This document shows, piece after piece, positions 1 through 64,000 of a stretch of DNA of 64,000 nt. Origin of the DNA: Pseudobutyrivibrio ruminis AD2017 (GTDB lineage Bacteria; Bacillota; Clostridia; Lachnospirales; Lachnospiraceae). The first letter of the stretch is position 1. The number at the start of each line of letters is the position of its first letter. Below the pieces are notes generated by a model. It was not told the DNA's origin. It made no database searches and worked only from the letters and a program-made list of their open reading frames with translations. The stretch lies in assembly GCF_000424305.1 (NCBI RefSeq), contig NZ_AUJQ01000005.1, positions 124,001 through 188,000 of the forward strand. Reading direction: 5' to 3'. Position numbers and translations under genes: made by a program.

Positions 1-701
1 TTGCTTTGATCCTAAGATTTATCAATGGATATACAACGTTCTTGCAGGCATTTGGATATGGATTTTTGCTTTGGACTATCGTAAATGCGTATGATGCAAT
101 TGTGCTGGATATCATATGGTTTTGTCATGATCCGCAGTTCGTATTCAAAGGCACTGAGGACATGGTGGACGAGTATCACAACTATTGGTTCCATATCAAA
201 GGATTTTTTATTGGCGAAGGGCTGGCGATAGTGGTGTGTGCCCTGGCGGGGGTAGTTGTATCACTGATGCCATATGACGGAATTGAGCAGACAGCAAACG
301 TACCTGACACTGTAGAAGTGCAGGAGGCTATTATTGAAGAAGATTCAGAGGAAGAGATAGGGATGATATTACAAATTGATGGAAAAGAAATACCAGTTAC
401 TTGGGAAGATAATGCATCTGTGGATGCTTTGCGTGAACTTGCAGCTGATGGCCTGGAAATCCAGATGTCGATGTATGGTGGATTTGAGCAGGTGGGCTCT
501 ATCGGCCAGAGTATTGCCAGAGATGATAAGCAGACCACTACAAGTGCAGGTGATATTGTGCTCTATTCAGGCAATCAGATTGTTGTATTCTATGGCTCTA
601 ATTCATGGGCATACACCAGGCTTGGCAAAATCAATTTGTCAGAGGAAGAGCTGACAGAGTTATTAGGTAATGGGGACGTGACATTGAAATTAGCTCAATA
701 A
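1..701 (+). CDS. Membrane protein with C-terminal cyclophilin-like domain (5'-truncated by window)
   Basis: The frame is open to the left edge, so the true start is probably outside the window; a TTG at 6 is the first possible start inside it. The N-terminal half shows two hydrophobic stretches (around FGYGFLLWTIVNAYDAIVLD and IGEGLAIVVCALAGVVVSLM) joined by a polar segment with GTEDMVDEYHNYWFHIKG. After an acidic linker, a domain starting ILQIDGKEIPVTW and containing GGFEQVGSIGQS and GDIVLYSGNQIVVFYGSNSW matches the small cyclophilin-like fold family (flavodoxin-associated, PF18050-like). That domain normally stands alone or as a lipoprotein. A fusion to a membrane anchor would place it at the membrane. 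Function is unknown; the domain call is fairly secure from the motif pattern. Confidence 0.75.
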   Translation, partial: ALILRFINGYTTFLQAFGYGFLLWTIVNAYDAIVLDIIWFCHDPQFVFKGTEDMVDEYHNYWFHIKGFFIGEGLAIVVCALAGVVVSLMPYDGIEQTANVPDTVEVQEAIIEEDSEEEIGMILQIDGKEIPVTWEDNASVDALRELAADGLEIQMSMYGGFEQVGSIGQSIARDDKQTTTSAGDIVLYSGNQIVVFYGSNSWAYTRLGKINLSEEELTELLGNGDVTLKLAQ

Positions 702-758
702 GAATGACGTGAAGCATAAAGCAGAATATGAAGAAATTATGCAAATTGGGAATACGTG

Positions 759-1271
759 ATGAGAATTGAGACAGAACGATTGGAAATAACTGAAATGACC
801 TTGGATATGGCCATGGATGTTCATAAGAATTCTTTGGATGAGGATATTCGGAGATTTGTGCCGGATGAAGTGTTTGAAACGGTTGATGACGCCAGGGAGA
901 CGATTGAGTTTATCATATCACAGTATGGTTCTACAGATGGTCCATTGGTTTATGCTGTTATAGCTAAATCAGAAAATCGGAATATCGGCTATGTGCAGTT
1001 GGTGCCAATCAGCGATGGAAAGTGGGAAATTGGCTATCATATTGCAAAAGCCTATACCAGAAACGGATATGCGACGGAAGCGGTAACGGCATTTCTTCCG
1101 GTGATAACAGATTATGTTGGCGTGACAGAAGTATATGGTATTCGTCTTCAGGAGAATATTGCATCTGGCCGTGTGCTGGAAAAATGTGGATTTGAAACCT
1201 TTTTTACAGGTGAGGGACCTTATCATGACGGTGTATTTCCAATTACTAAAAGTATTTGGAAGAAATTTTGA
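759..1271 (+). CDS. GNAT family N-acetyltransferase (RimJ/RimL type)
   Basis: A 170-residue acetyltransferase of the ribosomal-protein-acetylating RimJ/RimL group. It begins MRIETERLEITEM, the usual TERL beta-strand, and carries IGYVQLVPISDGKWEIGYHIAKAYTRNGYATEAV, the acetyl-CoA binding region with the R-N-G-Y-A-T-E loop, then the NIASGRVLEKCGF motif typical of the family's C-terminal half. A GTG lies directly before the ATG at 759; the ATG is preferred. The substrate cannot be told from sequence. It stands alone, transcribed towards a hairpin shared with the opposing MerR gene. Confidence 0.88.
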   Translation: MRIETERLEITEMTLDMAMDVHKNSLDEDIRRFVPDEVFETVDDARETIEFIISQYGSTDGPLVYAVIAKSENRNIGYVQLVPISDGKWEIGYHIAKAYTRNGYATEAVTAFLPVITDYVGVTEVYGIRLQENIASGRVLEKCGFETFFTGEGPYHDGVFPITKSIWKKF

Positions 1272-1355
1272 AGCAGGAACTTCCAAAACTAAAAAAGAAA
1301 GAGCTGGAGATAGTTCGTAAATACGTTAAAGAATATGAGGATGTTAGATAAATAG

Positions 1356-1379
1356 CAGGAGGCACTTCGGTGCCTCCTG
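1356..1379 (-). terminator. Hairpin terminator between converging genes
   Basis: A perfect 10-bp stem CAGGAGGCAC / GTGCCTCCTG closes a TTCG tetraloop. On the minus strand it is followed by a T-rich tail, so it mainly ends the MerR gene at 1385-2110. It may also slow readthrough from the acetyltransferase gene. Confidence 0.8.
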
Positions 1380-1384
1380 TCTGA

Positions 1385-2110
1385 TTACTTTACATATTCT
1401 GCAATGGCACGGCTGATAAATGCAGCAGTACCATCTCCACCGGCCTTATCGATGTTTGTTTTGAACTCGCCATCTGCAGAGTACATCTTACCAAGACCTG
1501 CAAGGATTTCATTGGTGCATTCATAAAAGTTTTTTGTGATGTAGTTCTGGATGTCCTTTACCATGGCCTGAGACTCGGCAGATTTAGGGTCAGAATCCTT
1601 AAGCTTGCCACATTTCTCGAATAGCTTCATGAAATCACCCCAAAGCTTTTTCTCATCATCCTTAGAACGAGAAGCTGACTTCTGTTCATATTCTGAAAAA
1701 GCCTTGCTGTCTCCCCATTGCTCTTTAGCTTTTCTTGTGTATTCTTCTAACTTACTAGTATCAAATGCTGTAAAATCCATAATATTATTTCCTCCGTTTT
1801 GTATTCCACGGGCGAAATCTATAAGGTCTTCCAGATGTTCCTTTTTCATTGTAAGAAGCTCAATCTGTTGTTCCAAGGCCTTTTTCTTATCAAAATCAGG
1901 TCGCGTAACAATTTCCTTAATTTCTTTTAACGGGAATTCCAGCTCTCTGAATAATAAAATCTGTTGCAAACGTTCCATTGCTGCATCGTCATACAGTCGA
2001 TACCCTGATTCGGTGTACTCTGCCGGCTTTAATAGTCCAATCGAATCATAGTATTGCAGTGTGCGTATACTCACTCCTGCTAGTTTGCTTACTTCATTTA
2101 CTGTCATCAT
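1385..2110 (-). CDS. MerR family transcriptional regulator with TipAS effector domain
   Basis: A 241-residue TipA-like activator. Residues 1-70 form the MerR winged helix (TVNEVSKLAGVSIRTLQYYDSIGLLKP, then SGYRLYDDAAMERLQQI). A coiled-coil dimer helix follows (KKKALEQQIELLTMKKEHLEDL). The C-terminal 120 residues are a TipAS helical domain, which in relatives binds thiopeptide-like or multidrug ligands. A GGAGGG ribosome site lies 7 nt before the first ATG. The promoter has a 19-bp spacer with a dyad, typical of promoters that MerR proteins untwist, so autoregulation is likely. No transporter lies beside it, so its target is not obvious. Confidence 0.9.
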   Translation of the reverse strand: MMTVNEVSKLAGVSIRTLQYYDSIGLLKPAEYTESGYRLYDDAAMERLQQILLFRELEFPLKEIKEIVTRPDFDKKKALEQQIELLTMKKEHLEDLIDFARGIQNGGNNIMDFTAFDTSKLEEYTRKAKEQWGDSKAFSEYEQKSASRSKDDEKKLWGDFMKLFEKCGKLKDSDPKSAESQAMVKDIQNYITKNFYECTNEILAGLGKMYSADGEFKTNIDKAGGDGTAAFISRAIAEYVK

Positions 2111-2134
2111 TGTTTTTCCCTCCGTGGTAATTAT

Positions 2135-2165
2135 ACAATAAACTATGACGTAACGTTAGGGTCAA
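2135..2165 (-). promoter_or_regulatory. MerR-type promoter with 19-bp spacer and dyad
   Basis: On the minus strand, TTGACC (2165-2160) is separated by 19 bp from TATTGT (2140-2135). Within and beside the spacer is TGAC-CC-TAACGTTA-C-GTCA, an inverted repeat. The long spacer is the signature of promoters activated by MerR-family proteins, here presumably by the TipAS regulator itself. Confidence 0.75.
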
Positions 2166-2191
2166 CAGTTATTTTGAAATATTTTATTCGG

Positions 2192-2502
2192 GCCAAGCCC
2201 CCCGGCGCCAGACTGAGCTTGGTTCTTTTTGTGTGGGGCGGGCAGTGCCGGCGATGGTTTTGGAATTTGCACTGCCCTGAGCAGAGATTATTACAGCGCT
2301 ACAGTGCTTTTGTTTGTTAGCGCTGTAACAAGATATTTCAAATTACAGTGCAGATGAGATTTTATTAAAAAAACTGTAATTAAAAATCGAGTATTACAGT
2401 ATTGTGTTAGGAAACACAAATAATACTGTAATATCGAGAAAAGAATTACAGTATTATTTTTGATATTGAAAATCATACTGTAATCCTTACTGTATATTTA
2501 CA
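2192..2502. repeat. Tandem inverted-repeat (hairpin) array A, ~52-bp period
   Basis: The gap between the MerR promoter and the NTF2-like gene is filled by successive short inverted repeats. In order the stems are GCCAAGC (2192), GGGCAGTGC (2240-2277), TTACAGCGCT (2291-2328), ATTACAGT (2342-2380), TATTACAGTATT (2392-2433), ATTACAGTAT (2445-2484) and ACTGTA (2489-2502). The TTACAG words start at 2291, 2343, 2394 and 2446, spacings of 52, 51 and 52. Loops are about 18-24 nt. Stems are related but not identical, while loops differ. No coding function is supported. Confidence 0.8.
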
Positions 2503-2517
2503 GTGCAAATAACCGTT

Positions 2518-2886
2518 ATGGGTGAAGAAGCAAAAATTTCAGAATTATATAAAGACTACTGGGATTATGTGATCGAGAAAAACATAGAAGGTCTCAGAAG
2601 TCTTATGTCTTCAGACTATTGTCTTTATCATATGACTGGTGTGAAGCAGTCTGCTGATGAATTTATCGAGGGATTAAAGAATGGTACCTTCAATTACTAT
2701 TCAGCTGAGCATGATGACATTGTAGTAAGTGTTTATGGTGATGAGGCAACCATGATAGGAAAAAGTAGAGTAGTTGCTGCGGTTTACGGTGGAGGTAAGG
2801 GAAGCTGGAGATTGCAGGGCGACTTTACTCTTAGAAAAGAAAATGGAAACTGGAAGTTTACAAGTTCCAGAGCATCAACATATTAA
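2518..2886 (+). CDS. NTF2-like (SnoaL-fold) protein
   Basis: A 122-residue single-domain protein of the nuclear-transport-factor-2-like fold, small alpha+beta cones that bind or turn over small molecules. Features are an N-terminal helix (ISELYKDYWDYVIEKNIEGLRSLMSSDYCLYHMTG), the KQSADEFIEGLKNGTFNYYSAEHDD strand-helix, and a C-terminal sheet with WRLQGDFTLRKENGNWKFTSSRAS. The ATG at 2518 gives the family-like start; GTG at 2503 is in frame. No Shine-Dalgarno is visible, because hairpin array A runs up to the gene. The upstream control region may have been replaced, so expression is doubtful. Substrate unknown. Confidence 0.75.
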   Translation: MGEEAKISELYKDYWDYVIEKNIEGLRSLMSSDYCLYHMTGVKQSADEFIEGLKNGTFNYYSAEHDDIVVSVYGDEATMIGKSRVVAAVYGGGKGSWRLQGDFTLRKENGNWKFTSSRASTY

Positions 2887-3031
2887 GGAGGATTTAGACA
2901 TTCTTGATTTTAAGCTTACAGATAAAGAAATGGCAGAAATCGCAAAGCTTGATAAGAATGAAAGATACTATCACAGAACGGATGAGCAGCTGGTTCAGTT
3001 TGCAGGATGGAAACCTGATTTTGAAAAATAA
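2879..3031 (+). pseudogene. Aldo/keto reductase C-terminal remnant
   Basis: An open frame directly after the NTF2-like gene reads IKEDLDILDFKLTDKEMAEI then AKLDKNERYYHRTDEQLVQFAGWKPDFEK. This is the last ~50 residues of an aldo/keto reductase: the LDIFDFELSDEDM-type segment and the helix following it. The catalytic barrel is missing, so it is a deletion remnant. Its fusion point coincides with the end of the NTF2-like gene. Confidence 0.8.
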
Positions 3032-3065
3032 GATACATTTCATTTATAATATATACATAACCTGA

Positions 3066-3251
3066 AAAAAGTATTTAGAAACATTAGACGAATACTATCT
3101 TAGCGATTTAGAATTTAGATATGCAATGCTTGGAACAAGAAATATGGATTATGGACGAGCGTATGAAAATATAGTTGCATTAGAATTGCTTAGAAGGGGC
3201 TACGAGATTTATGTTGGTAAGCTGTATCAGAAGGAGATAAACTATGATTAA
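3066..3251 (+). pseudogene. DUF4143 ATP-binding protein remnant
   Basis: The frame [20 protein letters not shown] then [37 protein letters not shown] matches the DUF4143 C-terminal nuclease-like domain of the prokaryotic AAA ATPase family. Only about 58 residues remain, without the ATPase, and a stop (3249) cuts it just where the family continues. The stop region overlaps the start of the glutaredoxin-like gene, whose ribosome site (AAGGAGATAAACT) lies inside this remnant. Confidence 0.8.
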
Positions 3252-3555
3252 AATTTATGGATTACACACATGCCCATATTGTGACTTTCTACAGCCACAG
3301 ATTCAAGGAAAAGAAGATCAGTATAAATACATTGATATAGGCCAGCATGTTCAGTATATGCACGAGTTCATGGATTTACGAGATAATCGCCCAGAGTTTG
3401 ATCATTCAAAGGAGATTGGCGATATAGGAATCCCTTGTTTTGTATTCGAGGATGGTAGGGTCAGTCTTAATCCGGCTGATGCAGGGCTGGTTGAATATGA
3501 TGGTGCATCTTCGTGTTCTATTGAGGATCATCTTGCTGGTAAAAAGGGTTGCTAA
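3244..3555 (+). CDS. Glutaredoxin-like protein
   Basis: A 103-residue thioredoxin-fold protein starting [20 protein letters not shown]. The CPYC motif at residues 10-13 is the dithiol active site of glutaredoxins, and [10 protein letters not shown] supplies the cis-proline-region strand. It probably reduces disulfides or mixed thiol adducts in the cytoplasm. A short extra C-terminal tail ends GKKGC. Its ribosome site AAGGAG lies 6 nt before the ATG, within the DUF4143 remnant, so the gene appears to have been joined to a foreign upstream sequence. Partner reductase not visible nearby. Confidence 0.85.
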
Positions 3556-3574
3556 TAATATAGAGGAGTATAAA

Positions 3575-3619
3575 ATGCTCTTAGAATTCTTTATTTCGCA
3601 AAAAAAGAAAAATAGGTAG
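3575..3619 (+). other. Possible 14-residue ORF with ribosome site
   Basis: ATG at 3575 follows GAGGAG by about 7 nt and reads MLLEFFISQKKKNR before a TAG. It could be a tiny peptide, or the start of a gene that has been cut off, in keeping with the decayed genes around it. No homology is claimed. Confidence 0.25.
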
Positions 3620-3724
3620 TATTCATTTGCCCAAGTGGGGATATATTTATAAAATATAATCAAGAAAACACAAAAGGACCTGGACAAAAGGTCAAGTGGA
3701 TATTGATTATTAGGAGGATTTGCC

Positions 3725-3934
3725 ATGACTTTTTTATTCTTTTTATTATTTTTAATTGTGTTTGGAAAGATGATTGGATTTGCCTTTAGGGCTACTTGGG
3801 GCCTGTTCAAAGTACTAATGTATATTGTATTTCTTCCTTTGATTTTAGTGGGAATGGTGTTTGGTGGTTTACTATACCTGGCATTTCCAATTTTGCTTAT
3901 TGTTGGAATAGTTTCATTGGTTGCGACGGATTAA
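3725..3934 (+). CDS. Small two-helix membrane protein
   Basis: A 69-residue protein that is almost wholly hydrophobic: FLFFLLFLIVFGKMIGFAF, then YIVFLPLILVGMVFGGLLYL and FPILLIVGIVSLVATD, giving two or three membrane spans. A strong TAGGAGG site precedes the ATG. It lies 22 bp before a helical cytoplasmic protein gene on the same strand, so the two are probably cotranscribed. Function is not recognised; many Lachnospiraceae carry similar unannotated proteins. Confidence 0.65.
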   Translation: MTFLFFLLFLIVFGKMIGFAFRATWGLFKVLMYIVFLPLILVGMVFGGLLYLAFPILLIVGIVSLVATD

Positions 3935-3956
3935 GTTTATCAGGAGAGAGTATGAT

Positions 3957-4376
3957 ATGAATGAAGTAGAAACAAGAGAAATCAGAGAAGCAATCGAGGC
4001 TGCGGATAATGCGTTAGTGCATCTTCGCTCAGCCAGAAAGTATCTGGATAGTGCAGGCAACTGGGGATTGCTAGATATGTTTGGCGGCGGATTGATTTCA
4101 GGAATAATGAAGCACAGCAAAATGGGTGATGCAGAGCGTGAGATTGATAACGCTAGGTATGCCCTCCAGAGATTTAGCAAAGAACTGAGAGATGTCAGCG
4201 GATATAGTTCTGTTCACATTAATGATTTTCTCACCTTTGCAGATTTCTTTTTTGATGGATTTGTAGCTGACATTCTGGTACAGTCGCAGATTAGTGATGG
4301 CAAGAAGCAGTGTGATGATGCTATCAGAAGAGTCGAGGGTATCAAAGCGGAGCTTCAGAATAAGTTAAGGTTCTAG
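3957..4376 (+). CDS. Hypothetical helical protein
   Basis: A 139-residue protein with start chosen at the ATG at 3957, which has a CAGGAGAGA site 7-8 nt upstream; an in-frame upstream start at 3921 has none. The sequence is amphipathic helix throughout (VETREIREAIEAADNALVHLRSARKYL; DAEREIDNARYALQRFSKEL; GKKQCDDAIRRVEGIKAELQNKL) with a glycine-rich break NWGLLDMFGGGLISGIMKHS in the middle. This repeated helix pairing resembles a four-helix bundle with an inserted flexible loop. It lies between a small membrane protein gene and a DUF4317-like gene. No family function recognised. Confidence 0.65.
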   Translation: MNEVETREIREAIEAADNALVHLRSARKYLDSAGNWGLLDMFGGGLISGIMKHSKMGDAEREIDNARYALQRFSKELRDVSGYSSVHINDFLTFADFFFDGFVADILVQSQISDGKKQCDDAIRRVEGIKAELQNKLRF

Positions 4377-4394
4377 TAATCAAAGGACACAAAC

Positions 4395-5015
4395 ATGGGA
4401 CAGATAAACAGAGACGACATGCTGGAGCTGACACGCAGATTCACATCAGCTCGCAGCAACCTAGTTAGAATTGCAGGTGCGTATATAGATGAGGAAGGCT
4501 ATATAGACGGCACATTTAATACAAGCTTCCTGAGTCTTAAGGGAGCGGAAAAGAACAGATGCCTGGATATCGCAAAGACGATACCATTTGCAAAGCCAAA
4601 TGAGGAGTTGATTCAGTATAAAATCCCTGGGCTGGGGCCAGGTTCTATCTGGCAGATGATATATGCAATTCGTGAATGCGAATTGAAGAATGATGCTCTG
4701 ATGCTAAATCTATACGAGCTGATTGCAGAGAAATATCCTAAGGGAAGACCCTATGCCATATATGTATACTATGGGGCTTACGATGTGCCAATCAAGGGCA
4801 GCGACAAGTCTTATCAGGATGAATCAGAAGAGGTTTATAAGTATCTGATAATGGCGATTTCCCCAGTGGATGAGGAGCAGGTGCCTCATTCGCCGGAGGC
4901 GGGATTCCTATATCCAGCATTTACAAATAGAAGCACAGATATAAATCATGTGAATTTCTATAGCCAGGATTATGAGGAAGCCAGAGAGCTGATGAAATTC
5001 TTAGATATTTTGTAG
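4395..5015 (+). CDS. DUF4317-like protein, short form
   Basis: A 206-residue protein that starts INRDDMLELTRRFTSARSNLVRIAGAYIDEEG and ends with GFLYPAFTNRSTDINHVNFY. Both patterns belong to DUF4317, a Firmicutes family of unknown function usually near 400 residues. The middle (KYPKGRPYAIYVYYGAYDVP and KSYQDESEEVYKYLIMAISPV) is also family-like, but the C-terminal half is absent. It may be an internally complete short paralogue or a truncation, because the stop is followed at once by odd repeat-rich DNA. It is the last gene of a three-gene same-strand run. Confidence 0.7.
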   Translation: MGQINRDDMLELTRRFTSARSNLVRIAGAYIDEEGYIDGTFNTSFLSLKGAEKNRCLDIAKTIPFAKPNEELIQYKIPGLGPGSIWQMIYAIRECELKNDALMLNLYELIAEKYPKGRPYAIYVYYGAYDVPIKGSDKSYQDESEEVYKYLIMAISPVDEEQVPHSPEAGFLYPAFTNRSTDINHVNFYSQDYEEARELMKFLDIL

Positions 5016-5096
5016 GGGGCCACTCGCTGACGCGAGCTTTGTTCGGTTAAACTCCGGAAAAGCTGCAAATAATACTGGAGCCATGCAAACCTCTAA

Positions 5097-5446
5097 AAAA
5101 TGCATCCCAAATAGCAATTTTATAGATTTGGGATGAATGCTAATGGAGGCTATTTTGAACTTATGCAACCCAAATGTGATTTTTTTGATTTTGGGATGTA
5201 TAGCTTTAGAGCGGATTATACAGAAATGCATCCCAAAGGCAATTTTGGGGATTTTGGGATGCATGAGTTATCAGATGATTTTCGGTACAATGCATCCCAA
5301 ATGTAATTTTTGCTATTTGGGATGAAAAAGTATTTAACACTATGCAACCCAAATGTGGGTTTTTATTCTATGGGATGCATACCTATAAAAATTTAAATTT
5401 TTACAGTAATCAGGTTACATCCCAATGTTGATATTTTATTGCTGAG
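5097..5446. repeat. Tandem inverted-repeat (hairpin) array B, ~63-bp period
   Basis: Six hairpins share the stem TGCATCCCAAA / TTTGGGATGCA, some arms with one or two changes. CCCAA(A/T) words start at 5106, 5169, 5232, 5296, 5348 and 5421, spacings 63, 63, 64, 52 and 73. Each loop is about 15 nt and usually has a central run of T (for example GCAATTTT). The sequence between hairpins is not conserved. Changes in one arm are often, but not always, unmatched in the other. The array lies in a 1-kb gene-free gap (5016-6012); from 5016 to 5096 nothing else is recognised. Confidence 0.85.
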
Positions 5447-5601
5447 GATGCATTTTTAGCTACTTGCCGAGAAGAAATCGATAACTTCGGATTTGTAGAC
5501 CTAATTGAATATTGAACTGTACATAGAGCAATTATCGAAAGATAAACTGCTCTTTATTGTTTCCATATTTTAATTGTCGTAAAGAATAAGTAATATCGTG
5601 G

Positions 5602-5653
5602 AATCGTAAATTGTAAATCGAAATGGTTGCATTTCGATTTACAATTTACGATT
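5602..5653. repeat. 24-bp perfect inverted repeat with 4-nt loop
   Basis: Arms 5602-5625 and 5630-5653 are exact reverse complements around GTTG. The arms themselves contain the repeated word GTAAAT. A T-rich stretch (TTATTCT) follows on the plus strand. The stem is far longer than ordinary intrinsic terminators here, so it may be a very strong terminator, a small mobile hairpin element or a processed RNA stem. About 150 bp before it (5455-5601) hold only a weak imperfect hairpin around AGAGCA/TGCTCT. Confidence 0.85.
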
Positions 5654-5707
5654 TTATTCTAACACCAAGAGAGTTTTTGGATATAATTAAATAACATGAC
5701 AAAGAGT

Positions 5708-5744
5708 AGGACTTACAGATTAAAAATCTGTAGGTCCTTATTTT
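5708..5744 (+). terminator. Intrinsic terminator
   Basis: AGGACTTACAGATT (5708-5721) pairs with AATCTGTAGGTCCT (5725-5738), one G-T wobble, loop AAA, followed by TATTTTTGG. No gene ends close by: the nearest upstream stop is at 5015, so this implies a transcript through the array B region or a lost gene. Confidence 0.8.
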
Positions 5745-5838
5745 TGGAAAAATTTTTGGATTTTACCTTGCGCGATATAGCCTCACTGGAAAATTGGTAG
5801 CACCAATGCATTAACTATAAGATAAGAAAGGGAGGATA

Positions 5839-5883
5839 ATGACTTATGGTAGTGCAAATCCGCACCAAAAACACATAACTTGA
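5839..5883 (+). other. Possible 14-residue leader ORF
   Basis: GGGAGGATA precedes ATG at 5839 and encodes MTYGSANPHQKHIT, ending at TGA 5881-5883. It is followed by a strong terminator (5931-5964) and then the metallo-hydrolase gene, an arrangement like a leader peptide. The word GTGCAAAT within it (5852) recurs 51 bp on (5903). No antiterminator pairing was found. Confidence 0.3.
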
Positions 5884-5930
5884 CAAGAAACTAATCTATT
5901 CTGTGCAAATTTGTACCAATATGAACTTTC

Positions 5931-5964
5931 GAAAGCATCAACTTTGGTTGGTGCTTTCTTTTTT
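5931..5964 (+). terminator. Intrinsic terminator upstream of metallo-hydrolase gene
   Basis: GAAAGCATCAA (5931-5941) pairs with TTGGTGCTTTC (5948-5958), one wobble, loop CTTTGG, followed by six T. It lies 49 bp before the next start codon, so either it ends an upstream short transcript or the gene starts from a promoter in the short gap. Confidence 0.85.
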
Positions 5965-6012
5965 GAAAAGAAGTACAATACCCTTATACAAAACATAATT
6001 AAGGGGGCAATA

Positions 6013-6648
6013 ATGACAGAAAAGATTAAAGTATTTAAGCACAACAGTATTTGTATAGATGTTGAAGGCAGGGCAGTTTATGTGGATCCATTTGAAATGG
6101 ATGAAACACCACATGATGCTGCATTTATATTAGTTACCCATGACCATTATGATCACTTTTCGCCAGAAGCCATTGAAAAGGTCGCTAATAAGAATACAGT
6201 GTTAGTTGTTCCTGAAAAAATGAAAAGCAAGGCAGCTGAAGTTGCAGTAGTGGTGGGCAAGATTGAATATGTTAATCCTGGTGCAAGCTATGAAGTAGAA
6301 GGATTACAGTTTGAAACTGTTGCTGCGTACAATATTTTAAAACCATTTCATCCAAAGAGTGCTGGTTGGGTTGGCTACATCATTTCTGTAGATGGAAAAC
6401 GTATTTACGTAGCGGGAGATACTGATGCTACTAAAGAGGCTAAAGCCGTAAACTGCGATATTGCCCTAGTGCCAGTTGGCGGAACTTATACTATGGATGC
6501 AAAGAAGGCAGCTGAACTAATCAATACAATTGCACCAGAAGTGGCTATTCCTGTTCATTATGGTCTGATAACTGGAACTTCTAAGAATGCGGGAGAAGAG
6601 TTTTCTAGGTTAGTAAAGTCGCCTGTAAAGGTTGAAGTAAGGATATAG
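6013..6648 (+). CDS. MBL-fold metallo-hydrolase (UPF0173-like)
   Basis: A 211-residue metallo-beta-lactamase-fold protein. The metal motif THDHYDHFSPEAIEKV lies near residue 42, a second ligand region is YVAGDTDATKEAK, and the last is IPVHYG. These match the UPF0173/YtkL-like metal-dependent hydrolases, whose substrates are poorly defined. The ATG at 6013 follows AAGGGGGC; the longer frame starting at 5911 runs through a terminator and was rejected. A tiny ORF with its own ribosome site follows at once, then a zinc-ribbon gene. Confidence 0.88.
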   Translation: MTEKIKVFKHNSICIDVEGRAVYVDPFEMDETPHDAAFILVTHDHYDHFSPEAIEKVANKNTVLVVPEKMKSKAAEVAVVVGKIEYVNPGASYEVEGLQFETVAAYNILKPFHPKSAGWVGYIISVDGKRIYVAGDTDATKEAKAVNCDIALVPVGGTYTMDAKKAAELINTIAPEVAIPVHYGLITGTSKNAGEEFSRLVKSPVKVEVRI

Positions 6649-6658
6649 GAGGGGCTTC

Positions 6659-6703
6659 ATGAAATTCATTGATAAGGATAATGAGATTTTTAAGGAAGAG
6701 TAG
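6659..6703 (+). other. Possible 14-residue ORF or gene remnant
   Basis: TAGGAGGGGCTTC precedes ATG at 6659, which encodes MKFIDKDNEIFKEE and stops. The excellent ribosome site before so short a frame suggests the beginning of a gene whose body was deleted. It bridges the gap between the metallo-hydrolase and zinc-ribbon genes. Confidence 0.3.
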
Positions 6704-6709
6704 AGGCTT

Positions 6710-7078
6710 ATGTTTTTTATAATGGGAATTACTGATGGTCGCAAAGACTTTGATTTTAGTCAGACCGTAATATGCGATAGCTGTGGAAAGTACGGAAGAT
6801 ATCAGGTGTTCATGCTCTATACAGTCTTATCGCTTTTCTTTATACCTACATTCAAATGGAATAGAAGATATTATGTTCAGATGAGTTGTTGCGGTACAGT
6901 CTATGAACTTAATCCTGAGATAGGGAAGCGTATAGCTTCAGGAGAAGAGTATCAAATCAAACCACAGGATTTAACCAAAGTGAGTCAGGGCAGAGGTTTC
7001 TTTAAGCGTTGCAATAATTGTGGCTATGAGACGGCGGAAGATTTTGATTATTGCCCAAAGTGTGGTTTGAGGTTTTAG
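6710..7078 (+). CDS. Zinc-ribbon protein
   Basis: A 122-residue protein with two zinc-binding regions. Near the N-terminus are CDSCGKYG and later MSCCGTVYELN; at the C-terminus are CNNCGYETAEDFDYCPKCG, a classic double CxxC ribbon. The middle FMLYTVLSLFFIPTFKWNRRYY is a hydrophobic stretch that may be one membrane span or a buried core. Such proteins are common zinc_ribbon_15-type small proteins of unknown job. The start could also be the ATG at 6722, giving MGITDGRK. Confidence 0.7.
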   Translation: MFFIMGITDGRKDFDFSQTVICDSCGKYGRYQVFMLYTVLSLFFIPTFKWNRRYYVQMSCCGTVYELNPEIGKRIASGEEYQIKPQDLTKVSQGRGFFKRCNNCGYETAEDFDYCPKCGLRF

Positions 7079-7187
7079 AGAGGAAATTGCTACAGAAGGA
7101 TGACGAATAAAATAAGCCCCATAAATTTAGTGTTTATGCTATAATTTTACTAGCGTTTTACTCAATAAATTCACAGGGGAAAATATA

Positions 7188-7487
7188 TTGGGAAAATTAG
7201 TAAGGGACAAGATTCCTCAGATAATTAAGGACGATGGGAAGCGCCCTATAATTAGGACTTTATCCACTGAGGAATACTTAAAGGAATTAGACATAAAACT
7301 TAATGAGGAAGTGGCAGAATACCAGGCGGACAAATCCATAGAGGAGATGGCCGATGTACTAGAGGTACTAAATGCTATATGTGTAGCTAGAGGCTATTCT
7401 TTAGAGGAGCTAGAAAAGGTTCGTAAAGAGAAGTGCGAAGCTAGAGGAGCTTTTAAAGAACGTATCTATTGGGAGGGTAATCGCTGA
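7188..7487 (+). CDS. MazG-like nucleoside triphosphate pyrophosphohydrolase
   Basis: A 99-residue all-helical NTP pyrophosphohydrolase of the HisE/MazG superfamily. It begins GKLVRDKIPQII, a hallmark of this subgroup, and has the two acidic metal motifs LNEEVAEYQ (about residue 40) and IEEMADVLEVL (about residue 54). The expected reaction is NTP to NMP plus pyrophosphate. TTG at 7188 is the start, with CAGGGGA upstream. Its TGA overlaps the ATG of the HNH gene by one base, so the two are translationally coupled. This suggests a joint role, perhaps nucleotide control alongside DNA cleavage. Confidence 0.85.
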   Translation: MGKLVRDKIPQIIKDDGKRPIIRTLSTEEYLKELDIKLNEEVAEYQADKSIEEMADVLEVLNAICVARGYSLEELEKVRKEKCEARGAFKERIYWEGNR

Positions 7488-8611
7488 TGGTTCTGCCTTA
7501 TTCTGATGAACTTCATATAGAATATCTTAGTAGACTTTTTGATAATACCAGTGAATGCTACAAATTCTTCTGGTTCAAAGCAATCCTTGAAAAGGTAATT
7601 GCTGGCACCAATGAAATATCATTCGAAGAGCTTGTGGATGATATGATAGCGAATGCTTGGTATATGGTTACAGAGTACTGTCTGAACCTAGGGCCAAAGG
7701 ACACACTGGAAGATGTTGTAAAGCTCATCCAAAAGAAAAATCCTAGCTTTAAATCTAGCATCAAAAAGTCCGACCTTTTAGCTTATCTATCCGAAACAAA
7801 AGATAAAGAAATCATTTCAAAGAAGAGGACATTGATACTCAATGTACCTTATCGTCTTCAGGCTCCTTTTATGCCAGGAATAAAAGGTAAGGCCTGGGAT
7901 GTTCCAAAAGATAATCTTGTGGAAAATATTAATAATCACAGTCATATTATGTATTACTTCTTGGGAATTAATGGCCTGTCATCGCGAATTATTGTGAAGG
8001 ATGAATGGGTTAACTATTTCGTGAAAAATCAAGAGATAATACGAGGCTGGCTGGAGTACAATATGATTCTCTATCTGCAAAGAAGAAATCCAAACGTGCC
8101 TGGCATAGCAGACAAATTATATCCACCACAGGAAAGAAAACTGGATGATGTTAAGAAATACTGGAAGCTGATTTTGACGGTTTCTCCAGAGCCAGTGAAG
8201 GAGATTTATGGCGAAACCATTCTTACTGCGAAGGATATTTCTATAGATCATTTTGTGCCATGGTCGTATGTGGCACATGATGAGATGTGGAATCTGAATC
8301 CTACCACGAAAAGCATCAACAGTTCGAAGAGCAATAATCTGCCAGACTGGAATACTTATTTTAAACGCCTGGCAATGCTAGAGTATCAGTCATACAGAAT
8401 GATGCGCGAGCATGATGCGGTGCATAAAGAGTTTGAGAAATGCGCAAAGAAGCATTTCAATGATGATAGATTAAGATATCGTATATACGAATCAGATATC
8501 GAATACGAACGATTTGAAAAGGAACTGGAGGCTGTGATACTTCCGGTTTATAAGTCCGCTCAGAACTGTGGGTTCGGGGAGTGGAGGTATACGGAGAATG
8601 GCGTATTTTAA
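7487..8611 (+). CDS. HNH endonuclease domain protein
   Basis: A 374-residue protein whose C-terminal third holds an HNH nuclease motif: SIDHFVPWSYVAHDEMWNLN then PTTKSINSSKSNNLP, giving the His-Asn-(His/Asn) metal finger typical of defence and restriction nucleases. The N-terminal 250 residues are helical and unrecognised; they may bind DNA or a partner. It is coupled to the MazG-like gene by a one-base overlap (ATG inside TGATG). A restriction-like or abortive defence role is inferred from domain type and pairing, not shown. Confidence 0.82.
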   Translation: MVLPYSDELHIEYLSRLFDNTSECYKFFWFKAILEKVIAGTNEISFEELVDDMIANAWYMVTEYCLNLGPKDTLEDVVKLIQKKNPSFKSSIKKSDLLAYLSETKDKEIISKKRTLILNVPYRLQAPFMPGIKGKAWDVPKDNLVENINNHSHIMYYFLGINGLSSRIIVKDEWVNYFVKNQEIIRGWLEYNMILYLQRRNPNVPGIADKLYPPQERKLDDVKKYWKLILTVSPEPVKEIYGETILTAKDISIDHFVPWSYVAHDEMWNLNPTTKSINSSKSNNLPDWNTYFKRLAMLEYQSYRMMREHDAVHKEFEKCAKKHFNDDRLRYRIYESDIEYERFEKELEAVILPVYKSAQNCGFGEWRYTENGVF

Positions 8612-8628
8612 TATATGGAGGTTTTTAT

Positions 8629-8949
8629 ATGAAATGGATTTATCTATTGATTGCCGGAGTGTTGGAAATCACCTGGGCTGTGGCAATGAAAATGTCTAAC
8701 GGATTTACGGTATTGATTCCATCTATTATCACAGGAGTAGGTTACATAGCCAGCGCAGTGTTTTTAGCCATTGCTCTAAGACAATTGCCTTTGGGTACTG
8801 CCTATGCCATGTGGACTGGAATGGGAATACTTGGAACGACGCTGCTTGGCGTATTTCTTTTTCATGAAAAGCTGTCGGTTCCACAGGTCATATGTGTTAT
8901 TCTTATTGTAGTTGGAATTGCAGGACTTAAGATTCTTGCAAAAGAATGA
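8629..8949 (+). CDS. SMR-family exporter, Gdx/SugE guanidinium type
   Basis: A 106-residue protein with four membrane helices of the small multidrug resistance family. The glutamate in GVLEITWAVAMKMSNG (E13) is the proton/substrate-coupling residue. LPLGTAYAMWTGMGILGTTLLG matches the guanidinium exporter (Gdx, formerly SugE) subtype rather than EmrE. It would exchange guanidinium for protons across the membrane. Start at ATG 8629 with GGAGG 7-8 nt before. No guanidine riboswitch is visible upstream; it appears cotranscribed with the HNH gene, only 17 bp away. Confidence 0.85.
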   Translation: MKWIYLLIAGVLEITWAVAMKMSNGFTVLIPSIITGVGYIASAVFLAIALRQLPLGTAYAMWTGMGILGTTLLGVFLFHEKLSVPQVICVILIVVGIAGLKILAKE

Positions 8950-8965
8950 AGAGTAGGAGAAGAAC

Positions 8966-9427
8966 ATGTTTGAACTTATATTTTTTGTCCCGGTATTGAT
9001 AGTTGCCGGTGTCTGGGGATTTTTTCTTTTGAATTTTGCTAAAAATAATCGAAGTATTCTGGATGATGACATCCTAAGCGCAAATGAAAAGCAGCGTAAA
9101 GAAGCTGAGAGCAGCATGCGCGTGATTCGACTGATGACACCTGTATTAGTAATCGTGGTGGCTATAGCTGTTATTTTTCTGGTGAATGCATATCATCCAT
9201 TTATAAAAGTCAGTGTAGAAGGTGTAGCGCTGATTGCAGGGGGACTTTTCTCCACTTACCTGGGCTGGGCACTTGGGATGATTTTCAGAGGACTCAAGGA
9301 TCAGATGAGTGAAAAAGATTCCAAACTCTGTTCAAGAGTATTTATGATTTCTTTTATGGGCACAGGGATTATTTTGGTTGCGAGTGGTGTCATAGCTTGC
9401 ATTCCTCAGCTTGCAGCATATTTTTAA
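8966..9427 (+). CDS. Four-helix membrane protein, unknown function
   Basis: A 153-residue integral membrane protein. Hydrophobic spans are FELIFFVPVLIVAGVWGFF, MTPVLVIVVAIAVIFLV, VALIAGGLFSTYLGWALGM and FMISFMGTGIILVASGVIAC. Between spans one and two is a charged cytoplasmic segment (NNRSILDDDILSANEKQRKEAES). A ribosome site (GTAGGAG) precedes the ATG by 7 nt and the gene follows the SMR exporter by 16 bp, so they likely share a transcript. No family function recognised. Confidence 0.65.
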   Translation: MFELIFFVPVLIVAGVWGFFLLNFAKNNRSILDDDILSANEKQRKEAESSMRVIRLMTPVLVIVVAIAVIFLVNAYHPFIKVSVEGVALIAGGLFSTYLGWALGMIFRGLKDQMSEKDSKLCSRVFMISFMGTGIILVASGVIACIPQLAAYF

Positions 9428-9446
9428 AGCATTGTTCTGATTCAGT

Positions 9447-9567
9447 CATCAGTAAGTAGTTTCTCAGCAATCTGAATCTCAAAAGTTTTATCAGGGTTCT
9501 GCTTACAAAGTCCCCATCTGGTTTTTGCTCTTTTATTTATGGCCCATGATACGATGACACCAGGAAT
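9447..9567 (-). pseudogene. SprT-like gene fragment (decayed duplicate)
   Basis: On the minus strand this 121-bp piece encodes GVIVSWAINKRAKTRWGLCK and QNPDKTFEIQIAEKLL-type residues, matching residues about 22-60 of the intact SprT-like gene at 18733-19245. By eye the DNA differs at roughly 15 of 120 positions. The zinc-binding HExxH part and the C-terminus are absent. It is therefore a partial old duplicate or a remnant from a related locus. Confidence 0.85.
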
Positions 9568-9584
9568 GGTACAAAAATACAAAT

Positions 9585-9749
9585 ACCTTCACTCACGTTA
9601 TGATTAATGGTGAACATGAAGATTTGGATTTCCTTTATGTGAAGAGTGGTACACAAAGTAAAGGAATAGGCCAAAGGATTTGGAATGCTATTGAAGAAAA
9701 GCATCCGGGCAGATATGACACTTCATTAGCAACCAATAGTTGCGTGTAA
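9585..9749 (+). pseudogene. GNAT acetyltransferase C-terminal remnant
   Basis: The frame reads GEHEDLDFLYVKSGTQSKGI then GQRIWNAIEEKHPG and ends at TAA 9747. LDFLYV...QSKGIGQRIWNAIE is the acetyl-CoA-binding strand and helix of a GNAT enzyme. Neither an N-terminal half nor a sensible start with ribosome site is present. It abuts the SprT fragment, so both belong to one decayed patch (9428-9793). Confidence 0.75.
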
Positions 9750-9793
9750 TATGAATATCTTCTTACTATAATATTAGTAAAGGAGGGATTTCC

Positions 9794-10558
9794 ATGAATA
9801 CGAAAGATGTTTTGTTTGAGCTTAGAACAAAGAATAATATGTCTCAGGATGAGTTGGCTGAAAAGGTTTTTGTGACCCGTCAGGCAGTTTCACGTTGGGA
9901 AAATGGTGATACAGTCCCAAATACTGAGACCTTAAAATTGTTGTCTAATCTTTATAATGTTTCAATAAACACTCTGCTTGGTTCGCCCCACAAGCTGATA
10001 TGTCAGTGTTGTGGTATGCCTTTGGAGGATTCCATTATCGGAAAAAACAAAGACGGCTCTTTGAATGAAGATTACTGTAAATGGTGCTATGCTGATGGGA
10101 CTTATACTTACAGTGATATGAATACTCTTATTGAAGTATGCATTCCAAACATGGTTAATGAGAACTTTACAGAGGAGCAGGCTCGTGAATATTTGAAACA
10201 GGAACTGCCTAAGCTTGATTATTGGAAAAGATACGAAGAGCTTAGTGATGATGGACAGTTTGAGGAATTTAAAAACCAGTTGATAGAGGAGATTAATGAT
10301 CTTCATATTGAAGGGCTGCCAAGGGTAGAAAAGCTGTATACACTGGTGGGCAGTTATGTTAATCTGGAATATCCATTGCCAAACGGGACAAAGGTGAAAT
10401 TTTTAGACGATGGTGTAACTTATCTTGGAACCCAGCTTGAGTCAGAGTTTGGAGGAGATAGATGCTTCGGTATTCTTGCAAGTATGGATTTCATAATGGT
10501 TTGTACATATGAGGCAGAGGGGGCAAATCCAGAACTTGTTCTTTATAAGAAAAGATGA
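9794..10558 (+). CDS. XRE-family regulator with zinc-ribbon and C-terminal sensor-like domain
   Basis: A 254-residue protein. Residues 1-62 are a Cro/C1-type helix-turn-helix (MSQDELAEKVFVTRQAVSRWENGDTVPN). Residues about 70-145 hold a putative zinc-ribbon with CQCCGMPLEDS and YCKWCYADG, a known partner of XRE domains in Firmicutes. The rest (PNGTKVKFLDDGVTYLGTQL and CFGILASMDFIMVCTYEAEG) is a beta-rich domain that I do not recognise. It probably regulates genes in response to metal or redox state, but targets are unknown. AAAGGAGGG gives a strong ribosome site, and a terminator follows. Confidence 0.85.
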   Translation: MNTKDVLFELRTKNNMSQDELAEKVFVTRQAVSRWENGDTVPNTETLKLLSNLYNVSINTLLGSPHKLICQCCGMPLEDSIIGKNKDGSLNEDYCKWCYADGTYTYSDMNTLIEVCIPNMVNENFTEEQAREYLKQELPKLDYWKRYEELSDDGQFEEFKNQLIEEINDLHIEGLPRVEKLYTLVGSYVNLEYPLPNGTKVKFLDDGVTYLGTQLESEFGGDRCFGILASMDFIMVCTYEAEGANPELVLYKKR

Positions 10559-10600
10559 TTAGAACAAATCTAAATAGAATAACCCAAAAGCAAAATCATA

Positions 10601-10630
10601 AAAGGACTGCAAAAAATCGCAGTCCTTTTT
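10601..10630 (+). terminator. Intrinsic terminator after XRE regulator
   Basis: AAAGGACTGC (10601-10610) pairs perfectly with GCAGTCCTTT (10619-10628) around an 8-nt A-rich loop; the last T bases double as the tail. It separates the regulator from the monooxygenase operon. Confidence 0.85.
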
Positions 10631-10737
10631 GCTTAGAAAATTTTTAAAATATTTTCTTTTTCATATATGAGATGTGATAAGCTAATAAGGTAATAATGCT
10701 AACAAGTTGCAGTTGGCAGAAGATTAGGAGGATAACC

Positions 10738-11067
10738 ATGAGCATTACAGTAAATTTACGTTATAAAGGAAAAGATGGGGCTGCAAAAAGATTTGCGGAG
10801 GAGATGGTCAGCAGTGGAACTGTTGATAAAATTCGCAGTGAGGCAGGAAATCTCAGATATGAGTATTATCAGTCGCTGGATGACCCTGAGACAATACTTT
10901 TAATAGACAGCTGGGAGGACCAGGAATCAATAGATGTTCACCATGCGTCACCTATGATGAAAACAATTATGGAGCTTCGTGAAAAGTACGACCTTCACAT
11001 GACTGTAGAAAGGTATAAATCAGATGACAGTATGCCTGAGAGTGACGCAGATTTTATAAGAAAATAA
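10738..11067 (+). CDS. Putative quinol monooxygenase (ABM domain)
   Basis: A 109-residue dimeric alpha/beta-barrel (antibiotic biosynthesis monooxygenase) protein. MSITVNLRYKGKDGAAKRFAEEM is the first strand and helix, NLRYEYYQSLDDPETILLIDSWEDQESIDVHHASP carries the usual W-x-D/x-H region, and YDLHMTVERYK the last strand. YgiN-like members oxidise menaquinol or small phenolics without cofactor. Start at ATG 10738 with TAGGAGG 7 nt before. It is followed after 24 bp by a carboxymuconolactone decarboxylase-like gene, a frequent partner in aromatic or quinone stress. Confidence 0.85.
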   Translation: MSITVNLRYKGKDGAAKRFAEEMVSSGTVDKIRSEAGNLRYEYYQSLDDPETILLIDSWEDQESIDVHHASPMMKTIMELREKYDLHMTVERYKSDDSMPESDADFIRK

Positions 11068-11091
11068 ATGCAAATGAGGAGGAGTGATTTG

Positions 11092-11412
11092 ATGGAAAAA
11101 ATAGTACAGACAGCAGGAAGAAATCAGCTTGGAGAATTCGCACCAGAGTTCGCACATTTTAACGATGATGTGTTATTCGGCGAGAATTGGAATAATCAGG
11201 ATATTGATCTAAAGACTAGAAGCATTATCACAGTTGTTGCTCTTATGGCTCAGGGAATCACCGACAGCAGCCTTAAGTATCACATTGAAAATGCAAAAAA
11301 TCATGGCGTATCACAAAAGGAAATGGCAGCCGTTATTACCCATGTGGCATTTTATGCAGGCTGGCCTAAGGCGTGGGCAGTGTTTAATCTTGCCAAAGAA
11401 GTTTATGAATAA
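11092..11412 (+). CDS. Carboxymuconolactone decarboxylase family protein
   Basis: A 106-residue all-helical protein of the CMD/AhpD-like family. LDLKTRSIITVVALMAQG is the R-S-hydrophobic helix, and GVSQKEMAAVITHVAFYAGWPKAWAVFNLA the conserved HxxxYxGxP region. It lacks the CxxC pair of AhpD peroxidase reductases, so a gamma-carboxymuconolactone decarboxylase-like or uncharacterised role is more likely. ATG 11092 is chosen for GAGGAGG 9 nt upstream; the in-frame ATG at 11068 lacks one. It overlaps the J-domain gene by 8 bp. Confidence 0.87.
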   Translation: MEKIVQTAGRNQLGEFAPEFAHFNDDVLFGENWNNQDIDLKTRSIITVVALMAQGITDSSLKYHIENAKNHGVSQKEMAAVITHVAFYAGWPKAWAVFNLAKEVYE

Positions 11413-12322
11413 AAGTCAGGCCCGTAAAATCCTGGGATTGGATGGAACGGAAGATGAAAAGGAAGTAAAAAAGAAATATAGAAAGCTGATGCACGCCCAT
11501 CATCCCGACAGCAGTGGGTCTGATGATAGCGAGGCTGCAGCCAAAATTAATACAGCCTACGAGCTGATTATGAAGGGCTTTGATGGACCCGAGCAGAAAA
11601 AATCTACCGTCAAAAGAAGTCCCAAGGCGAAGACTTGGAATGCTAAAGAAAATAAGAATGCATACTGCGTCCGCCCTATTTTTCATGAGGTGGAGGATTA
11701 TGACGGAAATAGCATTGGCACCATCGAAATCGCTAGAGGAAAATATGTATGGTCAAAGGATGAGGAGTTTTCCTTATTCCTAAAGAGTCTCTATGAAACC
11801 AGCAAGGAGCTCTTGGATAACGTCAGACCATCACTTTTCTTTGAAGTGCCAGATGTTATCAAGCAAAAATATCTTGCGGACATCACTTATCTTTTGACGG
11901 GGCAGTTTATAGACAGTTCGCTGACGTTGAAGGAGCTGGGCGTTTTGGACATTGATGCTTACAAGATTGATGCTATGTTGGAGCTTGATACAAACGCCAC
12001 CACACCAAAGGTGGGCAGCACTCTTTATCCAGCAGCCGTATCCAATCACAGATTGTACCTGAGAAACAAGAGCGGCCAGATTATCGGCTATCTCAGCTTC
12101 AAAGATGATAGACTTTACTATGTAATCATCCCGCTTTTAGAGCAGAAGAAGGCTCAGGTGAAGATGGTTGTTGCCGACAATTCGTTGAAATCCAGAACTA
12201 GAAAAAAGTATGTGGATTTGGATTTGTGGATTAGGCTTTTGGAAACTGAGACATCGGAAATAGAAAGTACTAATCGTAGGATAGATGAGTTGTTGAAGAA
12301 ATATGCTAAGGAAGGATTATAG
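11405..12322 (+). CDS. DnaJ (J-domain) protein with unknown C-terminal region
   Basis: A 305-residue protein whose first 60 residues are a J-domain: QARKILGLDGTEDEKEVKKK then YRKLMHAHHPDSSGSDDSEAAAKINTAYELI, with the HPD tripeptide (about residue 31-33) needed to stimulate DnaK ATPase. A basic linker is followed by about 220 residues that look like a mixed alpha/beta domain (HEVEDYDGNSIGTIEIARGKYVW; LYLRNKSGQIIGYLSFKDDRLYY). No zinc finger or client-binding CTD of DnaJ is present, so it is a specialised J-protein. The start overlaps the CMD gene. Similar J-plus-unknown proteins occur in Lachnospiraceae. Confidence 0.75.
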   Translation: MNKSQARKILGLDGTEDEKEVKKKYRKLMHAHHPDSSGSDDSEAAAKINTAYELIMKGFDGPEQKKSTVKRSPKAKTWNAKENKNAYCVRPIFHEVEDYDGNSIGTIEIARGKYVWSKDEEFSLFLKSLYETSKELLDNVRPSLFFEVPDVIKQKYLADITYLLTGQFIDSSLTLKELGVLDIDAYKIDAMLELDTNATTPKVGSTLYPAAVSNHRLYLRNKSGQIIGYLSFKDDRLYYVIIPLLEQKKAQVKMVVADNSLKSRTRKKYVDLDLWIRLLETETSEIESTNRRIDELLKKYAKEGL

Positions 12323-12330
12323 AGGAACCG

Positions 12331-12568
12331 CGCGTATAAAAAGTCTGTTACCGGGAGTTTTATACGCGAATTATATTATTAAAATTTGTTTGCGCATATA
12401 AGAATCATTTTATCTCTTAATTTTATATGCGCAAAATCAATAGAAACATGGAATTAGGGCTAATTTGCGCATATAATAAATGAAAAATATCTCATTTTAT
12501 ACGTGCGTCACTCCGGAATAGTGGTTTTTACGCGTATAAAAATAGGGTATTTCATCATTTTTATATGT
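12331..12568. repeat. Tandem inverted-repeat (hairpin) array D
   Basis: Four hairpins fill the gap between the J-domain gene and a PNPOx-like gene. Stems are CGCGTATAAAA/TTTTATACGCG (12331-12368, perfect 11 bp), GCGCATATAA/TTATATGCGC (12392-12432), GCGCATATAA/TTATACGTGCG (12467-12507) and ACGCGTATAAAAA/TTTTTATATGT (12530-12568). Left words start at 12331, 12392, 12467 and 12531, spacing 61, 75 and 64. Loops differ in sequence. The rest of the 307-bp gap holds an AT-rich promoter-like stretch before 12630. Confidence 0.85.
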
Positions 12569-12629
12569 AAAGCAATCAAATATTGACTTTACTAGGATGC
12601 TAGGTAAGGATGAATAGGGGGATTATAAT

Positions 12630-13142
12630 ATGTGGAAGATGGATTACGATGCAGCTGCATCACATTGGATAGCGCGAGATAAGGATTCTGTTCATATGGA
12701 GGAGGTAGCATTAAAGGAAAAAATAGAGGCTTTTATCGGCGGGCATAATACCTGTGCGCTGGCAACTGCTTCAAAGGAATCTGTGCGTAACACACCGATT
12801 GAATATAATTATGTGGATGGATGCTTTTATTTTTTCTCTGAAGGTGGATTAAAGTTTAAGGGACTGAAAGAGAATAAGAATGTGGGCATGGCCATTTTTG
12901 AACCTTACGGTGGATTTGGACAGCTGAAAAGCTTGCAGGTGCAGGGCGCCGCATCTATGGTGGAGCCTTTTTCAGAAGAGTATCTGAAGCTGATGGAGCA
13001 CAAAAAGATTCCAGTGGAGGCTATGAAAAAATTGCCTCAGGCGATGAACCTGATTAAGGTGGTGCCAGTGGCTTACGACTATTTGGATTCTGATTTAAAG
13101 AAAGAGGGGTTTGGTAGTAGGCAGCATTTAATTAAAAAATGA
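12630..13142 (+). CDS. Pyridoxamine 5'-phosphate oxidase-like split-barrel protein
   Basis: A 170-residue FMN-binding split-barrel (PNPOx-like) protein. HNTCALATASKESVRNTPIEYNYVDGCFYFFSEGGLKFKGLKENKNVGMAIFEPYGGFGQLKSLQVQG follows the family pattern of strand-strand-helix with K-F-K-x-L and a VQG turn. Relatives bind flavin, F420 or heme and reduce or degrade small molecules. AGGGGGA lies 8 nt before ATG 12630; an in-frame ATG at 12639 is possible. The promoter region lies just after hairpin array D. Substrate unknown. Confidence 0.82.
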   Translation: MWKMDYDAAASHWIARDKDSVHMEEVALKEKIEAFIGGHNTCALATASKESVRNTPIEYNYVDGCFYFFSEGGLKFKGLKENKNVGMAIFEPYGGFGQLKSLQVQGAASMVEPFSEEYLKLMEHKKIPVEAMKKLPQAMNLIKVVPVAYDYLDSDLKKEGFGSRQHLIKK

Positions 13143-13185
13143 AATACTAAAAAAGACAGAATCTAGCGATTTGAGGTATTATCTA

Positions 13186-15084
13186 ATGATTGTTTATGAT
13201 GGATTAAAAAGTGATTTTTTACACAGTTGTGAAAGCGATTCTATAGCGATAGAAATCGAAGAAAACATTCTTTCAAAAATGGGGAGACATACACCAAAGG
13301 CAGAATTTCGTTCATGGGAAAACTCTTTGAATTATATGTATAAGGTTTTGAATGATAACGAAATACCTAATGATGCCGGTATTGCTATAGAATTTAATAT
13401 TCCGCAAACATCCAAGCGAGTTGACTTTATTATTTCTGGTTTTGATGAAGCCAATGAGCCTAATATGGTAATTGTTGAGCTTAAACAGTGGGAAGAGTTG
13501 AACGCTCTTGAAGGAGTAGATGCATTAGTTGAAACATATACTGGTGGAGCGGTTCGTAAAGTTGTGCATCCATCATATCAGGCATGGAGCTACGCTCAAT
13601 TAATATTAGATTACAATGCATCAGTGCAGGATAGAAGAGTAAAGCTACATCCATGTGCTTGTTTGCATAATTATATAAGACATCCTAATGATCCATTGGA
13701 TGAAAATCAATATCAGGATTATCTAGAGGAGGCACCTGCATTTACTAAAGGGCATGCTTCTGATTTGAGAAAATTCATCAAAAAATCGATAGTTCATGGT
13801 GATAATAAAGATATTCTTTATTTGGTTGACCACGGCAAAATCCGCCCATCCAAAAGCTTACAAAATGCGATTGCTTCAATGCTTAAAGGAAATCGTGAGT
13901 TTATTATGATTGATGAGCAGAAGGTTGCATATGAGGAAATTTTAAAGCTCTCATTACTTTCACAGAAAGATTACAAGAAGCGTACGATTATTGTTAAAGG
14001 TGGCCCTGGAACAGGTAAGTCTGTTATAGCAATTAATCTTCTTGCTGAGCTTACCGCAAGAGATCAAATGGTACAGTATGTTTCTAAGAATAGTGCGCCG
14101 AGACAGGTCTATTTGAAAAAACTTAAAGGTGTCATGCGAAAGAGCAGTGTAGATAATATGTTCAAAGGTTCTGGAACATATACTGAGACAGGGTTAAATG
14201 TTGCTCATACTTTGCTTGTTGATGAAGCACATCGTTTGAATGAAAAATCAGGCATGTTTCATAACATGGGAGAAAACCAAATTAAAGAAATCATTCATTC
14301 TGCTTATTGTAGTGTTTTCTTTATTGATGAAAGTCAACGAGTAACTATGGATGATATAGGCTCTGTAAAAGAAATAGAAAAATGGGCAGATGAGGAAGGC
14401 TCTGAAGTATCATATTTGGAGCTTCAATCTCAATTTAGATGTAATGGTTCAGATGGATATCTTGCATGGATTGATGATGTTTTAGATATTAGACAAACTG
14501 CTAATTATGATTTAGAGGGGATAGATTATGATATAAGGATTATGGATTCCCCTACTGAAATGTGGAAGCTTGTTAAGGATAAAAATGAACTAGCAAATCG
14601 TGCTAGAGTATTGGCCGGATATTGTTGGGACTGGCTCAAATCTGAACAGAATAATACCAATTATCACGATATAAAAATTGGTGATTTTGAAATGAGTTGG
14701 AACCTTGGAAGTGGAGAACCTTTTGCAGTGAGTGAAACATCGGTAAATGAGGCTGGATGTATACATACATCTCAAGGTTTGGAATTTGACTATGTAGGTG
14801 TAATTATCGGTGATGATTTGCGTTATGAAGATGGTAAAGTAGTAACTGATTTTACCAGAAGAGCACGAACTGATCAGTCGCTTAAAGGAATAAAAAAACT
14901 ATACAAGGAAAATCCAGAATTAGCCAAAAAGCGTGCTGATGAGATAATAAAAAATACATATAGAACTTTACTCACTAGAGGAATGAAAGGGTGCTATATA
15001 TATTGTACAGATAAAAATATGGAAGAATATTTGAAGAAAAGATTGGAGATTTGCGGTGAGAGACGAAACAATACAACGAATTAG
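13186..15084 (+). CDS. Nuclease-helicase: PD-(D/E)xK-like domain plus DUF2075 ATPase
   Basis: A 632-residue protein. Residues about 70-105 (VDFIISGFDEANEPNMVIVE then LKQW) fit a D...ExK restriction-endonuclease core. Residues about 270-590 are a DUF2075/SF1-like helicase: Walker A KGGPGTGKSVIAINLL, Walker B LLVDEAHRL, a second DE box FFIDESQRV, and late motifs TSQGLEFDYVGVIIGDDL and NTYRTLLTRGMKGCYIY. Such proteins are often encoded in defence neighbourhoods. ATG 13186 (MIVYDGLKSDF) matches family starts better than TTG 13171. The next gene, a MazG-like pyrophosphohydrolase, overlaps it by 29 bp. Confidence 0.88.
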   Translation: MIVYDGLKSDFLHSCESDSIAIEIEENILSKMGRHTPKAEFRSWENSLNYMYKVLNDNEIPNDAGIAIEFNIPQTSKRVDFIISGFDEANEPNMVIVELKQWEELNALEGVDALVETYTGGAVRKVVHPSYQAWSYAQLILDYNASVQDRRVKLHPCACLHNYIRHPNDPLDENQYQDYLEEAPAFTKGHASDLRKFIKKSIVHGDNKDILYLVDHGKIRPSKSLQNAIASMLKGNREFIMIDEQKVAYEEILKLSLLSQKDYKKRTIIVKGGPGTGKSVIAINLLAELTARDQMVQYVSKNSAPRQVYLKKLKGVMRKSSVDNMFKGSGTYTETGLNVAHTLLVDEAHRLNEKSGMFHNMGENQIKEIIHSAYCSVFFIDESQRVTMDDIGSVKEIEKWADEEGSEVSYLELQSQFRCNGSDGYLAWIDDVLDIRQTANYDLEGIDYDIRIMDSPTEMWKLVKDKNELANRARVLAGYCWDWLKSEQNNTNYHDIKIGDFEMSWNLGSGEPFAVSETSVNEAGCIHTSQGLEFDYVGVIIGDDLRYEDGKVVTDFTRRARTDQSLKGIKKLYKENPELAKKRADEIIKNTYRTLLTRGMKGCYIYCTDKNMEEYLKKRLEICGERRNNTTN

Positions 15085-15376
15085 AAAGTTCACTGAAGAC
15101 CGAGACTGGGACCAGTTCCACGCTCCAGCGCACTTAGCAAAATCTATAGTTATAGAAGCGGCTGAGCTACTTGAGTGCTTCCAGTGGGATGATGATAAGT
15201 ACGACGTGGAGCATGTTAAGGAAGAGCTTGCAGATGTTATGGTTTATTGCCAAAACTTAGCAGATAAGCTTGGCGTTGATCCTGATGAAATTATCAATAA
15301 GAAGATGGACCAGAATGAGGCTAAGTATCCAGTGGCAAAGGCAAAGGGGAAGGCTGATAAGTACGATAAATTGTAA
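15056..15376 (+). CDS. MazG-like nucleotide pyrophosphohydrolase
   Basis: A 106-residue all-alpha NTP pyrophosphatase of the MazG/dCTPase (RS21-C6-like) type. Metal-binding acids are in EAAELLECFQWDDDKYD and EELADVMVYCQNLADKLG, the ExxE...ExxD pattern. FTEDRDWDQFHAPAHLAKSI is the substrate-facing N-terminal helix pair, as in dCTP pyrophosphatases. It starts at GTG 15056 inside the end of the nuclease-helicase gene, with GGAG 7 nt upstream, so the two are translationally coupled. Likely to remove non-canonical or excess dNTPs during the helicase's action (inference). Confidence 0.87.
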   Translation: MRDETIQRIRKFTEDRDWDQFHAPAHLAKSIVIEAAELLECFQWDDDKYDVEHVKEELADVMVYCQNLADKLGVDPDEIINKKMDQNEAKYPVAKAKGKADKYDKL

Positions 15377-15407
15377 TCTATTTTATGGGCAAGTGTGTAG
15401 GTTTTAA

Positions 15408-15511
15408 TTGCACCTTTGCACTGCAGAAGTGCAAATATTGCACCATACGGGATGTCGAGGTGCAATAATTGCACTTTTATATTTACGAAAAGTGCAAAAC
15501 GATGGTATAAT
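15408..15511 (+). promoter_or_regulatory. Operator cluster and promoter of HTH-nucleotidyltransferase gene
   Basis: Seven half-sites TTGCAC or GTGCAA occur in 90 bp (15408, 15416, 15429, 15438, 15460, 15469, 15492), forming three hairpins or dyads. The last is a perfect 10-bp repeat TTGCACTTTT / AAAAGTGCAA (15469-15497). A SigA-like promoter, TTTACG (15482) - 18 bp - TATAAT (15506), sits in and after this dyad. Binding there would block transcription, so autorepression by the encoded HTH protein is likely. Confidence 0.75.
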
Positions 15512-15531
15512 CTTTTTAGGAGGAATAGATT

Positions 15532-16008
15532 ATGGTTGATTCTTTAAAAGAGATAAGACAATCAATAGGCTATACACAACGCCAGGCAGCTGATTATTTA
15601 AAAGTATCACTGCGCTCATACAAATCTTATGAAAATGAACCAGATAAGGCTAGTACGGTAAAATACATGTATCTAGTAGATACACTCGGAAAACTTAATA
15701 CTATTGACGAGACTCATGGAATATTAGATTTAGATTCTATTAAAGATAAATGTGCAAAAGTCTTTAGTGATTATCAAATAGAGTATTGCTATCTTTTTGG
15801 TTCGTATGCAAAAGGAAAGGCTAAGGATGATAGTGATATAGATTTGCTTATTTCATCAACTGTGAAGGGGCTAAAATTCTATGGCTTAGTCGAAAAGTTG
15901 AATACGACCTTGAAGAAGAAAATTGATTTACTGGATATGAATCAGTTGGTGGCTAATCCAGAATTACTAAATGAAATATTAAAGGATGGAGTCAAAATAT
16001 ATGGATAA
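15532..16008 (+). CDS. HTH-nucleotidyltransferase fusion, MntA-type antitoxin
   Basis: A 158-residue fusion. Residues 1-50 are an XRE-type helix-turn-helix (IGYTQRQAADYLKVSLRSYKSYENE). Residues about 70-158 are a minimal nucleotidyltransferase with GSYAKGKAKDDSDIDLLIS, the GS...DxD catalytic motif. In HEPN/MNT toxin-antitoxin pairs the MNT protein adds AMP to the HEPN RNase to silence it; the fused HTH would repress the operon. A strong AGGAGGA site precedes the ATG. The HEPN gene expected next is reduced to 11 codons, so this is an orphan antitoxin. Confidence 0.87.
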   Translation: MVDSLKEIRQSIGYTQRQAADYLKVSLRSYKSYENEPDKASTVKYMYLVDTLGKLNTIDETHGILDLDSIKDKCAKVFSDYQIEYCYLFGSYAKGKAKDDSDIDLLISSTVKGLKFYGLVEKLNTTLKKKIDLLDMNQLVANPELLNEILKDGVKIYG

Positions 16009-16036
16009 TGTTAAATTTGATTCATATTATAAATGA
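16001..16036 (+). pseudogene. Truncated HEPN toxin start
   Basis: ATG at 16001 overlaps the antitoxin stop, as in intact MNT-HEPN operons, and reads MDNVKFDSYYK before a TGA. This resembles the first residues of HEPN-domain (DUF86) partners, but no HEPN helices or RxxxxH motif follow in any frame before the terminator at 16064. The gene appears deleted rather than just frameshifted. Confidence 0.6.
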
Positions 16037-16063
16037 AGCAAAGCAAGCCATTCTTATAGATTA

Positions 16064-16091
16064 GCTACAGGGGTTTTCTGTAGCACTTTTA
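16064..16091 (+). terminator. Intrinsic terminator after antitoxin gene
   Basis: GCTACAG (16064-16070) pairs with CTGTAGC (16079-16085) around GGGGTTTT-type loop sequence, followed by ACTTTTATT. It closes the remnant toxin-antitoxin operon. Confidence 0.7.
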
Positions 16092-16108
16092 TTATGGGAG
16101 ACATTAAC

Positions 16109-16321
16109 ATGAAATACATCATCAAGAAAATTCAAGAAGCCGACTTTGGCTGCGAGGAACGCCCAGGTGGCTGTGGAGCAATGGATTTAATTCGTATATG
16201 CGATAGCGAAGGGCGTGAGCTAGAAATGGAAGTGCCAGATGCAGACTTACTGGCACAGAACATAAACGAAGGTGATTGGGTATACTTCGACAAAGATAAC
16301 AATATTTATAAGGAAATTTAG
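16109..16321 (+). CDS. Small hypothetical protein
   Basis: A 70-residue acidic protein beginning MKYIIKKIQEADFGCEERPG and ending in ADLLAQNINEGDWVYFDKDNN. It has a compact beta-rich look with two conserved-style cysteines (C15 and C22 region, GCEERPGGCGAMD). ATG 16109 is chosen because GGGAGA lies 7 nt before it; an upstream ATG at 16094 lies on top of that site. It is 37 bp before a flavin reductase-like gene. I do not recognise the family. Confidence 0.6.
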   Translation: MKYIIKKIQEADFGCEERPGGCGAMDLIRICDSEGRELEMEVPDADLLAQNINEGDWVYFDKDNNIYKEI

Positions 16322-16357
16322 AACATGAACATTCAAATATTAGAGGAGGGTAAAACT

Positions 16358-16918
16358 ATGAGCAGAAAAGATTTTGGGGCAAAACCACTTAGCTATCCAC
16401 AGCCAGTGTGGATTATCGCAACTTATGATGAGAACGGTGTTCCTAACGCGATGAATGCGGCTTGGGGTGGCATCAGTGAAGCTAACGAGGTTTCGGTTTG
16501 CTTGTCGGTAGGACATAAGACTTGCAAGAATTTCGAGAAGACTGGCGCTTTCACAATCAGCATGGCTGACGCTGACCATGTGGCAGCATGCGATTATGTA
16601 GGTATCGCATCGGGCAACAAGGACGAGGACAAGTTTGCCAAGGCGCACTTTACAGCCACAAAGAGCGCCCGCGTGAACGCACCTATTATTAATGAGCTTG
16701 CTGTTTGCCTGGAATGCAAGGTAAAGAGCTTCGACCATGACAGCTGTATTCTAAAGGGCGAGATTGTCAATGTCAGCGTTGACGAATCGGCTCTTACAGA
16801 TGGCAAAGTGGATGTCAGCAAGGTTAAGCCTATCACCTTTGACCCATTCAACAACACTTACCATGTGGTTGGCGAGAAGGTCGGCGATGCCTGGGGTAGC
16901 GGCAAGAGTTTGATGTAA
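16358..16918 (+). CDS. Flavin reductase family protein (FMN-binding split barrel)
   Basis: A 186-residue flavoprotein of the flavin reductase-like domain family. LSYPQPVWIIATYDENGVPN followed by AMNAAWGGISEANEVSVCLSVGHKTCKNFEKTGAFTISMADADHV is the FMN-binding half, and VNAPIINELAVCLECKVKSF with a late GDAWGSGKSLM tail is typical of Clostridia members. They move electrons from NAD(P)H or rubredoxin to oxygen or other acceptors. ATG 16358 has GAGGAGGG 8 nt upstream; the frame's earlier ATG at 16325 has none. It lies between two small genes without evident pathway context. Confidence 0.87.
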   Translation: MSRKDFGAKPLSYPQPVWIIATYDENGVPNAMNAAWGGISEANEVSVCLSVGHKTCKNFEKTGAFTISMADADHVAACDYVGIASGNKDEDKFAKAHFTATKSARVNAPIINELAVCLECKVKSFDHDSCILKGEIVNVSVDESALTDGKVDVSKVKPITFDPFNNTYHVVGEKVGDAWGSGKSLM

Positions 16919-16937
16919 TTTTACAGAAGGATTGAAC

Positions 16938-17498
16938 ATGGATTTACAACGATTAGACGAACACCAAATAACAAAGCTCTATCAAGAGCACATGGTTATA
17001 GATTTCCCTAAGGATGAGCTAAAGCCACTGAAAATGATTTTGCAATCGGTGCAGGATGGCTTTTATGATTGCTTGGGACTTTTTGAAAAAGAAGAGATGG
17101 TAGGCTACACCTTTATGGTAAAGATAGAAAACAGCTATCTTATAGATTACATAGCGATTTTCCCAGAGCACAGAAATAAAGGCGTAGGCGCCAATCTTCT
17201 TACTTTAATAGATGATTATCTTGGCGATGCAGATAGAATCATAGGAGAGGTAGAAGACCCTGCCTATACAGATGATGAGGCGCAAAAAACTCTTCAGACC
17301 AGACGCTTGGGATTTTATCTACGCAACAATTGCTATGATACGGATTTGCGTGTGGAATGCTTTGGAGTCAAATACATCATCCTTGAAGCCGGCAAGAAAA
17401 AGTGCCGCAATAAGGATGATGTATGGGACTTATATTCACGATTCTATAAGAAATTTCTTACGGCCGAAAGATTCGAGAAAAATATTTGGCGAATATAA
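16938..17498 (+). CDS. GNAT family N-acetyltransferase
   Basis: A 186-residue acetyltransferase. The core is YDCLGLFEKEEMVGYTFMVKIENSYLIDYIAIFPEHRNKGVGANLLTLID, where the R-N-K-G-V-G-A loop binds acetyl-CoA pyrophosphate. The N-terminal helix pair (YQEHMVIDFPKDELKPLKMI) resembles GNATs that act on small metabolites or peptides. RRLGFYLRNNCYDT is the usual C-terminal region. ATG 16938 has AGAAGGA 8 nt before. No target can be inferred from its neighbours. Confidence 0.85.
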   Translation: MDLQRLDEHQITKLYQEHMVIDFPKDELKPLKMILQSVQDGFYDCLGLFEKEEMVGYTFMVKIENSYLIDYIAIFPEHRNKGVGANLLTLIDDYLGDADRIIGEVEDPAYTDDEAQKTLQTRRLGFYLRNNCYDTDLRVECFGVKYIILEAGKKKCRNKDDVWDLYSRFYKKFLTAERFEKNIWRI

Positions 17499-17640
17499 TA
17501 GCAGAATATATAGAGCTGCAAAAAACTGAAAGTATGAACTTATAATGAACTTTGCGTTTGGAGACTAGATTGTGAATCCCGTTATGATAATATTGTATAT
17601 GGCTTTAGTGCCCAATAATATTTACACGAGGAGAAACAGT

Positions 17641-18732
17641 ATGAAAAATAAGGGAATTGCATTAATTATTTGCTCTATGCTATTACTTTCAGCATGTGGC
17701 GCAGATAAAGCTGATAATGCGCAGGAGACAAAAACAACCGAAACCCAGGCGACAGAAAACACAGCAGAAAATACCGCGGCAGGAGAAAAGATTTCAAACA
17801 AACTTTTTGAAATTACCATGCCTGCAGATTTAGAGGGCGTCTACGTATCGGATGTTAAGGATGATCAGATTACTATCTATCACAAAGAATCAAAAGATGC
17901 TGGTTTTGATGGAATGGTATTTACGATTTGGGCAAGACCACTTCCATCCGAATTTGCTGGTGGACCTTATACAAAAAAGGGCGAATTGACAGATGCAGAT
18001 GGTAAGCGTTACGAAGTAGTACTTGGCCAAGCCACAGAAGTTCAGTGGGATTACGAAAAATATACCGAGATGCCAGATGACTTCCAAAAGTTGTATGATT
18101 CAACCGAGGACATTCTTGCTGGTATGACAGGCGTAGACGGTGCAACATTTGAATACCTTGCAGGTACAAAGGGCGAAGACCTTTATGGAAATATCATTTT
18201 AAATTATAAGAAGGCATTTGAAGAGGGTTGGGATGCAAATTTATTTGAACAGAATAGCATGAGCCCAGAATTTTATAGCCTTGGTCAGGATAGCCTTTCA
18301 AATATCGGCTTTGCATATTACGACACTGACAAAGATGGAATAGATGAACTTTTTGTTGGAAGTCTTATGGATGACGAGCTGAAGGGGTCTATTTACGACA
18401 TATATACAATGGTTGACGGCCTTCCTACTCACGTAATTTCAGGTACAGCTAGAAATAGATTTTATATTTATGATGGCGGTATGATTGTAAATGAATACTC
18501 AAGCGGTGCGCTGGAAAATGGCAAGCTTGTTTATTGCCTGGAGCCAAATTCAACAGAAATGGTTTACCAATGGGGAACCAAGATTGATGCATACGAAAAT
18601 GAAGATCAGCCTTGGTTTACAAGCTACACAGAGGATGAATGGGAAAACGTATCGGAAGATGAATTCCAGTCACGTGAGGCGGCATCAGAAGATTATACAA
18701 AGTTAGATTTCAAGCCTTTGTCAGAGCTTTAA
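17641..18732 (+). CDS. Surface lipoprotein, unknown function
   Basis: A 363-residue lipoprotein. The signal peptide (IALIICSMLLLSACGADK) has a lipobox LLSAC with the modified cysteine at about residue 21. A T/E/A-rich linker (residues 25-50) is followed by a domain with FEITMPADLEGVYVSD and TIWARPLP, similar to small surface proteins that hold a substrate-like peptide fold. FAYYDTDKDGIDELFVGSL is a Ca-binding-like D-x-D-x-D-G loop. ATG 17641 is preceded by GAGGAGA. Its 3' end meets the stop of the opposing SprT-like gene with no gap. Function unknown. Confidence 0.75.
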   Translation: MKNKGIALIICSMLLLSACGADKADNAQETKTTETQATENTAENTAAGEKISNKLFEITMPADLEGVYVSDVKDDQITIYHKESKDAGFDGMVFTIWARPLPSEFAGGPYTKKGELTDADGKRYEVVLGQATEVQWDYEKYTEMPDDFQKLYDSTEDILAGMTGVDGATFEYLAGTKGEDLYGNIILNYKKAFEEGWDANLFEQNSMSPEFYSLGQDSLSNIGFAYYDTDKDGIDELFVGSLMDDELKGSIYDIYTMVDGLPTHVISGTARNRFYIYDGGMIVNEYSSGALENGKLVYCLEPNSTEMVYQWGTKIDAYENEDQPWFTSYTEDEWENVSEDEFQSREAASEDYTKLDFKPLSEL

Positions 18733-19245
18733 TTATGCCAACTCTTTCTTCCAGGCTACAGCGCCACATCTTGCACAACCGTATTTACGATAATTTCTTG
18801 TGAAACGACTATCGCGTTTACGATATATGGTGGCACCACAGTTTTCACAGGTAAAAATGTATTTGATGGCCATAGAATGTTGTGATGTATATTCTTCAAC
18901 ACCTTTTTCTGCACCGGTGGTAACGCGCTTGATGTTATAACCATAGACCTGATTCATAACTTCCGCGTAATACTTCCATCTGCCAGTATGCTTCATGCAT
19001 CCTTTGCAGGTGTGAAGTATTTCGTGGATGATAGTTTCCTTGCAGGCCATTTCGGAGATTCTATCATCAATAAGTAGCTTCTCAGCAATCTGAATTTCAA
19101 AAGTCTTATCTGGATTTTGCTTGCAAAGTCCCCATCTTGTTTTAGCTCTTTTATTTATAGTCCATGTTACGATGACACCTGGCTTTATGCCGATGCGTGT
19201 CACTTCTTGTAGTGATTCATTTATTAGTTTCTCAAAGTTTTTCAT
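18733..19245 (-). CDS. SprT-like zinc metalloprotease domain protein
   Basis: A 170-residue SprT-family protein. The catalytic motif is KETIIHEILHTCKGCMKHTG, HExxH plus a downstream His, as in SprT/Spartan proteases that cut DNA-protein crosslinks. WGLCKQNPDKTFEIQIAEKL precedes it. The C-terminus is a zinc ribbon: FTCENCGATIYRKRDS then YGCARCGAVAWKK. The stop codons of this gene and the lipoprotein gene abut. A partial copy of its 5' region lies at 9447-9567. Host targets are unknown. Confidence 0.85.
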   Translation of the reverse strand: MKNFEKLINESLQEVTRIGIKPGVIVTWTINKRAKTRWGLCKQNPDKTFEIQIAEKLLIDDRISEMACKETIIHEILHTCKGCMKHTGRWKYYAEVMNQVYGYNIKRVTTGAEKGVEEYTSQHSMAIKYIFTCENCGATIYRKRDSRFTRNYRKYGCARCGAVAWKKELA

Positions 19246-19351
19246 GGGGATTATTTTAGCAGAGGCAGATAATTACTTCAAATCTAAACGCGCAAGTATT
19301 AAAATAGAAAGAAGTAGAAAGAAGTGAGAAGTTCACTATTTAGGAGGCAGA

Positions 19352-19657
19352 ATGGATTTTAAAGGAGAATGGGCAAAAAGCAGGGATGAGCTGGTTCAGG
19401 CCATAAGGAGCCTAGGCTTTCCAGATGAGCTTGGAGAGCAGATTGCAAAGATGCTGGGTAGTCCAAAGGCAATGGAAAGGATGATGGCATATCTTTATAA
19501 TGTAAAGCCTAATTCAGCCGAGCTTATAGTGGATGAGGCTCTTGCTATTTGTAGCGATATAGACAGATGGCGAGAAAAGAAGGCCAGCGAAGCCGCCAAT
19601 GCCAAGTATAATGAAATGCTATACTTTGGGTTTGATTCGGATGAAGACTATGAATGA
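19352..19657 (+). CDS. Hypothetical helical protein
   Basis: A 101-residue, almost fully alpha-helical acidic protein (MDFKGEWAKSRDELVQAIRSLGFPDELGEQIAKML; RMMAYLYNVKPNSAELIVDEALAICSDIDRWREKKASEAANAKYNEML). TTAGGAGGCAG gives a strong ribosome site. Similar short proteins occur as unnamed Lachnospiraceae families. It lies 67 bp before the helicase gene on the same strand, which could make it an accessory factor, but this is only positional. Confidence 0.6.
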   Translation: MDFKGEWAKSRDELVQAIRSLGFPDELGEQIAKMLGSPKAMERMMAYLYNVKPNSAELIVDEALAICSDIDRWREKKASEAANAKYNEMLYFGFDSDEDYE

Positions 19658-19724
19658 TTTTTGTAGCTGGATATAATAAAAGAAATTCTTTATTTATTGA
19701 TAATATAAAGATCGGGAGAAATGT

Positions 19725-22715
19725 ATGGCCAACATTGAGGAAGTAAAACTTGGATTACAGACAGCATATATAGATGGAAATGTAGTCTCTAATCTTGCAT
19801 ATAGACCACAGTTTGTATCTAACAATTATAAAGAAGGAAAGAAGGTTATCTCATCCATAGAGGATGAGCTTTCTGCATGTGATAGTTTTCAAATAAGCGT
19901 CGCATTTATTACGATGGCTGGAATTGCACCATTACTTCAAATCCTAAAAGAACTTCAAGAGAAGAATATTCCGGGTAAAATCCTTACAACAAACTATCTT
20001 AACTTTAGCGAGCCTAAGGCTCTAAAAAAACTTAATGAATTTAGCAATATAGAAATTCGTATGTATGATGTGAATGCTGCTGAAGAAGGATTCCATACTA
20101 AAGGATATATCTTTAAGAAGGATGAAATATATAGAATAATAATTGGCAGTTCTAATATTACAAAGTTTGCCCTTACAAGTAACAAAGAGTGGAATACTAA
20201 AATCGTATCTACGGAACAGGGTGAAGTTGCGCAGGAGATAGTTGCGGAATTTAACGATTTATGGAATTCCCAGTATGCTTTGAATTTTGACGAGTTTTAT
20301 GAAAACTATACACAAGCATATAAGATTGTTAAAGAGCAACAAAGGATTGCCAAACAAAATGAAGTTACATCAATTGAGAGTTATAAGTTAAAGCCAAATA
20401 GTATGCAGGTAGGCTTTATCACAAATCTTAAGAAGATTGTTGATGCTAATGAAAATCGTGCATTACTGATTTCTGCCACTGGAACTGGTAAGACCTACGC
20501 TTCAGCATTTGCTATGAGAGAAATGAGATTCAAAAGGGTTTTGTTTCTTGTTCATAGAGGACAACTAGCTAGACAGACAGAAAAATCATATAAGAGAATT
20601 TTTGGAAAAACTATTACAACAGGAATAATAGGTGCGGGACATTCTGTTGATGAAAATAAAGACAAAGACTATATATTTGCAATGATTCAGACTATGAGCA
20701 AGGATGAGTCACTTCAGCAATTTGCACCCGATGCCTTTGACTGCATAATATTTGATGAAGCTCATCACGCAGCTGCGGATTCATATAAGAAAGTTATGGA
20801 TTATTTTACGCCTAGTTTATGGCTTGGAATGACAGCTACACCTGACAAAAGAGATGATAATATTGAGGGGCGTAATATATATGAAATCTTTAATTACCAA
20901 ATTGCTTATGAAATAAGATTACAGCAGGCTATGGAAGAAAATCTTTTATGCCCATTTCATTATTTTGGAATAAAAGATATTTCTATCATTGGCGATGATG
21001 AATCTGCACATAGAGATTTTAGTGTTTTAACAAGTGATGAACGAGTTAAGCATATTATTGAGCAGACTCAGTATTATGGTTTCAGTGGTGATAAGGTAAA
21101 AGGATTAATCTTTTGCAGCGGAATAGAAGAGTCTAAAACGTTGTCTGCAAAGTTTAATCAGATGATTAATCCTGATACAGGGCGAAAATATAGAACTATC
21201 GCATTAAATGGTGATGCAAGTGAGGATGCGCGACAAGAGGCGTTTGAGAGATTGGCTATGGATGAGTCCGATGCCACAGAGGATATACAACCACTTGATT
21301 ATATCTTTTCTTACGAAATCTTAAATGAAGGTGTAGATATTGTAGAAGTAAATCAGGTCGTAATGCTTCGCCCTACACAATCACCTATAGTGTTTATCCA
21401 ACAGCTTGGACGAGGCCTTAGAAAAGCAGCGGGAAAGGAATACGTTGTAATTATTGATTTCATTGGAAATTATAATAATAACTTTATGATTCCGATAGCT
21501 CTTTCTGGTGACCGTACTTATAACAAGGATAATATTCGTAGATACGTTATGGAAGGTGGTAGAGTAATTCCAGGTGCGTCCACTGTTCATTTTGATGAGA
21601 TAAGTAGAAAGAGAATCTTTGATTCTGTTGATAAAGCTAATTTTAGTGACATTAAGTTAATAAAAGAAAATTATACAAATTTAAAGAATAAACTTGGTCA
21701 CATTCCAGCACTAAAAGATTTTGACGATTATGGTGAGATGGATGTGCTCAGAATATTTGATAATAATAGTTTAGGTTCCTATTATAAATTCTTGGTTAAG
21801 TACGAAAAGGAATATACAATACGTCTTTCCGATAAGGAAGAGAAGATGATTGAATTTGTTTCGAAAAAATTGGCAAATGGAAAGAGAATCCAGGAGCTTA
21901 GACTATTAAAACGTATGCTTGCATATATTAATAATGAGCCATTGAGACACCTTATGCATGGGTTGGCTGAAGATTTAAAGCATGATTATGGTAAAAATCT
22001 TTCAAAAGACCAAGCTGAAAACATAGTTAATGTAATGACCAATGAGTTTCCTTCTGGCTCAGGAAAGCAGACGTATTCTGATTGTGTTTTTCTGGAAAAG
22101 GATGAGTCTGATTATATGCCAAGTGCTTCTTTCATGGAAATGCTTAAGAATAAAGAGTTTTATAACATACTCAAAGAACTTATTGATTTTGGAATAAGTA
22201 GATATGAGAGGGACTACAGTAAGTCATATTTAGATACAGATCTTGTACTTTATCAGAAGTATACATATGAAGATGTTTGTAGATTGCTTAATTGGGAAAA
22301 TAATGAGGTCCCAACAAATATTGGTGGATATAAATTTAATCAGAAAACAAATACTTTCCCTGTTTTTATAAATTATGAGAAAGATGATGACATAAGTGAT
22401 ACTACAAAGTATGAGGACCGTTTTACAAGTAATAAAACATTGATAGCAATATCGAAGTCAGGACGTAAAATTGCATCGAATGATGTTCAAAACTTTCTTA
22501 ACAGTAAAGAACTTGGTATACGGGTTGAACTGTTTGTTAGAAAGAATAAAGATGACAAAGGTTCGAAGGAATTCTATTATTTAGGTCGAATGACACCTAG
22601 CGGTTATGCAAAAGAATTTACAATGGCTAACACGAAGAAAACTGCAGTTGAAATCGAATGGATATTAGATGAACCTGTTAGAGATGATGTATATGACTAT
22701 ATAGTGAGTGTTTAA
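19725..22715 (+). CDS. PLD-nuclease-like / SF2 helicase / DUF3427 protein
   Basis: A 996-residue multidomain protein. Residues about 40-190 form a phospholipase D-like domain with HTKGYIFKKDEIYRIIIGSS and N after (HxK...GSSN). Residues about 230-600 are an SF2 helicase: SATGTGKTYASAF, DEAHHAAADS, LGMTATPDKRDD and QQLGRGLRKAAGK (motif VI). The C-terminal 350 residues, with late motif DDKGSKEFYYLGRM, fit DUF3427. This architecture is known from predicted restriction/defence or repair genes. A NUDIX pyrophosphohydrolase gene follows after 14 bp. The PLD domain shows only one clear HxK motif, so a dimer may be needed for cleavage. Confidence 0.88.
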   Translation: MANIEEVKLGLQTAYIDGNVVSNLAYRPQFVSNNYKEGKKVISSIEDELSACDSFQISVAFITMAGIAPLLQILKELQEKNIPGKILTTNYLNFSEPKALKKLNEFSNIEIRMYDVNAAEEGFHTKGYIFKKDEIYRIIIGSSNITKFALTSNKEWNTKIVSTEQGEVAQEIVAEFNDLWNSQYALNFDEFYENYTQAYKIVKEQQRIAKQNEVTSIESYKLKPNSMQVGFITNLKKIVDANENRALLISATGTGKTYASAFAMREMRFKRVLFLVHRGQLARQTEKSYKRIFGKTITTGIIGAGHSVDENKDKDYIFAMIQTMSKDESLQQFAPDAFDCIIFDEAHHAAADSYKKVMDYFTPSLWLGMTATPDKRDDNIEGRNIYEIFNYQIAYEIRLQQAMEENLLCPFHYFGIKDISIIGDDESAHRDFSVLTSDERVKHIIEQTQYYGFSGDKVKGLIFCSGIEESKTLSAKFNQMINPDTGRKYRTIALNGDASEDARQEAFERLAMDESDATEDIQPLDYIFSYEILNEGVDIVEVNQVVMLRPTQSPIVFIQQLGRGLRKAAGKEYVVIIDFIGNYNNNFMIPIALSGDRTYNKDNIRRYVMEGGRVIPGASTVHFDEISRKRIFDSVDKANFSDIKLIKENYTNLKNKLGHIPALKDFDDYGEMDVLRIFDNNSLGSYYKFLVKYEKEYTIRLSDKEEKMIEFVSKKLANGKRIQELRLLKRMLAYINNEPLRHLMHGLAEDLKHDYGKNLSKDQAENIVNVMTNEFPSGSGKQTYSDCVFLEKDESDYMPSASFMEMLKNKEFYNILKELIDFGISRYERDYSKSYLDTDLVLYQKYTYEDVCRLLNWENNEVPTNIGGYKFNQKTNTFPVFINYEKDDDISDTTKYEDRFTSNKTLIAISKSGRKIASNDVQNFLNSKELGIRVELFVRKNKDDKGSKEFYYLGRMTPSGYAKEFTMANTKKTAVEIEWILDEPVRDDVYDYIVSV

Positions 22716-22729
22716 AAGGAGAACTGTTT

Positions 22730-23131
22730 ATGAAAACAATAAGAGTAGTTGCAGCAGTAATTAAAGCTGAGAATGAACAAAACAAACCAATAATCTTTGC
22801 TACTCAGCGAGGCTATGGAGATTACAAAGATGGCTGGGAATTTCCAGGCGGAAAAATAGAAGAAGGCGAGACTCCACAGGAAGCGCTTAAACGTGAAATC
22901 ATGGAGGAGCTTGATACAGAAATTAGTGTTGGAGAGCTGATTGATACTATCGAGTACGATTATCCAACTTTCCACCTTTCAATGGACTGCTTCTGGTCAG
23001 AAATCGTTAGCGGAGATTTAGTCCTTAAAGAGCATGAGGCTGCAAAGTGGCTTACCAAGGAGCAACTTGGAGATGTTGACTGGCTTCCAGCCGATATTAC
23101 ATTGATTGATAAAATTGATGAAGCTATATAG
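22730..23131 (+). CDS. NUDIX (deoxy)nucleoside triphosphate pyrophosphohydrolase
   Basis: A 133-residue MutT-like NUDIX enzyme. The NUDIX box GGKIEEGETPQEALKREIME EL is present (residues about 42-64), preceded by YKDGWEFPGG. The rest (TIEYDYPTFHLSMDCFWSEI) matches the CTP/8-oxo-dGTP pyrophosphohydrolase group. It would hydrolyse damaged or unusual nucleoside triphosphates. AAAGGAG precedes the ATG and only 14 bp separate it from the helicase gene, so they are one transcript. It is the third nucleotide pyrophosphatase paired with a nuclease or helicase in this window. Confidence 0.9.
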   Translation: MKTIRVVAAVIKAENEQNKPIIFATQRGYGDYKDGWEFPGGKIEEGETPQEALKREIMEELDTEISVGELIDTIEYDYPTFHLSMDCFWSEIVSGDLVLKEHEAAKWLTKEQLGDVDWLPADITLIDKIDEAI

Positions 23132-23149
23132 TTATGTAGGGATTTTAAA

Positions 23150-23428
23150 ATGAAAGAATTAGTAAGATACCACATGGTCTTCACTGGTCGTGTACAGGGA
23201 GTTGGATTTAGATATAAGGCAAATTATATTGCAGACCAATATCGCCTGACAGGGTACGTGAAAAATGAATACGATGGTTCAGTCACTGTAGAAATCCAGG
23301 GCTCAGAGCAGGAAATCTATATGTTTTTGAAATCCTTGGCAAATGATAGATACATTGATATTTATGATTTGAGGAAGGCAAAGATTCCTGTGGAAGAGGA
23401 TGAGAGAGGATTTGTGGTGCAGTACTAA
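23150..23428 (+). CDS. acyP: Acylphosphatase
   Basis: A 92-residue acylphosphatase that hydrolyses carboxyl-phosphate bonds. The catalytic region GRVQGVGFRYKANYIADQYRLTGYVKN has the phosphate-binding loop with conserved Arg and, in YVKNEYDGSVTVEIQGS, the catalytic Asn and the G-x-V-x-V-x-x-x-G strand. Length and spacing match the family. It lies 18 bp after the NUDIX gene and 16 bp before a peptide deformylase-like gene on the same strand, so they may share a transcript. Confidence 0.93.
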   Translation: MKELVRYHMVFTGRVQGVGFRYKANYIADQYRLTGYVKNEYDGSVTVEIQGSEQEIYMFLKSLANDRYIDIYDLRKAKIPVEEDERGFVVQY

Positions 23429-23444
23429 ATTATGTGAGGTCATT

Positions 23445-23855
23445 ATGGTAAAACAAATAGTAAAAGATCAAATCTTCCTACAACAAAAGAGCGAGCCAGC
23501 CACAGAGGCGGACGCCCAGGTGATTGTAGATTTGATGGACACATTAAAAGCAAATTTAGATAGATGCGTTGGCATGGCGGCGAATATGATTGGCGTGAAA
23601 AAGCAAATCATTGTGGTAGCGGCTGGGCCATTCGTCTTTCCAATGGTAAATCCTGTGATTACCAAAAAGAGCGGCAAATATGAGACCGAGGAAAGCTGCT
23701 TATCACTAGATGGCGTTAGGCCATGTGTCAGATACGACGAAATCGAAGTAGATTATCTGGACCAGAACTTCCAGCCTAAGCATGGAAGATATAGCGGATT
23801 TACAGCTCAGATTATTCAGCACGAAATTCAGCATTTCAGTGGAGAGCTGATTTAG
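23445..23855 (+). CDS. def: Peptide deformylase (divergent motif I)
   Basis: A 136-residue metallo-deformylase that removes formyl groups from nascent N-termini. EESCLSLDG (motif II, metal Cys) and IIQHEIQHFSGELI (motif III, HExxH) are intact. Motif I is GMAANMIG instead of the usual GLAAPQIG: the conserved Gln is Met. This variant occurs in a known clostridial deformylase subgroup, but its effect on activity is not clear. It is probably a second deformylase beside a canonical copy elsewhere. ATG 23445 has GTGAGG upstream. Confidence 0.88.
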   Translation: MVKQIVKDQIFLQQKSEPATEADAQVIVDLMDTLKANLDRCVGMAANMIGVKKQIIVVAAGPFVFPMVNPVITKKSGKYETEESCLSLDGVRPCVRYDEIEVDYLDQNFQPKHGRYSGFTAQIIQHEIQHFSGELI

Positions 23856-23872
23856 CATAAGGAGGCGTAATT

Positions 23873-24448
23873 TTGCCCGTACTATTAGATTTATTATTAA
23901 CCTTCGCTAAAATCGGTATGTTCACCTTTGGTGGAGGTTACGCCATGATTCCTCTTATCGAGAATACATGCGTGGAAAAGAAAAAGTGGATAACACATGA
24001 TGAGATGATGACGGTTGTGGTAATTGCAGAGTCCACACCAGGACCAATTGCAATCAACTGCTCTACCTTCATTGGATACAAAAAAGGCAAATTGCCAGGC
24101 GCCATTGTTTCCACAATAGGGATGGTGCTGCCATCTTTCATAATCATTTATTTAATTTCAAGATTCTTGAATCAATTCCTTGAAATCACCTGGGTGGTAA
24201 ATGCATTCAAGGGAATCAAAATCGCAGTAGGAATTCTTATCGTTGATGCGGCCATCAAAATGATTAAGAAAATGAAGAAGACACCAGTGCAGATTGTGCT
24301 GGTTAGCGTTTCAATCATTTTAATGCTCGCCATAAATCTGTTTGCACTTAACATCTCATCGATGGTATTAATGCTTGCATTTGCCATTGTGGGAGTGGGA
24401 GTGTTCGCTGTGGAAGATATTCTGAAAGGGGAGAGTACAAAGAGATGA
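23873..24448 (+). CDS. Chromate transporter, subunit 1 (ChrA half)
   Basis: A 191-residue short-chain CHR-family membrane protein with about six helices. TFAKIGMFTFGGGYAMIPLIENTCVEKKKWITHDEM is the conserved FGG(G)YA motif, and ESTPGPIAINCSTFIGYKKG the PGP motif. TTG at 23873 is the start, with AAGGAGG 7-8 nt upstream. Short ChrA proteins work in pairs of opposite topology, and the next gene supplies the partner. The pair exports chromate or transports sulfate-like anions; substrate not shown. Confidence 0.9.
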   Translation: MPVLLDLLLTFAKIGMFTFGGGYAMIPLIENTCVEKKKWITHDEMMTVVVIAESTPGPIAINCSTFIGYKKGKLPGAIVSTIGMVLPSFIIIYLISRFLNQFLEITWVVNAFKGIKIAVGILIVDAAIKMIKKMKKTPVQIVLVSVSIILMLAINLFALNISSMVLMLAFAIVGVGVFAVEDILKGESTKR

Positions 24449-25005
24449 TATTTTTAGATCTTTTTATTGGCTTCCTTGAAGTAGGATTATTTTCATTTGG
24501 AGGTGCCTATGCAGCCATCCCTCTTATCAGGGATGTGGTAATGGCCCACGGTTGGCTGGATGATGATATGCTAGCCTACATGATTGCCATTAGCGAAAGC
24601 ACCCCTGGGCCAATCATGGTAAACATGGCTACTTATGTGGGAAGTGAAAAGGGCGGAGTGCTAGGCGCGGCCATAGCTACAATAACCGTTGTGCTGCCAG
24701 CCTTTTTTATCATTCTGCTTATCATGGTAGTCATGAGCAAAATCCTTGAAAACAAATATGTAAAGGCTGGGCTTACTGGGCTAAAGGCCTGCATTATCGG
24801 AATCATCCTGGTAACTGGCCTTAGTATGATTGCAAATAACTGCGGATTAACAGATGCAGCCAATCCAGACATGTTGACCATTGGATTGACTATTGCTATC
24901 GCTTTTATCTACTTCGGCTCAAGGAAGTTTTTGAATAAATCTATTAATCCGATTTTGTTAATCTGTTTATCGGCAGTGGTTGGCGTTGTAGCCTATGGCT
25001 TGTAG
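24445..25005 (+). CDS. Chromate transporter, subunit 2 (ChrA half)
   Basis: A 186-residue partner of the preceding ChrA half. FIGFLEVGLFSFGGAYAAIPLIRDVV and ESTPGPIMVNMATYVGSEKGG are the same FGG/PGP signatures, followed by about five hydrophobic spans (VVLPAFFIILLIMVVMSKIL and so on). ATGA overlaps the upstream stop by 4 bp, so translation is coupled. Together the two form a heterodimeric anion transporter. No chromate-specific regulator lies beside it. Confidence 0.9.
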   Translation: MIFLDLFIGFLEVGLFSFGGAYAAIPLIRDVVMAHGWLDDDMLAYMIAISESTPGPIMVNMATYVGSEKGGVLGAAIATITVVLPAFFIILLIMVVMSKILENKYVKAGLTGLKACIIGIILVTGLSMIANNCGLTDAANPDMLTIGLTIAIAFIYFGSRKFLNKSINPILLICLSAVVGVVAYGL

Positions 25006-25011
25006 CTTTGA

Positions 25012-26046
25012 TTACCTACTAAAATGCTTCTCAGCAAATCCCATAGGCTGGACGCACTCCAGCGTGCCCACGTAATTATTATCTTTATCTCTGACAGCCA
25101 TGTATCTAATCAGCACAGGCTGATTGTCGCGGCTGCTCCATACGTCAACGGAATTTCTATTTCCAGCGCGGAAATCTTCAATGATGGAACGCACCATAGG
25201 CTCGAACTTAGGTGGGTGGCAAGTGAAAACCTCTCTGTCTAATGCCATAAGCGGGCGTTTGAACAGCTTCATGTCGTCCCCGTCGTTGAAGTATTTATTG
25301 ACATTGTTCACATCCACAAAAGTTAGCTCCATTGGAATGGTGTTTAGCATGGCATCCAGCTGAATTCCGGTAAGACTGCCGGAAGGAAGATTAATCACTT
25401 CCTCGCACTGAGCCATTTCAGCCATCTTTTTCTTAGGAGTAGCCTTTTCCCAGGCAGGGCGTTTTTCAATGAGGCACTGCTTGTAATCATCCAAATCTCT
25501 GGCAATATCCTGCCATTCTTCCTCAGTAAAATTCTTAGCGCAAAGAGGATAGATGATATTTTCTTCCTTATAAATCATTTCCTCGGCCTTTGTGACAACC
25601 GCATTCAGACGCTGATTCCAAGCCTCATCCTCTAAAAGAGATGGGAAATCCTTGGCGCTGTTAGATAGCACTTTCATCTCGTCACGAATCTCACCATCCA
25701 CGGTCCACATAACATCTGTTGGCCCAGCAAATCTGTATTTTAGCTTAAGAAGAGGATACAGCAAATCACCCTTTTCGGCGTAATGAACAGCAATCTCTCT
25801 AGCCTTATCCAGCGTCTCCACCAGATTACCGCGAGTTTCCATGGCCTGGCGCAACTCGCCGAGTACCGCTAAAATCGCTTCATTTTCCAAAGCAAAAATA
25901 TTAAGAGGATGATTTTCAATCTGCTTTAGGCTAAGGTACTGCTCATCAGCACCATCCTGCCTTTTCAGTGGCGCAGCCTTAATTCCAGAGCCGATTCCCA
26001 TGCCGAAGCTTTCATTTTTTAGAGTCTCTTTTATGTTCTTTTCCAT
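25012..26046 (-). CDS. DUF438 protein: hemerythrin-like plus PAS domain
   Basis: A 344-residue protein downstream of the Crp/Fnr gene. Residues about 45-190 are a hemerythrin-type helical bundle (HPLNIFALENEAILAVLGEL, EIAVHYAEKGDLLYPLLKLK, MIYKEENIIYPLCAKNF). Residues about 220-340 are a PAS sensor (LTFVDVNNVNKYFNDGDD and PVLIRYMAVRDKDNNYVGTLECVQP). This is the DUF438 arrangement, linked to oxygen or NO sensing. The second ATG (26046) is preferred: AAGGATGG is 6-7 nt before it and too close to the first (26055). It overlaps the regulator gene by 35 bp. Confidence 0.88.
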   Translation of the reverse strand: MEKNIKETLKNESFGMGIGSGIKAAPLKRQDGADEQYLSLKQIENHPLNIFALENEAILAVLGELRQAMETRGNLVETLDKAREIAVHYAEKGDLLYPLLKLKYRFAGPTDVMWTVDGEIRDEMKVLSNSAKDFPSLLEDEAWNQRLNAVVTKAEEMIYKEENIIYPLCAKNFTEEEWQDIARDLDDYKQCLIEKRPAWEKATPKKKMAEMAQCEEVINLPSGSLTGIQLDAMLNTIPMELTFVDVNNVNKYFNDGDDMKLFKRPLMALDREVFTCHPPKFEPMVRSIIEDFRAGNRNSVDVWSSRDNQPVLIRYMAVRDKDNNYVGTLECVQPMGFAEKHFSR

Positions 26047-26710
26047 GCGTTCCATCCTTTACTATAAACGTGTCCTTGTCAAAATCTATTATTCCATCAT
26101 CCCTCATTTTCGATAGCTCGCGGATCATTGCGCTGCGGTTCACCGACAAATATTCCGCCAAAGCCACTCGCGAAAGAGGGGAGCTTACATATTTTGATTT
26201 CTGCTCGAAAGCCAGCTGGGAGATGTAGGCTAACAGCTTTTCCCTGATGCTGCCCTTGGAGAGAATTTCTATCTTATTAATAAATTTCTGATTCTTACAA
26301 CCCAGCAAATGAAACAGGTTTGTGACAATCTGCCCGTGAAAAGCACAGGCATTTGGACAGGTGTGAATGATGTTGGCAGCGGCCAAAAACAAAACCTTAG
26401 AATCTTGCGCGGCCTTGAATATAACCGATGAGGAAATATCCTTTTGCACCGCGAAGCTTTCGCCGAACAATTCCCCAGGCCCGTAGAAAGTGAACAGGGA
26501 GCTGTTGCCCCAAATATCTTCCTTTATCATATGAACGCTTCCGCTCAGCACAATCCCAACGTAGGGGATGCTGTCCGTTTCCATATAAATGGTCTGTTCC
26601 CTTTGGTAATCCTTTTTGAAGGAGCGGATGCATCCTAGCAGCTTGTCCAGGTCTGCCTCCTTAATGTTTTCAAAAAGCTCCACTTTGTTATAGCTGATTT
26701 CTTTTTCCAT
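26012..26710 (-). CDS. hcpR: Crp/Fnr-family regulator, HcpR-like
   Basis: A 232-residue transcription factor. Residues 1-130 are a cyclic-nucleotide-binding-fold sensor (TIYMETDSIPYVGIVLSGSVHMIKED, FYGPGELFGESFAVQ), and residues about 165-225 a winged helix (SRVALAEYLSVNRSAMIREL SKM). It faces hcp across a 130-bp gap and is followed by a DUF438 gene, the usual neighbourhood of HcpR-type regulators of nitrosative stress. No Fnr-type N-terminal cysteine cluster is present, which fits heme-based NO sensing in HcpR. Start at ATG 26710, with GGAAGGTG 7 nt before; the longer frame runs through the promoter region. Confidence 0.85.
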   Translation of the reverse strand: MEKEISYNKVELFENIKEADLDKLLGCIRSFKKDYQREQTIYMETDSIPYVGIVLSGSVHMIKEDIWGNSSLFTFYGPGELFGESFAVQKDISSSVIFKAAQDSKVLFLAAANIIHTCPNACAFHGQIVTNLFHLLGCKNQKFINKIEILSKGSIREKLLAYISQLAFEQKSKYVSSPLSRVALAEYLSVNRSAMIRELSKMRDDGIIDFDKDTFIVKDGTHGKEHKRDSKK

Positions 26711-26758
26711 AGATTTCACCTTCCAATCATATACTACCTTAATCATACGATGGAAGGA

Positions 26759-26772
26759 GTTGCATTTGCAAC
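26759..26772. promoter_or_regulatory. Palindrome in hcpR-hcp divergent promoter region
   Basis: GTTGCATTTGCAAC is a perfect inverted repeat (GTTGCA, two-base centre, TGCAAC) about 70 bp before hcp and 49 bp before hcpR. Crp/Fnr-family operators are dyads of this size. It is the best candidate HcpR site, controlling both directions. Confidence 0.6.
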
Positions 26773-26840
26773 TATTTTGACTTTGGGATTGGTATATAGT
26801 GCTTGCAGAATCAAAAAACACGTTTCAAAGGAGTCAAACA

Positions 26841-28481
26841 ATGGAAAATAAGATGTTTTGTTATCAATGTCAGGAAACAGCTGGATGTGCAGGTTGCACA
26901 ATGTCTGGCGTATGTGGAAAGAAGCCTGAGGTGGCCAATTTGCAGGATTTACTTGTATACGTAACAAAGGGAATTTCCGCAGTAACCACAGCACTTCGCG
27001 CTGAGGGCAAGGCCGTGGCAGAGGATGTTAATCATCTAATATCAGTGAACTTATTCACAACAATCACAAATGCAAACTTCGATTATGATGCCATAGCTGC
27101 AAAAATCGAAGAGACTCTTTCTATTAAAGAAGAGTTATTGGGCCAGCTTAGTGCTGAGGCTCGCGCTAATCTTCCAGAGGCTGCTATGTACAATGGCGCC
27201 AAGGCAGATTTTGACGAGAAGGCAAAAACAGTAGGCGTTCTTTCGACAGAAAATGAAGACATTCGTTCATTAAGAGAGCTCATTACCTACGGTCTCAAGG
27301 GACTTGCTGCATATTCAAAGCATGCAAATGCACTTCTTAAGGATAATGTGGAGGTGGATGCATTCCTTCAGAAGGCCCTCGCCGCAACTCTTGATGACAG
27401 TCTTTCTGTAGATGATTTGGTGGCCCTCACATTGGAAACTGGAAAATACGGTGTGGATGGAATGGCTCTTCTTGACGAGGCCAACACATCTGCCTACGGA
27501 AATCCTGAAATCACACAGGTTAACATCGGTGTAAGAAACAATCCAGGAATCCTTATTTCAGGTCATGACCTGAAGGATTTGGAGATGCTTTTGGAGCAGA
27601 CCAAGGGCACAGGGGTTGATGTGTACACTCATTCTGAGATGTTGCCTGCCCATTATTATCCATTCTTCAAAAAGTACGATAACTTTGCTGGAAATTACGG
27701 AAACGCATGGTGGAAGCAGAAGGAGGAGTTTGCCAGCTTCAACGGCCCAATCCTTATGACTACAAACTGCATCGTTCCACCTGCTGATTCTTACAAGGAT
27801 AGAATGTTCACAACTGGCGCGGCAGGTTACCCTGGCTGCAAGCACATCGACGGAAAATATGGTGAGGTAAAAGATTTTTCAGAAATCATCGAGATGGCAA
27901 AGAATTGCCAGGCACCAACAGAAATCGAAACCGGTACAATCACTGGCGGCTTCGCTCATGAGCAGGTATTCGCTTTAGCAGATAAAGTAGTTGACGCTGT
28001 AAAATCTGGCGCTATCAAGAAGTTCGTTGTAATGGCAGGCTGCGACGGCCGTGCTAAAAGCAGAAGCTATTATACAGAATTTGCCCAGGCCCTTCCAAAG
28101 GATACGGTCATCCTCACAGCAGGCTGCGCAAAGTACAAATACAACAAGCTTGATTTAGGCGACATCGGCGGAATCCCAAGAGTGTTAGACGCTGGTCAGT
28201 GCAACGATTCATATTCACTAGCCCTCATCGCCCTCAAGCTTAAGGAAGTATTCGAGCTGGATGACGTCAACGACCTTCCAATTGTTTACAACATTTCGTG
28301 GTACGAGCAGAAGGCGGTAATCGTTCTTCTTGCACTGCTTTATTTAGGCGTAAAGAACATCCATCTTGGACCAACACTTCCAGCATTTCTTTCGCCAAAC
28401 GTGGCTAATGTGTTGGTTGAAAACTTCGGCATTGCCGGCATTACTAATGTTGAAGATGACATTAAGTCGTTGATTGGTTAG
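26841..28481 (+). CDS. hcp: Hydroxylamine reductase (hybrid-cluster protein)
   Basis: A 546-residue hybrid-cluster protein. The N-terminal FeS motif is [20 protein letters not shown] (residues 7-26). Cluster ligands of the C-terminal half are seen in [44 protein letters not shown] and [10 protein letters not shown]. It reduces hydroxylamine to ammonia and NO to N2O under anaerobic nitrosative stress. AAAGGAG lies about 6 nt before ATG 26841. The HcpR-like regulator is encoded divergently, and a terminator follows. Confidence 0.96.
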
Positions 28482-28503
28482 CACTAAGCTTGCTTGATTC
28501 CAG

Positions 28504-28531
28504 TAGAGGCCCAGAGTGGGCCTCTATTTTT
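28504..28531 (+). terminator. Intrinsic terminator after hcp
   Basis: TAGAGGCCCA (28504-28513) pairs with TGGGCCTCTA (28517-28526) around GAG, followed by TTTTTG. Confidence 0.9.
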
Positions 28532-28567
28532 GTTGTCATTGTTACTAAAAAATTCACAAAAACTCCC

Positions 28568-28598
28568 TTGACTTGGAGTTAGCTCCAAGGTGTATAGT
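28568..28598 (+). promoter_or_regulatory. MerR-type promoter and AdhR/NmlR-like operator
   Basis: TTGACT (28568-28573) and TATAGT (28593-28598) are 19 bp apart. The spacer carries CTTGGAGTTAGCTCCAAG (28572-28589), a near-perfect dyad that matches the AdhR/NmlR-type operator CTTGGAGTTAACTCCAAG. The downstream MerR protein should bind here and activate its own operon when modified by electrophiles or similar stress. Confidence 0.85.
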
Positions 28599-28619
28599 GA
28601 AACCATGGAGGGCAAAGTC

Positions 28620-28994
28620 ATGACAATTAAGGAAGTCTGTGAGAAATATAATTTAACAGCAGATACCCTAAGGTATTACGAAAGAGTTGGTGTAATTCCT
28701 GCGGTTTCCAGAACTGCCGGAGGTATCAGAGATTACACTGAAGTGGATCTTGGCTGGGTTGAGAATGCAGTTTGCATGCGTGATGCAGGTTTACCAGTTG
28801 AAATGCTGATTGAATACGTGAAGCTTTTTCAGGAGGGCGATTCTACAATCGACGCTAGAACTAATCTTCTAAAGGAAGCCAAAGAGCAAATCTTAGAGAC
28901 TAGAAAAAAATATGATATGGCTCTTGAAAAACTAGAGTATAAGATTGGCCGCTACGAGGTGGCCCAGAAAACGGGAAAGTTAACATGGGAGTAA
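28620..28994 (+). CDS. MerR family regulator, AdhR/NmlR-like
   Basis: A 124-residue MerR protein: winged helix MTIKEVCEKYNLTADTLRYYERVGVIPAVSRTAGGIRDYTEVDLGWVENAVCMRDAGLPVEMLIEYVKL and a coiled-coil helix (NLLKEAKEQILETRKKYDMALEKLEYKI). C58-like cysteine in ENAVCMRDAG sits where NmlR/AdhR sense aldehydes or electrophiles. Start at ATG 28620, with GGAGGG 7 nt before. The promoter has the matching operator. It is coupled with an alpha/beta hydrolase 12 bp downstream. Confidence 0.9.
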   Translation: MTIKEVCEKYNLTADTLRYYERVGVIPAVSRTAGGIRDYTEVDLGWVENAVCMRDAGLPVEMLIEYVKLFQEGDSTIDARTNLLKEAKEQILETRKKYDMALEKLEYKIGRYEVAQKTGKLTWE

Positions 28995-29006
28995 GGAGGA
29001 ACGACA

Positions 29007-30008
29007 ATGATAAATAAAGAAGAACTTACATTAGTGACAGAATGGGACAAGACATTCCCTAAGAGCAATAAGGTGGAGCATAGCAAGGTGACATTTGTGA
29101 ATCGATATGGCATCACACTTGCGGCAGATATGTATGTGCCAAAGAATGCTACAGGAAAGCTTCCTGCCGTCGCAGTTTCAGGACCTTTTGGTGCAGTGAA
29201 GGAGCAGTGCTCTGGATTGTATGCCCAGGAGATGGCAGAAAGAGGTTTCCTTACAATTGCCTTCGATCCATCCTTCACAGGTGAGAGCGGTGGCAACGTT
29301 AGATACATGGCATCCCCTGACATCAATACAGAGGATTTTATGGCAGCAGTTGATTTCCTTTCACTTAATGAAAAAGTAGACCCTGAAAGAATCGGCATAA
29401 TCGGTATTTGCGGCTGGGGTGGAATGGCCATCAACACAGCAGCTCTTGATACTAGAATCAAAGCTACAGCAGCAATGACTATGTACGATATGACAAGAGT
29501 AAATGCCAATGGATATTTTGATTCGGCAGATTCTGAGGAAGCCCGCTACGAGGCAAAGAAGGCTATGTGTGCTCAGCGTTTGGAAGATTTGAAAAATGGC
29601 GATTATAAGTTAGGCGGTGGAGTGGTAGATCCACTTCCAGAGGATGCACCATTCTTCGTGGCAGATTATTATGATTATTACAAGACTGAACGAGGCTATC
29701 ACAAGCGTTCACTTAATTCCAACGGCGGTTGGAACGTAATCGGCTGCGAATCTTTCGTCAATCAGCCTATCCTCAAGTACTCTAACGAAATTAGAAGCGC
29801 AGTCCTCCTAGTTCATGGTGAAAAAGCCCATTCTTGCTATTTCTCAAAGGATGCTTATGCAAACATGATTAAGGACAGCAAATACACAGATAACAAGGAA
29901 CTTATGCTCATCCCTGACGCAGTTCATACCGACTTGTATGACGGCGGCGAGAAGAAGGTTATCCCATTTGATAAGCTTGAAAGCTTCTTTATGGAGTATT
30001 TGAAGTAA
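29007..30008 (+). CDS. Alpha/beta hydrolase with Cys nucleophile (dienelactone-hydrolase-like)
   Basis: A 333-residue alpha/beta-hydrolase. VTFVNRYGITLAADMYVPKN opens the fold, AVSGPFGAVKEQ is the oxyanion region, and the nucleophile elbow reads IGIIGICGWGGMA, with Cys where Ser is usual. VLLVHGEKAHS and DAVHTDLYDGG supply the acid/His region (H near residue 308). Cys nucleophiles are known in dienelactone hydrolases. AAGGAGG precedes the ATG and the MerR regulator gene is 12 bp upstream, so it is probably the regulated detoxification enzyme. Substrate unknown. Confidence 0.87.
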   Translation: MINKEELTLVTEWDKTFPKSNKVEHSKVTFVNRYGITLAADMYVPKNATGKLPAVAVSGPFGAVKEQCSGLYAQEMAERGFLTIAFDPSFTGESGGNVRYMASPDINTEDFMAAVDFLSLNEKVDPERIGIIGICGWGGMAINTAALDTRIKATAAMTMYDMTRVNANGYFDSADSEEARYEAKKAMCAQRLEDLKNGDYKLGGGVVDPLPEDAPFFVADYYDYYKTERGYHKRSLNSNGGWNVIGCESFVNQPILKYSNEIRSAVLLVHGEKAHSCYFSKDAYANMIKDSKYTDNKELMLIPDAVHTDLYDGGEKKVIPFDKLESFFMEYLK

Positions 30009-30043
30009 GACAAATACCTACTAGCTACACAGAAAAAATCTTT

Positions 30044-30360
30044 CACAGATAGTAGTCAAAAATCAACTGACTACTATCTGTGATTAAAAGATAGTATCTA
30101 GATAGTAGCCATGCACAAATGCCTTACTATCTATAGTCATAAAAACTCTCACAGATAGTAACCCAGTCAACACCCGTTACTATCTGCAGGACTAAAAGTC
30201 TCAATAGGTAGTAACCTGCCGAGAAACCCTTACTATCTAAACGCCTAAAATCCCCCGCAGATAGTAGCCCACTAACAAAACACTACCTCCCAGCATTGCA
30301 AATTCTATTCTAGATAGTAGTCGATTCACAAAATCCCATCCCATTATCTAAAAATTTCAT
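30044..30360. repeat. Tandem inverted-repeat (hairpin) array E, exact 53-bp period
   Basis: Six hairpins with stem AGATAGTAG(T/C)C ... TTACTATCT. Left words G(A/G)TAGTA start at 30048, 30101, 30154, 30207, 30260 and 30313, all exactly 53 bp apart. The right arm CTATCT lies at the same offset in the first four units and is changed in the last two. A run TAAAA or CTAAAA recurs at offset ~40. Loops and linkers otherwise differ. The array is in a 587-bp gene-free gap after the alpha/beta hydrolase gene. Confidence 0.9.
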
Positions 30361-30442
30361 TAAATATTACAGATGTTACAAAAAAATTAAGAAAAAATTT
30401 TTTATTCATTGCAAAATAAGCATTTTTAGGGGTTCGGCAAGG

Positions 30443-30478
30443 GTGCTGTAGCACGCTAATTTAGTAGCGTTACAGCAC
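30443..30478. repeat. Long imperfect hairpin
   Basis: GTGCTGTA-gc-ACGCTA (30443-30458) pairs with TAGCGTTACAGCAC (30465-30478), 14 bp with a 2-nt bulge, loop ATTTAG. No T tail follows. It lies between array E and the terminator at 30517. Confidence 0.7.
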
Positions 30479-30516
30479 ATAATGCCACACTGCTATTTCG
30501 ATGGAAAAATTGCCAC

Positions 30517-30555
30517 AAAAATGACATATAGCCGTTGCTAGATGTCATTTTTTTT
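30517..30555 (+). terminator. Strong intrinsic terminator 40 nt upstream of a gene
   Basis: AAAATGACAT (30517-30526) pairs with ATGTCATTTT, with an inner TAGC-CGTT-GCTA stem (30529-30540), followed by a long T run to 30555. It is 40 nt before ATG 30596 and 509 nt after the last stop, so it would end a transcript covering array E, or attenuate the next gene. Confidence 0.85.
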
Positions 30556-30595
30556 GTTAGACTACCGACCTTGTGAAAGAGAGGTAGTTATTTTT

Positions 30596-31330
30596 ATGAG
30601 AGGATTCAATTCAAATGACATTCGATCGGGCCGCCTGGCCTGTAGTTTAACTTTAATCGCATCACTATTATTAATTAGATATTGCTACTGCTACATACGA
30701 AGCTACGCAATGCCACTTGAGGTAAACGAAACTCAGGTAGAAGAGACAATAACTATTGAAGACATTGAAATTATTAACGGAATGAATGAAGCTGCTGAAG
30801 AAATCATTGAAAGTGATAAGGCAGCATATGAAGAGGCTGAGGCAGCCCAGGAACAGGTTGAAAGAACTGAATATGATATACCAAGTAGTTTCGTAAATCC
30901 TGTAACTGGAAAGACCGTAAGCTATAAAGGTGGAAAAACCATCGAGCGCTCTAGCAGGATTACATATGGTGAGGCAGGCGAAATCAATAGATTAGCAACT
31001 CCTGACCAAGACGGTTTTATGAAATTGGATAACAGATATTTAATAGCTGTTGGTAGTAGATTTGATACTGAACCAGGCCAGTACATGGATTTGGTTCTTG
31101 AAAATGGTATGGTAATACAATGTATCATGGGTGACCTTAAAGCCGACCAGGATACAGATAGCACTAACACATTTACTTATCATTCTAGATGCTGCTCAGA
31201 GTTTATTATAGATAAAAATACAATACGTTCAGACATATATCAGCGTGGAAATGCCTCATTAAAAATGAGCATGTGGGACTCACCGGTAGTAACCATTGTT
31301 GTATATGAAGATTTTTACGAAGAGGCCTAA
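30596..31330 (+). CDS. Hypothetical exported/membrane-anchored protein
   Basis: A 244-residue protein with one N-terminal membrane helix (LACSLTLIASLLLIRYCYCYI) and a long extracellular part. An acidic coil (EETITIEDIEIINGMNEAAEEIIESDKAAYEEAE) leads to a beta-rich domain: SSFVNPVTGKTVSYKGGKTI, DNRYLIAVGSRFDTEPGQYM and DLVLENGMVIQCIMGDLKAD. The latter looks like a double-psi beta-barrel or related wall-associated fold, but this is a visual guess. ATG 30596 follows GAGAGGTAG. The stop codon is in the loop of its own terminator. It begins 40 nt after a strong terminator and no clear promoter was seen. Confidence 0.65.
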   Translation: MRGFNSNDIRSGRLACSLTLIASLLLIRYCYCYIRSYAMPLEVNETQVEETITIEDIEIINGMNEAAEEIIESDKAAYEEAEAAQEQVERTEYDIPSSFVNPVTGKTVSYKGGKTIERSSRITYGEAGEINRLATPDQDGFMKLDNRYLIAVGSRFDTEPGQYMDLVLENGMVIQCIMGDLKADQDTDSTNTFTYHSRCCSEFIIDKNTIRSDIYQRGNASLKMSMWDSPVVTIVVYEDFYEEA

Positions 31331-31342
31331 GGCCTCTTTTTA
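31321..31342 (+). terminator. Intrinsic terminator overlapping stop codon
   Basis: AGAGGCC-TAA-GGCCTCT (31321-31337) followed by TTTTAAA. The TAA loop is the stop codon of the gene at 30596. Confidence 0.85.
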
Positions 31343-31348
31343 AATTTA

Positions 31349-31377
31349 TTGCTAAATTATAACAATGAGGGTATAAT
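31349..31377 (+). promoter_or_regulatory. SigA promoter for NifX-FKBP fusion gene
   Basis: TTGCTA (31349-31354), 17-bp spacer, TATAAT (31372-31377). Transcription would start about 25 bp before ATG 31409, with GAAGGAG ribosome site. Confidence 0.75.
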
Positions 31378-31408
31378 AGCAAGAGTTTTTGTTTTGAAGG
31401 AGTATAAC

Positions 31409-32257
31409 ATGAGAATAGCAGTTACATATGAGAATGGTCAGGTGTTCCAGCATTTTGGACATACAGAACAGTTTAAGATTTACGAAGTAGAAGAGGGCAA
31501 GGTAGTATCATCCCAGGTTATCGGTTCTGACGGACAGGGACACGGTGCTTTAGCAGGTCTTCTTAGCAATAATTCAATCGATGTACTTATTTGCGGAGGC
31601 ATTGGCGGTGGAGCTCAGGCTGCACTTACAGAACACGGTATTGAACTTTGCGCTGGCGCATCTGGAGATGTTGATGCAGCAGTAGAAGCATACCTTAAGG
31701 GTGAGCTTATCAACACAGGCGTTAACTGCGATCATCACGGTGAGGGCCATACATGTGGCGACCACGAAGAAGGTCACAGCTGTGGCGGTCACTCTGGTTG
31801 TGGCGGATGCCATTCTAAGCCTGCATTCGAGGGCAAGAACGTTGGCAAGACATGCCGTACACACTACAGAGGTACATTTAACGATGGTACACAGTTTGAT
31901 TCATCATACGACAGAGGCGAACCACTTGAATTCGTTTGTGGTGCAGGCATGATGATTAAGGGCTTTGACAAGGCTGTAGCTAACATGGAAGTTGGCGAGA
32001 AGGTTGATGTTCATCTTATGCCAGAAGAAGCTTACGGAATGCGTGACGAGAACGCAGTCGTTACAATGGAAATTGCAGAGCTTCCAGGCTCAGAGGAGCT
32101 TGTTGAAGGTCAGCAGGTATATTTACAGGATCCATACGGCAGACCATTCCCTGTAAAGGTTGTGGCCAAGGATGATACTAACATTACTTTTGATGCTAAT
32201 CATGAGATGGCAGGAAAAGAACTTAATTTCACAATTGAACTTGTAGAAGTAATCTAA
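31409..32257 (+). CDS. NifX-like domain / His-Cys-rich linker / SlyD-type FKBP isomerase fusion
   Basis: A 282-residue fusion. Residues 1-105 match the dinitrogenase iron-molybdenum cofactor-binding (NifX/NifB) fold (MRIAVTYENGQVFQHFGHTEQFKIYEVEEGKV; VLICGGIGGGAQAALTEHGI). Residues about 107-143 are a metal-binding-like linker very rich in His, Cys and Gly. Residues about 147-282 are a SlyD-like peptidyl-prolyl isomerase (THYRGTFNDGTQFDSS; PLEFVCGAGMMIKGFDKAV; VDVHLMPEEAYGMRDENAVV), with its insert-in-flap domain. SlyD delivers nickel or folds proteins; here the metal-rich part is between domains. Single-gene transcript with promoter and terminator. The earlier in-frame ATG lies on the promoter. 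Confidence 0.88.
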   Translation: MRIAVTYENGQVFQHFGHTEQFKIYEVEEGKVVSSQVIGSDGQGHGALAGLLSNNSIDVLICGGIGGGAQAALTEHGIELCAGASGDVDAAVEAYLKGELINTGVNCDHHGEGHTCGDHEEGHSCGGHSGCGGCHSKPAFEGKNVGKTCRTHYRGTFNDGTQFDSSYDRGEPLEFVCGAGMMIKGFDKAVANMEVGEKVDVHLMPEEAYGMRDENAVVTMEIAELPGSEELVEGQQVYLQDPYGRPFPVKVVAKDDTNITFDANHEMAGKELNFTIELVEVI

Positions 32258-32261
32258 AAAA

Positions 32262-32291
32262 AGACCTCTAATCCTTCGGGATTAGAGGTCT
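32262..32291. terminator. Bidirectional hairpin terminator
   Basis: AGACCTCTAATCC (32262-32274) pairs with GGATTAGAGGTCT (32279-32291) around TTCG. On the minus strand the run of A before it becomes a T tail. The right arm contains the stop codon of a HAD remnant on the minus strand, so it was probably that gene's terminator. Confidence 0.85.
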
Positions 32292-32359
32292 AACCATTTC
32301 TGTATTGCGACAGCTACACCGTCGTTATCATTGTATCCATCTCTGCAGGCAATCACTGC
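32282..32359 (-). pseudogene. HAD (Cof-type) hydrolase C-terminal remnant
   Basis: Minus-strand frame AVIACRDGYNDNDGVAVAIQ then KWLDL and stop. NDNDGVAxAI is the usual end of Cof-like HAD phosphatases. Nothing of the catalytic parts remains upstream on the minus strand, where the next gene's end lies. Confidence 0.65.
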
Positions 32360-32374
32360 TTAATTCGTCAATCA

Positions 32375-33049
32375 CTAGTTCTCCACATAATACACTCTTT
32401 TAGAGCTTCCAGAGGAATCGTCGCCTGTTTCTTTGGCTTCTTGTAAAAGAGCCTTAAAATCTGCGATATCGCGGCCGGAATCATAAGGTGTAACATATAC
32501 GGCATATACTACATGATTATTGTCCGTATTTAGTATCATCGCCACATGGGCGTAGTACCGTTTTTCCTCCATAGTTCCGGTGTAGGTGTACAGAAATGTT
32601 TTGATGCCATCTATATAGGTAGTTTCTGATGACAGCCTTTTAGCATCTGGCACCATGGAAACAGCCAATTCATCAATCTTTTCGTACAGGACGGATTCAC
32701 TTAGAAAGTAGGATACCCACAGATGGTCTAATGCTTCATTTCCTAATATAATAGTAGAATTTTCTGAAATGGTTAGTGATTCAGATTGCTCATAATTAGA
32801 AGGAATTGCAAAGGTTATGCCGCCAGTGCTATAGGATACAGCATCCTCCATGGATATAGAGGTTGAAGTTACCGCTTCAACTCCAGAATCTGCCGATGGG
32901 TTATTACCAGATTTTTTCGACAGTCTATAATATAGAAGAAAGACAATCAAAATAGATATAGCTATGATGACCAACAACATAATAGTAGCGAACCTAGAGT
33001 GAACTCTTTCATTATCTTCAAATACCTGTTTATTTACTGTATTACTCAA
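32375..33049 (-). CDS. Membrane-anchored hypothetical protein
   Basis: A 224-residue protein with one N-terminal transmembrane helix (FATIMLLVIIAISILIVFLL) following a 20-residue cytoplasmic start, and an external domain: AVSYSTGGITFAIPSNYEQS, NEALDHLWVSYFLSESVLYE and KTFLYTYTGTMEEKRYYAHVAMILNTDNNHVVYAVYVTPYDSG. The exterior resembles lipoprotein-type beta domains that occur with surface lipoproteins in this family. AGGAGG lies just before its start on the minus strand (33055-33064 region). It is divergent from a chemoreceptor gene. Function not recognised. Confidence 0.7.
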   Translation of the reverse strand: MSNTVNKQVFEDNERVHSRFATIMLLVIIAISILIVFLLYYRLSKKSGNNPSADSGVEAVTSTSISMEDAVSYSTGGITFAIPSNYEQSESLTISENSTIILGNEALDHLWVSYFLSESVLYEKIDELAVSMVPDAKRLSSETTYIDGIKTFLYTYTGTMEEKRYYAHVAMILNTDNNHVVYAVYVTPYDSGRDIADFKALLQEAKETGDDSSGSSKRVYYVEN

Positions 33050-33125
33050 TAGGATAATCCTCCTTTATATATAGTATATTTTCTTTGTAAATTATCAGTG
33101 AATAATCTGTGAAAACAAATTATTA

Positions 33126-33140
33126 TCAGATAATATCTGA
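33126..33140. promoter_or_regulatory. Palindrome between divergent membrane-protein and chemoreceptor genes
   Basis: TCAGATAATATCTGA is a perfect 7-bp inverted repeat about one base. A related half-site ATTATCAG lies at about 33090. It may bind a regulator of either gene. Confidence 0.45.
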
Positions 33141-33195
33141 TATATTTTAAATTAGCTTTATAGTCAATTTTCTTAATTGGAGGAGAACCTGAACG

Positions 33196-35001
33196 ATGGA
33201 TGGGACTAAGAAAAGGGGAACATTAAAAACTACATTAGTGGCAGTCATTCTTACTGCGGTAATCGTCACTGCAGGCATCATTACATTGTTTTCGATTTTT
33301 AATACAATCAAGACAAATAATGAATCCACAGAGGCTTACAGTTCTCGTTTATTGGAGGATGTAGAAAATCAGCTTAGATATGAGACTGAGGAAGCTATGA
33401 GTATCTGCCAGGTTATGTATGCCAGATATCAGGCAGGGGAAATGTCTCTAGAACAGGCTAAGAAGGAATCTGCAGATATTATCAGAGAGCTTCGTTATAA
33501 CGAGGGTAATGGATATTTCTGGGTTGATACCTCTGAGGGTGTTAACGTTGTTCTTCTTGGACGTGATACAGAAGGTCAGTCACGTTGGGATTTAACAGAT
33601 TCCAGCGGAAACAAATTCATCCAGCAGATGATTCAAAACGGTTTGCAAGAAGGCGGTGGATATACACATCTTATGTTTGCAAAGCCAAATGAAACAGAAG
33701 AACTTCCAAAGATTAACTATACAGCATACTATGAGCCATTCGACTGGGTAATGGGTACAGGTGTGTGGATTGATGATTTGGAGGCACTTGAGACGGAATT
33801 CGTTGCTCATCAGCACCAGGCTCTGATTGCAAGTGTGGTACAGACAATTATTGTTCTTATCGTACTTATAGCAGTAGGTGCGTTTATAGCCTTCTACTTT
33901 GGCTCAAGAATTACTCAGCCAATCGCTCTTGCTACAAATCAGATGGTAAGAATGTCCAACAGTGATTTTACCGAAACTGACGAAATAGCAGAGGTAAGAA
34001 AGCTTGTAACCCATAATAATGAAATCGGCGCTATTTCTGAAGCCCTTGATTTGATGCATTCTAATATAAGAAATCTTATGCTTCAGATTTCCGATACTAC
34101 ATCATCTGTTGCAGCAGCATCTGAAGAGCTTTCAGCATCAGCTACACAGTCGGCAGAAGCCAGTGAAATGGTTGCTACATCTTGTACAAATGTTGCAACA
34201 TCCTGCTCAGGACAGATTAATGCGGTTTCAGGTGCTAGTAATGAAACAGATTCCTTCGTTACTAACATGGAGAACTTCAAGGAAGCTATCAATCGTTCAG
34301 GTGATATGATTAAGGCTACAAATGAAGCAGCTATCAATGGCGCTGCTGATATGACAAATGCAACTGAGATGATGAATACCATCAGAGAGTCAGTGGAAAA
34401 TACAGCAAATGTTGTTGAGGACCTTGGCGAGAGTCTTAAGAGCATCGATGAATTCGTTGTTACTGTTGCAGAAATTGCCAGCCAGACTAACCTGCTTTCT
34501 CTTAACGCTTCAATCGAGGCTGCAAGAGCAGGTGAGATGGGTAAAGGCTTCGCAGTTGTTGCCAGCGAGATTTCAAAGCTTGCTGACGAATCTAACCAGG
34601 CAGCACAGAAGATTAACGAGCTTATTGCAGGTATCATGAAGAATTCTCAGGAAGCTGTTACAGCTATGCGTCAAGGCGCAGAAGAGGTTGTTAACGGTTC
34701 TGACCTTGTTAACGAGGCCGGTGAAACCTTTAACAACATCGTTAATATGGTTAACTCTATTTCAGAGGAATCAAACACAATGAGTTCTATCGTAGATCAG
34801 CTCTCAGGTGGAACAGATACAATTGCTAAGAACATACATGAAATCGAGCAGATGAGTATTGCAGTAGCAGATGAGACATCTAACGTTTCTGCAGCATCAG
34901 AGCAGCAGACAGCATCTTCTTATGAGGTTGCTCAGGCATCTGACAGATTGGCAGGAAATGCACAGGAGCTTCAGGACTTTGTTGCAAGATTCTCTCTATA
35001 A
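33196..35001 (+). CDS. Methyl-accepting chemotaxis protein with Cache-type sensor
   Basis: A 601-residue chemoreceptor. A transmembrane helix ([20 protein letters not shown]) is followed by a periplasmic single-Cache domain with [20 protein letters not shown] and [20 protein letters not shown], a second helix ([20 protein letters not shown]), HAMP and the long signalling coiled coil. The hairpin tip reads [38 protein letters not shown]. It relays small-ligand binding to CheA/CheW. GGAGGAG precedes the ATG. No other chemotaxis gene is near, so it is an orphan receptor. Confidence 0.95.
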
Positions 35002-35041
35002 TACTCCATTCTAAAAAAAACTAGACTAAGGAGCAAAAAGT

Positions 35042-35770
35042 ATGGATTGGATTGGTGTTAATGTTTTCGTGTGCATATTGGGATTGGCGCTTTTGGCGGG
35101 GCTTCCGGCTTTCTTTGGCTGGAAGAACACTATGCAACAAACTAAGGAGCAGTATGCTAATACCTTAAAGGAGCTGGCCAAGCTTGATAAGCAGTACATG
35201 CCTCACACTAATCAGCTTAACAAAAATCTTAATACCATTAATTATTGGTTGAAGACAGGGAAGGACCCAACCGAATCCGATGAGGAAGCGGAGAAAGCTG
35301 AGAAGGAGGACAGATTTTTCAAAGGTCTGATGAATCCAGTGGAAGCCAAGAAATGGAAGGACGCAGTAAAAAAGGCTAAGCAGGAGGATTTGGAAGATTT
35401 GGATATTAAGTCCATCCGAGTGAATGAATTTGATGTGAAGGATATGGAACCATGTGATGTTGGACAGACAGATATGAAGTTCTATTATTCTGATGACTTT
35501 GGCGAAAACATTTACTATTGCATCAATCCTGACGCAGTATCAAAGCGATTATATAGGCATTTGGTATTTTTCACTACAGCCAGAACTACAAATATACCTC
35601 TTGTTTATCCATACAAATATGAGGGAGCACAGATGCTTTCTCTTTACACACATCCAGCCCAAACCGTATGGTTTTTACAGAACTGGAAGCTGATAAGAGA
35701 GGGCTTAGAGTCGGGTAAGATAGAAGTGCCAGAAATTGATGAATCCGTAACCGACGAATTTGATTTATAA
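35042..35770 (+). CDS. Hypothetical single-pass membrane protein
   Basis: A 242-residue protein with one N-terminal membrane helix (VNVFVCILGLALLAGLPAFF) and a charged cytoplasmic part. A coiled-coil (EQYANTLKELAKLDKQYMPHTNQLNKNLNTINYWL) and an E/K-rich section lead to a compact domain ending (YYCINPDAVSKRLYRHLVFF; YEGAQMLSLYTHPAQTVWFL). It lies 40 bp after the chemoreceptor gene and could be cotranscribed. No family recognised. Confidence 0.65.
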   Translation: MDWIGVNVFVCILGLALLAGLPAFFGWKNTMQQTKEQYANTLKELAKLDKQYMPHTNQLNKNLNTINYWLKTGKDPTESDEEAEKAEKEDRFFKGLMNPVEAKKWKDAVKKAKQEDLEDLDIKSIRVNEFDVKDMEPCDVGQTDMKFYYSDDFGENIYYCINPDAVSKRLYRHLVFFTTARTTNIPLVYPYKYEGAQMLSLYTHPAQTVWFLQNWKLIREGLESGKIEVPEIDESVTDEFDL

Positions 35771-35777
35771 ATAATTA

Positions 35778-35815
35778 GAGCCAACAGGTAATGTAACCTG
35801 TTGGCTCGTTTTTTT
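35778..35815. terminator. Bidirectional intrinsic terminator
   Basis: GAGCCAACAGGT (35778-35789) pairs with ACCTGTTGGCTC (35796-35807), followed by GTTTTTTT on the plus strand. The left side is AT-rich, so it can also serve guaB from the minus strand. Confidence 0.9.
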
Positions 35816-35817
35816 AA

Positions 35818-37347
<1,530 letters not shown>

Positions 37348-37567
37348 TGAAAAGCTGAAAGATAAAAGTGACAATATTTTTGCAATAAACAGAGAATTTT
37401 TTGACATGTATACCGTGAGAAGACAAGTGTCCGCAACAGACGAAATATCAAGTGTAAAAGTACTCAAAAGTGGCGAGATTGTTAATTTTTTAGCAATATT
37501 ATACAACAAAACAAAATTATTTAACAAATTTGTACTCGAAAATGAACAGAAAACCACCCTTGGTCAG

Positions 37568-37596
37568 TTGAAAAAATTTTTCAATAGTTCTATCAT
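37568..37596 (+). promoter_or_regulatory. Likely SigA promoter of nifJ with palindromic -35
   Basis: TTGAAA (37568-37573), 17-bp spacer, TATCAT (37591-37596). TTGAAAAAATTTTTCAA (37568-37584) is a perfect palindrome spanning the -35 box, so a repressor may bind. The 5' leader is about 85 nt. Confidence 0.65.
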
Positions 37597-37688
37597 TAAA
37601 CTACGACATTGTGGGACGGTCATCCGGTTTGTAAAAAATGCCCGTTCTAGTAACTATAAATGTCCTAGTTAATAAGGAGGATTTAGAA

Positions 37689-40600
37689 ATGCCAAGAGCA
37701 AAACAGTCTATGGATGGAAACCAGGCTGCAGCACACGTAGCTTATGCATTTACAGATGTTGCTGCAATTTATCCTATTACACCATCCAGCCCAATGGCCG
37801 ATTTCGTTGACCAGTGGTCAGCAGCAGGCCTAGAGAATATTTTTGGAAATCAGGTAAAGGTTGTAGAGATGGAGTCTGAGGCAGGTGCTGCAGGTGCCGT
37901 TCACGGTTCACTTGGTGCAGGTGCACTCACAACTACATTCACAGCTTCACAGGGTCTTCTTCTTATGATCCCTAATATGTACAAGATTGCTGCAGAGCAG
38001 CTTCCTTGTGTATTCGATGTATCAGCTCGTACAGTTGCTACACAGTCACTTAACATCTTTGGTGATCACTCAGATGTTTACGCTTGTCGTCAGACAGGTT
38101 TCGCTATGTTATGCGAGACAAATCCACAGGAAGTTATGGATCTTGCTCCAGTAGCTCACTTAGCTGCTATCGAGGGTAAGGTACCAGTTCTTAACTTCTT
38201 TGATGGTTTCCGTACTTCTCACGAAATCCAGAAGATCGAGAAGTGGGATTATGCAGATCTTAAAGAAATGGTTAACATGGATGCTGTTAACGAGTTCAGA
38301 GCACACGCTCTTAACCCAGAGCACCCAACAATGCGTGGTTCACACGAAAACGGAGACGTTTTCTTCCAGCATAGAGAAGCTTGCAACACAGCTTATGATA
38401 ACTTCCCAGCAGTTGTTCAGAAGTACATGGACAAGGTTAACGCAAAGCTTGGTACAGATTACAAGCTTTTCAACTACTATGGTGCTGCTGACGCTGACAG
38501 AATCATCATCGCTATGGGTTCTATCAACGACGTTGCAGAAGAAGTTATCGATTACTTAAACGCACACGGAGAGAAGGTTGGTGTACTTAAGGTACGTCTT
38601 TACAGACCATGGTCTTCAGAGGCATTCCTTTCAGCACTTCCTAAGACAGTTAAGAAGATCGCTATCCTTGATAGAACAAAGGAGCCAGGTGCTCTTGCTG
38701 ATCCTCTTTACCTTGATGTTGCTACAACACTTCGTGAAGCAGGTCTTAACGACATCGTTATCTGCGGTGGTAGATACGGTCTTGGTTCTAAGGATACTCC
38801 ACCTTCATCAGTATTCGCTGTATACAAGGAATTAGAGAAGGATGCTCCAAAGAGCCGTTTCACAATCGGTATCGTTGATGATGTTACAAACCTTTCACTT
38901 CCAGAGGTTAAGCCAGCTCCTATTACATCAGCTCCTGGTACTAAGGAGTGCAAGTTCTGGGGTCTTGGTGGTGATGGTACTGTAGGTGCTAACAAGAACT
39001 CTACAAAGATCATCGGTGACCATACAGATAAGTACATCCAGGCATACTTCCAGTATGATTCAAAGAAGACTGGTGGTGTTACAATTTCTCACCTTCGTTT
39101 TGGTGATAACCCAATCAAGTCTCCTTACTATATTAACCAGGCTGACTTCGTTGCTTGCCACAACCCAGCATACGTTACACAGGGTATGAAGATGGTTCAG
39201 GATGTTAAGCCAGGCGGAGTATTCATGATCAACTGCCAGTGGTCAGATGAGGAGCTCGAGCAGCACCTTAACGCTGAGGCAAAGAAGTACATCGCTGACA
39301 ACAACATTCAGCTTTACACAATTAACGCTATCGACAAGGCTATCGAAATCGGTATGGGTAAGCGTACAAACACAATCCTTCAGTCAGCTTTCTTCAAGCT
39401 TGCTGATGTAATGCCTATCGACCAGGCTGTTGAGTACATGAAGGCAGCTGCTAAGAAGTCATACGGCAAGAAGGGTGACGATGTTGTTCAGATGAACTAC
39501 AACGCTATCGATGCCGGTGTTGATGCAGTACATAAGGTAAACGTTCCAGATTCATGGAAGAATCCTACTCCAGACGCTCCTAAGGCTGAGCTTGAGGGTC
39601 GTCCAGAGCTTGTTAAGATGGTTAAGAATCTCCTTGAGCCTATCTCTAAGATGGATGGTGATTCACTTCCAGTTTCTGCATTCACAGAGAACCCTAACGG
39701 ACAGTTTGAGCTTGGTGCTTCTGCATACGAGAAGCGTGGTACAGCCGTAACAGTTCCTACATGGGATGAGACAAAGTGTATCCAGTGTAACCAGTGTGCG
39801 TTCGTATGTTCACATGCTACAATCCGTCCATTCCTTCTTACAGAGGATGAGGTTAAGGCAGCTCCAGCAAACATCAAGCTTGCTGATACAAAGCCAAAGG
39901 CTTCTGACCTTAAGTACACAATGTCAGTTTCTCCACTTGACTGTATGGGATGTGGTGAGTGTACAACTGTATGTCCAGTTGGTGCTATCACAATGGTTCC
40001 ACAGGCAGAAGAAGCAGACGAGCAGCCAGTATTCAACTACTTAGTAGCTAATGTTGGACGTAAGGAAGCAGCAGGTTCTGACCTTACAGTTAAGGGCTCA
40101 CAGTTCAATCAGCCACTCCTTGAGTTCTCAGGATCATGTGCAGGTTGTGCTGAGACTTCATACGCTAGACTTATTACACAGCTCTTTGGTGAGCATATGT
40201 ATATTTCAAACGCTACAGGATGTTCTTCAATTTGGGGTGGTCCTGCAGCTACATCACCATTCACAGTAAACAAGGATTCTAAGAAGGGTCCAGCATGGTG
40301 TAACTCACTCTTCGAGGACAACGCTCAGCATGGTATGGGTATGGAAGTAGGACAGAAGTACTTACGTGACCGTGCTATCGAGGCTGCTTCAAAGGCAGCA
40401 GAGGCTGGTTCAGCTGATCTTAAGGCTGCATTCGCTAAGTTCGAAGAGACAGTTAACTCTACAAGAGAGAATGGCCCAGCAGCAGATGCTCTTATCGCTG
40501 CACTTGAGAAGGACGGCTCAGCAGATGCTAAGGCTGCACTTGCTCTTAAGGATTACCTCGCTAAGAAGTCTGTATGGATCTTCGGTGGTGACGGTTGGGC

Positions 40601-41222
40601 ATACGATATCGGATTCGGCGGTCTTGATCACGTACTTGCATCTGGCGAGAACGTAAACGTTATGGTATTCGATACAGAGATGTACTCTAACACAGGTGGA
40701 CAGGCATCTAAGGCTTCTAACATCGGTGAAGTTTGTCAGTTCGCTGCATCAGGTAAAGAGGTTTCTAAGAAGTCTCTTTCTGAAATCGCTATGTCATACG
40801 GTTATGTATATGTAGCACAGATCGCTCTTGGTGCTAACATGGCACAGGCTGTTAAGGTTCTTGCTGAAGCAGAAGCTTACAACGGCCCATCACTTATCAT
40901 CGGATACGCTCCATGTGAGCTCCACGGTGTTAAGGGTGGTATGAACCACTGCCAGGATGAGATGAAGAAGGCTGTTGAAGCTGGTTACTGGAACCTCTTC
41001 TCATTCAACCCAGACCTTAAGAAGGAAGGAAAGAATCCATTCACACTTACTTCTAAGGAAGGTGACTACAGCAAGTATCAGGACTTCCTTGCAAACGAGA
41101 CACGTTACTCACGTTTGAAGAAGGCATTCCCAGAGCGTGCTGATAGACTCTTCGCACTCAACGAGGAGACAGCTAAGGAGAGATATGCACATCTCAAGAA
41201 GCTTGTTGACTTATACTCATAA
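37689..41222 (+). CDS. nifJ: Pyruvate:ferredoxin (flavodoxin) oxidoreductase
   Basis: A 1177-residue single-chain PFOR. It converts pyruvate and CoA to acetyl-CoA, CO2 and reduced ferredoxin. Order: N-terminal domain with YPITPSSPMADFVDQW, CoA-binding domain with VKVRLYRPW-type GVLKVRLYRPWSSEAFLSAL, two [4Fe-4S] motifs CIQCNQCAFVCSHATIRPF (about residue 696) and CMGCGECTTVCPVGAITMVP (about 752), C-terminal thiamine-diphosphate region FGGDGWAYDIGFGGLDHVLA (about 966) and SNTGGQASKAS. AAGGAGG precedes ATG 37689. Codon use is strongly biased, as expected of a very highly expressed catabolic enzyme. Confidence 0.98.
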   Translation: MPRAKQSMDGNQAAAHVAYAFTDVAAIYPITPSSPMADFVDQWSAAGLENIFGNQVKVVEMESEAGAAGAVHGSLGAGALTTTFTASQGLLLMIPNMYKIAAEQLPCVFDVSARTVATQSLNIFGDHSDVYACRQTGFAMLCETNPQEVMDLAPVAHLAAIEGKVPVLNFFDGFRTSHEIQKIEKWDYADLKEMVNMDAVNEFRAHALNPEHPTMRGSHENGDVFFQHREACNTAYDNFPAVVQKYMDKVNAKLGTDYKLFNYYGAADADRIIIAMGSINDVAEEVIDYLNAHGEKVGVLKVRLYRPWSSEAFLSALPKTVKKIAILDRTKEPGALADPLYLDVATTLREAGLNDIVICGGRYGLGSKDTPPSSVFAVYKELEKDAPKSRFTIGIVDDVTNLSLPEVKPAPITSAPGTKECKFWGLGGDGTVGANKNSTKIIGDHTDKYIQAYFQYDSKKTGGVTISHLRFGDNPIKSPYYINQADFVACHNPAYVTQGMKMVQDVKPGGVFMINCQWSDEELEQHLNAEAKKYIADNNIQLYTINAIDKAIEIGMGKRTNTILQSAFFKLADVMPIDQAVEYMKAAAKKSYGKKGDDVVQMNYNAIDAGVDAVHKVNVPDSWKNPTPDAPKAELEGRPELVKMVKNLLEPISKMDGDSLPVSAFTENPNGQFELGASAYEKRGTAVTVPTWDETKCIQCNQCAFVCSHATIRPFLLTEDEVKAAPANIKLADTKPKASDLKYTMSVSPLDCMGCGECTTVCPVGAITMVPQAEEADEQPVFNYLVANVGRKEAAGSDLTVKGSQFNQPLLEFSGSCAGCAETSYARLITQLFGEHMYISNATGCSSIWGGPAATSPFTVNKDSKKGPAWCNSLFEDNAQHGMGMEVGQKYLRDRAIEAASKAAEAGSADLKAAFAKFEETVNSTRENGPAADALIAALEKDGSADAKAALALKDYLAKKSVWIFGGDGWAYDIGFGGLDHVLASGENVNVMVFDTEMYSNTGGQASKASNIGEVCQFAASGKEVSKKSLSEIAMSYGYVYVAQIALGANMAQAVKVLAEAEAYNGPSLIIGYAPCELHGVKGGMNHCQDEMKKAVEAGYWNLFSFNPDLKKEGKNPFTLTSKEGDYSKYQDFLANETRYSRLKKAFPERADRLFALNEETAKERYAHLKKLVDLYS

Positions 41223-41236
41223 GATTGAGTAAATAT

Positions 41237-41270
41237 AAGGCTCAGACCAAATGGTCTGAGCCTTTTTTAT
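41237..41270 (+). terminator. Intrinsic terminator after nifJ
   Basis: AAGGCTCAGACC (41237-41248) pairs perfectly with GGTCTGAGCCTT (41253-41264) around AAAT, followed by TTTTA. Confidence 0.95.
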
Positions 41271-41345
41271 GTTGCGCTCTTGTGGTTGATTTGGTAAAAT
41301 AATACTAAATGTAGTGGTACTAAATAAATTTTCAGGGAGGATTTT

Positions 41346-41798
41346 ATGAAGTGTCCATTTTGTGGTAGCAATGATACCAGTGTAATCGATTCAAGACCGG
41401 CAGATGATAATACAAGCATTAGACGTCGTCGTTCATGTCCGGAGTGTGGTAAGCGCTTTACAACTTATGAAAAGGTAGAAACTATTCCGCTTATCGTTAT
41501 AAAAAAAGATAATAATCGTGAGCCATACGACAGAACTAAAATTGAAAAGGGCGTTCTTATTGCATGCAGAAAACGACCGGTTTCTGCATCCCAGATTTCG
41601 AAGGTTGTTGATGAGATAGAAACTGAGATTTTCTCTCTCGAAGAAAAAGAAATACCTAGTACAAAAATTGGCGAAATAGTTATGGAACATCTTGAAACAG
41701 TAGATCCAGTTGCATATGTACGTTTCGCATCAGTTTATCGAGAGTTCAAGGATGTAAATACATTCATGGACGAATTAAAACGAGTTTTAGATAAATAA
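41346..41798 (+). CDS. nrdR: Transcriptional repressor NrdR
   Basis: A 150-residue NrdR that represses ribonucleotide reductase genes according to ATP/dATP. The N-terminal zinc ribbon is MKCPFCGSNDTSVIDSRPAD then RRRRSCPECGKRFTTYEKVE, with four cysteines; the rest is an ATP-cone (VIKKDNNREPYDRTKIEKGVLIACRKRPVS). GGGAGG precedes the ATG. No nrd gene is adjacent; it is upstream of a short gene with a flagellar-type promoter. Confidence 0.97.
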   Translation: MKCPFCGSNDTSVIDSRPADDNTSIRRRRSCPECGKRFTTYEKVETIPLIVIKKDNNREPYDRTKIEKGVLIACRKRPVSASQISKVVDEIETEIFSLEEKEIPSTKIGEIVMEHLETVDPVAYVRFASVYREFKDVNTFMDELKRVLDK

Positions 41799-41819
41799 TC
41801 TTAATTCGTTAGGGAGGGT

Positions 41820-41845
41820 TAAATATTTGCCTTTATTTACGATAT
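41820..41845 (+). promoter_or_regulatory. Sigma-28 (SigD/FliA)-like promoter
   Basis: TAAA (41820-41823), 15-bp spacer, ACGATAT (41839-41845). This matches the motility sigma factor consensus TAAA-N15-CCGATAT at all but one position. It lies 31 bp before ATG 41877. Confidence 0.65.
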
Positions 41846-41876
41846 AAATAATGAAGGTAAATATGGAGAGAGTTTT

Positions 41877-42275
41877 ATGAATATATCAGGTATTCGCCCA
41901 TCGACGGGGTTTTATGATCAAAATTTTACAAGAATTAACAGTGATTTCGGTTTGAATGTTAAGGGAACAGCAGGAATTGGGGATTCAGTAACAGAGGATA
42001 AGATATACACTGTTGATATTTCTGAAGACGCTATACAACAAGAGGCAAGAAAGGACCAGACCTTTGGTTCTTACGATTATGCCAGTCAATACAAGCCTGA
42101 AGAACATCAGCTAAAAGGAGTCGATAGTGACATTAGTAAGTTAGATGTTGAAAAGGCTATTAATGATATGAAAAAGGATACTGCTATCCATCGTTATCAG
42201 TACTTTGTGCACAACAAGAATTCAGTAGATGGATCTTTTGGAACAACAAGAGGTACTGAGGATTTTTCATTATAA
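41877..42275 (+). CDS. Hypothetical protein, possibly motility-linked
   Basis: A 132-residue polar protein: MNISGIRPSTGFYDQNFTRI, then a predicted disordered middle and DVEKAINDMKKDTAIHRYQYFVHNKNSVDG as a helix. The form resembles the short flagellar-hook or secreted proteins with an ISGI(R/G) start seen in Lachnospiraceae, and the upstream promoter looks like a sigma-28 site. Neither link is proven. GGAGAGAG lies 6 nt before the ATG. A terminator follows. Confidence 0.6.
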   Translation: MNISGIRPSTGFYDQNFTRINSDFGLNVKGTAGIGDSVTEDKIYTVDISEDAIQQEARKDQTFGSYDYASQYKPEEHQLKGVDSDISKLDVEKAINDMKKDTAIHRYQYFVHNKNSVDGSFGTTRGTEDFSL

Positions 42276-42292
42276 ATTTTTAAAAGTATACT

Positions 42293-42323
42293 AAGCCTGG
42301 GTCACTTGACCTGGGCTTTTTGT
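42293..42323 (+). terminator. Intrinsic terminator
   Basis: AAGCCTGGGTC (42293-42303) pairs with GACCTGGGCTT (42308-42318), two wobble pairs, followed by TTTTG. Confidence 0.75.
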
Positions 42324-42369
42324 GGGGGCGTGGTTTTCATGCTCCTATTTTTGTGATAAAATCGACTCT

Positions 42370-42909
42370 ATGAGTAAAAGAAATTTATATCCAACAGATT
42401 ATGTAGATAGTACATATGCTATCGATTTTAAAAAATTATATGAGCAGGGCTACAGAGGAGTAATCTTTGATGTGGATAACACGCTTGTACCACATAATGC
42501 TCCTGCGGATGACAGAGCAAAGGCTCTTTTTAAGGAGTTACACGAAATAGGCTTTCAGGCCCTTCTTTTGTCTAACAACAAGGAGCCTCGTGTTAAGACA
42601 TTTAAGGAGGCTGTTGAGTACTGTACTTATATTTATAAGGCAGGAAAACCAGGTGTAGCTGGCTACAAAAAGGCTATGGCACAGATGGGTACAGACGAAA
42701 CAAACACCATCTTTGTAGGTGACCAGATTCTTACAGATGTATGGGGCGCAAACCGTGCCGGAATCCGTTCAGTAATGGTAAAGCCAGTTAAAAAGTGGCA
42801 CGAGGAAATCCAAATCATCATAAAGAGATTCATAGAAGCCTTTATTTTACTTGGCTACAAGGTATATAAGACTTACGGAAAGGACATTAATAAGGTACCT
42901 CTTAAATAG
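42370..42909 (+). CDS. yqeG: YqeG family HAD IIIA-type phosphatase
   Basis: A 179-residue HAD phosphatase. GVIFDVDNTLVPHNAPADD is motif I (DxDNT), LLLSNNKEPRV motif II, and IFVGDQILTDVWGANRAGIRSVMV motif III/IV. LYPTDYVDSTYAIDFKKLYEQG is the typical N-terminal lead. YqeG proteins likely dephosphorylate a phosphatidylglycerol-phosphate or similar substrate. ATG 42370 is chosen; no clear ribosome site is visible upstream, which is unusual here. It is 17 bp before rpiB. Confidence 0.88.
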   Translation: MSKRNLYPTDYVDSTYAIDFKKLYEQGYRGVIFDVDNTLVPHNAPADDRAKALFKELHEIGFQALLLSNNKEPRVKTFKEAVEYCTYIYKAGKPGVAGYKKAMAQMGTDETNTIFVGDQILTDVWGANRAGIRSVMVKPVKKWHEEIQIIIKRFIEAFILLGYKVYKTYGKDINKVPLK

Positions 42910-42926
42910 AGGGGAAGGAGATAAAA

Positions 42927-43373
42927 ATGAAGATTGTAATTGCAAATGACCATGCAGCAACAGATTTAAAATTCGAAATTAAGGAGTATATCGAAAGCCT
43001 TGGACATGAGGTAATCAACATCGGTACAGATTCACATGAAAGCTGTCATTACCCTGAATATGGTAAGAAGGCAGCAGATATGGTTGCTTCTGGTGAAGTA
43101 GATTGTGGTGTACTTATTTGTGGAACAGGCGTAGGTATTTCGCTTGCAGCAAACAAGGTAAAGGGAATCAGATGTGGAGTTTGCTCTGATACAGCAACAG
43201 CTCGTCTTATCAAGCAGCACAATAATGCTAACATGATTGCATTTGGAGCAAGAATTGTTGGTTCGGAACTGGCAAAGGATATCGTGAAATCCTTCTTAGA
43301 AGCTGAGTTTGAGGGTGGCGGAAGACATCAGCAGAGAATTGATATGATTTCAGCTATTGAAAATGGAGATTAA
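42927..43373 (+). CDS. rpiB: Ribose-5-phosphate isomerase B
   Basis: A 148-residue RpiB/LacAB isomerase converting ribose 5-phosphate and ribulose 5-phosphate. MKIVIANDHAATDLKFEIKE opens the fold, VDCGVLICGTGVGISLAANK holds the catalytic Cys (C65-like) and phosphate-binding loop, GIRCGVCSDTATARLIKQHN carries base residues, and ANMIAFGARIVG the R ligand. AAGGAG precedes the ATG. The tig promoter is embedded in its last codons. Confidence 0.95.
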   Translation: MKIVIANDHAATDLKFEIKEYIESLGHEVINIGTDSHESCHYPEYGKKAADMVASGEVDCGVLICGTGVGISLAANKVKGIRCGVCSDTATARLIKQHNNANMIAFGARIVGSELAKDIVKSFLEAEFEGGGRHQQRIDMISAIENGD

Positions 43374-43385
43374 GTCTGATATAAT
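43357..43385 (+). promoter_or_regulatory. SigA promoter for tig
   Basis: TTGAAA (43357-43362), 17-bp spacer, TATAAT (43380-43385). It overlaps the end of rpiB and gives a ~72-nt leader to trigger factor. Confidence 0.8.
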
Positions 43386-43463
43386 TTGTCAGTCTGCGAA
43401 GTATTCGTACATAAAAGACTTTTTAGTCTACCTATATATATTTTAGAGGAGGATTATTAGTAA

Positions 43464-44858
43464 ATGAACGTACAGGTAGAAAATCTTGAGAAGAACATGG
43501 CAAAGCTTACAATCACAGTTGATGCAGCTGAGCTAGAAAAGGCTATTACAAAGGCTTATAACAAGCAGAAGAACAGCATTTCTGTTCCTGGTTTTAGAAA
43601 GGGTAAGGTTCCTCAGCACATGATCGAGAAGATGTATGGAGCAGAGATTTTCTATGAGGACGCTGCTAATATCATCATGCAGGATACTTATCCAGCAGCT
43701 TATGATGAGTCTAAGCTTGATATCGTATCACAGCCTAAGATTGACATCACACAGCTTGAAAAGGGTAAGGATTTCATCTACACAGCAGAAGTTGCTGTTA
43801 AGCCAGAAGTTAAGCTTGGTAAGTACAAGGGCGTATCTGTAACAAAGGTTGATTCAAAGGTTACAGCTACAGAAGTTAACAACACAATCAAGGCTGAGCT
43901 TGAAAGAAACGCTCGCATGGTTGCAAAGACAGGTAAGGCATCTAAGGGTGATACAGCTACTATCGATTTCGAAGGCTTCATTGACGGTGTTGCATTCGAA
44001 GGTGGTAAGGGAGAGAACTATGATCTTGAACTTGGTTCAGGTTCATTCATTCCTGGTTTCGAAGATCAGCTTATCGGTCACAAGGCTGGTGAGGATGTTG
44101 AAGTTGAAGTTACATTCCCAGAGAACTATCAGGCAGAAGATCTTGCTGGTAAGCCAGCTGTATTCAAGTGCCACATCCACGAAGTAAAGGGTAAGGATGT
44201 TCCAAAGCTTGATGAGGAATATGTATCAGATCATACAGAGTTCGAAACAGTAGAAGAATACAAGGCTTCTGTTAAGGAACGTCTTGAGAACAATAAGAAG
44301 GCTGAAGGCCGTCGTGCACAGGAAGACGAAGCAATCGCTAAGATCGTTGAGGATTCAGAGATGGAAATCCCAGACGCTATGCTTGATTACCAGGTAGAGA
44401 ACATGATCAACGATTTCGCTAACAACATGGCACAGCAGGGTCTTTCACTTCAGCAGTACATGCAGTTTACAGGCATGACAATGGATGCATTCCGTGATCA
44501 GGTTCGTCCAGATGCTCTTAACCGTACACAGTCTTCACTTGTACTTGAAGCTATTGCAAAGGCTGAGAAGATCGAAGCAACTGACGCTGATGTTGATGCT
44601 AAGCTTGAAGAGCTTTCTAAGCAGTACGGCATGGAACTTGAGCAAATCAAGAATCTTGTTGGCGAGAACGAGAAGGAGTCTATGAAGAAGGATATCGCTA
44701 TCGAAAAGGCTATCCAGCTTATCATGGATAACGTTAAGGAAACAGCTAAGAAGAAGGCTACAAAGAAGGCTGAAGATGCAGAAGGCGCTGAAGCTGAAGA
44801 AAAGCCAGCTAAGAAGACTACAAAGAAGACAACAAAGAAAGCTTCTACAGAAGAGTAA
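43464..44858 (+). CDS. tig: Trigger factor
   Basis: A 464-residue ribosome-associated chaperone. ISVPGFRKGKVPQHMIEKMYG is the ribosome-binding loop, residues about 155-240 the FKBP-type isomerase (DTATIDFEGFIDGVAFEGGK then ENYDLELGSGSFIPGFEDQL), and the rest an all-helical arm domain (LEELSKQYGMELEQIKNLVG). The tail is Lys/Thr/Ala rich (KKTTKKTTKKA), longer than usual. GAGGAGG precedes the ATG region. It leads a tig-clpP-clpX-ysxC group, the usual Firmicutes order. Confidence 0.97.
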   Translation: MNVQVENLEKNMAKLTITVDAAELEKAITKAYNKQKNSISVPGFRKGKVPQHMIEKMYGAEIFYEDAANIIMQDTYPAAYDESKLDIVSQPKIDITQLEKGKDFIYTAEVAVKPEVKLGKYKGVSVTKVDSKVTATEVNNTIKAELERNARMVAKTGKASKGDTATIDFEGFIDGVAFEGGKGENYDLELGSGSFIPGFEDQLIGHKAGEDVEVEVTFPENYQAEDLAGKPAVFKCHIHEVKGKDVPKLDEEYVSDHTEFETVEEYKASVKERLENNKKAEGRRAQEDEAIAKIVEDSEMEIPDAMLDYQVENMINDFANNMAQQGLSLQQYMQFTGMTMDAFRDQVRPDALNRTQSSLVLEAIAKAEKIEATDADVDAKLEELSKQYGMELEQIKNLVGENEKESMKKDIAIEKAIQLIMDNVKETAKKKATKKAEDAEGAEAEEKPAKKTTKKTTKKASTEE

Positions 44859-45014
44859 TAAGTGTTAAGATTTTATTAACTTTTTGTAAAATCAAAGACA
44901 GAGACTCTCAAAATATATATAATAAATATCGAAGTCACACACTAGCCTGGGCTTATGCTCGGGCTTAGTGTCTATTTAAAACACACTATATTTTTGCTAC
45001 AGGAGGACAAAATA

Positions 45015-45599
45015 ATGGCAACAATTCCTTATGTCATTGAACAGAATTCTCGCGGCGAGCGTTCTTATGATATTTATTCTAGATTATTAAAGGATCGTAT
45101 TATTTTCTTAGGTGAGGAAGTTAACGAAACAACAGCATCTCTTACAGTTGCTCAGCTTCTTTTCCTTGAATCAGAGGATCCAAGCAAGGATATTCACCTT
45201 TACATCAATAGCCCAGGTGGTAGCGTAACAGCTGGTATGGCTATTTATGATACTATGCAGTACATCAAATGTGATGTTTCAACTATTTGTATTGGTATGG
45301 CAGCATCAATGGGTGCATTCCTTCTTGCAGGTGGTCAGAAGGGTAAGAGATTTGCTCTTCCAAACGCAGAGGTTATGATTCACCAGCCACTTGGCGGTGC
45401 TAAGGGACAGGCAACAGAAATCGAAATCGCTGCTAAGAACATCTTAAAGACAAGAGAAAAGTTAAACCGTATGCTTGCTGAAAACACAGGTAAGCCATAC
45501 GAGCAGGTTTGTGCAGATACAGAGCGTGATCATTGGCTTGATGCTAAGGAAGCACTTGATTATGGTCTTATTGATGAAATTATTACAAAGAAAAATTAG
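45015..45599 (+). CDS. clpP: ATP-dependent Clp protease proteolytic subunit
   Basis: A 194-residue ClpP serine peptidase that forms the tetradecameric barrel. The catalytic Ser is in [19 protein letters not shown] (S98), His in [16 protein letters not shown] (H123) and Asp in [34 protein letters not shown] is the N-terminal axial loop. AGGAGG precedes ATG 45015. Upstream is an imperfect hairpin (about 44938-44970, ACACTAGCCTGGGC / GCTCGGGCTTAGTGT) without a T tail. clpX follows after 58 bp. Confidence 0.97.
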
Positions 45600-45657
45600 T
45601 TAATATCCGATATATACTTTATAGGGGACTATTAATTAGAGAGTTTATGAGGTAATT

Positions 45658-46941
45658 ATGGCAAGAAACGATGATAAAATTCGTTGCTCTTTCTGCGGAA
45701 AGACACAAAATCAGGTTCGCAAGCTTATCGCAGGCCCTAACGGGGCATTCATCTGTGATGAGTGTGTTGATATCTGCCAGGAAATAATTGTTGAGGAGCT
45801 AGAGGATTTTGGCCCACAGGAGGATTCAGATTCAATCGAAATCAACCTACAGAAGCCAGAGGATATGAAAGCATTCCTTGACGAATATGTTATCGGACAG
45901 GATGAAGCAAAGAAGGTTTTGTCAGTAGCTGTATACAATCACTACAAGCGTATCATGGCAAACCCAGATGATATTGATGTTGAGCTTCAGAAGAGTAACG
46001 TTCTTATGCTTGGCCCAACAGGTTCAGGTAAGACACTCCTTGCACAGACACTTGCTAGAGTGCTTGGTGTTCCATTTGCAATCGCAGATGCAACAACACT
46101 TACTGAGGCAGGATATGTTGGTGAGGACGTTGAAAACATCTTACTTAAGCTTATTCAGGCAGCAGATTTTGATATCAAGAAGGCAGAAATCGGAATTATC
46201 TATATTGATGAGATAGATAAAATTACAAAGAAGTCAGAAAATGTTTCAATCACTCGTGATGTTTCTGGTGAGGGTGTTCAGCAGGCACTTCTTAAGATTA
46301 TAGAAGGAACTGTAGCTAATGTTCCACCACAGGGCGGACGTAAGCATCCACAGCAGGAAACAATTGCAATCGATACAAAGAACATCTTATTTATCTGTGG
46401 CGGCGCATTTGAAGGATTAGACAAAATCATTTCTCAGCGTACAGATGTTAGCCAAATCGGTTTTGGCGCTGATATTAAGGATAAGAACAAGCAGAAGGTA
46501 GATGATTTACTTCAGCAGGTTCTTCCTCAGGATTTCATCAAATTTGGTCTTATTCCAGAATTTATTGGCCGTGTGCCTATCAATGTATCTCTTAAAGAGC
46601 TTACAGAAGATGATATGATTAGAATCCTTAGAGAGCCTAAGAATTCACTTACAAAGCAGTACGAAGCTCTCTTTAAGATGGATGGCGTTAAGCTTCATTT
46701 CGATGACGATGCACTTCGTGAAATCGCTAAGAAGTCAATCGAAAGAAAGACAGGTGCTCGTGGTCTTCGTGCAATCGTAGAGAACGTTATGATGGATTAC
46801 ATGTATCATGTACCATCAGACGAATCAATTACAGAGATTACAGTTACTAAGGAAATGGTTGATGACAACTTGCTTCTTATTGACAAGGAAGACGAAGGCA
46901 GCGTTGTCTCAATCGAAGACAAGAAGGAAAAGAGTGCGTAA
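45658..46941 (+). CDS. clpX: ATP-dependent Clp protease ATP-binding subunit ClpX
   Basis: A 427-residue AAA+ unfoldase. The N-terminal zinc domain has [21 protein letters not shown] and CDECVDIC; Walker A is [17 protein letters not shown]; Walker [13 protein letters not shown]; pore loop [19 protein letters not shown] loop [10 protein letters not shown] for docking ClpP; and arginine finger PEFIGRVPI. ClpX feeds substrates to ClpP. The ATG of ysxC overlaps its stop (position 46941). In many clostridia one or two lon genes follow clpX; none is here. Confidence 0.97.
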
Positions 46942-47561
46942 TGGTTATCAGATCATGTAATCTTGAAACAGTATGTGGTCCTACATCAGATTTGCCTAAG
47001 AACGACCTTCCAGAGGTTGCTTTCGCAGGCAAATCTAACGTAGGTAAATCATCACTTATAAATGCGGTTATGAACCGCAAAGCTCTTGCAAGAGTATCAG
47101 CACAGCCGGGTAAGACTCAGACAATAAATTTCTACAATATTAACGATGAAATTTATGTAGTAGATTTGCCGGGCTATGGTTTTGCAAAGGCTTCTGAAAA
47201 GGAACGAGAAAGATGGGGGAAAATGATTGAAACATATCTGAACACATCAGATATGATTCGTGCAGTTTTCCTACTTGTTGATATAAGACATGCTCCATCT
47301 GCTAATGATAAACAGATGTATGAATGGATGGATTATGTTGGATACGACCCAATCGTTATTGCTACTAAGGCTGACAAAATTAAGCGTAGCCAGCTTGATA
47401 AGCAAATCAAAATTTTACGTGAGGGCTTAGGTGCCAGCAAGGAAACTATTATTGTTCCATTTTCGTCGCAGACTAAGCAGGGGCTCGACACAATCCAGGA
47501 TTTTTTGGATCAGGTAATCGAAAACGAAGCTAGTCTGACAGACGTAGAGGACTTAGATTAA
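46941..47561 (+). CDS. ysxC: Ribosome biogenesis GTP-binding protein YsxC/YihA
   Basis: A 206-residue EngB GTPase for 50S subunit maturation. G1 is EVAFAGKSNVGKSSLINAVM, switch I KTQTINFYNINDE, G3 VDLPGYGFAKAS, G4 VIATKADKIKRSQ and G5 PFSSQTKQG. Length and order match the family. It shares one base with clpX and one with the next zinc-binding-protein gene (ATGA overlap at 47561), so the core clp operon runs directly into the metal importer. Confidence 0.96.
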   Translation: MVIRSCNLETVCGPTSDLPKNDLPEVAFAGKSNVGKSSLINAVMNRKALARVSAQPGKTQTINFYNINDEIYVVDLPGYGFAKASEKERERWGKMIETYLNTSDMIRAVFLLVDIRHAPSANDKQMYEWMDYVGYDPIVIATKADKIKRSQLDKQIKILREGLGASKETIIVPFSSQTKQGLDTIQDFLDQVIENEASLTDVEDLD

Positions 47562-48535
47562 TGAAAAATAAATTTTTATTTGTGCTGCTATTGCTTATAT
47601 CAATTAGTGTTGTTAGCTTTTGCAGCACATTTTTTTATGTTAAATATAATAAAGAGGAAGTGGCAGAGGCGAATATGCTTGTTTTGACAAGCTGTAATCC
47701 GGTTTATCTTGCTACTGTTAATGTGGTAGGGGATATTGACGGAATAACTGTGGAAAACTTATCCCAGCCAACCACTGGATGTTTACATGACTACACACTT
47801 ACAACAGAGGATATGAAGAATCTGGCCTCTGCTGATGTTTTAGTTGTAAATGGTGGTGGAATGGAAGGATATCTTGAGGATGTTATTGCAGCGTATCCAA
47901 ATCTTACCATCATAGATACCTTCGAAGCTGTAGAGGATACATATCCTATTATTGCTGAAGAAGAACATGAAGATGAACACGAAGAAGAGCATGTTCATGG
48001 TGAAGAGGAAGAAGAGCATCATCATCACGGCGAATTCAACAGCCACATTTGGATGAGCGAAGATATTTATTCAGGTCAGATAATAGCTATTGCTGAAGGA
48101 CTTGCAGGTATCGATGAAGGTCATGCTAAAGAATTCAAAGCTAATGCAAATAACTTTAATGATATTATGAAATCTCATATCGATAAGAGTGGACTTGATG
48201 AGATATTAGCTGGCGAGAATGTTGCAATTCTTCATGAGGCTTTCGCTTACACAGCACAGTCATTAGGAGCAAATGTTGTTGCTACTATGGATTTGGACGA
48301 AGAGCGTCAGGTTAGTGCTGGAGAGGTTAGCAGCTTTATTGATACAATTAACAAAAACAATGTAAAGGTTGTTTTTGCTGAATATGATTATGGCCATGCT
48401 ATGGGTAAGCTTATTGAAGAACAGACCGATGCTAAGGTAGTATATCTAGAGACATTGGTTCATGGCACTTATGATGAGGACGATTATATCACGGTGCTTA
48501 GTAAAAACTATGCTTTAATTCAGAATAGTTTATAA
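47561..48535 (+). CDS. znuA: Zinc ABC transporter substrate-binding protein
   Basis: A 324-residue cluster A-I metal-binding protein. One N-terminal helix (LFVLLLLISISVVSFCS) exports it; a Cys in SFCS is a possible lipidation site. TTGCLHDYTLTTEDMKNLASADVLVVNGGGMEGYLE holds the first His ligand, an acid and His rich loop (residues about 131-157, HEDEHEEEHVHGEEEEEHHH) is typical of ZnuA, and NSHIWMSED and AILHEAFAY give other ligands. It overlaps ysxC by one base and precedes ATPase and permease genes. Confidence 0.93.
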   Translation: MKNKFLFVLLLLISISVVSFCSTFFYVKYNKEEVAEANMLVLTSCNPVYLATVNVVGDIDGITVENLSQPTTGCLHDYTLTTEDMKNLASADVLVVNGGGMEGYLEDVIAAYPNLTIIDTFEAVEDTYPIIAEEEHEDEHEEEHVHGEEEEEHHHHGEFNSHIWMSEDIYSGQIIAIAEGLAGIDEGHAKEFKANANNFNDIMKSHIDKSGLDEILAGENVAILHEAFAYTAQSLGANVVATMDLDEERQVSAGEVSSFIDTINKNNVKVVFAEYDYGHAMGKLIEEQTDAKVVYLETLVHGTYDEDDYITVLSKNYALIQNSL

Positions 48536-48566
48536 GTAACACAAGCAAAGTAGGGAAAGACAAAAC

Positions 48567-49328
48567 ATGAAAAAAATAATTCCATGTGGATTCCACTGTA
48601 TAAAAATTAAAGACTTGGGTGTCAGCTTCGGTGACCAGCAGGTATTAGAGAATATTAATCTGCACATTCACTGTGGACAGATTTCTGCTGTTATTGGTCG
48701 AAATGGAGCAGGCAAATCTACTTTTGTAAGAGCTATCCTTGATGAAGTTCCTCATACAGGAGAGATTTTGTTTAAAAACAAGATGGACAATACCATCCAG
48801 GGATTGCGTATAGGATATGTTCCACAGACAGTTAACATAGATAGAACAACACCACTTTCTGTATACGACATGTTCCAAAGCTTCACTGGCAAATTACCAA
48901 TTCTTGTTAAAACTAAAAAAGAGCATGACCATGTAAAGGAAGCTTTAGCAGAGTTTGATGTTGAACATCTTATTGACCAGCCAGTTGGAACACTTTCAGG
49001 TGGTCAGCTCCAGAGGGTACTTCTTGCTATGGCTGTTCATGACACACCAAACCTGTTGCTTTTGGATGAGCCAGTTTCTGGAATTGATAAAAACGGTATG
49101 GATGCCTTCTATGAGAAGATGCAATATCTTAAGGAGACACACGACCTTGCAATCATCCTGGTAAGTCACGATTTGGATTACGTATATAAATATGCAGACA
49201 ATGTTATTCTTATAGACAAAACTGTTACAGCAGCTGGAAAGCCAAAGCATGTATTTGAATCAGATGCATTCAAGAATGTCTTTGGAAAGGGCGCTACAGG
49301 TGAAGTGGAGGTGAATGCAAATGTTTAA
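48567..49328 (+). CDS. znuC: Zinc ABC transporter ATP-binding protein
   Basis: A 253-residue ABC ATPase. Walker A is AVIGRNGAGKSTFVRAIL, Q-loop RIGYVPQTVN, signature LSGGQLQRVLLAMAVHD, Walker B LLLLDEPVSGIDKNGMD and H-loop IILVSHDLDYVYKYA. The N-terminus HCIKIKDLGVSFGDQQVLENI is the usual metal-importer start, with an extra MKKIIPCGF lead. It couples ATP hydrolysis to zinc or manganese import. The next gene's start overlaps its 3' end by 8 bp. Confidence 0.94.
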   Translation: MKKIIPCGFHCIKIKDLGVSFGDQQVLENINLHIHCGQISAVIGRNGAGKSTFVRAILDEVPHTGEILFKNKMDNTIQGLRIGYVPQTVNIDRTTPLSVYDMFQSFTGKLPILVKTKKEHDHVKEALAEFDVEHLIDQPVGTLSGGQLQRVLLAMAVHDTPNLLLLDEPVSGIDKNGMDAFYEKMQYLKETHDLAIILVSHDLDYVYKYADNVILIDKTVTAAGKPKHVFESDAFKNVFGKGATGEVEVNANV

Positions 49329-50124
49329 TGAAATGTTTTCTTACGCCTTCATGGTAAGAGCTACCATTGCAATCTTACTTATTTCACCTTTGTTTGGAAT
49401 GGTCGGTACAATGATTGTCCAAAAAAGGATGGCTTATTTTAGTGATGCTTTAGGACATTCTGCCCTTACAGGTATTGCGGCAGGTGTTATTATGGGCATT
49501 GGCAACACTACAGTTTCCATGATAATCTTTGGTATATGCTTTGCCCTACTTCTAAATTATATCAGCCGAAAGGGCCTTAGCTCTTCAGATACACTGATTT
49601 CTGTTTTTGCCAGCTGCGCAACAGCACTTGGTTTGGCAATCTTATCTAGAGGTGGCAGCTTTGCTAATTATTCTGCCATATTAGTAGGAGATATTTTATC
49701 TATTACTTTCACAGAAATCATAGAGCTTATAGTTTTGTTTGGAATAATCCTGGTGTTCTGGTGCTTCAGCATTAACAGACTTACAGCTATCAGCATCCAT
49801 GCTACATTGGCTAAAAGCCGAAGCATTTCAGTTAGAATTATGGAAGATGCATTTGCAGTGCTTATTGCGTTGCTTGTTATGCTTTCTATTAAATGGGTTG
49901 GTATCCTTTTGATAAATGCATTGCTTATTCTTCCAGCGGCCAGCAGTCGTAACATATCCGATAATTTTAGAGAATATACTTATTTCTCAATAATATTTAG
50001 TATTTTCTCTGGAATAGTAGGCTTGTTTGTGTCATATTTCACTGATATGGCAACAGGCCCAATGATTGTAATAATAGCTAGTGTGATCTATTTTGCCACA
50101 TATATTTATGGAAAAGATAGATAA
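49321..50124 (+). CDS. znuB: Zinc ABC transporter permease
   Basis: A 267-residue ABC-3 family permease with eight membrane helices, such as FMVRATIAILLISPLFGMVGTMIV and VGILLINALLILPAASSR. LGHSALTGIAAGVIMGI and the final FATYIYGKDR fit ZnuB. The ATG at 49321 is chosen because GGAGG (49307-49311) is 9 nt before it; ATG 49315 is only 3 nt away from the site. It completes the znuACB importer, cotranscribed with ysxC. Confidence 0.93.
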   Translation: MFNEMFSYAFMVRATIAILLISPLFGMVGTMIVQKRMAYFSDALGHSALTGIAAGVIMGIGNTTVSMIIFGICFALLLNYISRKGLSSSDTLISVFASCATALGLAILSRGGSFANYSAILVGDILSITFTEIIELIVLFGIILVFWCFSINRLTAISIHATLAKSRSISVRIMEDAFAVLIALLVMLSIKWVGILLINALLILPAASSRNISDNFREYTYFSIIFSIFSGIVGLFVSYFTDMATGPMIVIIASVIYFATYIYGKDR

Positions 50125-50244
50125 AAAAATCTAGACAGAATTTGATTTTGAGTATATAATGGCCTTACTATCAAAGTTAATTCGTTAGTCGATTCGGCTT
50201 TTTATTCCACGAAGTTATTATTAAGAATCATTAAGGAGATTTGA

Positions 50245-51663
50245 ATGAGAGAAAAATATGAGAGCTTGTCAGTAACGATTTTACGCGATTTAGCAAAAGC
50301 TAGGGGCATAAAGGGTACATCTGCAATGAAAAAAGCCGATTTAGTAGAGGCTATGCTTGCTCAGGATGAAATTGATAAGCAAAATAGTGTTGAAAATGAG
50401 GAATCAGCTCCAAAGGTTGTTAAAGAAGAAAAGGTAGAAAAGGCTGAAAAAGCTGAAAAAGCTGTCAGAGCTGAAAGACCACGTAGGGGAGAAAAAACAG
50501 ATCGTGCGGAAATCCCTACAGACATTCCACTTGATAATCTTATGCCTGCAAGTGGTATTTTAGAAGTTATGGGTGATGGATTCGGATTTATCCGTTGCGA
50601 TAACTACATGCCAGGTACTGATGACGTTTATGTTTCTCAGTCTCAGATAAAGAAGTTTAATCTTAAGACAGGTGATATCATTGTTGGAAAGAAGCGTTTC
50701 AATAATCCAACAGATAAATTCGCTGCTCTTATGATTATCGATACAATCAATGGTTACACACCAGAAGCAGCTACAAGAAGACCTAATTTCGAAGATTTAA
50801 CACCAATCTTCCCAAATGAAAGAATCAGATTAGAAAGACAGCGCAGCTCCGTAGCAATGCGTATTGTTGATTTAGTTAGCCCTATCGGTAAGGGACAGCG
50901 TGGTATGATTGTTTCTCAGCCTAAGGCTGGTAAAACAACTCTTTTAAAGGAAGTAGCTACATCAGTTAATTATTCACATCCAGATATGCATCTTATTATT
51001 CTTCTGATTGACGAACGTCCAGAAGAAGTTACAGATATGAAGGATACTATGAGAAACAGCAAGAATGTAGAAGTTATCTATTCTACATTTGATGAGAGTC
51101 CAGAGCATCACAAGCGTGTTTCAGAAATGGTTATCGAGCGCGCAAAGCGTCTTGTAGAGCATGGACAGGATGTTATGATTCTTTTGGATTCAATCACACG
51201 TCTTGCACGTGCATACAACCTTACAGTACAGCCATCTGGTCGTACTCTTTCAGGTGGTTTGGATCCAGCAGCTCTTCACATGCCAAAGAAGTTTTTTGGT
51301 GCAGCTAGAAACATGCGTGAAGGTGGCTCTCTTACAATCCTTGCTACAGCACTTGTAGATACAGGTTCTAAGATGGATGACGTTGTATTCGAGGAATTCA
51401 AGGGAACAGGTAACATGGAACTTATCCTCGATAGAAAGCTTTCAGAAAAGAGAATCTTCCCTGCAATCGATATTACAGGTTCAGGTACTCGTAGAGAAGA
51501 CTTACTTCTTTCAAGAAAAGAGCTTGATGCCATGGAAATCATGCGCAAGGCAATTAATGGCGCAAGAAAAGAGGATGCCGTTGAGACAATCCTTAATATG
51601 TTTGCCCATACAAAGAATAATGATGAATATATCGATATGATTATTCGAAAGAGGGTAATTTAG
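50245..51663 (+). CDS. rho: Transcription termination factor Rho
   Basis: A 472-residue RNA helicase. Residues 1-40 are a Rho_N helical domain ([30 protein letters not shown]), followed by a 50-residue charged insertion (residues about 45-90) and the RNA-binding cold-shock-like domain ([32 protein letters not shown]). Walker A is [17 protein letters not shown] and Walker [16 protein letters not shown], with [10 protein letters not shown] (R-loop). It is a core terminator of untranslated transcripts. AAGGAG precedes the ATG. Confidence 0.97.
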
Positions 51664-51696
51664 CCCTTACTTAAAGTTTTAAAAGTGAGGAATATC

Positions 51697-52212
51697 ATGG
51701 CAGAACCAAATTTAATATATAAAATTACTATACTAGAATTATTGCATCGTAGTGGTTTCCCACTTAGTAATAGTCAGATAACAGATTTCTTCTTAGAAGG
51801 AAATTTAACAGATTATTTTACAGCACAGCAAGCTATCAGTGATGATGAAGAGGCAAATTTAATTGTCTCAAAGACAAATCATAACAATACAACATATTCT
51901 ATTACAGATGATGGACAAAAGACATTGGAGTTGTTCAAGGAAAAGATATCTCCAGCTTTGTCTAAGGATATTAACAAATACCTTAAGGTTAATTCTATCT
52001 CCATGAAGGAGGAGAATTCCTATAAGGCAACATATTTCAAGGCTGATAGAGGTGGATTTGTCGTACAGCTTCGTATTACAGAAAATGATATACCTACATT
52101 AGATTTAAGCTTCCACGTAGGTTCAAAGGAGCAGGCAGAAACACTTTGTAACAATTGGAAGGTTAAAAGCGATGAGGTTTACGCTTCAATAATGGATATA
52201 CTTATGGGCTAA
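51697..52212 (+). CDS. DUF4364 family protein
   Basis: A 171-residue protein of DUF4364, a Firmicutes winged-helix-like family of unknown target. Residues 1-75 look like a winged helix (PNLIYKITILELLHRSGFPLSNSQITDFFLEGNL then ANLIVSKTNHNNTTYSITDDGQKTLELF), the rest a beta-sheet domain. ATG 51697 follows GTGAGGA; a GTG at 51685 is in frame. It lies 33 bp after rho and 26 bp before a histidine kinase, so it may share their transcript. Confidence 0.85.
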   Translation: MAEPNLIYKITILELLHRSGFPLSNSQITDFFLEGNLTDYFTAQQAISDDEEANLIVSKTNHNNTTYSITDDGQKTLELFKEKISPALSKDINKYLKVNSISMKEENSYKATYFKADRGGFVVQLRITENDIPTLDLSFHVGSKEQAETLCNNWKVKSDEVYASIMDILMG

Positions 52213-52238
52213 TCGCCTAAGTATATACGGGGTGAGCT

Positions 52239-54203
52239 ATGAAATCGGTGAAGACTAAAATGATGCTTTTAACAGTATCATTAGTGTTGTTTGTGGAAAT
52301 AACATTATTAATAATAGTCGCATTTATGACAAGAGGTATCTTTGAAAAACAAGATACTGTCATATCTGCGGCTTATTTTTTTGTTCCATTTATCGTAGTT
52401 TTTATTTTAGGGCTGATATATGGTGCATTTGTTGCCAGGGGGCTAATTAGGGTTATTGATGAACAGACAAAGGCTGCCAATGCAGCAAACAAAGCAAAGA
52501 GTACGTTCCTTGCAAATATGTCTCATGAGGTTAGAACCCCAATTAACGCCATTCTTGGAATGGACGAAATGATTATAAGAGAAAGCAATGATGAGCAGAT
52601 AGTAGAGTATGCCACTAATATTAAACAGGCAGGAAAATCTCTGTTGGCGCAGGTTAATGGGATTTTAGATTATTCCAAGCTTGAAGAAGGCAAGATGGAA
52701 ATCTTTGATGTGGAGTACGATCTGGCCACAATGGTTAATACTCTTATCAGTAGTTCATCTACAAGGGCAAAGTCGAAAGGCCTTAATTTTAAGGTAAACA
52801 TTGATGAAAATCTTCCTATGACATTACTTGGCGATGACGTAAGACTGGGGCAGATTATTGCAAATCTTCTTACAAATGCCGTGAAGTACACCGAGGCTGG
52901 TGAAGTGGGCTTGTCTATGGTGGAAAAAGGTAGAGACGACAGCGCTGTGGAAATAGAGGTTACAGTTAAGGATACTGGAAGAGGAATTCCAGAGGATGAA
53001 ATAGAAAATTTATATGTTACCTTTAAAAGAATTGATGAGGAGCATAACAGAAATATCGAAGGAACTGGACTAGGAATTCCAATTGTTATAGATCTTTTGC
53101 ACCTGATGGGTAGTGAGCTTGAAGTTAAAAGCACATACGGTGTTGGCTCCGCTTTTTCATTTGTCATTAAACAAGGCATTGTAAATAACGAACCTATAGG
53201 AGACTACAAAAAACGAATTAAACGAAGCTATAGAAGGCGCAATAAATATACCTTCCCTTCAATGCCGGAAGCTGAAATTTTGGTTGTAGATGATTATGAA
53301 ATGAATCTGATGGTGGCAAAGAATCTGATGAAGGTGTATGACTTTGTTCCAGATATTGCGCAGTCAGGACGAGAGGCAATAACAAGAGCGGAAGAGAAGG
53401 AATATGATGTGATTTTCATGGATCACATGATGCCTGATTTAGATGGCTTGCAGACGCTTGATATTATAAAAGAGCGGGGCTATCTTGGTCCAAAGACTAA
53501 GGTAATTGCACTTACAGCAAATGCAATTGCTGGCGCAAAGGAATATTACATCTCAAAGGGCTTCGACGATTATCTTACAAAGCCAATAGATGCTGAAGCA
53601 TTGGAAGATATGCTGCTTAAATATATGCCTAAGAGAAAGGTACTTAGTAAAGCAATAAGTGATGTTAAGCATGACAGGACATTAACATCAAACGATGATG
53701 AAAGACAGGCTCTTATAAAGATTTTTGTATCTACAATAGATGAAAGTGCAAAAAAGCTGGATGAGTTCAAGGAAAAATCAGATATAAAGAATTACACAAT
53801 AAAGGTTCACGGACTAAAAAGTACAGCTCGTCTAATAGGAGAAATGTCTATTTCCAAAAAAGCAGAAGCTTTGGAAAAGGCAGGAAATGCTGGGGATTGG
53901 GATTATATCGAAAAGCATCATAAAGAGCTTATAGACGAATATCTAAGTATTAGAAATAGCTACGAGGGACAAAAGGCGGCGAAAAAGCCATTAGACCAAA
54001 GTGATTTAAAGGATGCGCTTTATTCTATTATAGAAATGGCAAATGTGTGTGATTTTACATCCACGGAAATGGTATTAAATACATTGGCAGATTACGAGAT
54101 ACCTGAGGGATTGGATGAAAAGCTTAAGGAAATCAGAGCACTTTTAGATAAGCTTGATTATGAGGCTGTGGCTAGCCTTGCAACACAAATGCTAGAAGGA
54201 TAA
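52239..54203 (+). CDS. Hybrid histidine kinase (HisKA-HATPase-REC-HPt)
   Basis: A 654-residue membrane sensor kinase. Two helices (residues about 8-32 and 43-68) flank a very short extracellular loop, so no external sensor is likely. HisKA is ANMSHEVRTPINAILGMDEM (H96), the ATPase lobe NLLTNAVKYTEAGEVGL with DTGRGIPED and GTGLGIPIV, a REC domain with VIFMDHMMPDLDGLQTLD near residue 390, and a C-terminal HPt with KVHGLKSTARLIGEMS. It forms an internal phosphorelay and precedes a response-regulator gene by 15 bp. Confidence 0.95.
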   Translation: MKSVKTKMMLLTVSLVLFVEITLLIIVAFMTRGIFEKQDTVISAAYFFVPFIVVFILGLIYGAFVARGLIRVIDEQTKAANAANKAKSTFLANMSHEVRTPINAILGMDEMIIRESNDEQIVEYATNIKQAGKSLLAQVNGILDYSKLEEGKMEIFDVEYDLATMVNTLISSSSTRAKSKGLNFKVNIDENLPMTLLGDDVRLGQIIANLLTNAVKYTEAGEVGLSMVEKGRDDSAVEIEVTVKDTGRGIPEDEIENLYVTFKRIDEEHNRNIEGTGLGIPIVIDLLHLMGSELEVKSTYGVGSAFSFVIKQGIVNNEPIGDYKKRIKRSYRRRNKYTFPSMPEAEILVVDDYEMNLMVAKNLMKVYDFVPDIAQSGREAITRAEEKEYDVIFMDHMMPDLDGLQTLDIIKERGYLGPKTKVIALTANAIAGAKEYYISKGFDDYLTKPIDAEALEDMLLKYMPKRKVLSKAISDVKHDRTLTSNDDERQALIKIFVSTIDESAKKLDEFKEKSDIKNYTIKVHGLKSTARLIGEMSISKKAEALEKAGNAGDWDYIEKHHKELIDEYLSIRNSYEGQKAAKKPLDQSDLKDALYSIIEMANVCDFTSTEMVLNTLADYEIPEGLDEKLKEIRALLDKLDYEAVASLATQMLEG

Positions 54204-54218
54204 TTTGGAGGACTGACT

Positions 54219-55037
54219 ATGGATTTATTTAAATCGCAGGCTGAGAAAAGCAAGGTTGCTATTGTAAGCTCTAAGGATAGCTTCTCTGTAATGGGAATCA
54301 AGAAAAAATTAGATGAAGCGGGCTATGAGGGAATCTCTGTAAGACCGAGCATATTTCAGCTTGAGGATGCAGTGGATGAGTCTGACCCAATTATTTATTA
54401 TCTTGATGATGATATTTATACAGTTCGAGGCGAAGATTTTATGAAGGAGCTTAAAAATCTTTGCTTAGAGCAGCAGAGAATGGTAATATTGGTTGGAGCT
54501 AAGGCTGAATATGAAAGCGCCATGGAAATCATTCCAAAGTCGGCGATAGTGGATTGGTTCTCACGTCCGGTTGATATGGATGCATTGTTAAAAACAATCG
54601 AAAGTACTATTAATGGGGAAATAGCCCCTGCCAGAAGGCATCATATTTTGATCGTAGATGATGATGTGACCTACATGCGCATGATGCATGAATGGATGAA
54701 GGAACGCTACCAGATTACAATGCTGGATTCAGGAAGCAAGGCTATTCACTGGCTTATAGAAAATCAGGATGTGGATTTGATTTTGCTGGATTATGAGATG
54801 CCTTCTATGGACGGTCCTACAGTTTTTCGAATGCTAAAGGAAGATGCTGAGACTAGAAATATTCCTGTTATGTTCCTTACAGGCAAAAATGATAGAGATT
54901 TAGTTGTTAAAGCAGTGGATATGAGACCAGAGGATTATATCCTAAAAAGCATTCCTAAAAAGGATTTGATGGATAAATTGGAGGACTTCTTTAAGCGCTA
55001 TAAGGAAAAAATGGTAAAATTGACAGAAAGTGATTAA
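54219..55037 (+). CDS. Response regulator, degenerate REC plus C-terminal REC
   Basis: A 272-residue two-receiver protein. The N-terminal half (VAIVSSKDSFSVMGIKKKLDEAGYEGIS; LVGAKAEYESAMEIIPKSAIVDWFSRPV) has the REC fold but lacks the usual acidic pair and DxxMP. The C-terminal half has HILIVDDDVTYMRMMHEWMK and LILLDYEMPSMDGPTVFRML with phospho-Asp, then T/K residues in FLTGKNDRD and DYILKSIPKK. No DNA-binding or enzymatic output is attached. It is probably cotranscribed with the hybrid kinase. Confidence 0.9.
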   Translation: MDLFKSQAEKSKVAIVSSKDSFSVMGIKKKLDEAGYEGISVRPSIFQLEDAVDESDPIIYYLDDDIYTVRGEDFMKELKNLCLEQQRMVILVGAKAEYESAMEIIPKSAIVDWFSRPVDMDALLKTIESTINGEIAPARRHHILIVDDDVTYMRMMHEWMKERYQITMLDSGSKAIHWLIENQDVDLILLDYEMPSMDGPTVFRMLKEDAETRNIPVMFLTGKNDRDLVVKAVDMRPEDYILKSIPKKDLMDKLEDFFKRYKEKMVKLTESD

Positions 55038-55043
55038 GAATAC

Positions 55044-55072
55044 TTGATATTTTAATATTGCCATGCTATACT
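55044..55072 (+). promoter_or_regulatory. SigA promoter for rpmE operon
   Basis: TTGATA (55044-55049), 17-bp spacer, TATACT (55067-55072). It gives a 5' leader of about 97 nt before ATG 55176. Confidence 0.8.
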
Positions 55073-55093
55073 AGTGAAGCTGTTAATCGGGAT

Positions 55094-55154
55094 GAAATAC
55101 GAGTACCTCGTATTTAAACGGCATTATTACTTACAGTTGGAAATTGTAAAGTTT
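55094..55154 (+). promoter_or_regulatory. Structured leader of rpmE
   Basis: AAATACGAG/CTCGTATTT-type hairpin (55094-55114, AAATACGA with GTACC loop) is followed by ACTTACAG/TTGTAAAGT (about 55131-55154). The leader resembles ribosomal-protein autoregulatory leaders in position, but no match to a known L31 leader was tested. Confidence 0.4.
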
Positions 55155-55175
55155 ATTAAGTGAGAGGTGAATAAG

Positions 55176-55382
55176 ATGAGACAGGGTATCCATCCAGATT
55201 ACTATCAGGCTACAGTTACTTGCAACTGCGGTAACACATTTGTAACAGGTTCTACAAAGGAGAGCATCCACGTAGAAATTTGCTCAAAGTGCCATCCATT
55301 CTACACAGGCCAGCAGAAAGCTACACAGGCTCGTGGACGTATTGACAAGTTCAATAAGAAGTACGGCATTGACGCAAAGTAG
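55176..55382 (+). CDS. rpmE: 50S ribosomal protein L31 (zinc-type)
   Basis: A 68-residue L31. [20 protein letters not shown] and [18 protein letters not shown] hold the zinc ligands C16, C18, C36 and C39, so this is the C+ form used with ample zinc. ATG 55176 lies 10 nt after GAGAGGTG; GTG 55167 is in frame but directly follows the site. It begins the usual rpmE-yqhQ-prmC-prfA block, though a terminator follows it. The zinc importer operon lies 5 kb upstream. Confidence 0.96.
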
Positions 55383-55400
55383 TTTGTTATTTGGACTCTT

Positions 55401-55429
55401 AAGGGTTGAGATTCGTCTCAGCCCTTTAT
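55401..55429 (+). terminator. Intrinsic terminator after rpmE
   Basis: AAGGGTTGAGA (55401-55411) pairs with TCTCAGCCCTT (55416-55426) around TTCG, one wobble, with TATT tail. The weak tail would allow partial readthrough into yqhQ. Confidence 0.8.
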
Positions 55430-55449
55430 TACGTTAAACGGAGAATAAA

Positions 55450-56388
55450 ATGAAGTATTCGGGTATTGGTGGACAGGCAGTTATGGAAGGCGTTATGATG
55501 CGAAACGGTGATAAATACGCCGTGGCAGTCAGAAAGCCAGATAAGGACATAGTTGTCGAAGTTAAAAACACAAGAGATATTAATAATATATGGCACAAAA
55601 TCCCAATCATAAGAGGCATGGTATCCTTTGTGGATTCACTTGTTATCGGGCTTAGTACTCTTATGTATTCTGCCAGCTTTTTTGAGGACGAAGACGAAGT
55701 CCCTAAATCTGAGCTTACAGAAGAGGAACTTAAAAAGCGTGAAAAGAAAGAAAAGGCAGAAATGGGTGGTACGCTTTTTGTATCCTTTGTTTTCGCTCTT
55801 GCAATCTTTTTTGCATTGCCATATTTTATATCACTAGGCTTAAACAGATTTGGTTTATCTTCAGTGGCTATTACATTTGTGGAAGGAATCATACGTATCG
55901 GTATTTTTATCGCTTATGTAGTCATCATTTCCAAAATGGAAGACATCAAACGTACATTTATGTATCATGGTGCTGAACACAAATGTATCAATTGTGTTGA
56001 AACAGGTTTACCACTTACAGTGGATAATGTTAGAAAATCTACCCGTTTTCACAAGAGATGTGGAACAAGCTTCATTTTTATTGTTTTTATAATTTCAGTT
56101 TTTGTTTTTATGTTTATAACCTTTGATAATGTTTGGCTTAAGCTTGTTTGCAGGCTTATTCTCATACCATTTATCGCAGGTATTTCCTACGAATTCATTA
56201 GACTTGCAGGCAGACATGATAACGGTATAGTTAATATTTTTTCAAAGCCAGGTTTATGGCTACAAAAGCTTACTGTTATGGAGCCAGATGATGATATGAT
56301 AGAAGTTGGAATCACTTCTGTAGAGGCAGTTTTTGATTGGAAGGATTTCCAGGATAAAAATAAGGAGTGTTTTTCAAATGACATATAA
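55450..56388 (+). CDS. yqhQ: DUF1385 family membrane protein (YqhQ-like)
   Basis: A 312-residue membrane protein. MKYSGIGGQAVMEGVMMRNGDKYAVAVRKP is the hallmark DUF1385 start. It has about five helices, and YHGAEHKCINCVETGLPLTVDNVRKSTRFHKRCGTSFIFI, a conserved metal- or nucleotide-like H-x-C region. Its place between rpmE and prmC/prfA is typical, but its job remains unknown. A charged insertion (EDEDEVPKSELTEEELKKRE) follows helix one. GGAGA lies before the ATG; prmC overlaps its 3' end by 11 bp. Confidence 0.9.
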   Translation: MKYSGIGGQAVMEGVMMRNGDKYAVAVRKPDKDIVVEVKNTRDINNIWHKIPIIRGMVSFVDSLVIGLSTLMYSASFFEDEDEVPKSELTEEELKKREKKEKAEMGGTLFVSFVFALAIFFALPYFISLGLNRFGLSSVAITFVEGIIRIGIFIAYVVIISKMEDIKRTFMYHGAEHKCINCVETGLPLTVDNVRKSTRFHKRCGTSFIFIVFIISVFVFMFITFDNVWLKLVCRLILIPFIAGISYEFIRLAGRHDNGIVNIFSKPGLWLQKLTVMEPDDDMIEVGITSVEAVFDWKDFQDKNKECFSNDI

Positions 56389-57208
56389 GCAAGCACTAGA
56401 AAAGGGAACTAAATTATTAGAGTCAGAACGCATTATAGATGCTAAAATAGATGCTTGGTATCTGCTTGCATTTGTTAGTCAGCTTACCAAGGCTAAATAT
56501 TTTCTTATTCAGAATGATGAAATCGACGAGCTTACTTTGTTCAAATACAAAGAAGCATTACTTAAAAGAGCAGAGCATGTTCCACTTCAGCACATTACTG
56601 GTGAGCAGGAGTTTATGGGTATATCCTTCTGGGTTAACGAGCATGTTCTTATTCCACGTCAGGACACAGAAACTCTTGTAGAGGAGGCTCTTAAGGTAAC
56701 TCCTACTGGCAGTCATGTTTTAGATTTGTGTACTGGCAGCGGATGTGTTATTATCTCTCTTGTTGTTTTAGGACAGGGGATAACTGGAGCAGGAATTGAT
56801 ATTTCCGATGAAGCTCTTGCTGTTGCAAGGGATAATGGGAATAGACTGTGCAGCGGAAGAGTAGATTTTATCAAAGGAAATCTATGGAATCCAGTACTTG
56901 GTAAGTACAACACAATCGTTTCTAATCCACCATATATTAGAACAGCAGATATTAAGGATTTAGCAGAAGAAGTAAAAGATCACGAGCCATATATTGCTCT
57001 AGATGGAACAGAAGACGGCTTGTATTTCTATAGAGAAATAGTAGGTCATGCGGCAGAATATCTTGCCTCTGATGGCTGGCTATTAGTTGAAATAGGATAT
57101 GATCAAGGGCCAGATGTATACGCGCTATTTGTGGAAAACGGCTTCAAGGATGTTGAGGTTGTTAAGGATTTGGCCGGAAATAATCGAGTAGTAAAAGGAC
57201 ATCTATAA
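56378..57208 (+). CDS. prmC: Peptide chain release factor methyltransferase
   Basis: A 276-residue SAM-dependent enzyme that methylates the GGQ glutamine of release factors. The SAM motif is [19 protein letters not shown], and the substrate motif is [14 protein letters not shown] (NPPY). The N-terminal domain has [10 protein letters not shown]-like [17 protein letters not shown] and [19 protein letters not shown] 56378 is preferred, with AAGGAG 12 nt upstream; it overlaps yqhQ. prfA follows after 13 bp, the standard pairing. Confidence 0.95.
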
Positions 57209-57221
57209 ACAGGAGGTTATT

Positions 57222-58295
57222 ATGTTTGATAGATTAGAAGATTTAGTATTGAGATATGAAGAGGTTATGAACCTTTTATCAGAGCCAGATGTGGCTAATG
57301 ATAATGCTAGATTCAGAAGCCTTATGAAGGAGCAGGCTGAGCTTGCACCTATCGTTGAAGCATACAAACAGTACAGCGCTCACAAGCAGAACATCGAAGA
57401 TTCACTTGCCCTTCTTGAGGAAGAGTCAGATGAAGAAATGAAGGAGCTTGCTAAGGAAGAATTAAACGAGTCAAAGGCAGAGGTTGAAAGACTTGAGCAG
57501 GAGCTTAAGATTTTACTTCTTCCAAAAGACCCTAATGATGACAAGAACGTTATCGTAGAAATCCGTGCAGGTGCAGGTGGTGAAGAGGCAGCACTTTTTG
57601 CAGCTGAAATCTATCGTATGTACGTACATTACGTTGAATCACGTGGATGGAAGGTTGAGCTTCTTGAAGCAGATGAAACAGGTATCGGTGGTATGAAGAA
57701 CATCGAATTCATGGTTAAGGGAACAGGGGCTTACTCAATCCTTAAATACGAATCTGGTGTACACCGTGTACAGCGTGTTCCAGAGACAGAATCTCAGGGA
57801 CGTATCCAGACATCTACATGTTCAGTAGCAGTAATGCCTGAGGCAGAGGAAGTAGATGTTCAGATTGATGAAAAGGATATTCGTATCGACGTTATGCGTG
57901 CTTCTGGTAACGGTGGTCAGTGTGTCAACACAACAGATTCAGCTGTTCGTCTTACTCACTACCCAACAGGTATTGTTATCTACAGCCAGACTGAAAAGTC
58001 ACAGCTTCAGAATAAGGAAAAGGCTTTCGCACTCTTACGTGCAAAGTTATACGATTTAGAGCTTCAGAAGCAGCAGGATGCTGAAGCAGCTGAGCGTCGT
58101 TCACAGATTGGTACTGGCGACAGAGCTGAAAAGATTCGTACATACAACTTCCCACAGGGACGTGTTACAGATCACAGAATCAACCTTACACTTTACAAGC
58201 TTGATAAGATTATGAATGGTGATATTCAGGAAATTCTTGATGCCCTTATTGCAGCAGATCAGGCTGCTAAGCTTGCAAAGATGAACGATAAATAA
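57222..58295 (+). CDS. prfA: Peptide chain release factor 1
   Basis: A 357-residue RF1 reading UAA and [26 protein letters not shown] opens domain 2, the stop-recognition region has [20 protein letters not shown], and the catalytic loop is [18 protein letters not shown] with GGQ, the target of Prm[25 protein letters not shown] is the conserved C-terminal segment. AGGAGG precedes the ATG. Confidence 0.97.
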
Positions 58296-58316
58296 GATAT
58301 ATAAGTGGGTGGAATA

Positions 58317-59168
58317 ATGAAGCAGATAATAAAGACAGCATTAATAGTTATTTTAGGAAATTTTGCATACGCACTTGCTGTTGCGTTCTTTATAGAGCCG
58401 TCAGGACTCATTACTGGCGGTGGAACAGGTCTGGCTTTGTTCTTCCACCGTATGTTTGGTTTTAAGACCGTACATGTTACATTTGTTATAAATACAGTTC
58501 TATTTTTTGTTGGCTGGCGCATCATGGGTCGCCGCTTTGCAGCCAACACATTACTCTCAACATTTTGTTTCCCAGTAGAATTACATATAGCCGAGCTTCT
58601 TGCAGTTAGGTTCCCACCAACAGACGATATAGTGCTTTGTACAGTTTTTGGTGGAATTATTATTGGAGCTAGCTTGGGAATTGTTATTCGTACTGGTGCA
58701 TCTACAGGTGGAATGGACATACCACCTATCGTACTCAATAAATTCTTTGGAACTCCAATATCAGGTATGATGTGGGCATTTGATATATGCATACTTGTTT
58801 TACAGGCATTATTTGCCAAGCAGAATTTAGTGCTTTATGGCATTTTGATGGTCATTATTTATACTAATGTATTAGATAGAATGCTGATACTTGGTAAGGC
58901 AAAGACTCAGATAAAGGTTGTAAGTAAGAAGAGTGAAGAAATCAGAAGAGCAATTCTTCAGGATATTGATAGAGGTGTTACAGTTATGTACGGCCGAACA
59001 GGCTATCTTGGAAAGGATACAGAGATAAATCTTTCTATTGTTTCCACTAGAGAATTAGCCAAAACAGAGAAGCTGGTTCACGAAATTGACCCAGAGGCAT
59101 TTATTATTGTAAGCCGCGTTTCAGAGGTAAAAGGTAGAGGCTTCACAGAACAGAAAAAATATTTGTAA
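58317..59168 (+). CDS. YitT family membrane protein
   Basis: A 283-residue protein of the YitT (DUF161/DUF2179) family. Five hydrophobic helices such as ALIVILGNFAYALAVAFFI and LVLYGILMVIIYTNVLD are followed by a cytoplasmic DUF2179 domain (IDRGVTVMYGRTGYLGKDTE then INLSIVSTRELAKTEKL). GLITGGGTGLALFFHR and TGASTGGMDIPP are typical glycine-rich helix turns. Transport function is suspected but unproved. ATG 58317 follows GGGTGG; it is 21 bp after prfA. Confidence 0.88.
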   Translation: MKQIIKTALIVILGNFAYALAVAFFIEPSGLITGGGTGLALFFHRMFGFKTVHVTFVINTVLFFVGWRIMGRRFAANTLLSTFCFPVELHIAELLAVRFPPTDDIVLCTVFGGIIIGASLGIVIRTGASTGGMDIPPIVLNKFFGTPISGMMWAFDICILVLQALFAKQNLVLYGILMVIIYTNVLDRMLILGKAKTQIKVVSKKSEEIRRAILQDIDRGVTVMYGRTGYLGKDTEINLSIVSTRELAKTEKLVHEIDPEAFIIVSRVSEVKGRGFTEQKKYL

Positions 59169-59295
59169 ATCTAGGGTTAATTTGCCAAATAGGGTTTACA
59201 AAATGGCGTTTTTTGTGTTATGGTTTCTATGGTATATTTCATATACAATTCGAACAATTAATTTCAAATTAAAGATTAAAGAAAGGAGAACAGCT

Positions 59296-59376
59296 ATGGA
59301 CAAATCAGACAGTCATGGGCGATTATGCTGCGACGAGGCATTTTCATACGGATATGTAGCTGTTCTTTTAGTATAA
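59296..59376 (+). CDS. 26-residue leader peptide upstream of mgtE
   Basis: AAAGGAG lies 8 nt before ATG 59296. The peptide begins MDKSDSHGRLCCDEAFSYGY and ends VAVLLV. It is rich in acidic and polar residues in its first 14 codons (D2, D5, D13, E14), with CC at 11-12. Codons 13-17 (59332-59345) form one arm of a 14-bp helix that competes with the downstream terminator. Its position and pairing fit a translated regulatory leader; in enteric mgtL, acidic nascent chains destabilise ribosomes when magnesium is low. Homology to mgtL is not claimed. Confidence 0.7.
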   Translation: MDKSDSHGRLCCDEAFSYGYVAVLLV

Positions 59377-59436
59377 AGAGCTTAGTTTTCATGTGCGCTA
59401 GAGAATGTCATCGTCTTAACATGACATTCTTTTTTT
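59332..59436 (+). promoter_or_regulatory. Attenuator of mgtE (mutually exclusive antiterminator/terminator)
   Basis: Terminator: GAATGTCAT (59403-59411) pairs with ATGACATTC (59421-59429), loop CGTCTTAAC, then seven T. Antiterminator: GACGAGGCATTTTC (59332-59345) pairs with GAGAATGTCATCGTC (59401-59415) as 14 pairs, two of them G-U, with one bulged A. The antiterminator's right arm contains the whole left arm of the terminator, so the two cannot coexist. Its left arm lies inside the leader ORF. Confidence 0.8.
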
Positions 59437-59452
59437 ATAGCAGGGTAAAAAC

Positions 59453-60841
59453 ATGGAAACAAAAGAGATTTTAGAGGATAACAAAATCCAAGAGATTATC
59501 GATTTGCTACGCTCTAATCTAGGTGCCGAGGCTTTAATGGAGGCTCTTGACGATTATCATGAGAATGATATTGCCGAAGCCTACGAGGACTTGGATACAG
59601 AGGATCGTAGAAGACTGTTCGGAATTCTAGGTGCCGAGCGTCTATCAGAAATTTTCCCTTATATTGAGGATGTAGGTGAATATTTAGCTGAAATTACACC
59701 AGAGCAGGCAGCTGATGTCTTAGAGAACATGGATGCTGATGATGCGGTTGATGCTTTGGAGGACATTGAAGACGAGGAACAAAGAGAGCAGTTAATTGCT
59801 TTGATGGATAAGGATGCATCTGCTGATGTACGTCTTATCAATTCCTATGATGAGGATGAAGTAGGTAGCATGATGACTACCAATTTCATCGTAATCAAGT
59901 CTAACTATACAGTAAAGCAGGCTATGCGTTCTTTGATTTCACAATCAAAGGATAATGATAATATCAACACCATTTACGTCGAAGACACAGAAAATAAATA
60001 CTATGGTGCTATCGAGCTTAGAGATTTAATTCTTGCTCGTGATTACACACCACTTGATGACATTATCAGTCACAGCTATCCTAGTGTTAAGGCTGATGCC
60101 CTTATTTCAGACACTATCGAAGATTTAAAGGACTACGCAGAGGATTCAATTCCAGTTCTTAATCCTAACGAAGAAATCATCGGTGTTATTACATCTCAGG
60201 ATATCATCGAAGCCGTTGATGATGAGATGGGTGAAGACTATGCTAAGTTGGCTGGTTTGACAGCAGAAGAGGATTTGAACGAAAGCTTACCTGAAAGTAT
60301 AAGAAAGCGTATTCCTTGGCTGTTGCTTCTTCTTGGACTTGGACTTGTAACCAGTTCAGTAATCGGCATTTTCGATAAGGTTGTAGCATCAGTAGCTATC
60401 GTTGTAGTGTTCCAGTCACTTATTCTTGATATGGCTGGTAACGTTGGAACACAGTCACTGGCTGTTACCATTCGAGTACTTATGGATGAGGAAATATCAG
60501 GAATCGAAAAGGCTAAATTCGTTCTTAAGGAAATGCGTGTTGGTGGAACAAACGGTTTCATTTTAGGTGTACTTGCCTTGTTTTTTGTAGCACTTTATTT
60601 GCATGCAATGAAGGGGTACATTTGGGTAGCCGCATTTAAGGTTTCAGGAATCGTAGGATTTTCACTTTTTATTGCTATGATAGTATCAAGCTTCATTGGA
60701 ACCATTATTCCAATTTTCTTCCACAAGATTAAAGTTGACCCAGCTGTAGCTTCTGGTCCACTTATCACTACTGTTAACGATTTAGTTGCAGTTATTACAT
60801 ATTACGGATTGGCTGGTTTATTGCTTGTAGGACATATTTAA
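59453..60841 (+). CDS. mgtE: Magnesium transporter MgtE
   Basis: A 462-residue magnesium channel. Residues about 1-130 are the acidic superhelical N domain (ENMDADDAVDALEDIEDEEQ), residues about 135-265 two CBS domains (VGSMMTTNFIVIKSNYTVKQAM; IIGVITSQDIIEAVDDEMGED), then the plug helix and five membrane helices (IPWLLLLLGLGLVTSSVIGIF; the selectivity region AGNVGTQSLAVTIR; and DPAVASGPLITTVNDLV). It takes up Mg2+ and closes when cytoplasmic Mg2+ binds the N/CBS domains. CAGGG lies before the ATG. It is preceded by a leader ORF and attenuator. Confidence 0.97.
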   Translation: METKEILEDNKIQEIIDLLRSNLGAEALMEALDDYHENDIAEAYEDLDTEDRRRLFGILGAERLSEIFPYIEDVGEYLAEITPEQAADVLENMDADDAVDALEDIEDEEQREQLIALMDKDASADVRLINSYDEDEVGSMMTTNFIVIKSNYTVKQAMRSLISQSKDNDNINTIYVEDTENKYYGAIELRDLILARDYTPLDDIISHSYPSVKADALISDTIEDLKDYAEDSIPVLNPNEEIIGVITSQDIIEAVDDEMGEDYAKLAGLTAEEDLNESLPESIRKRIPWLLLLLGLGLVTSSVIGIFDKVVASVAIVVVFQSLILDMAGNVGTQSLAVTIRVLMDEEISGIEKAKFVLKEMRVGGTNGFILGVLALFFVALYLHAMKGYIWVAAFKVSGIVGFSLFIAMIVSSFIGTIIPIFFHKIKVDPAVASGPLITTVNDLVAVITYYGLAGLLLVGHI

Positions 60842-60865
60842 GAATCTTTATAAACGGGGGTGCTT

Positions 60866-61753
60866 ATGAAGGTATTAAACTTTGGTTCTCTTAACTTAGA
60901 TTACACCTATAAGGTATCTCACATCGTTAGAGAGGGTGAGACAATCTTAGCAAATGACGTTAGCATGAATCTTGGCGGCAAGGGCTTCAATCAATCTGTT
61001 GCCTTAGCCAGAGCAGGGATTTCATGCTATCATGCAGGCTTGGTTGGTGAAGAGGGGCTAGAGTTTTATGATGCCTGTGAAACCTTCGGCATCAAAACTG
61101 ACTACATTAAAACAGTTACAGGTAGATGTGGTCATACAGTTATTCAGGTGGATGATAATGGCCAGAACAGTATAGTGCTTTTTGGCGGAGCTAATCTGAA
61201 GAACTCAAAGGAATATGTTGATGAGGTCCTTAAGAATTTTGATACTGGGGATATCATTTTACTGCAAAACGAAATAAATGAATTGCCATACATAATAGAT
61301 CAGGCATTTGCCAAGGGCATGACCATCGTCTTTAACCCATCACCTTATGATGACAGACTAGAAGAGTGCGATTTGGGCAAGGTTTCTGTATTCGTTTTAA
61401 ATGAAACCGAAGGGCAGCAGATGACAGGAATGACAACACCAGCAACAATAGTGGCAGCGTTAGATGCATTCTTTTCAAATGCCAGAATAATGCTAACACT
61501 TGGTGAAGGGGGCTGCATATATCATCATGGAGACGAGGAATTATATCAGCCAGCATTTTCTGTTAAGGCTGTGGACACCACAGCGGCAGGAGATACTTTC
61601 ACGGGATATTTTGTAGCAGGGTTATGTAGAAAGCAGCCGATGCGGGAAATATTACTTACTGCTTCTAAAGCAGCAGCTCTTACAGTTACTAAACCAGGAG
61701 CAGCTCAGTCCATCCCATTTATGTCTGAGGTAGAGCTATTTAATAATGATTGA
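60866..61753 (+). CDS. rbsK: PfkB-family carbohydrate kinase, ribokinase-like
   Basis: A 295-residue PfkB kinase. FGSLNLDYTYKVSHIVREGE and NLGGKGFNQSVALARAG hold the sugar-binding G-G-K-G-x-N-Q motif of ribokinases; VKAVDTTAAGDTFTGYFVAG is the C-terminal catalytic DTxGAGD-type motif (here DTTAAGD). It phosphorylates ribose or a related sugar with ATP. ATG 60866 is chosen; GTG 60860 is in frame and overlaps GGGGG. It lies 24 bp after mgtE and ends in a terminator. Confidence 0.88.
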   Translation: MKVLNFGSLNLDYTYKVSHIVREGETILANDVSMNLGGKGFNQSVALARAGISCYHAGLVGEEGLEFYDACETFGIKTDYIKTVTGRCGHTVIQVDDNGQNSIVLFGGANLKNSKEYVDEVLKNFDTGDIILLQNEINELPYIIDQAFAKGMTIVFNPSPYDDRLEECDLGKVSVFVLNETEGQQMTGMTTPATIVAALDAFFSNARIMLTLGEGGCIYHHGDEELYQPAFSVKAVDTTAAGDTFTGYFVAGLCRKQPMREILLTASKAAALTVTKPGAAQSIPFMSEVELFNND

Positions 61754-61754
61754 A

Positions 61755-61776
61755 AAAGGCCTTCGGGCCTTTTTTT
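61755..61776 (+). terminator. Intrinsic terminator after rbsK-like gene
   Basis: AAAGGCC (61755-61761) pairs with GGCCTTT (61766-61772) around TTCG, with a T run after. Confidence 0.9.
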
Positions 61777-61923
61777 AGTGGTATTTTCAAAACGTTAGAC
61801 AATATAACAATATAGGGTATTGAATTCACACAATATACATATAAATATACAAAATATTGTAGAACTTAAAGCTCGGTTAGGGTAAAATTATAGTATCAAA
61901 GTTAATAAAGGAGCGTGACCCAT

Positions 61924-63207
61924 ATGAAGAAAAACTACGTACTAGACACTAACATTTTGATTCATTGTCCTACAGCGCTTTTCGGTTTTGATGATAATAA
62001 TGTTATTATCACAACCACTACTCTGCAGGAGCTTGATTCAAAGAAAACAGCCTATGCGGAGGTGGGCTATGGCGCCAGAGAGAGTATTCGAAATATTGAA
62101 TCTGTTGAAGGTGATTATGCCAACGGGGTTACGATGCCAAATGGTGGTACCTTTATAATCGAAAAAGAATCTGAGTATGAAAAGCTGATTCCAGCAGAGT
62201 TCACACTTGATAGGCCTGACAATAGAATAATTAATTGTGTGCTAGGAATTTCAAAGAAATCTGAACTTGAAACAATACTTGTAACAAATGATATTTCTAT
62301 GAGAATCAATGCCACAATGTGTGGCTGTGTTGTTCAGGGCTATCACAATGAAATGATTCTTGATAATGAAAACTATTCAGGCAGAATTGATATAACGCCT
62401 GAGGATATAGAAAGTCCATTTAACAAGGGCTTTATTGAAAACGAATTTGGTATTTGCAAAGAGGGAAGTAATTCTGCACTCTATACATTTAAGACTGATG
62501 GTTGGCATTTGCTTAAGGATAGAGATTATTACACACCATATTGTCAGCCAAGAAACGTAGGTCAAAGATTTGCTTTATATGCTCTTTTGGCCAGCCCAGA
62601 TGAATTACCACTGGTTATTTTAAAGGGTAGTGCAGGTACAGCCAAAACCTTCTTGGCATTAGCCGCTGGTTTACAGGGCTATTATCACAATGGCTTTGAT
62701 AGAATTATGATTACAAGAAGTAATACACTTTCAGATAACGACTTAGGATTTTTACCAGGCGATTTGGAAGAAAAGATGACTCCTCTTATCGCGCCATTTA
62801 TGGATAACCTGCAGGTTCTTTTAAAGGGACAGAACGAGGAAAAAGAACAGATAAAAATGCAGATTGAGGATATGTTTGAAACAGGTATCATTGAAATCTG
62901 TTCACTTGCTTACATGAGAGGACGTTCATTAGTTAATTCATTCATCATAGTTGATGAAGCGCAGAACTGTACTATAGGTCAGATTCTTGAAATTATCACC
63001 CGTGCAGGTAAGGGCTCAAAGGTAGTGCTTTTAGGTGATCCAGATCAGATAGATTCACCAAAGCTAGACAGAAAGAATAATGGTCTTACCTTTGCTGCAG
63101 AAAGAATGAAGGGCTCAACCCTTTGTGCACAGATTACCTTTGAGGAAAGTGAAACTGTAAGAAGTGCACTTGCTGCGGAGGGCGCAAAACGACTGGTTGT
63201 TAAATAG
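61924..63207 (+). CDS. PhoH family protein with PIN domain (YlaK-like)
   Basis: A 427-residue fusion. Residues 1-150 are a PIN RNase domain (NYVLDTNILIHCPTALFGFDDN; TTLQELDSKK; ITNDIS-type LVTNDISMRINA). Residues about 220-427 are a PhoH ATPase: VILKGSAGTAKTFLALAAGL (Walker A), FIIVDEAQNCTIGQI (Walker B) and LLGDPDQIDSPK. In PIN-PhoH proteins the ATPase unwinds RNA for the PIN nuclease. ATG 61924 is chosen, with AAGGAG 10 nt upstream; GTG 61915 is in frame but touches the site. Single-gene transcript. Confidence 0.95.
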   Translation: MKKNYVLDTNILIHCPTALFGFDDNNVIITTTTLQELDSKKTAYAEVGYGARESIRNIESVEGDYANGVTMPNGGTFIIEKESEYEKLIPAEFTLDRPDNRIINCVLGISKKSELETILVTNDISMRINATMCGCVVQGYHNEMILDNENYSGRIDITPEDIESPFNKGFIENEFGICKEGSNSALYTFKTDGWHLLKDRDYYTPYCQPRNVGQRFALYALLASPDELPLVILKGSAGTAKTFLALAAGLQGYYHNGFDRIMITRSNTLSDNDLGFLPGDLEEKMTPLIAPFMDNLQVLLKGQNEEKEQIKMQIEDMFETGIIEICSLAYMRGRSLVNSFIIVDEAQNCTIGQILEIITRAGKGSKVVLLGDPDQIDSPKLDRKNNGLTFAAERMKGSTLCAQITFEESETVRSALAAEGAKRLVVK

Positions 63208-63243
63208 CTTATTTTCTTATTTGTTATAATAAATCCTCCTTTC

Positions 63244-63281
63244 ATCAGGATTCCCTATAGCTCGGGAATCCTGATCTTTTT
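63244..63281 (+). terminator. Intrinsic terminator after phoH-like gene
   Basis: ATCAGGATTCCC (63244-63255) pairs with GGGAATCCTGAT (63264-63275), 8-nt loop, followed by CTTTTTT. Confidence 0.93.
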
Positions 63282-63347
63282 TAGGAAAATGTAATTCTTA
63301 TGATTCTTAAGAAATTGTAAAGAATTCTAAAATCTTTACTGTACTAC

Positions 63348-63375
63348 TTGAAATAGTACGGAGTTTATGTATACT
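63348..63375 (+). promoter_or_regulatory. SigA promoter with palindromic -35
   Basis: TTGAAA (63348-63353), 16-bp spacer, TATACT (63370-63375). GTACTA-CTTGAAA-TAGTAC (63341-63359) is an inverted repeat over the -35, so a repressor may bind there. Confidence 0.65.
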
Positions 63376-63418
63376 GAAAAATGAATTTAAATTGTTTTAT
63401 TTTTTTGGAGGTTATGTA

Positions 63419-64000
63419 ATGAAAAAAAGAATAGCAATTGCACTAGCTTTAACAATGGCACTTGCAGCCTGCATTGGTTGCGGTAAAAACGGAGAATCAG
63501 ATAATAAAGATAAAATCATTAACAATACAAAAGAAGAAGGTTCTAACACTCAGACTGACAGTGAGGAAGCAGAAGTATCTGTACCTGAATACGCCATTAC
63601 ATCTGTTTCGGCAGATGGATATGATTATTTTGAGGGTAGCGTAGAATGCATTCAGATAACAGATGGAAAGCATGAAGCTTTAACTAAGGCTATTGATGAT
63701 TTATTCTCTGGCAGAGTAACTCTTTTCAACGAAGGAGTCGATAGTCAGAACGACGAAGCAAAGCAGATGAATGAAGAGCAAAAAGAATATGCTGACGAGG
63801 AAGGCCTTGAGTATGAGCCTATGAAATATTCTGAGACTCAAACGGTTTCAGTAGTTCGTGCTGATGAGAATATCCTTAGCTTTGTAATTGATACATCATA
63901 CTATAGTGGTGGTGCTCATGGCAGCTCATTGTTAGAAGGCTTTACCTTTGATGTTAATACAGGTGAGCAGCTTTCAATAAGCAATTATGGTGACGAAAGC
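63419..64000 (+). CDS. Lipoprotein with DUF4163/DUF3298-like domain (3'-truncated by window)
   Basis: ATG 63419 follows TTGGAGG by 5-6 nt and opens a frame that runs off the window (194 codons visible). A signal peptide ends in a lipobox (ALTMALAACIGCG), with the modified Cys probably at residue 18. A charged linker is followed by EYAITSVSADGYDYFEGSVE and later VIDTSYYSGGAHGSS LLEG, the YxGGAHG element of DUF4163/DUF3298 proteins such as the RsiV extracellular part. The function is probably at the cell surface. Confidence 0.8.
   Translation, partial: MKKRIAIALALTMALAACIGCGKNGESDNKDKIINNTKEEGSNTQTDSEEAEVSVPEYAITSVSADGYDYFEGSVECIQITDGKHEALTKAIDDLFSGRVTLFNEGVDSQNDEAKQMNEEQKEYADEEGLEYEPMKYSETQTVSVVRADENILSFVIDTSYYSGGAHGSSLLEGFTFDVNTGEQLSISNYGDES

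Follow-up and report, generated by a model that had tools for sequence, protein, structure and literature searches.

A conserved short leader ORF upstream of mgtE in Pseudobutyrivibrio ruminis and other Lachnospiraceae as a probable ribosome-controlled transcription attenuator

Ribosome-mediated attenuation is best known from amino-acid genes of Proteobacteria. Attenuators of the trp/his/ilv type, for example the ilvB uORF of Corynebacterium as outlined in the relevant passages of PMC11109978, combine a leader ORF with an antiterminator that competes with an intrinsic terminator. Translation of a short leader also governs Mg2+ transport in enterobacteria. According to the sections of PMC11282234 that deal with mgtL/mgtA, incomplete translation of an acidic leader turns on a Mg2+ importer; the terminator involved is Rho-dependent, the leader carries an EPDP motif, and the importer is ATP-dependent. 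The Salmonella mgtQ ORF, as described in the parts of PMC8092293 devoted to it, has eight codons, lies between mgtC and mgtB, and controls the translation of mgtB, with no terminator in that account. Its Asp2 and Glu5 lower its own translation and raise the expression of mgtB, for which they are needed (the same parts of PMC8092293). RNA elements have also been reported in front of mgtE itself. The mgtE gene of Bacillus subtilis has a Mg2+ riboswitch in front of it, as stated in a passage of PMC3641672, and an RNA motif upstream of mgtE in Thioalkalivibrio is presented in PMC11109978 as a riboswitch candidate, whose model includes the SD and the start codon of mgtE; the description given there mentions no uORF, and reports the motif only in Thioalkalivibrio. 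This motif is distinct from the leader considered here.

We analysed a window of 64,000 nt from Pseudobutyrivibrio ruminis AD2017 (NZ_AUJQ01000005.1, positions 124,001-188,000, forward strand), to which all coordinates refer, every feature lying on its plus strand. The mgtE gene (59453-60841) encodes a Mg2+ channel of 462 aa with Pfam MgtE_N, CBS and MgtE domains. An earlier note on this DNA, made from the sequence alone, had placed in front of this gene a 26-codon leader with a good ribosome site, a strong intrinsic terminator and a 14-bp antiterminator that begins within the leader, and all three are found there. The leader ORF (59296-59376), MDKSDSHGRLCCDEAFSYGYVAVLLV followed by a stop codon, has the Shine-Dalgarno sequence AAAGGAGA 5' of its ATG, and is marked by a recurring motif and synonymous third-base changes. 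The terminator has a stem of 10 uninterrupted base pairs (59402-59411/59421-59430), after which a T run extends to 59436; segment t (59421-59430) and the T run together occupy 59421-59436, and the fold of 59398-59440 has a z score of -4.9 versus shuffles. It is absent from the list produced by a generic terminator scan of the window, probably because its loop has 9 nt and the scan permits 3-8. Segment a (59332-59345), the antiterminator 5' arm within leader codons 13-17, pairs with segment b (59401-59415) through 14 pairs with one bulged A (59410). This pairing is present in the minimum-energy folds of 59325-59442 (-34.3 kcal/mol, z -3.4) and 59325-59418 (-33.5 kcal/mol, z -4.4), and is more stable than shuffles. 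Segment b is thus an arm common to both structures, the partner of a in the antiterminator and of t in the terminator, and in the window a:b pairing excludes the terminator. Further upstream, a candidate promoter was recognised by consensus match (TTTACA, 18 nt, TATGGT with an extended -10; 59195-59224). The region around it as a whole is no richer in such matches than shuffles; of the 28 genus loci, a regex search matched 18 that have TTTACA unchanged together with a suitable -10 and 2 that have a variant, and it matched nothing in 8.

We consider it probable that this region is a ribosome-controlled transcription attenuator of mgtE, read by the progress of the first ribosome relative to a CGA codon at position 9 of the leader, with low Mg2+ as the most probable signal. 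What is known here is ribosome-mediated attenuation; new are the peptide motif, the spacing anchored on a codon, the target and the host group. Unlike attenuators of the trp/his/ilv type, with which it shares the leader ORF and the competition between an antiterminator and an intrinsic terminator, the mgtE leader has no run of codons for a single amino acid, carries a peptide motif that recurs and a single rare codon, and precedes the gene of an ion channel. With mgtQ it shares the acidic nature of residues 2 and 5, the placement of a short ORF ahead of the gene for a Mg2+ transporter, and stem-loops that compete (passages of PMC8092293), and with mgtL/mgtA, on the proposed mechanism, an acidic leader whose incomplete translation turns on Mg2+ import (passages of PMC11282234). 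In the literature searched, which covers few subscription papers and preprints, the leader itself is undescribed, and mgtE does not appear in the main text of the attenuator survey PMC2965389.

Database searches gave no sign of a described RNA family. No Rfam family reached its cut-off in the window, where six matches at E values up to 10 were far below their cut-offs and were judged to be chance, and no family, M-box and T-box included, gave a gathering match in the window or in the loci of 20 relatives. The riboswitch of B. subtilis mgtE, which we take to be the M-box (ykoK, RF00380), is a ligand-binding RNA, unlike the mgtE leader, and was not found at this locus, in agreement with the earlier note, which had seen no M-box. 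Searched with stricter filters, RF00380 was absent from 75 of 77 genomes, the one of the window included; of the other two, G117 has it on a different contig and G333 at a distance of over 1 Mb from the leader-type mgtE. Neither Pfam nor NCBIfam has a family for the leader peptide, two Pfam matches below the cut-off having been dismissed.

The leader is widespread, and it is tied to mgtE. Within the genus, MgtE (75-100% identity) and the leader pattern were each found in 28 of 29 genomes, the window's own included; the remaining genome, G020, which is 83% complete, yielded neither a leader nor an mgtE match. Outside the genus we examined the DNA upstream of 76 mgtE loci (47 + 29), one of which (L029) is from another family of the order; two further mgtE matches (in G091 and G347) were cut or partial and were left out. 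The strict form M-[D/E]-x-x-D-[S/G]-x-x-[R/Q], with an ATG or GTG start and a ribosome site, occurs at 30 of these 76 loci, against a mean of 0.05 and a maximum of 1 in 20 sets of shuffled upstream regions. A looser rule combined with reading added nine leaders, to a total of 39, and these nine are less sure, because about 8 of 76 shuffled loci would also satisfy that rule on its own. The other 37 loci have no accepted leader, two of them (L091 and L095) having less than 400 bp of upstream DNA; L076 was removed as a false match. A scan for the leader-ORF pattern that used no information on mgtE, and that covered 84,980 species with a single genome apiece, returned 68 sites with 66 distinct ORFs, of which 11 sites were already in the other sets. 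At 64 of the 68 sites mgtE follows, although at L163 only the C-terminal half of MgtE matches, and at the remaining four less than 230 bp of fetched DNA follows the start codon, so that they are not assessable. The leader is therefore followed by mgtE at 64 of 64 assessable sites, which ties it to this gene and bears out the target named in the earlier note.

The record titles of the scan sites name Lachnospiraceae, its genera, or only Clostridia/Eubacteriales, Clostridiales or Eubacterium, with four exceptions labelled Ruminococcus (R. bromii 5AMG; L168, L171 and L181) or Saccharofermentans (L158). On three of these four contigs (L158, L168 and L181) both the leader and mgtE are present, and at L171 the leader; either horizontal transfer or mislabelled contigs would account for them. 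In a tandem pair of mgtE genes (L110 and L111, on G166:C53), a leader is recognised only before the first copy. The exact pattern MDKxDSHG, searched in 299 genomes of the family, was found in two genus members and at one site judged to be unrelated (L032), which had suggested an element confined to the genus; this idea was overturned by the upstream regions of mgtE in other genera. A second site in genome G021 (MDKRDRHG; L136/L041) lies within a long open frame, has no ribosome site, and was taken as chance.

The leaders vary in the manner of a coding sequence. For the genus all mgtE loci that had been found were included, and residues D2, D5, S6, H7 and G8 are invariant among these 28, with synonymous changes at codons 2, 4, 7 and 8. 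Codons were counted in the family in 36 alignable leaders, which had been chosen for D/E at position 2 and D/G/S at position 5, so that these residues are partly given by the choice: Asp2 is encoded by GAC in 21 and GAT in 13, Asp5 by GAT in 17 and GAC in 16, and Gly8 by all four of its codons, and three of these leaders start with GTG. The combination of D/E2 with D5 is found in 33 of the 39 accepted leaders from outside the genus, whose acceptance itself leaned on these residues. An SD-like sequence precedes 132 of 135 leaders, an SD having been required for acceptance in the family set. As in known attenuators, a short ORF, probably translated in view of its conservation, its ribosome site and its synonymous changes, stands upstream of the structural gene, and comparison of the relatives supports coding selection on it, with Asp2 and Asp5 as the residues that recur across genera. 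Acidic residues near the N-terminus are also a feature of the mgtL/mgtQ type of leader. The earlier note had described the first 14 codons as rich in Asp/Glu; this is true of the window (D2, D5, D13 and E14), but across genera codons 13-14 are not kept, the residues at the positions of Asp13-Glu14 being, for example, Asn-Asp or Cys-Gly. As judged from the relatives, these two codons are antiterminator arm, conserved as RNA and not as peptide. A conserved N-terminus is also what would be seen if the leader peptide acted in trans, for instance on MgtE, and the RNA features were secondary. Such an action is extremely unlikely: only about the first ten residues recur, whereas the ORFs extend up to 52 codons (median 29) and differ in their C-termini.

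A constraint at the level of single codons concerns codon 9 and its neighbourhood, which the earlier note had not remarked upon. Among the 67 leaders derived from mgtE loci, 61 have Arg at codons 8-10, and in 59 of these 61 the codon is CGA, as in the window (Arg9, 59320-59322, the proposed waiting point). Later Arg codons in the same leader ORFs are CGA in 5 of 55 cases (Fisher p 2e-24), and CGA makes up 7.3% of the Arg codons in the long ORFs of the window and 7.4% in the loci of relatives. The six leaders without Arg at codons 8-10 have Gln9 (L027 and L081), Asn (L071), or CGA at codon 7 (L099, L105 and L132). Serine codons are biased too: in the family set AGT is used at Ser6 in 28 of 32 and at Ser10 in 16 of 20 leaders, and later Ser codons are AGT in 15 of 81. 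AGT amounts to some 17% of the Ser codons in the family leader loci, yet is near-constant at codons 6 and 10. Given the footprint size generally used for such placements, the front edge of a ribosome waiting for CGA would lie at about 59332, the first base of segment a, this position depending on the assumed size. In a his-leader assay, as reported in the part of PMC4046918 concerned, decoding is slower at CGA than at CGU and CGC. Constraint on single codons, at CGA and at the AGT of Ser6 and Ser10, is typical of codon-based attenuators, and a translational signal other than Mg2+ (charged Arg or Ser tRNA, tRNA-Arg inosine, slow translation or an antibiotic) might then be read, and mgtE would belong to a broader response to stress. 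We think this unlikely, since a single Arg codon is the rule and not a run, D2, D5 and G8 are kept through synonymous change, mgtE follows at all assessable sites, and no connection between this gene and the supply of Arg is known.

The competition between antiterminator and terminator was followed into the relatives with a triple test, in which a segment b located 3' of the stop codon pairs contiguously with a segment t adjoining a T run, and also with a segment a in the ORF; this test replaced an automatic hairpin finder, which mixed real terminators with unrelated folds. A b:t helix was present by this criterion in 74 of 118 distinct leaders and absent from 44. A triple score of at least 6 anywhere was reached by 43 of the 118, where 15.6 are expected from shuffled ORFs, so that 31 of the 74 remain below 6. 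The position of a is more telling: with a score of at least 6, segment a starts at ORF nt 33-44 in 37 leaders (1.83 expected), and all 16 of the loci with a score of at least 8 (0.67 expected) have it there (0.07 expected). Examples of a/b/t are ACGATGGA/TCCATCGT/ACGATGGA-ATTTTT in L078, TGCGGTGGC/GCCGCCGCA/TGTGGCGGT-TTTT in L074, and ATAATACGGT/GCCGTATTGT/ACAATGCGGT-TTTTTT in L082. A three-way competition, in which ORF codons 12-17 or t can pair with b, thus recurs in relatives with other sequences and at a fixed place in the ORF, an arm common to antiterminator and terminator being found in a part of them. In L099, where CGA is 6 nt nearer the start codon, a is likewise 6 nt nearer, so that the 12-13 nt separating the two may be the quantity that matters; L099 is the one clear shifted case. 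CGA and a are placed in the same way in L105, but its score of 5.3 is at chance level (p 0.47). An arm near CGA had been suggested by eye in L066 and L132; the best match for a in L132 lies elsewhere and L066 has no b:t helix in the triple test, so that neither was confirmed by the script, and they were not counted. After the T run of the terminator, family loci such as L078, L099, L105 and L132 carry TTTTTATGCCCTTTTTT-like DNA.

Alignment of relatives for the leader, the arms and compensatory changes was the check that the earlier note had called for. Our genus alignment A1 has 21 rows, namely 20 of the 28 genus rows and L062; it omits L014, L025 and L027, which are diverged or have insertions after the ORF, and L017, L019, L021, L023 and L024, which have no a/b, so that its pair counts describe rows chosen for having the arms. 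In these rows 93.2% of the a:b cells are paired and 10 are changed on both sides, a result reached by 12 of 500 shuffles; for the terminator helix b:t, 89.5% of the cells are paired and 8 are changed on both sides (1 of 500 shuffles). Both arms of the antiterminator are conserved with compensatory changes in these rows, so that the sequence result named in the earlier note as refuting did not arise; covariation within the genus is modest. By a simple motif test, the five species L017, L019, L021, L023 and L024 keep the leader motif and start codon and lack a and b together, and L018 and L027 keep a, with a b that fails the test. In those five species codons 12-17 and b have been replaced together; they may use another structure, of which none was seen by eye, or may have lost control by termination.

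Two further helices accompany this switch. The first, P1, was absent from the earlier note; it joins the leader's start site to its 3' part through 13 bp (59284-59296 x 59357-59369), the 5' arm comprising the Shine-Dalgarno sequence, the spacer and the A of the start codon. In A1, 97.4% of its cells are paired, and one A-U pair is replaced by G-C in 8 of 21 rows, perhaps through a single event. Among 91 leaders less than 85% identical to each other, the mean duplex energy of P1 is -17.4 kcal/mol with a leader's own partner, versus -11.95 with swapped and -11.2 with shuffled partners (own versus swapped, Wilcoxon p 7e-16), and the own pairing ranks in the best 5% of swaps in 42 and in the best 10% in 65 of the 91. 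The trp attenuator has a protector structure, and P1, which involves the leader's own start, can act likewise. The second, P2, is a probable hairpin on the evidence of folding and the genus alignment, in which 59358-59368 pairs alternatively with 59375-59387; it fits within the antiterminator and is the weakest of the four helices in A1 (84.4% of cells paired, 2 changed on both sides). Several of the genus loci L013-L027 have an mgtE without an evident Shine-Dalgarno sequence by eye; its start codon there follows GAAACU, which is complementary to AGUUUC just after the P2 region and hints at a translational layer on mgtE. P1 and the antiterminator can coexist only as a pseudoknot. This geometry, the strong alternative helices and some conservation at the nucleotide level are what a ligand-binding RNA would show, be it a new riboswitch for Mg2+ or for another ligand, in which the ORF would be incidental. 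Such an RNA is very unlikely in view of the synonymous substitutions, the GTG starts, the SD-like sequence before nearly all leaders, and the lack of a gathering Rfam match in the window or the 20 relatives' loci.

How a ribosome on the leader would affect the switch was modelled by folding 25 nonredundant loci with the ribosome footprint masked. When only RNA up to b was folded, a:b formed in 25 of 25 loci with the P site one codon before CGA, in 15 at CGA, in 3 one codon after it and in none beyond, a boundary that shifts by about one codon if a shorter or longer front edge is assumed; as the loci had been selected for a clear triple with a starting at nt 28-46, which narrows where the boundary can fall, this is consistency and not independent proof. 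When full-length RNA was folded to equilibrium with the P site placed one codon short of CGA, the terminator prevailed in 16 of 25 and a:b in 9, compared with the terminator in 24 of 25 one codon after CGA. Since equilibrium mostly favours the terminator, a:b would need to form before it and endure. For the window's own full-length RNA, the fold is the antiterminator with the P site at codon 8 and the terminator with the P site at codon 9. The direction of control suggested in the earlier note is therefore reproduced in the folding models, a ribosome on codons 13-17 giving the terminator and one stopped earlier making the antiterminator possible. A ribosome at the leader stop codon does not mask a in the window model, so that the OFF state needs a ribosome on codons 11-17, or a steric block, at the time when b appears. 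The model thus requires coupling of transcription and translation, and tight coupling is doubted for B. subtilis.

Under the attenuator reading that we favour, a ribosome would start on the emerging leader before P1 hides the start site. If it is at or before CGA (codon 9) when b is made, a would be free, a:b would form first, the terminator would be blocked and mgtE transcribed; if it has moved on over codons 11-17, a would be masked, b:t would form and transcription would stop. P1 would limit repeated initiation, and in many species would favour the terminator when the leader is free of ribosomes. Asp2 and Asp5 may make early elongation fragile, the rare CGA codon would set where the ribosome waits or falls off, and low Mg2+ would be the most probable signal. 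Mg2+ is a plausible signal by analogy, to which the target gene, the acidic residues and the mgtQ precedent point; the acidic positions 2 and 5 common to Salmonella mgtQ and the mgtE leader are perhaps a case of convergence.

How low Mg2+ would be sensed can be pictured in more than one way. The acidic residues may destabilise the ribosome early when Mg2+ is low, leaving bare RNA that folds into the antiterminator with no defined pause. We regard this as quite possible, though short of probable. It draws on the recurrence of D2 and D5 in the leaders, on Asp2 and Glu5 of mgtQ (passages of PMC8092293), on MgtL, where drop-off at EPDP opens mgtA (passages of PMC11282234), and on the ribosome-free full-length fold of the window, which is the antiterminator. 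Yet it leaves the near-constant CGA and the fixed place of a unexplained, and the acidic repeats described in those passages of PMC11282234 are adjacent or one apart, often with Pro, whereas here they are two apart and lack Pro. In crude folding of RNA that ends at b, a:b appears at 15 of 25 loci if no ribosome is present and at all 25 if one stands directly before CGA, which in these models leans towards a pause over drop-off; in full-length folds the terminator prevails at 18 of 25 loci ribosome-free and at 16 of 25 with a ribosome before CGA, a difference that hardly separates the two. The features added here to those of the earlier note, namely P1, CGA and the spacing from CGA to a, are no less compatible with a ribosome that pauses near codon 9 than with drop-off. 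Our more specific and more tentative proposal, which we hold to be somewhat doubtful, is that M-D-x-x-D-S-x-G followed by CGA forms a nascent-chain gauge of Mg2+: where Mg2+ falls short, the ribosome would pause when Gly8 occupies the P site and CGA the A site.

Lachnospiraceae rank among the major bacteria of the gut and the rumen, and a conserved leader of this kind would explain how many of them, lacking an M-box, adjust the uptake of Mg2+ to their requirements. Ribosome-mediated attenuation would then reach to an ion channel in Clostridia, and the leader would offer a sharply testable case of the ribosome as an ion sensor, with one codon, one spacing and one switch. If the nascent chain does gauge Mg2+, the leader would be a Gram-positive Mg2+-responsive arrest peptide used in place of the M-box in Lachnospiraceae and perhaps in some neighbouring Clostridia, in which a single pause, with the antiterminator arm at the front edge of the ribosome, would set the transcription of mgtE.
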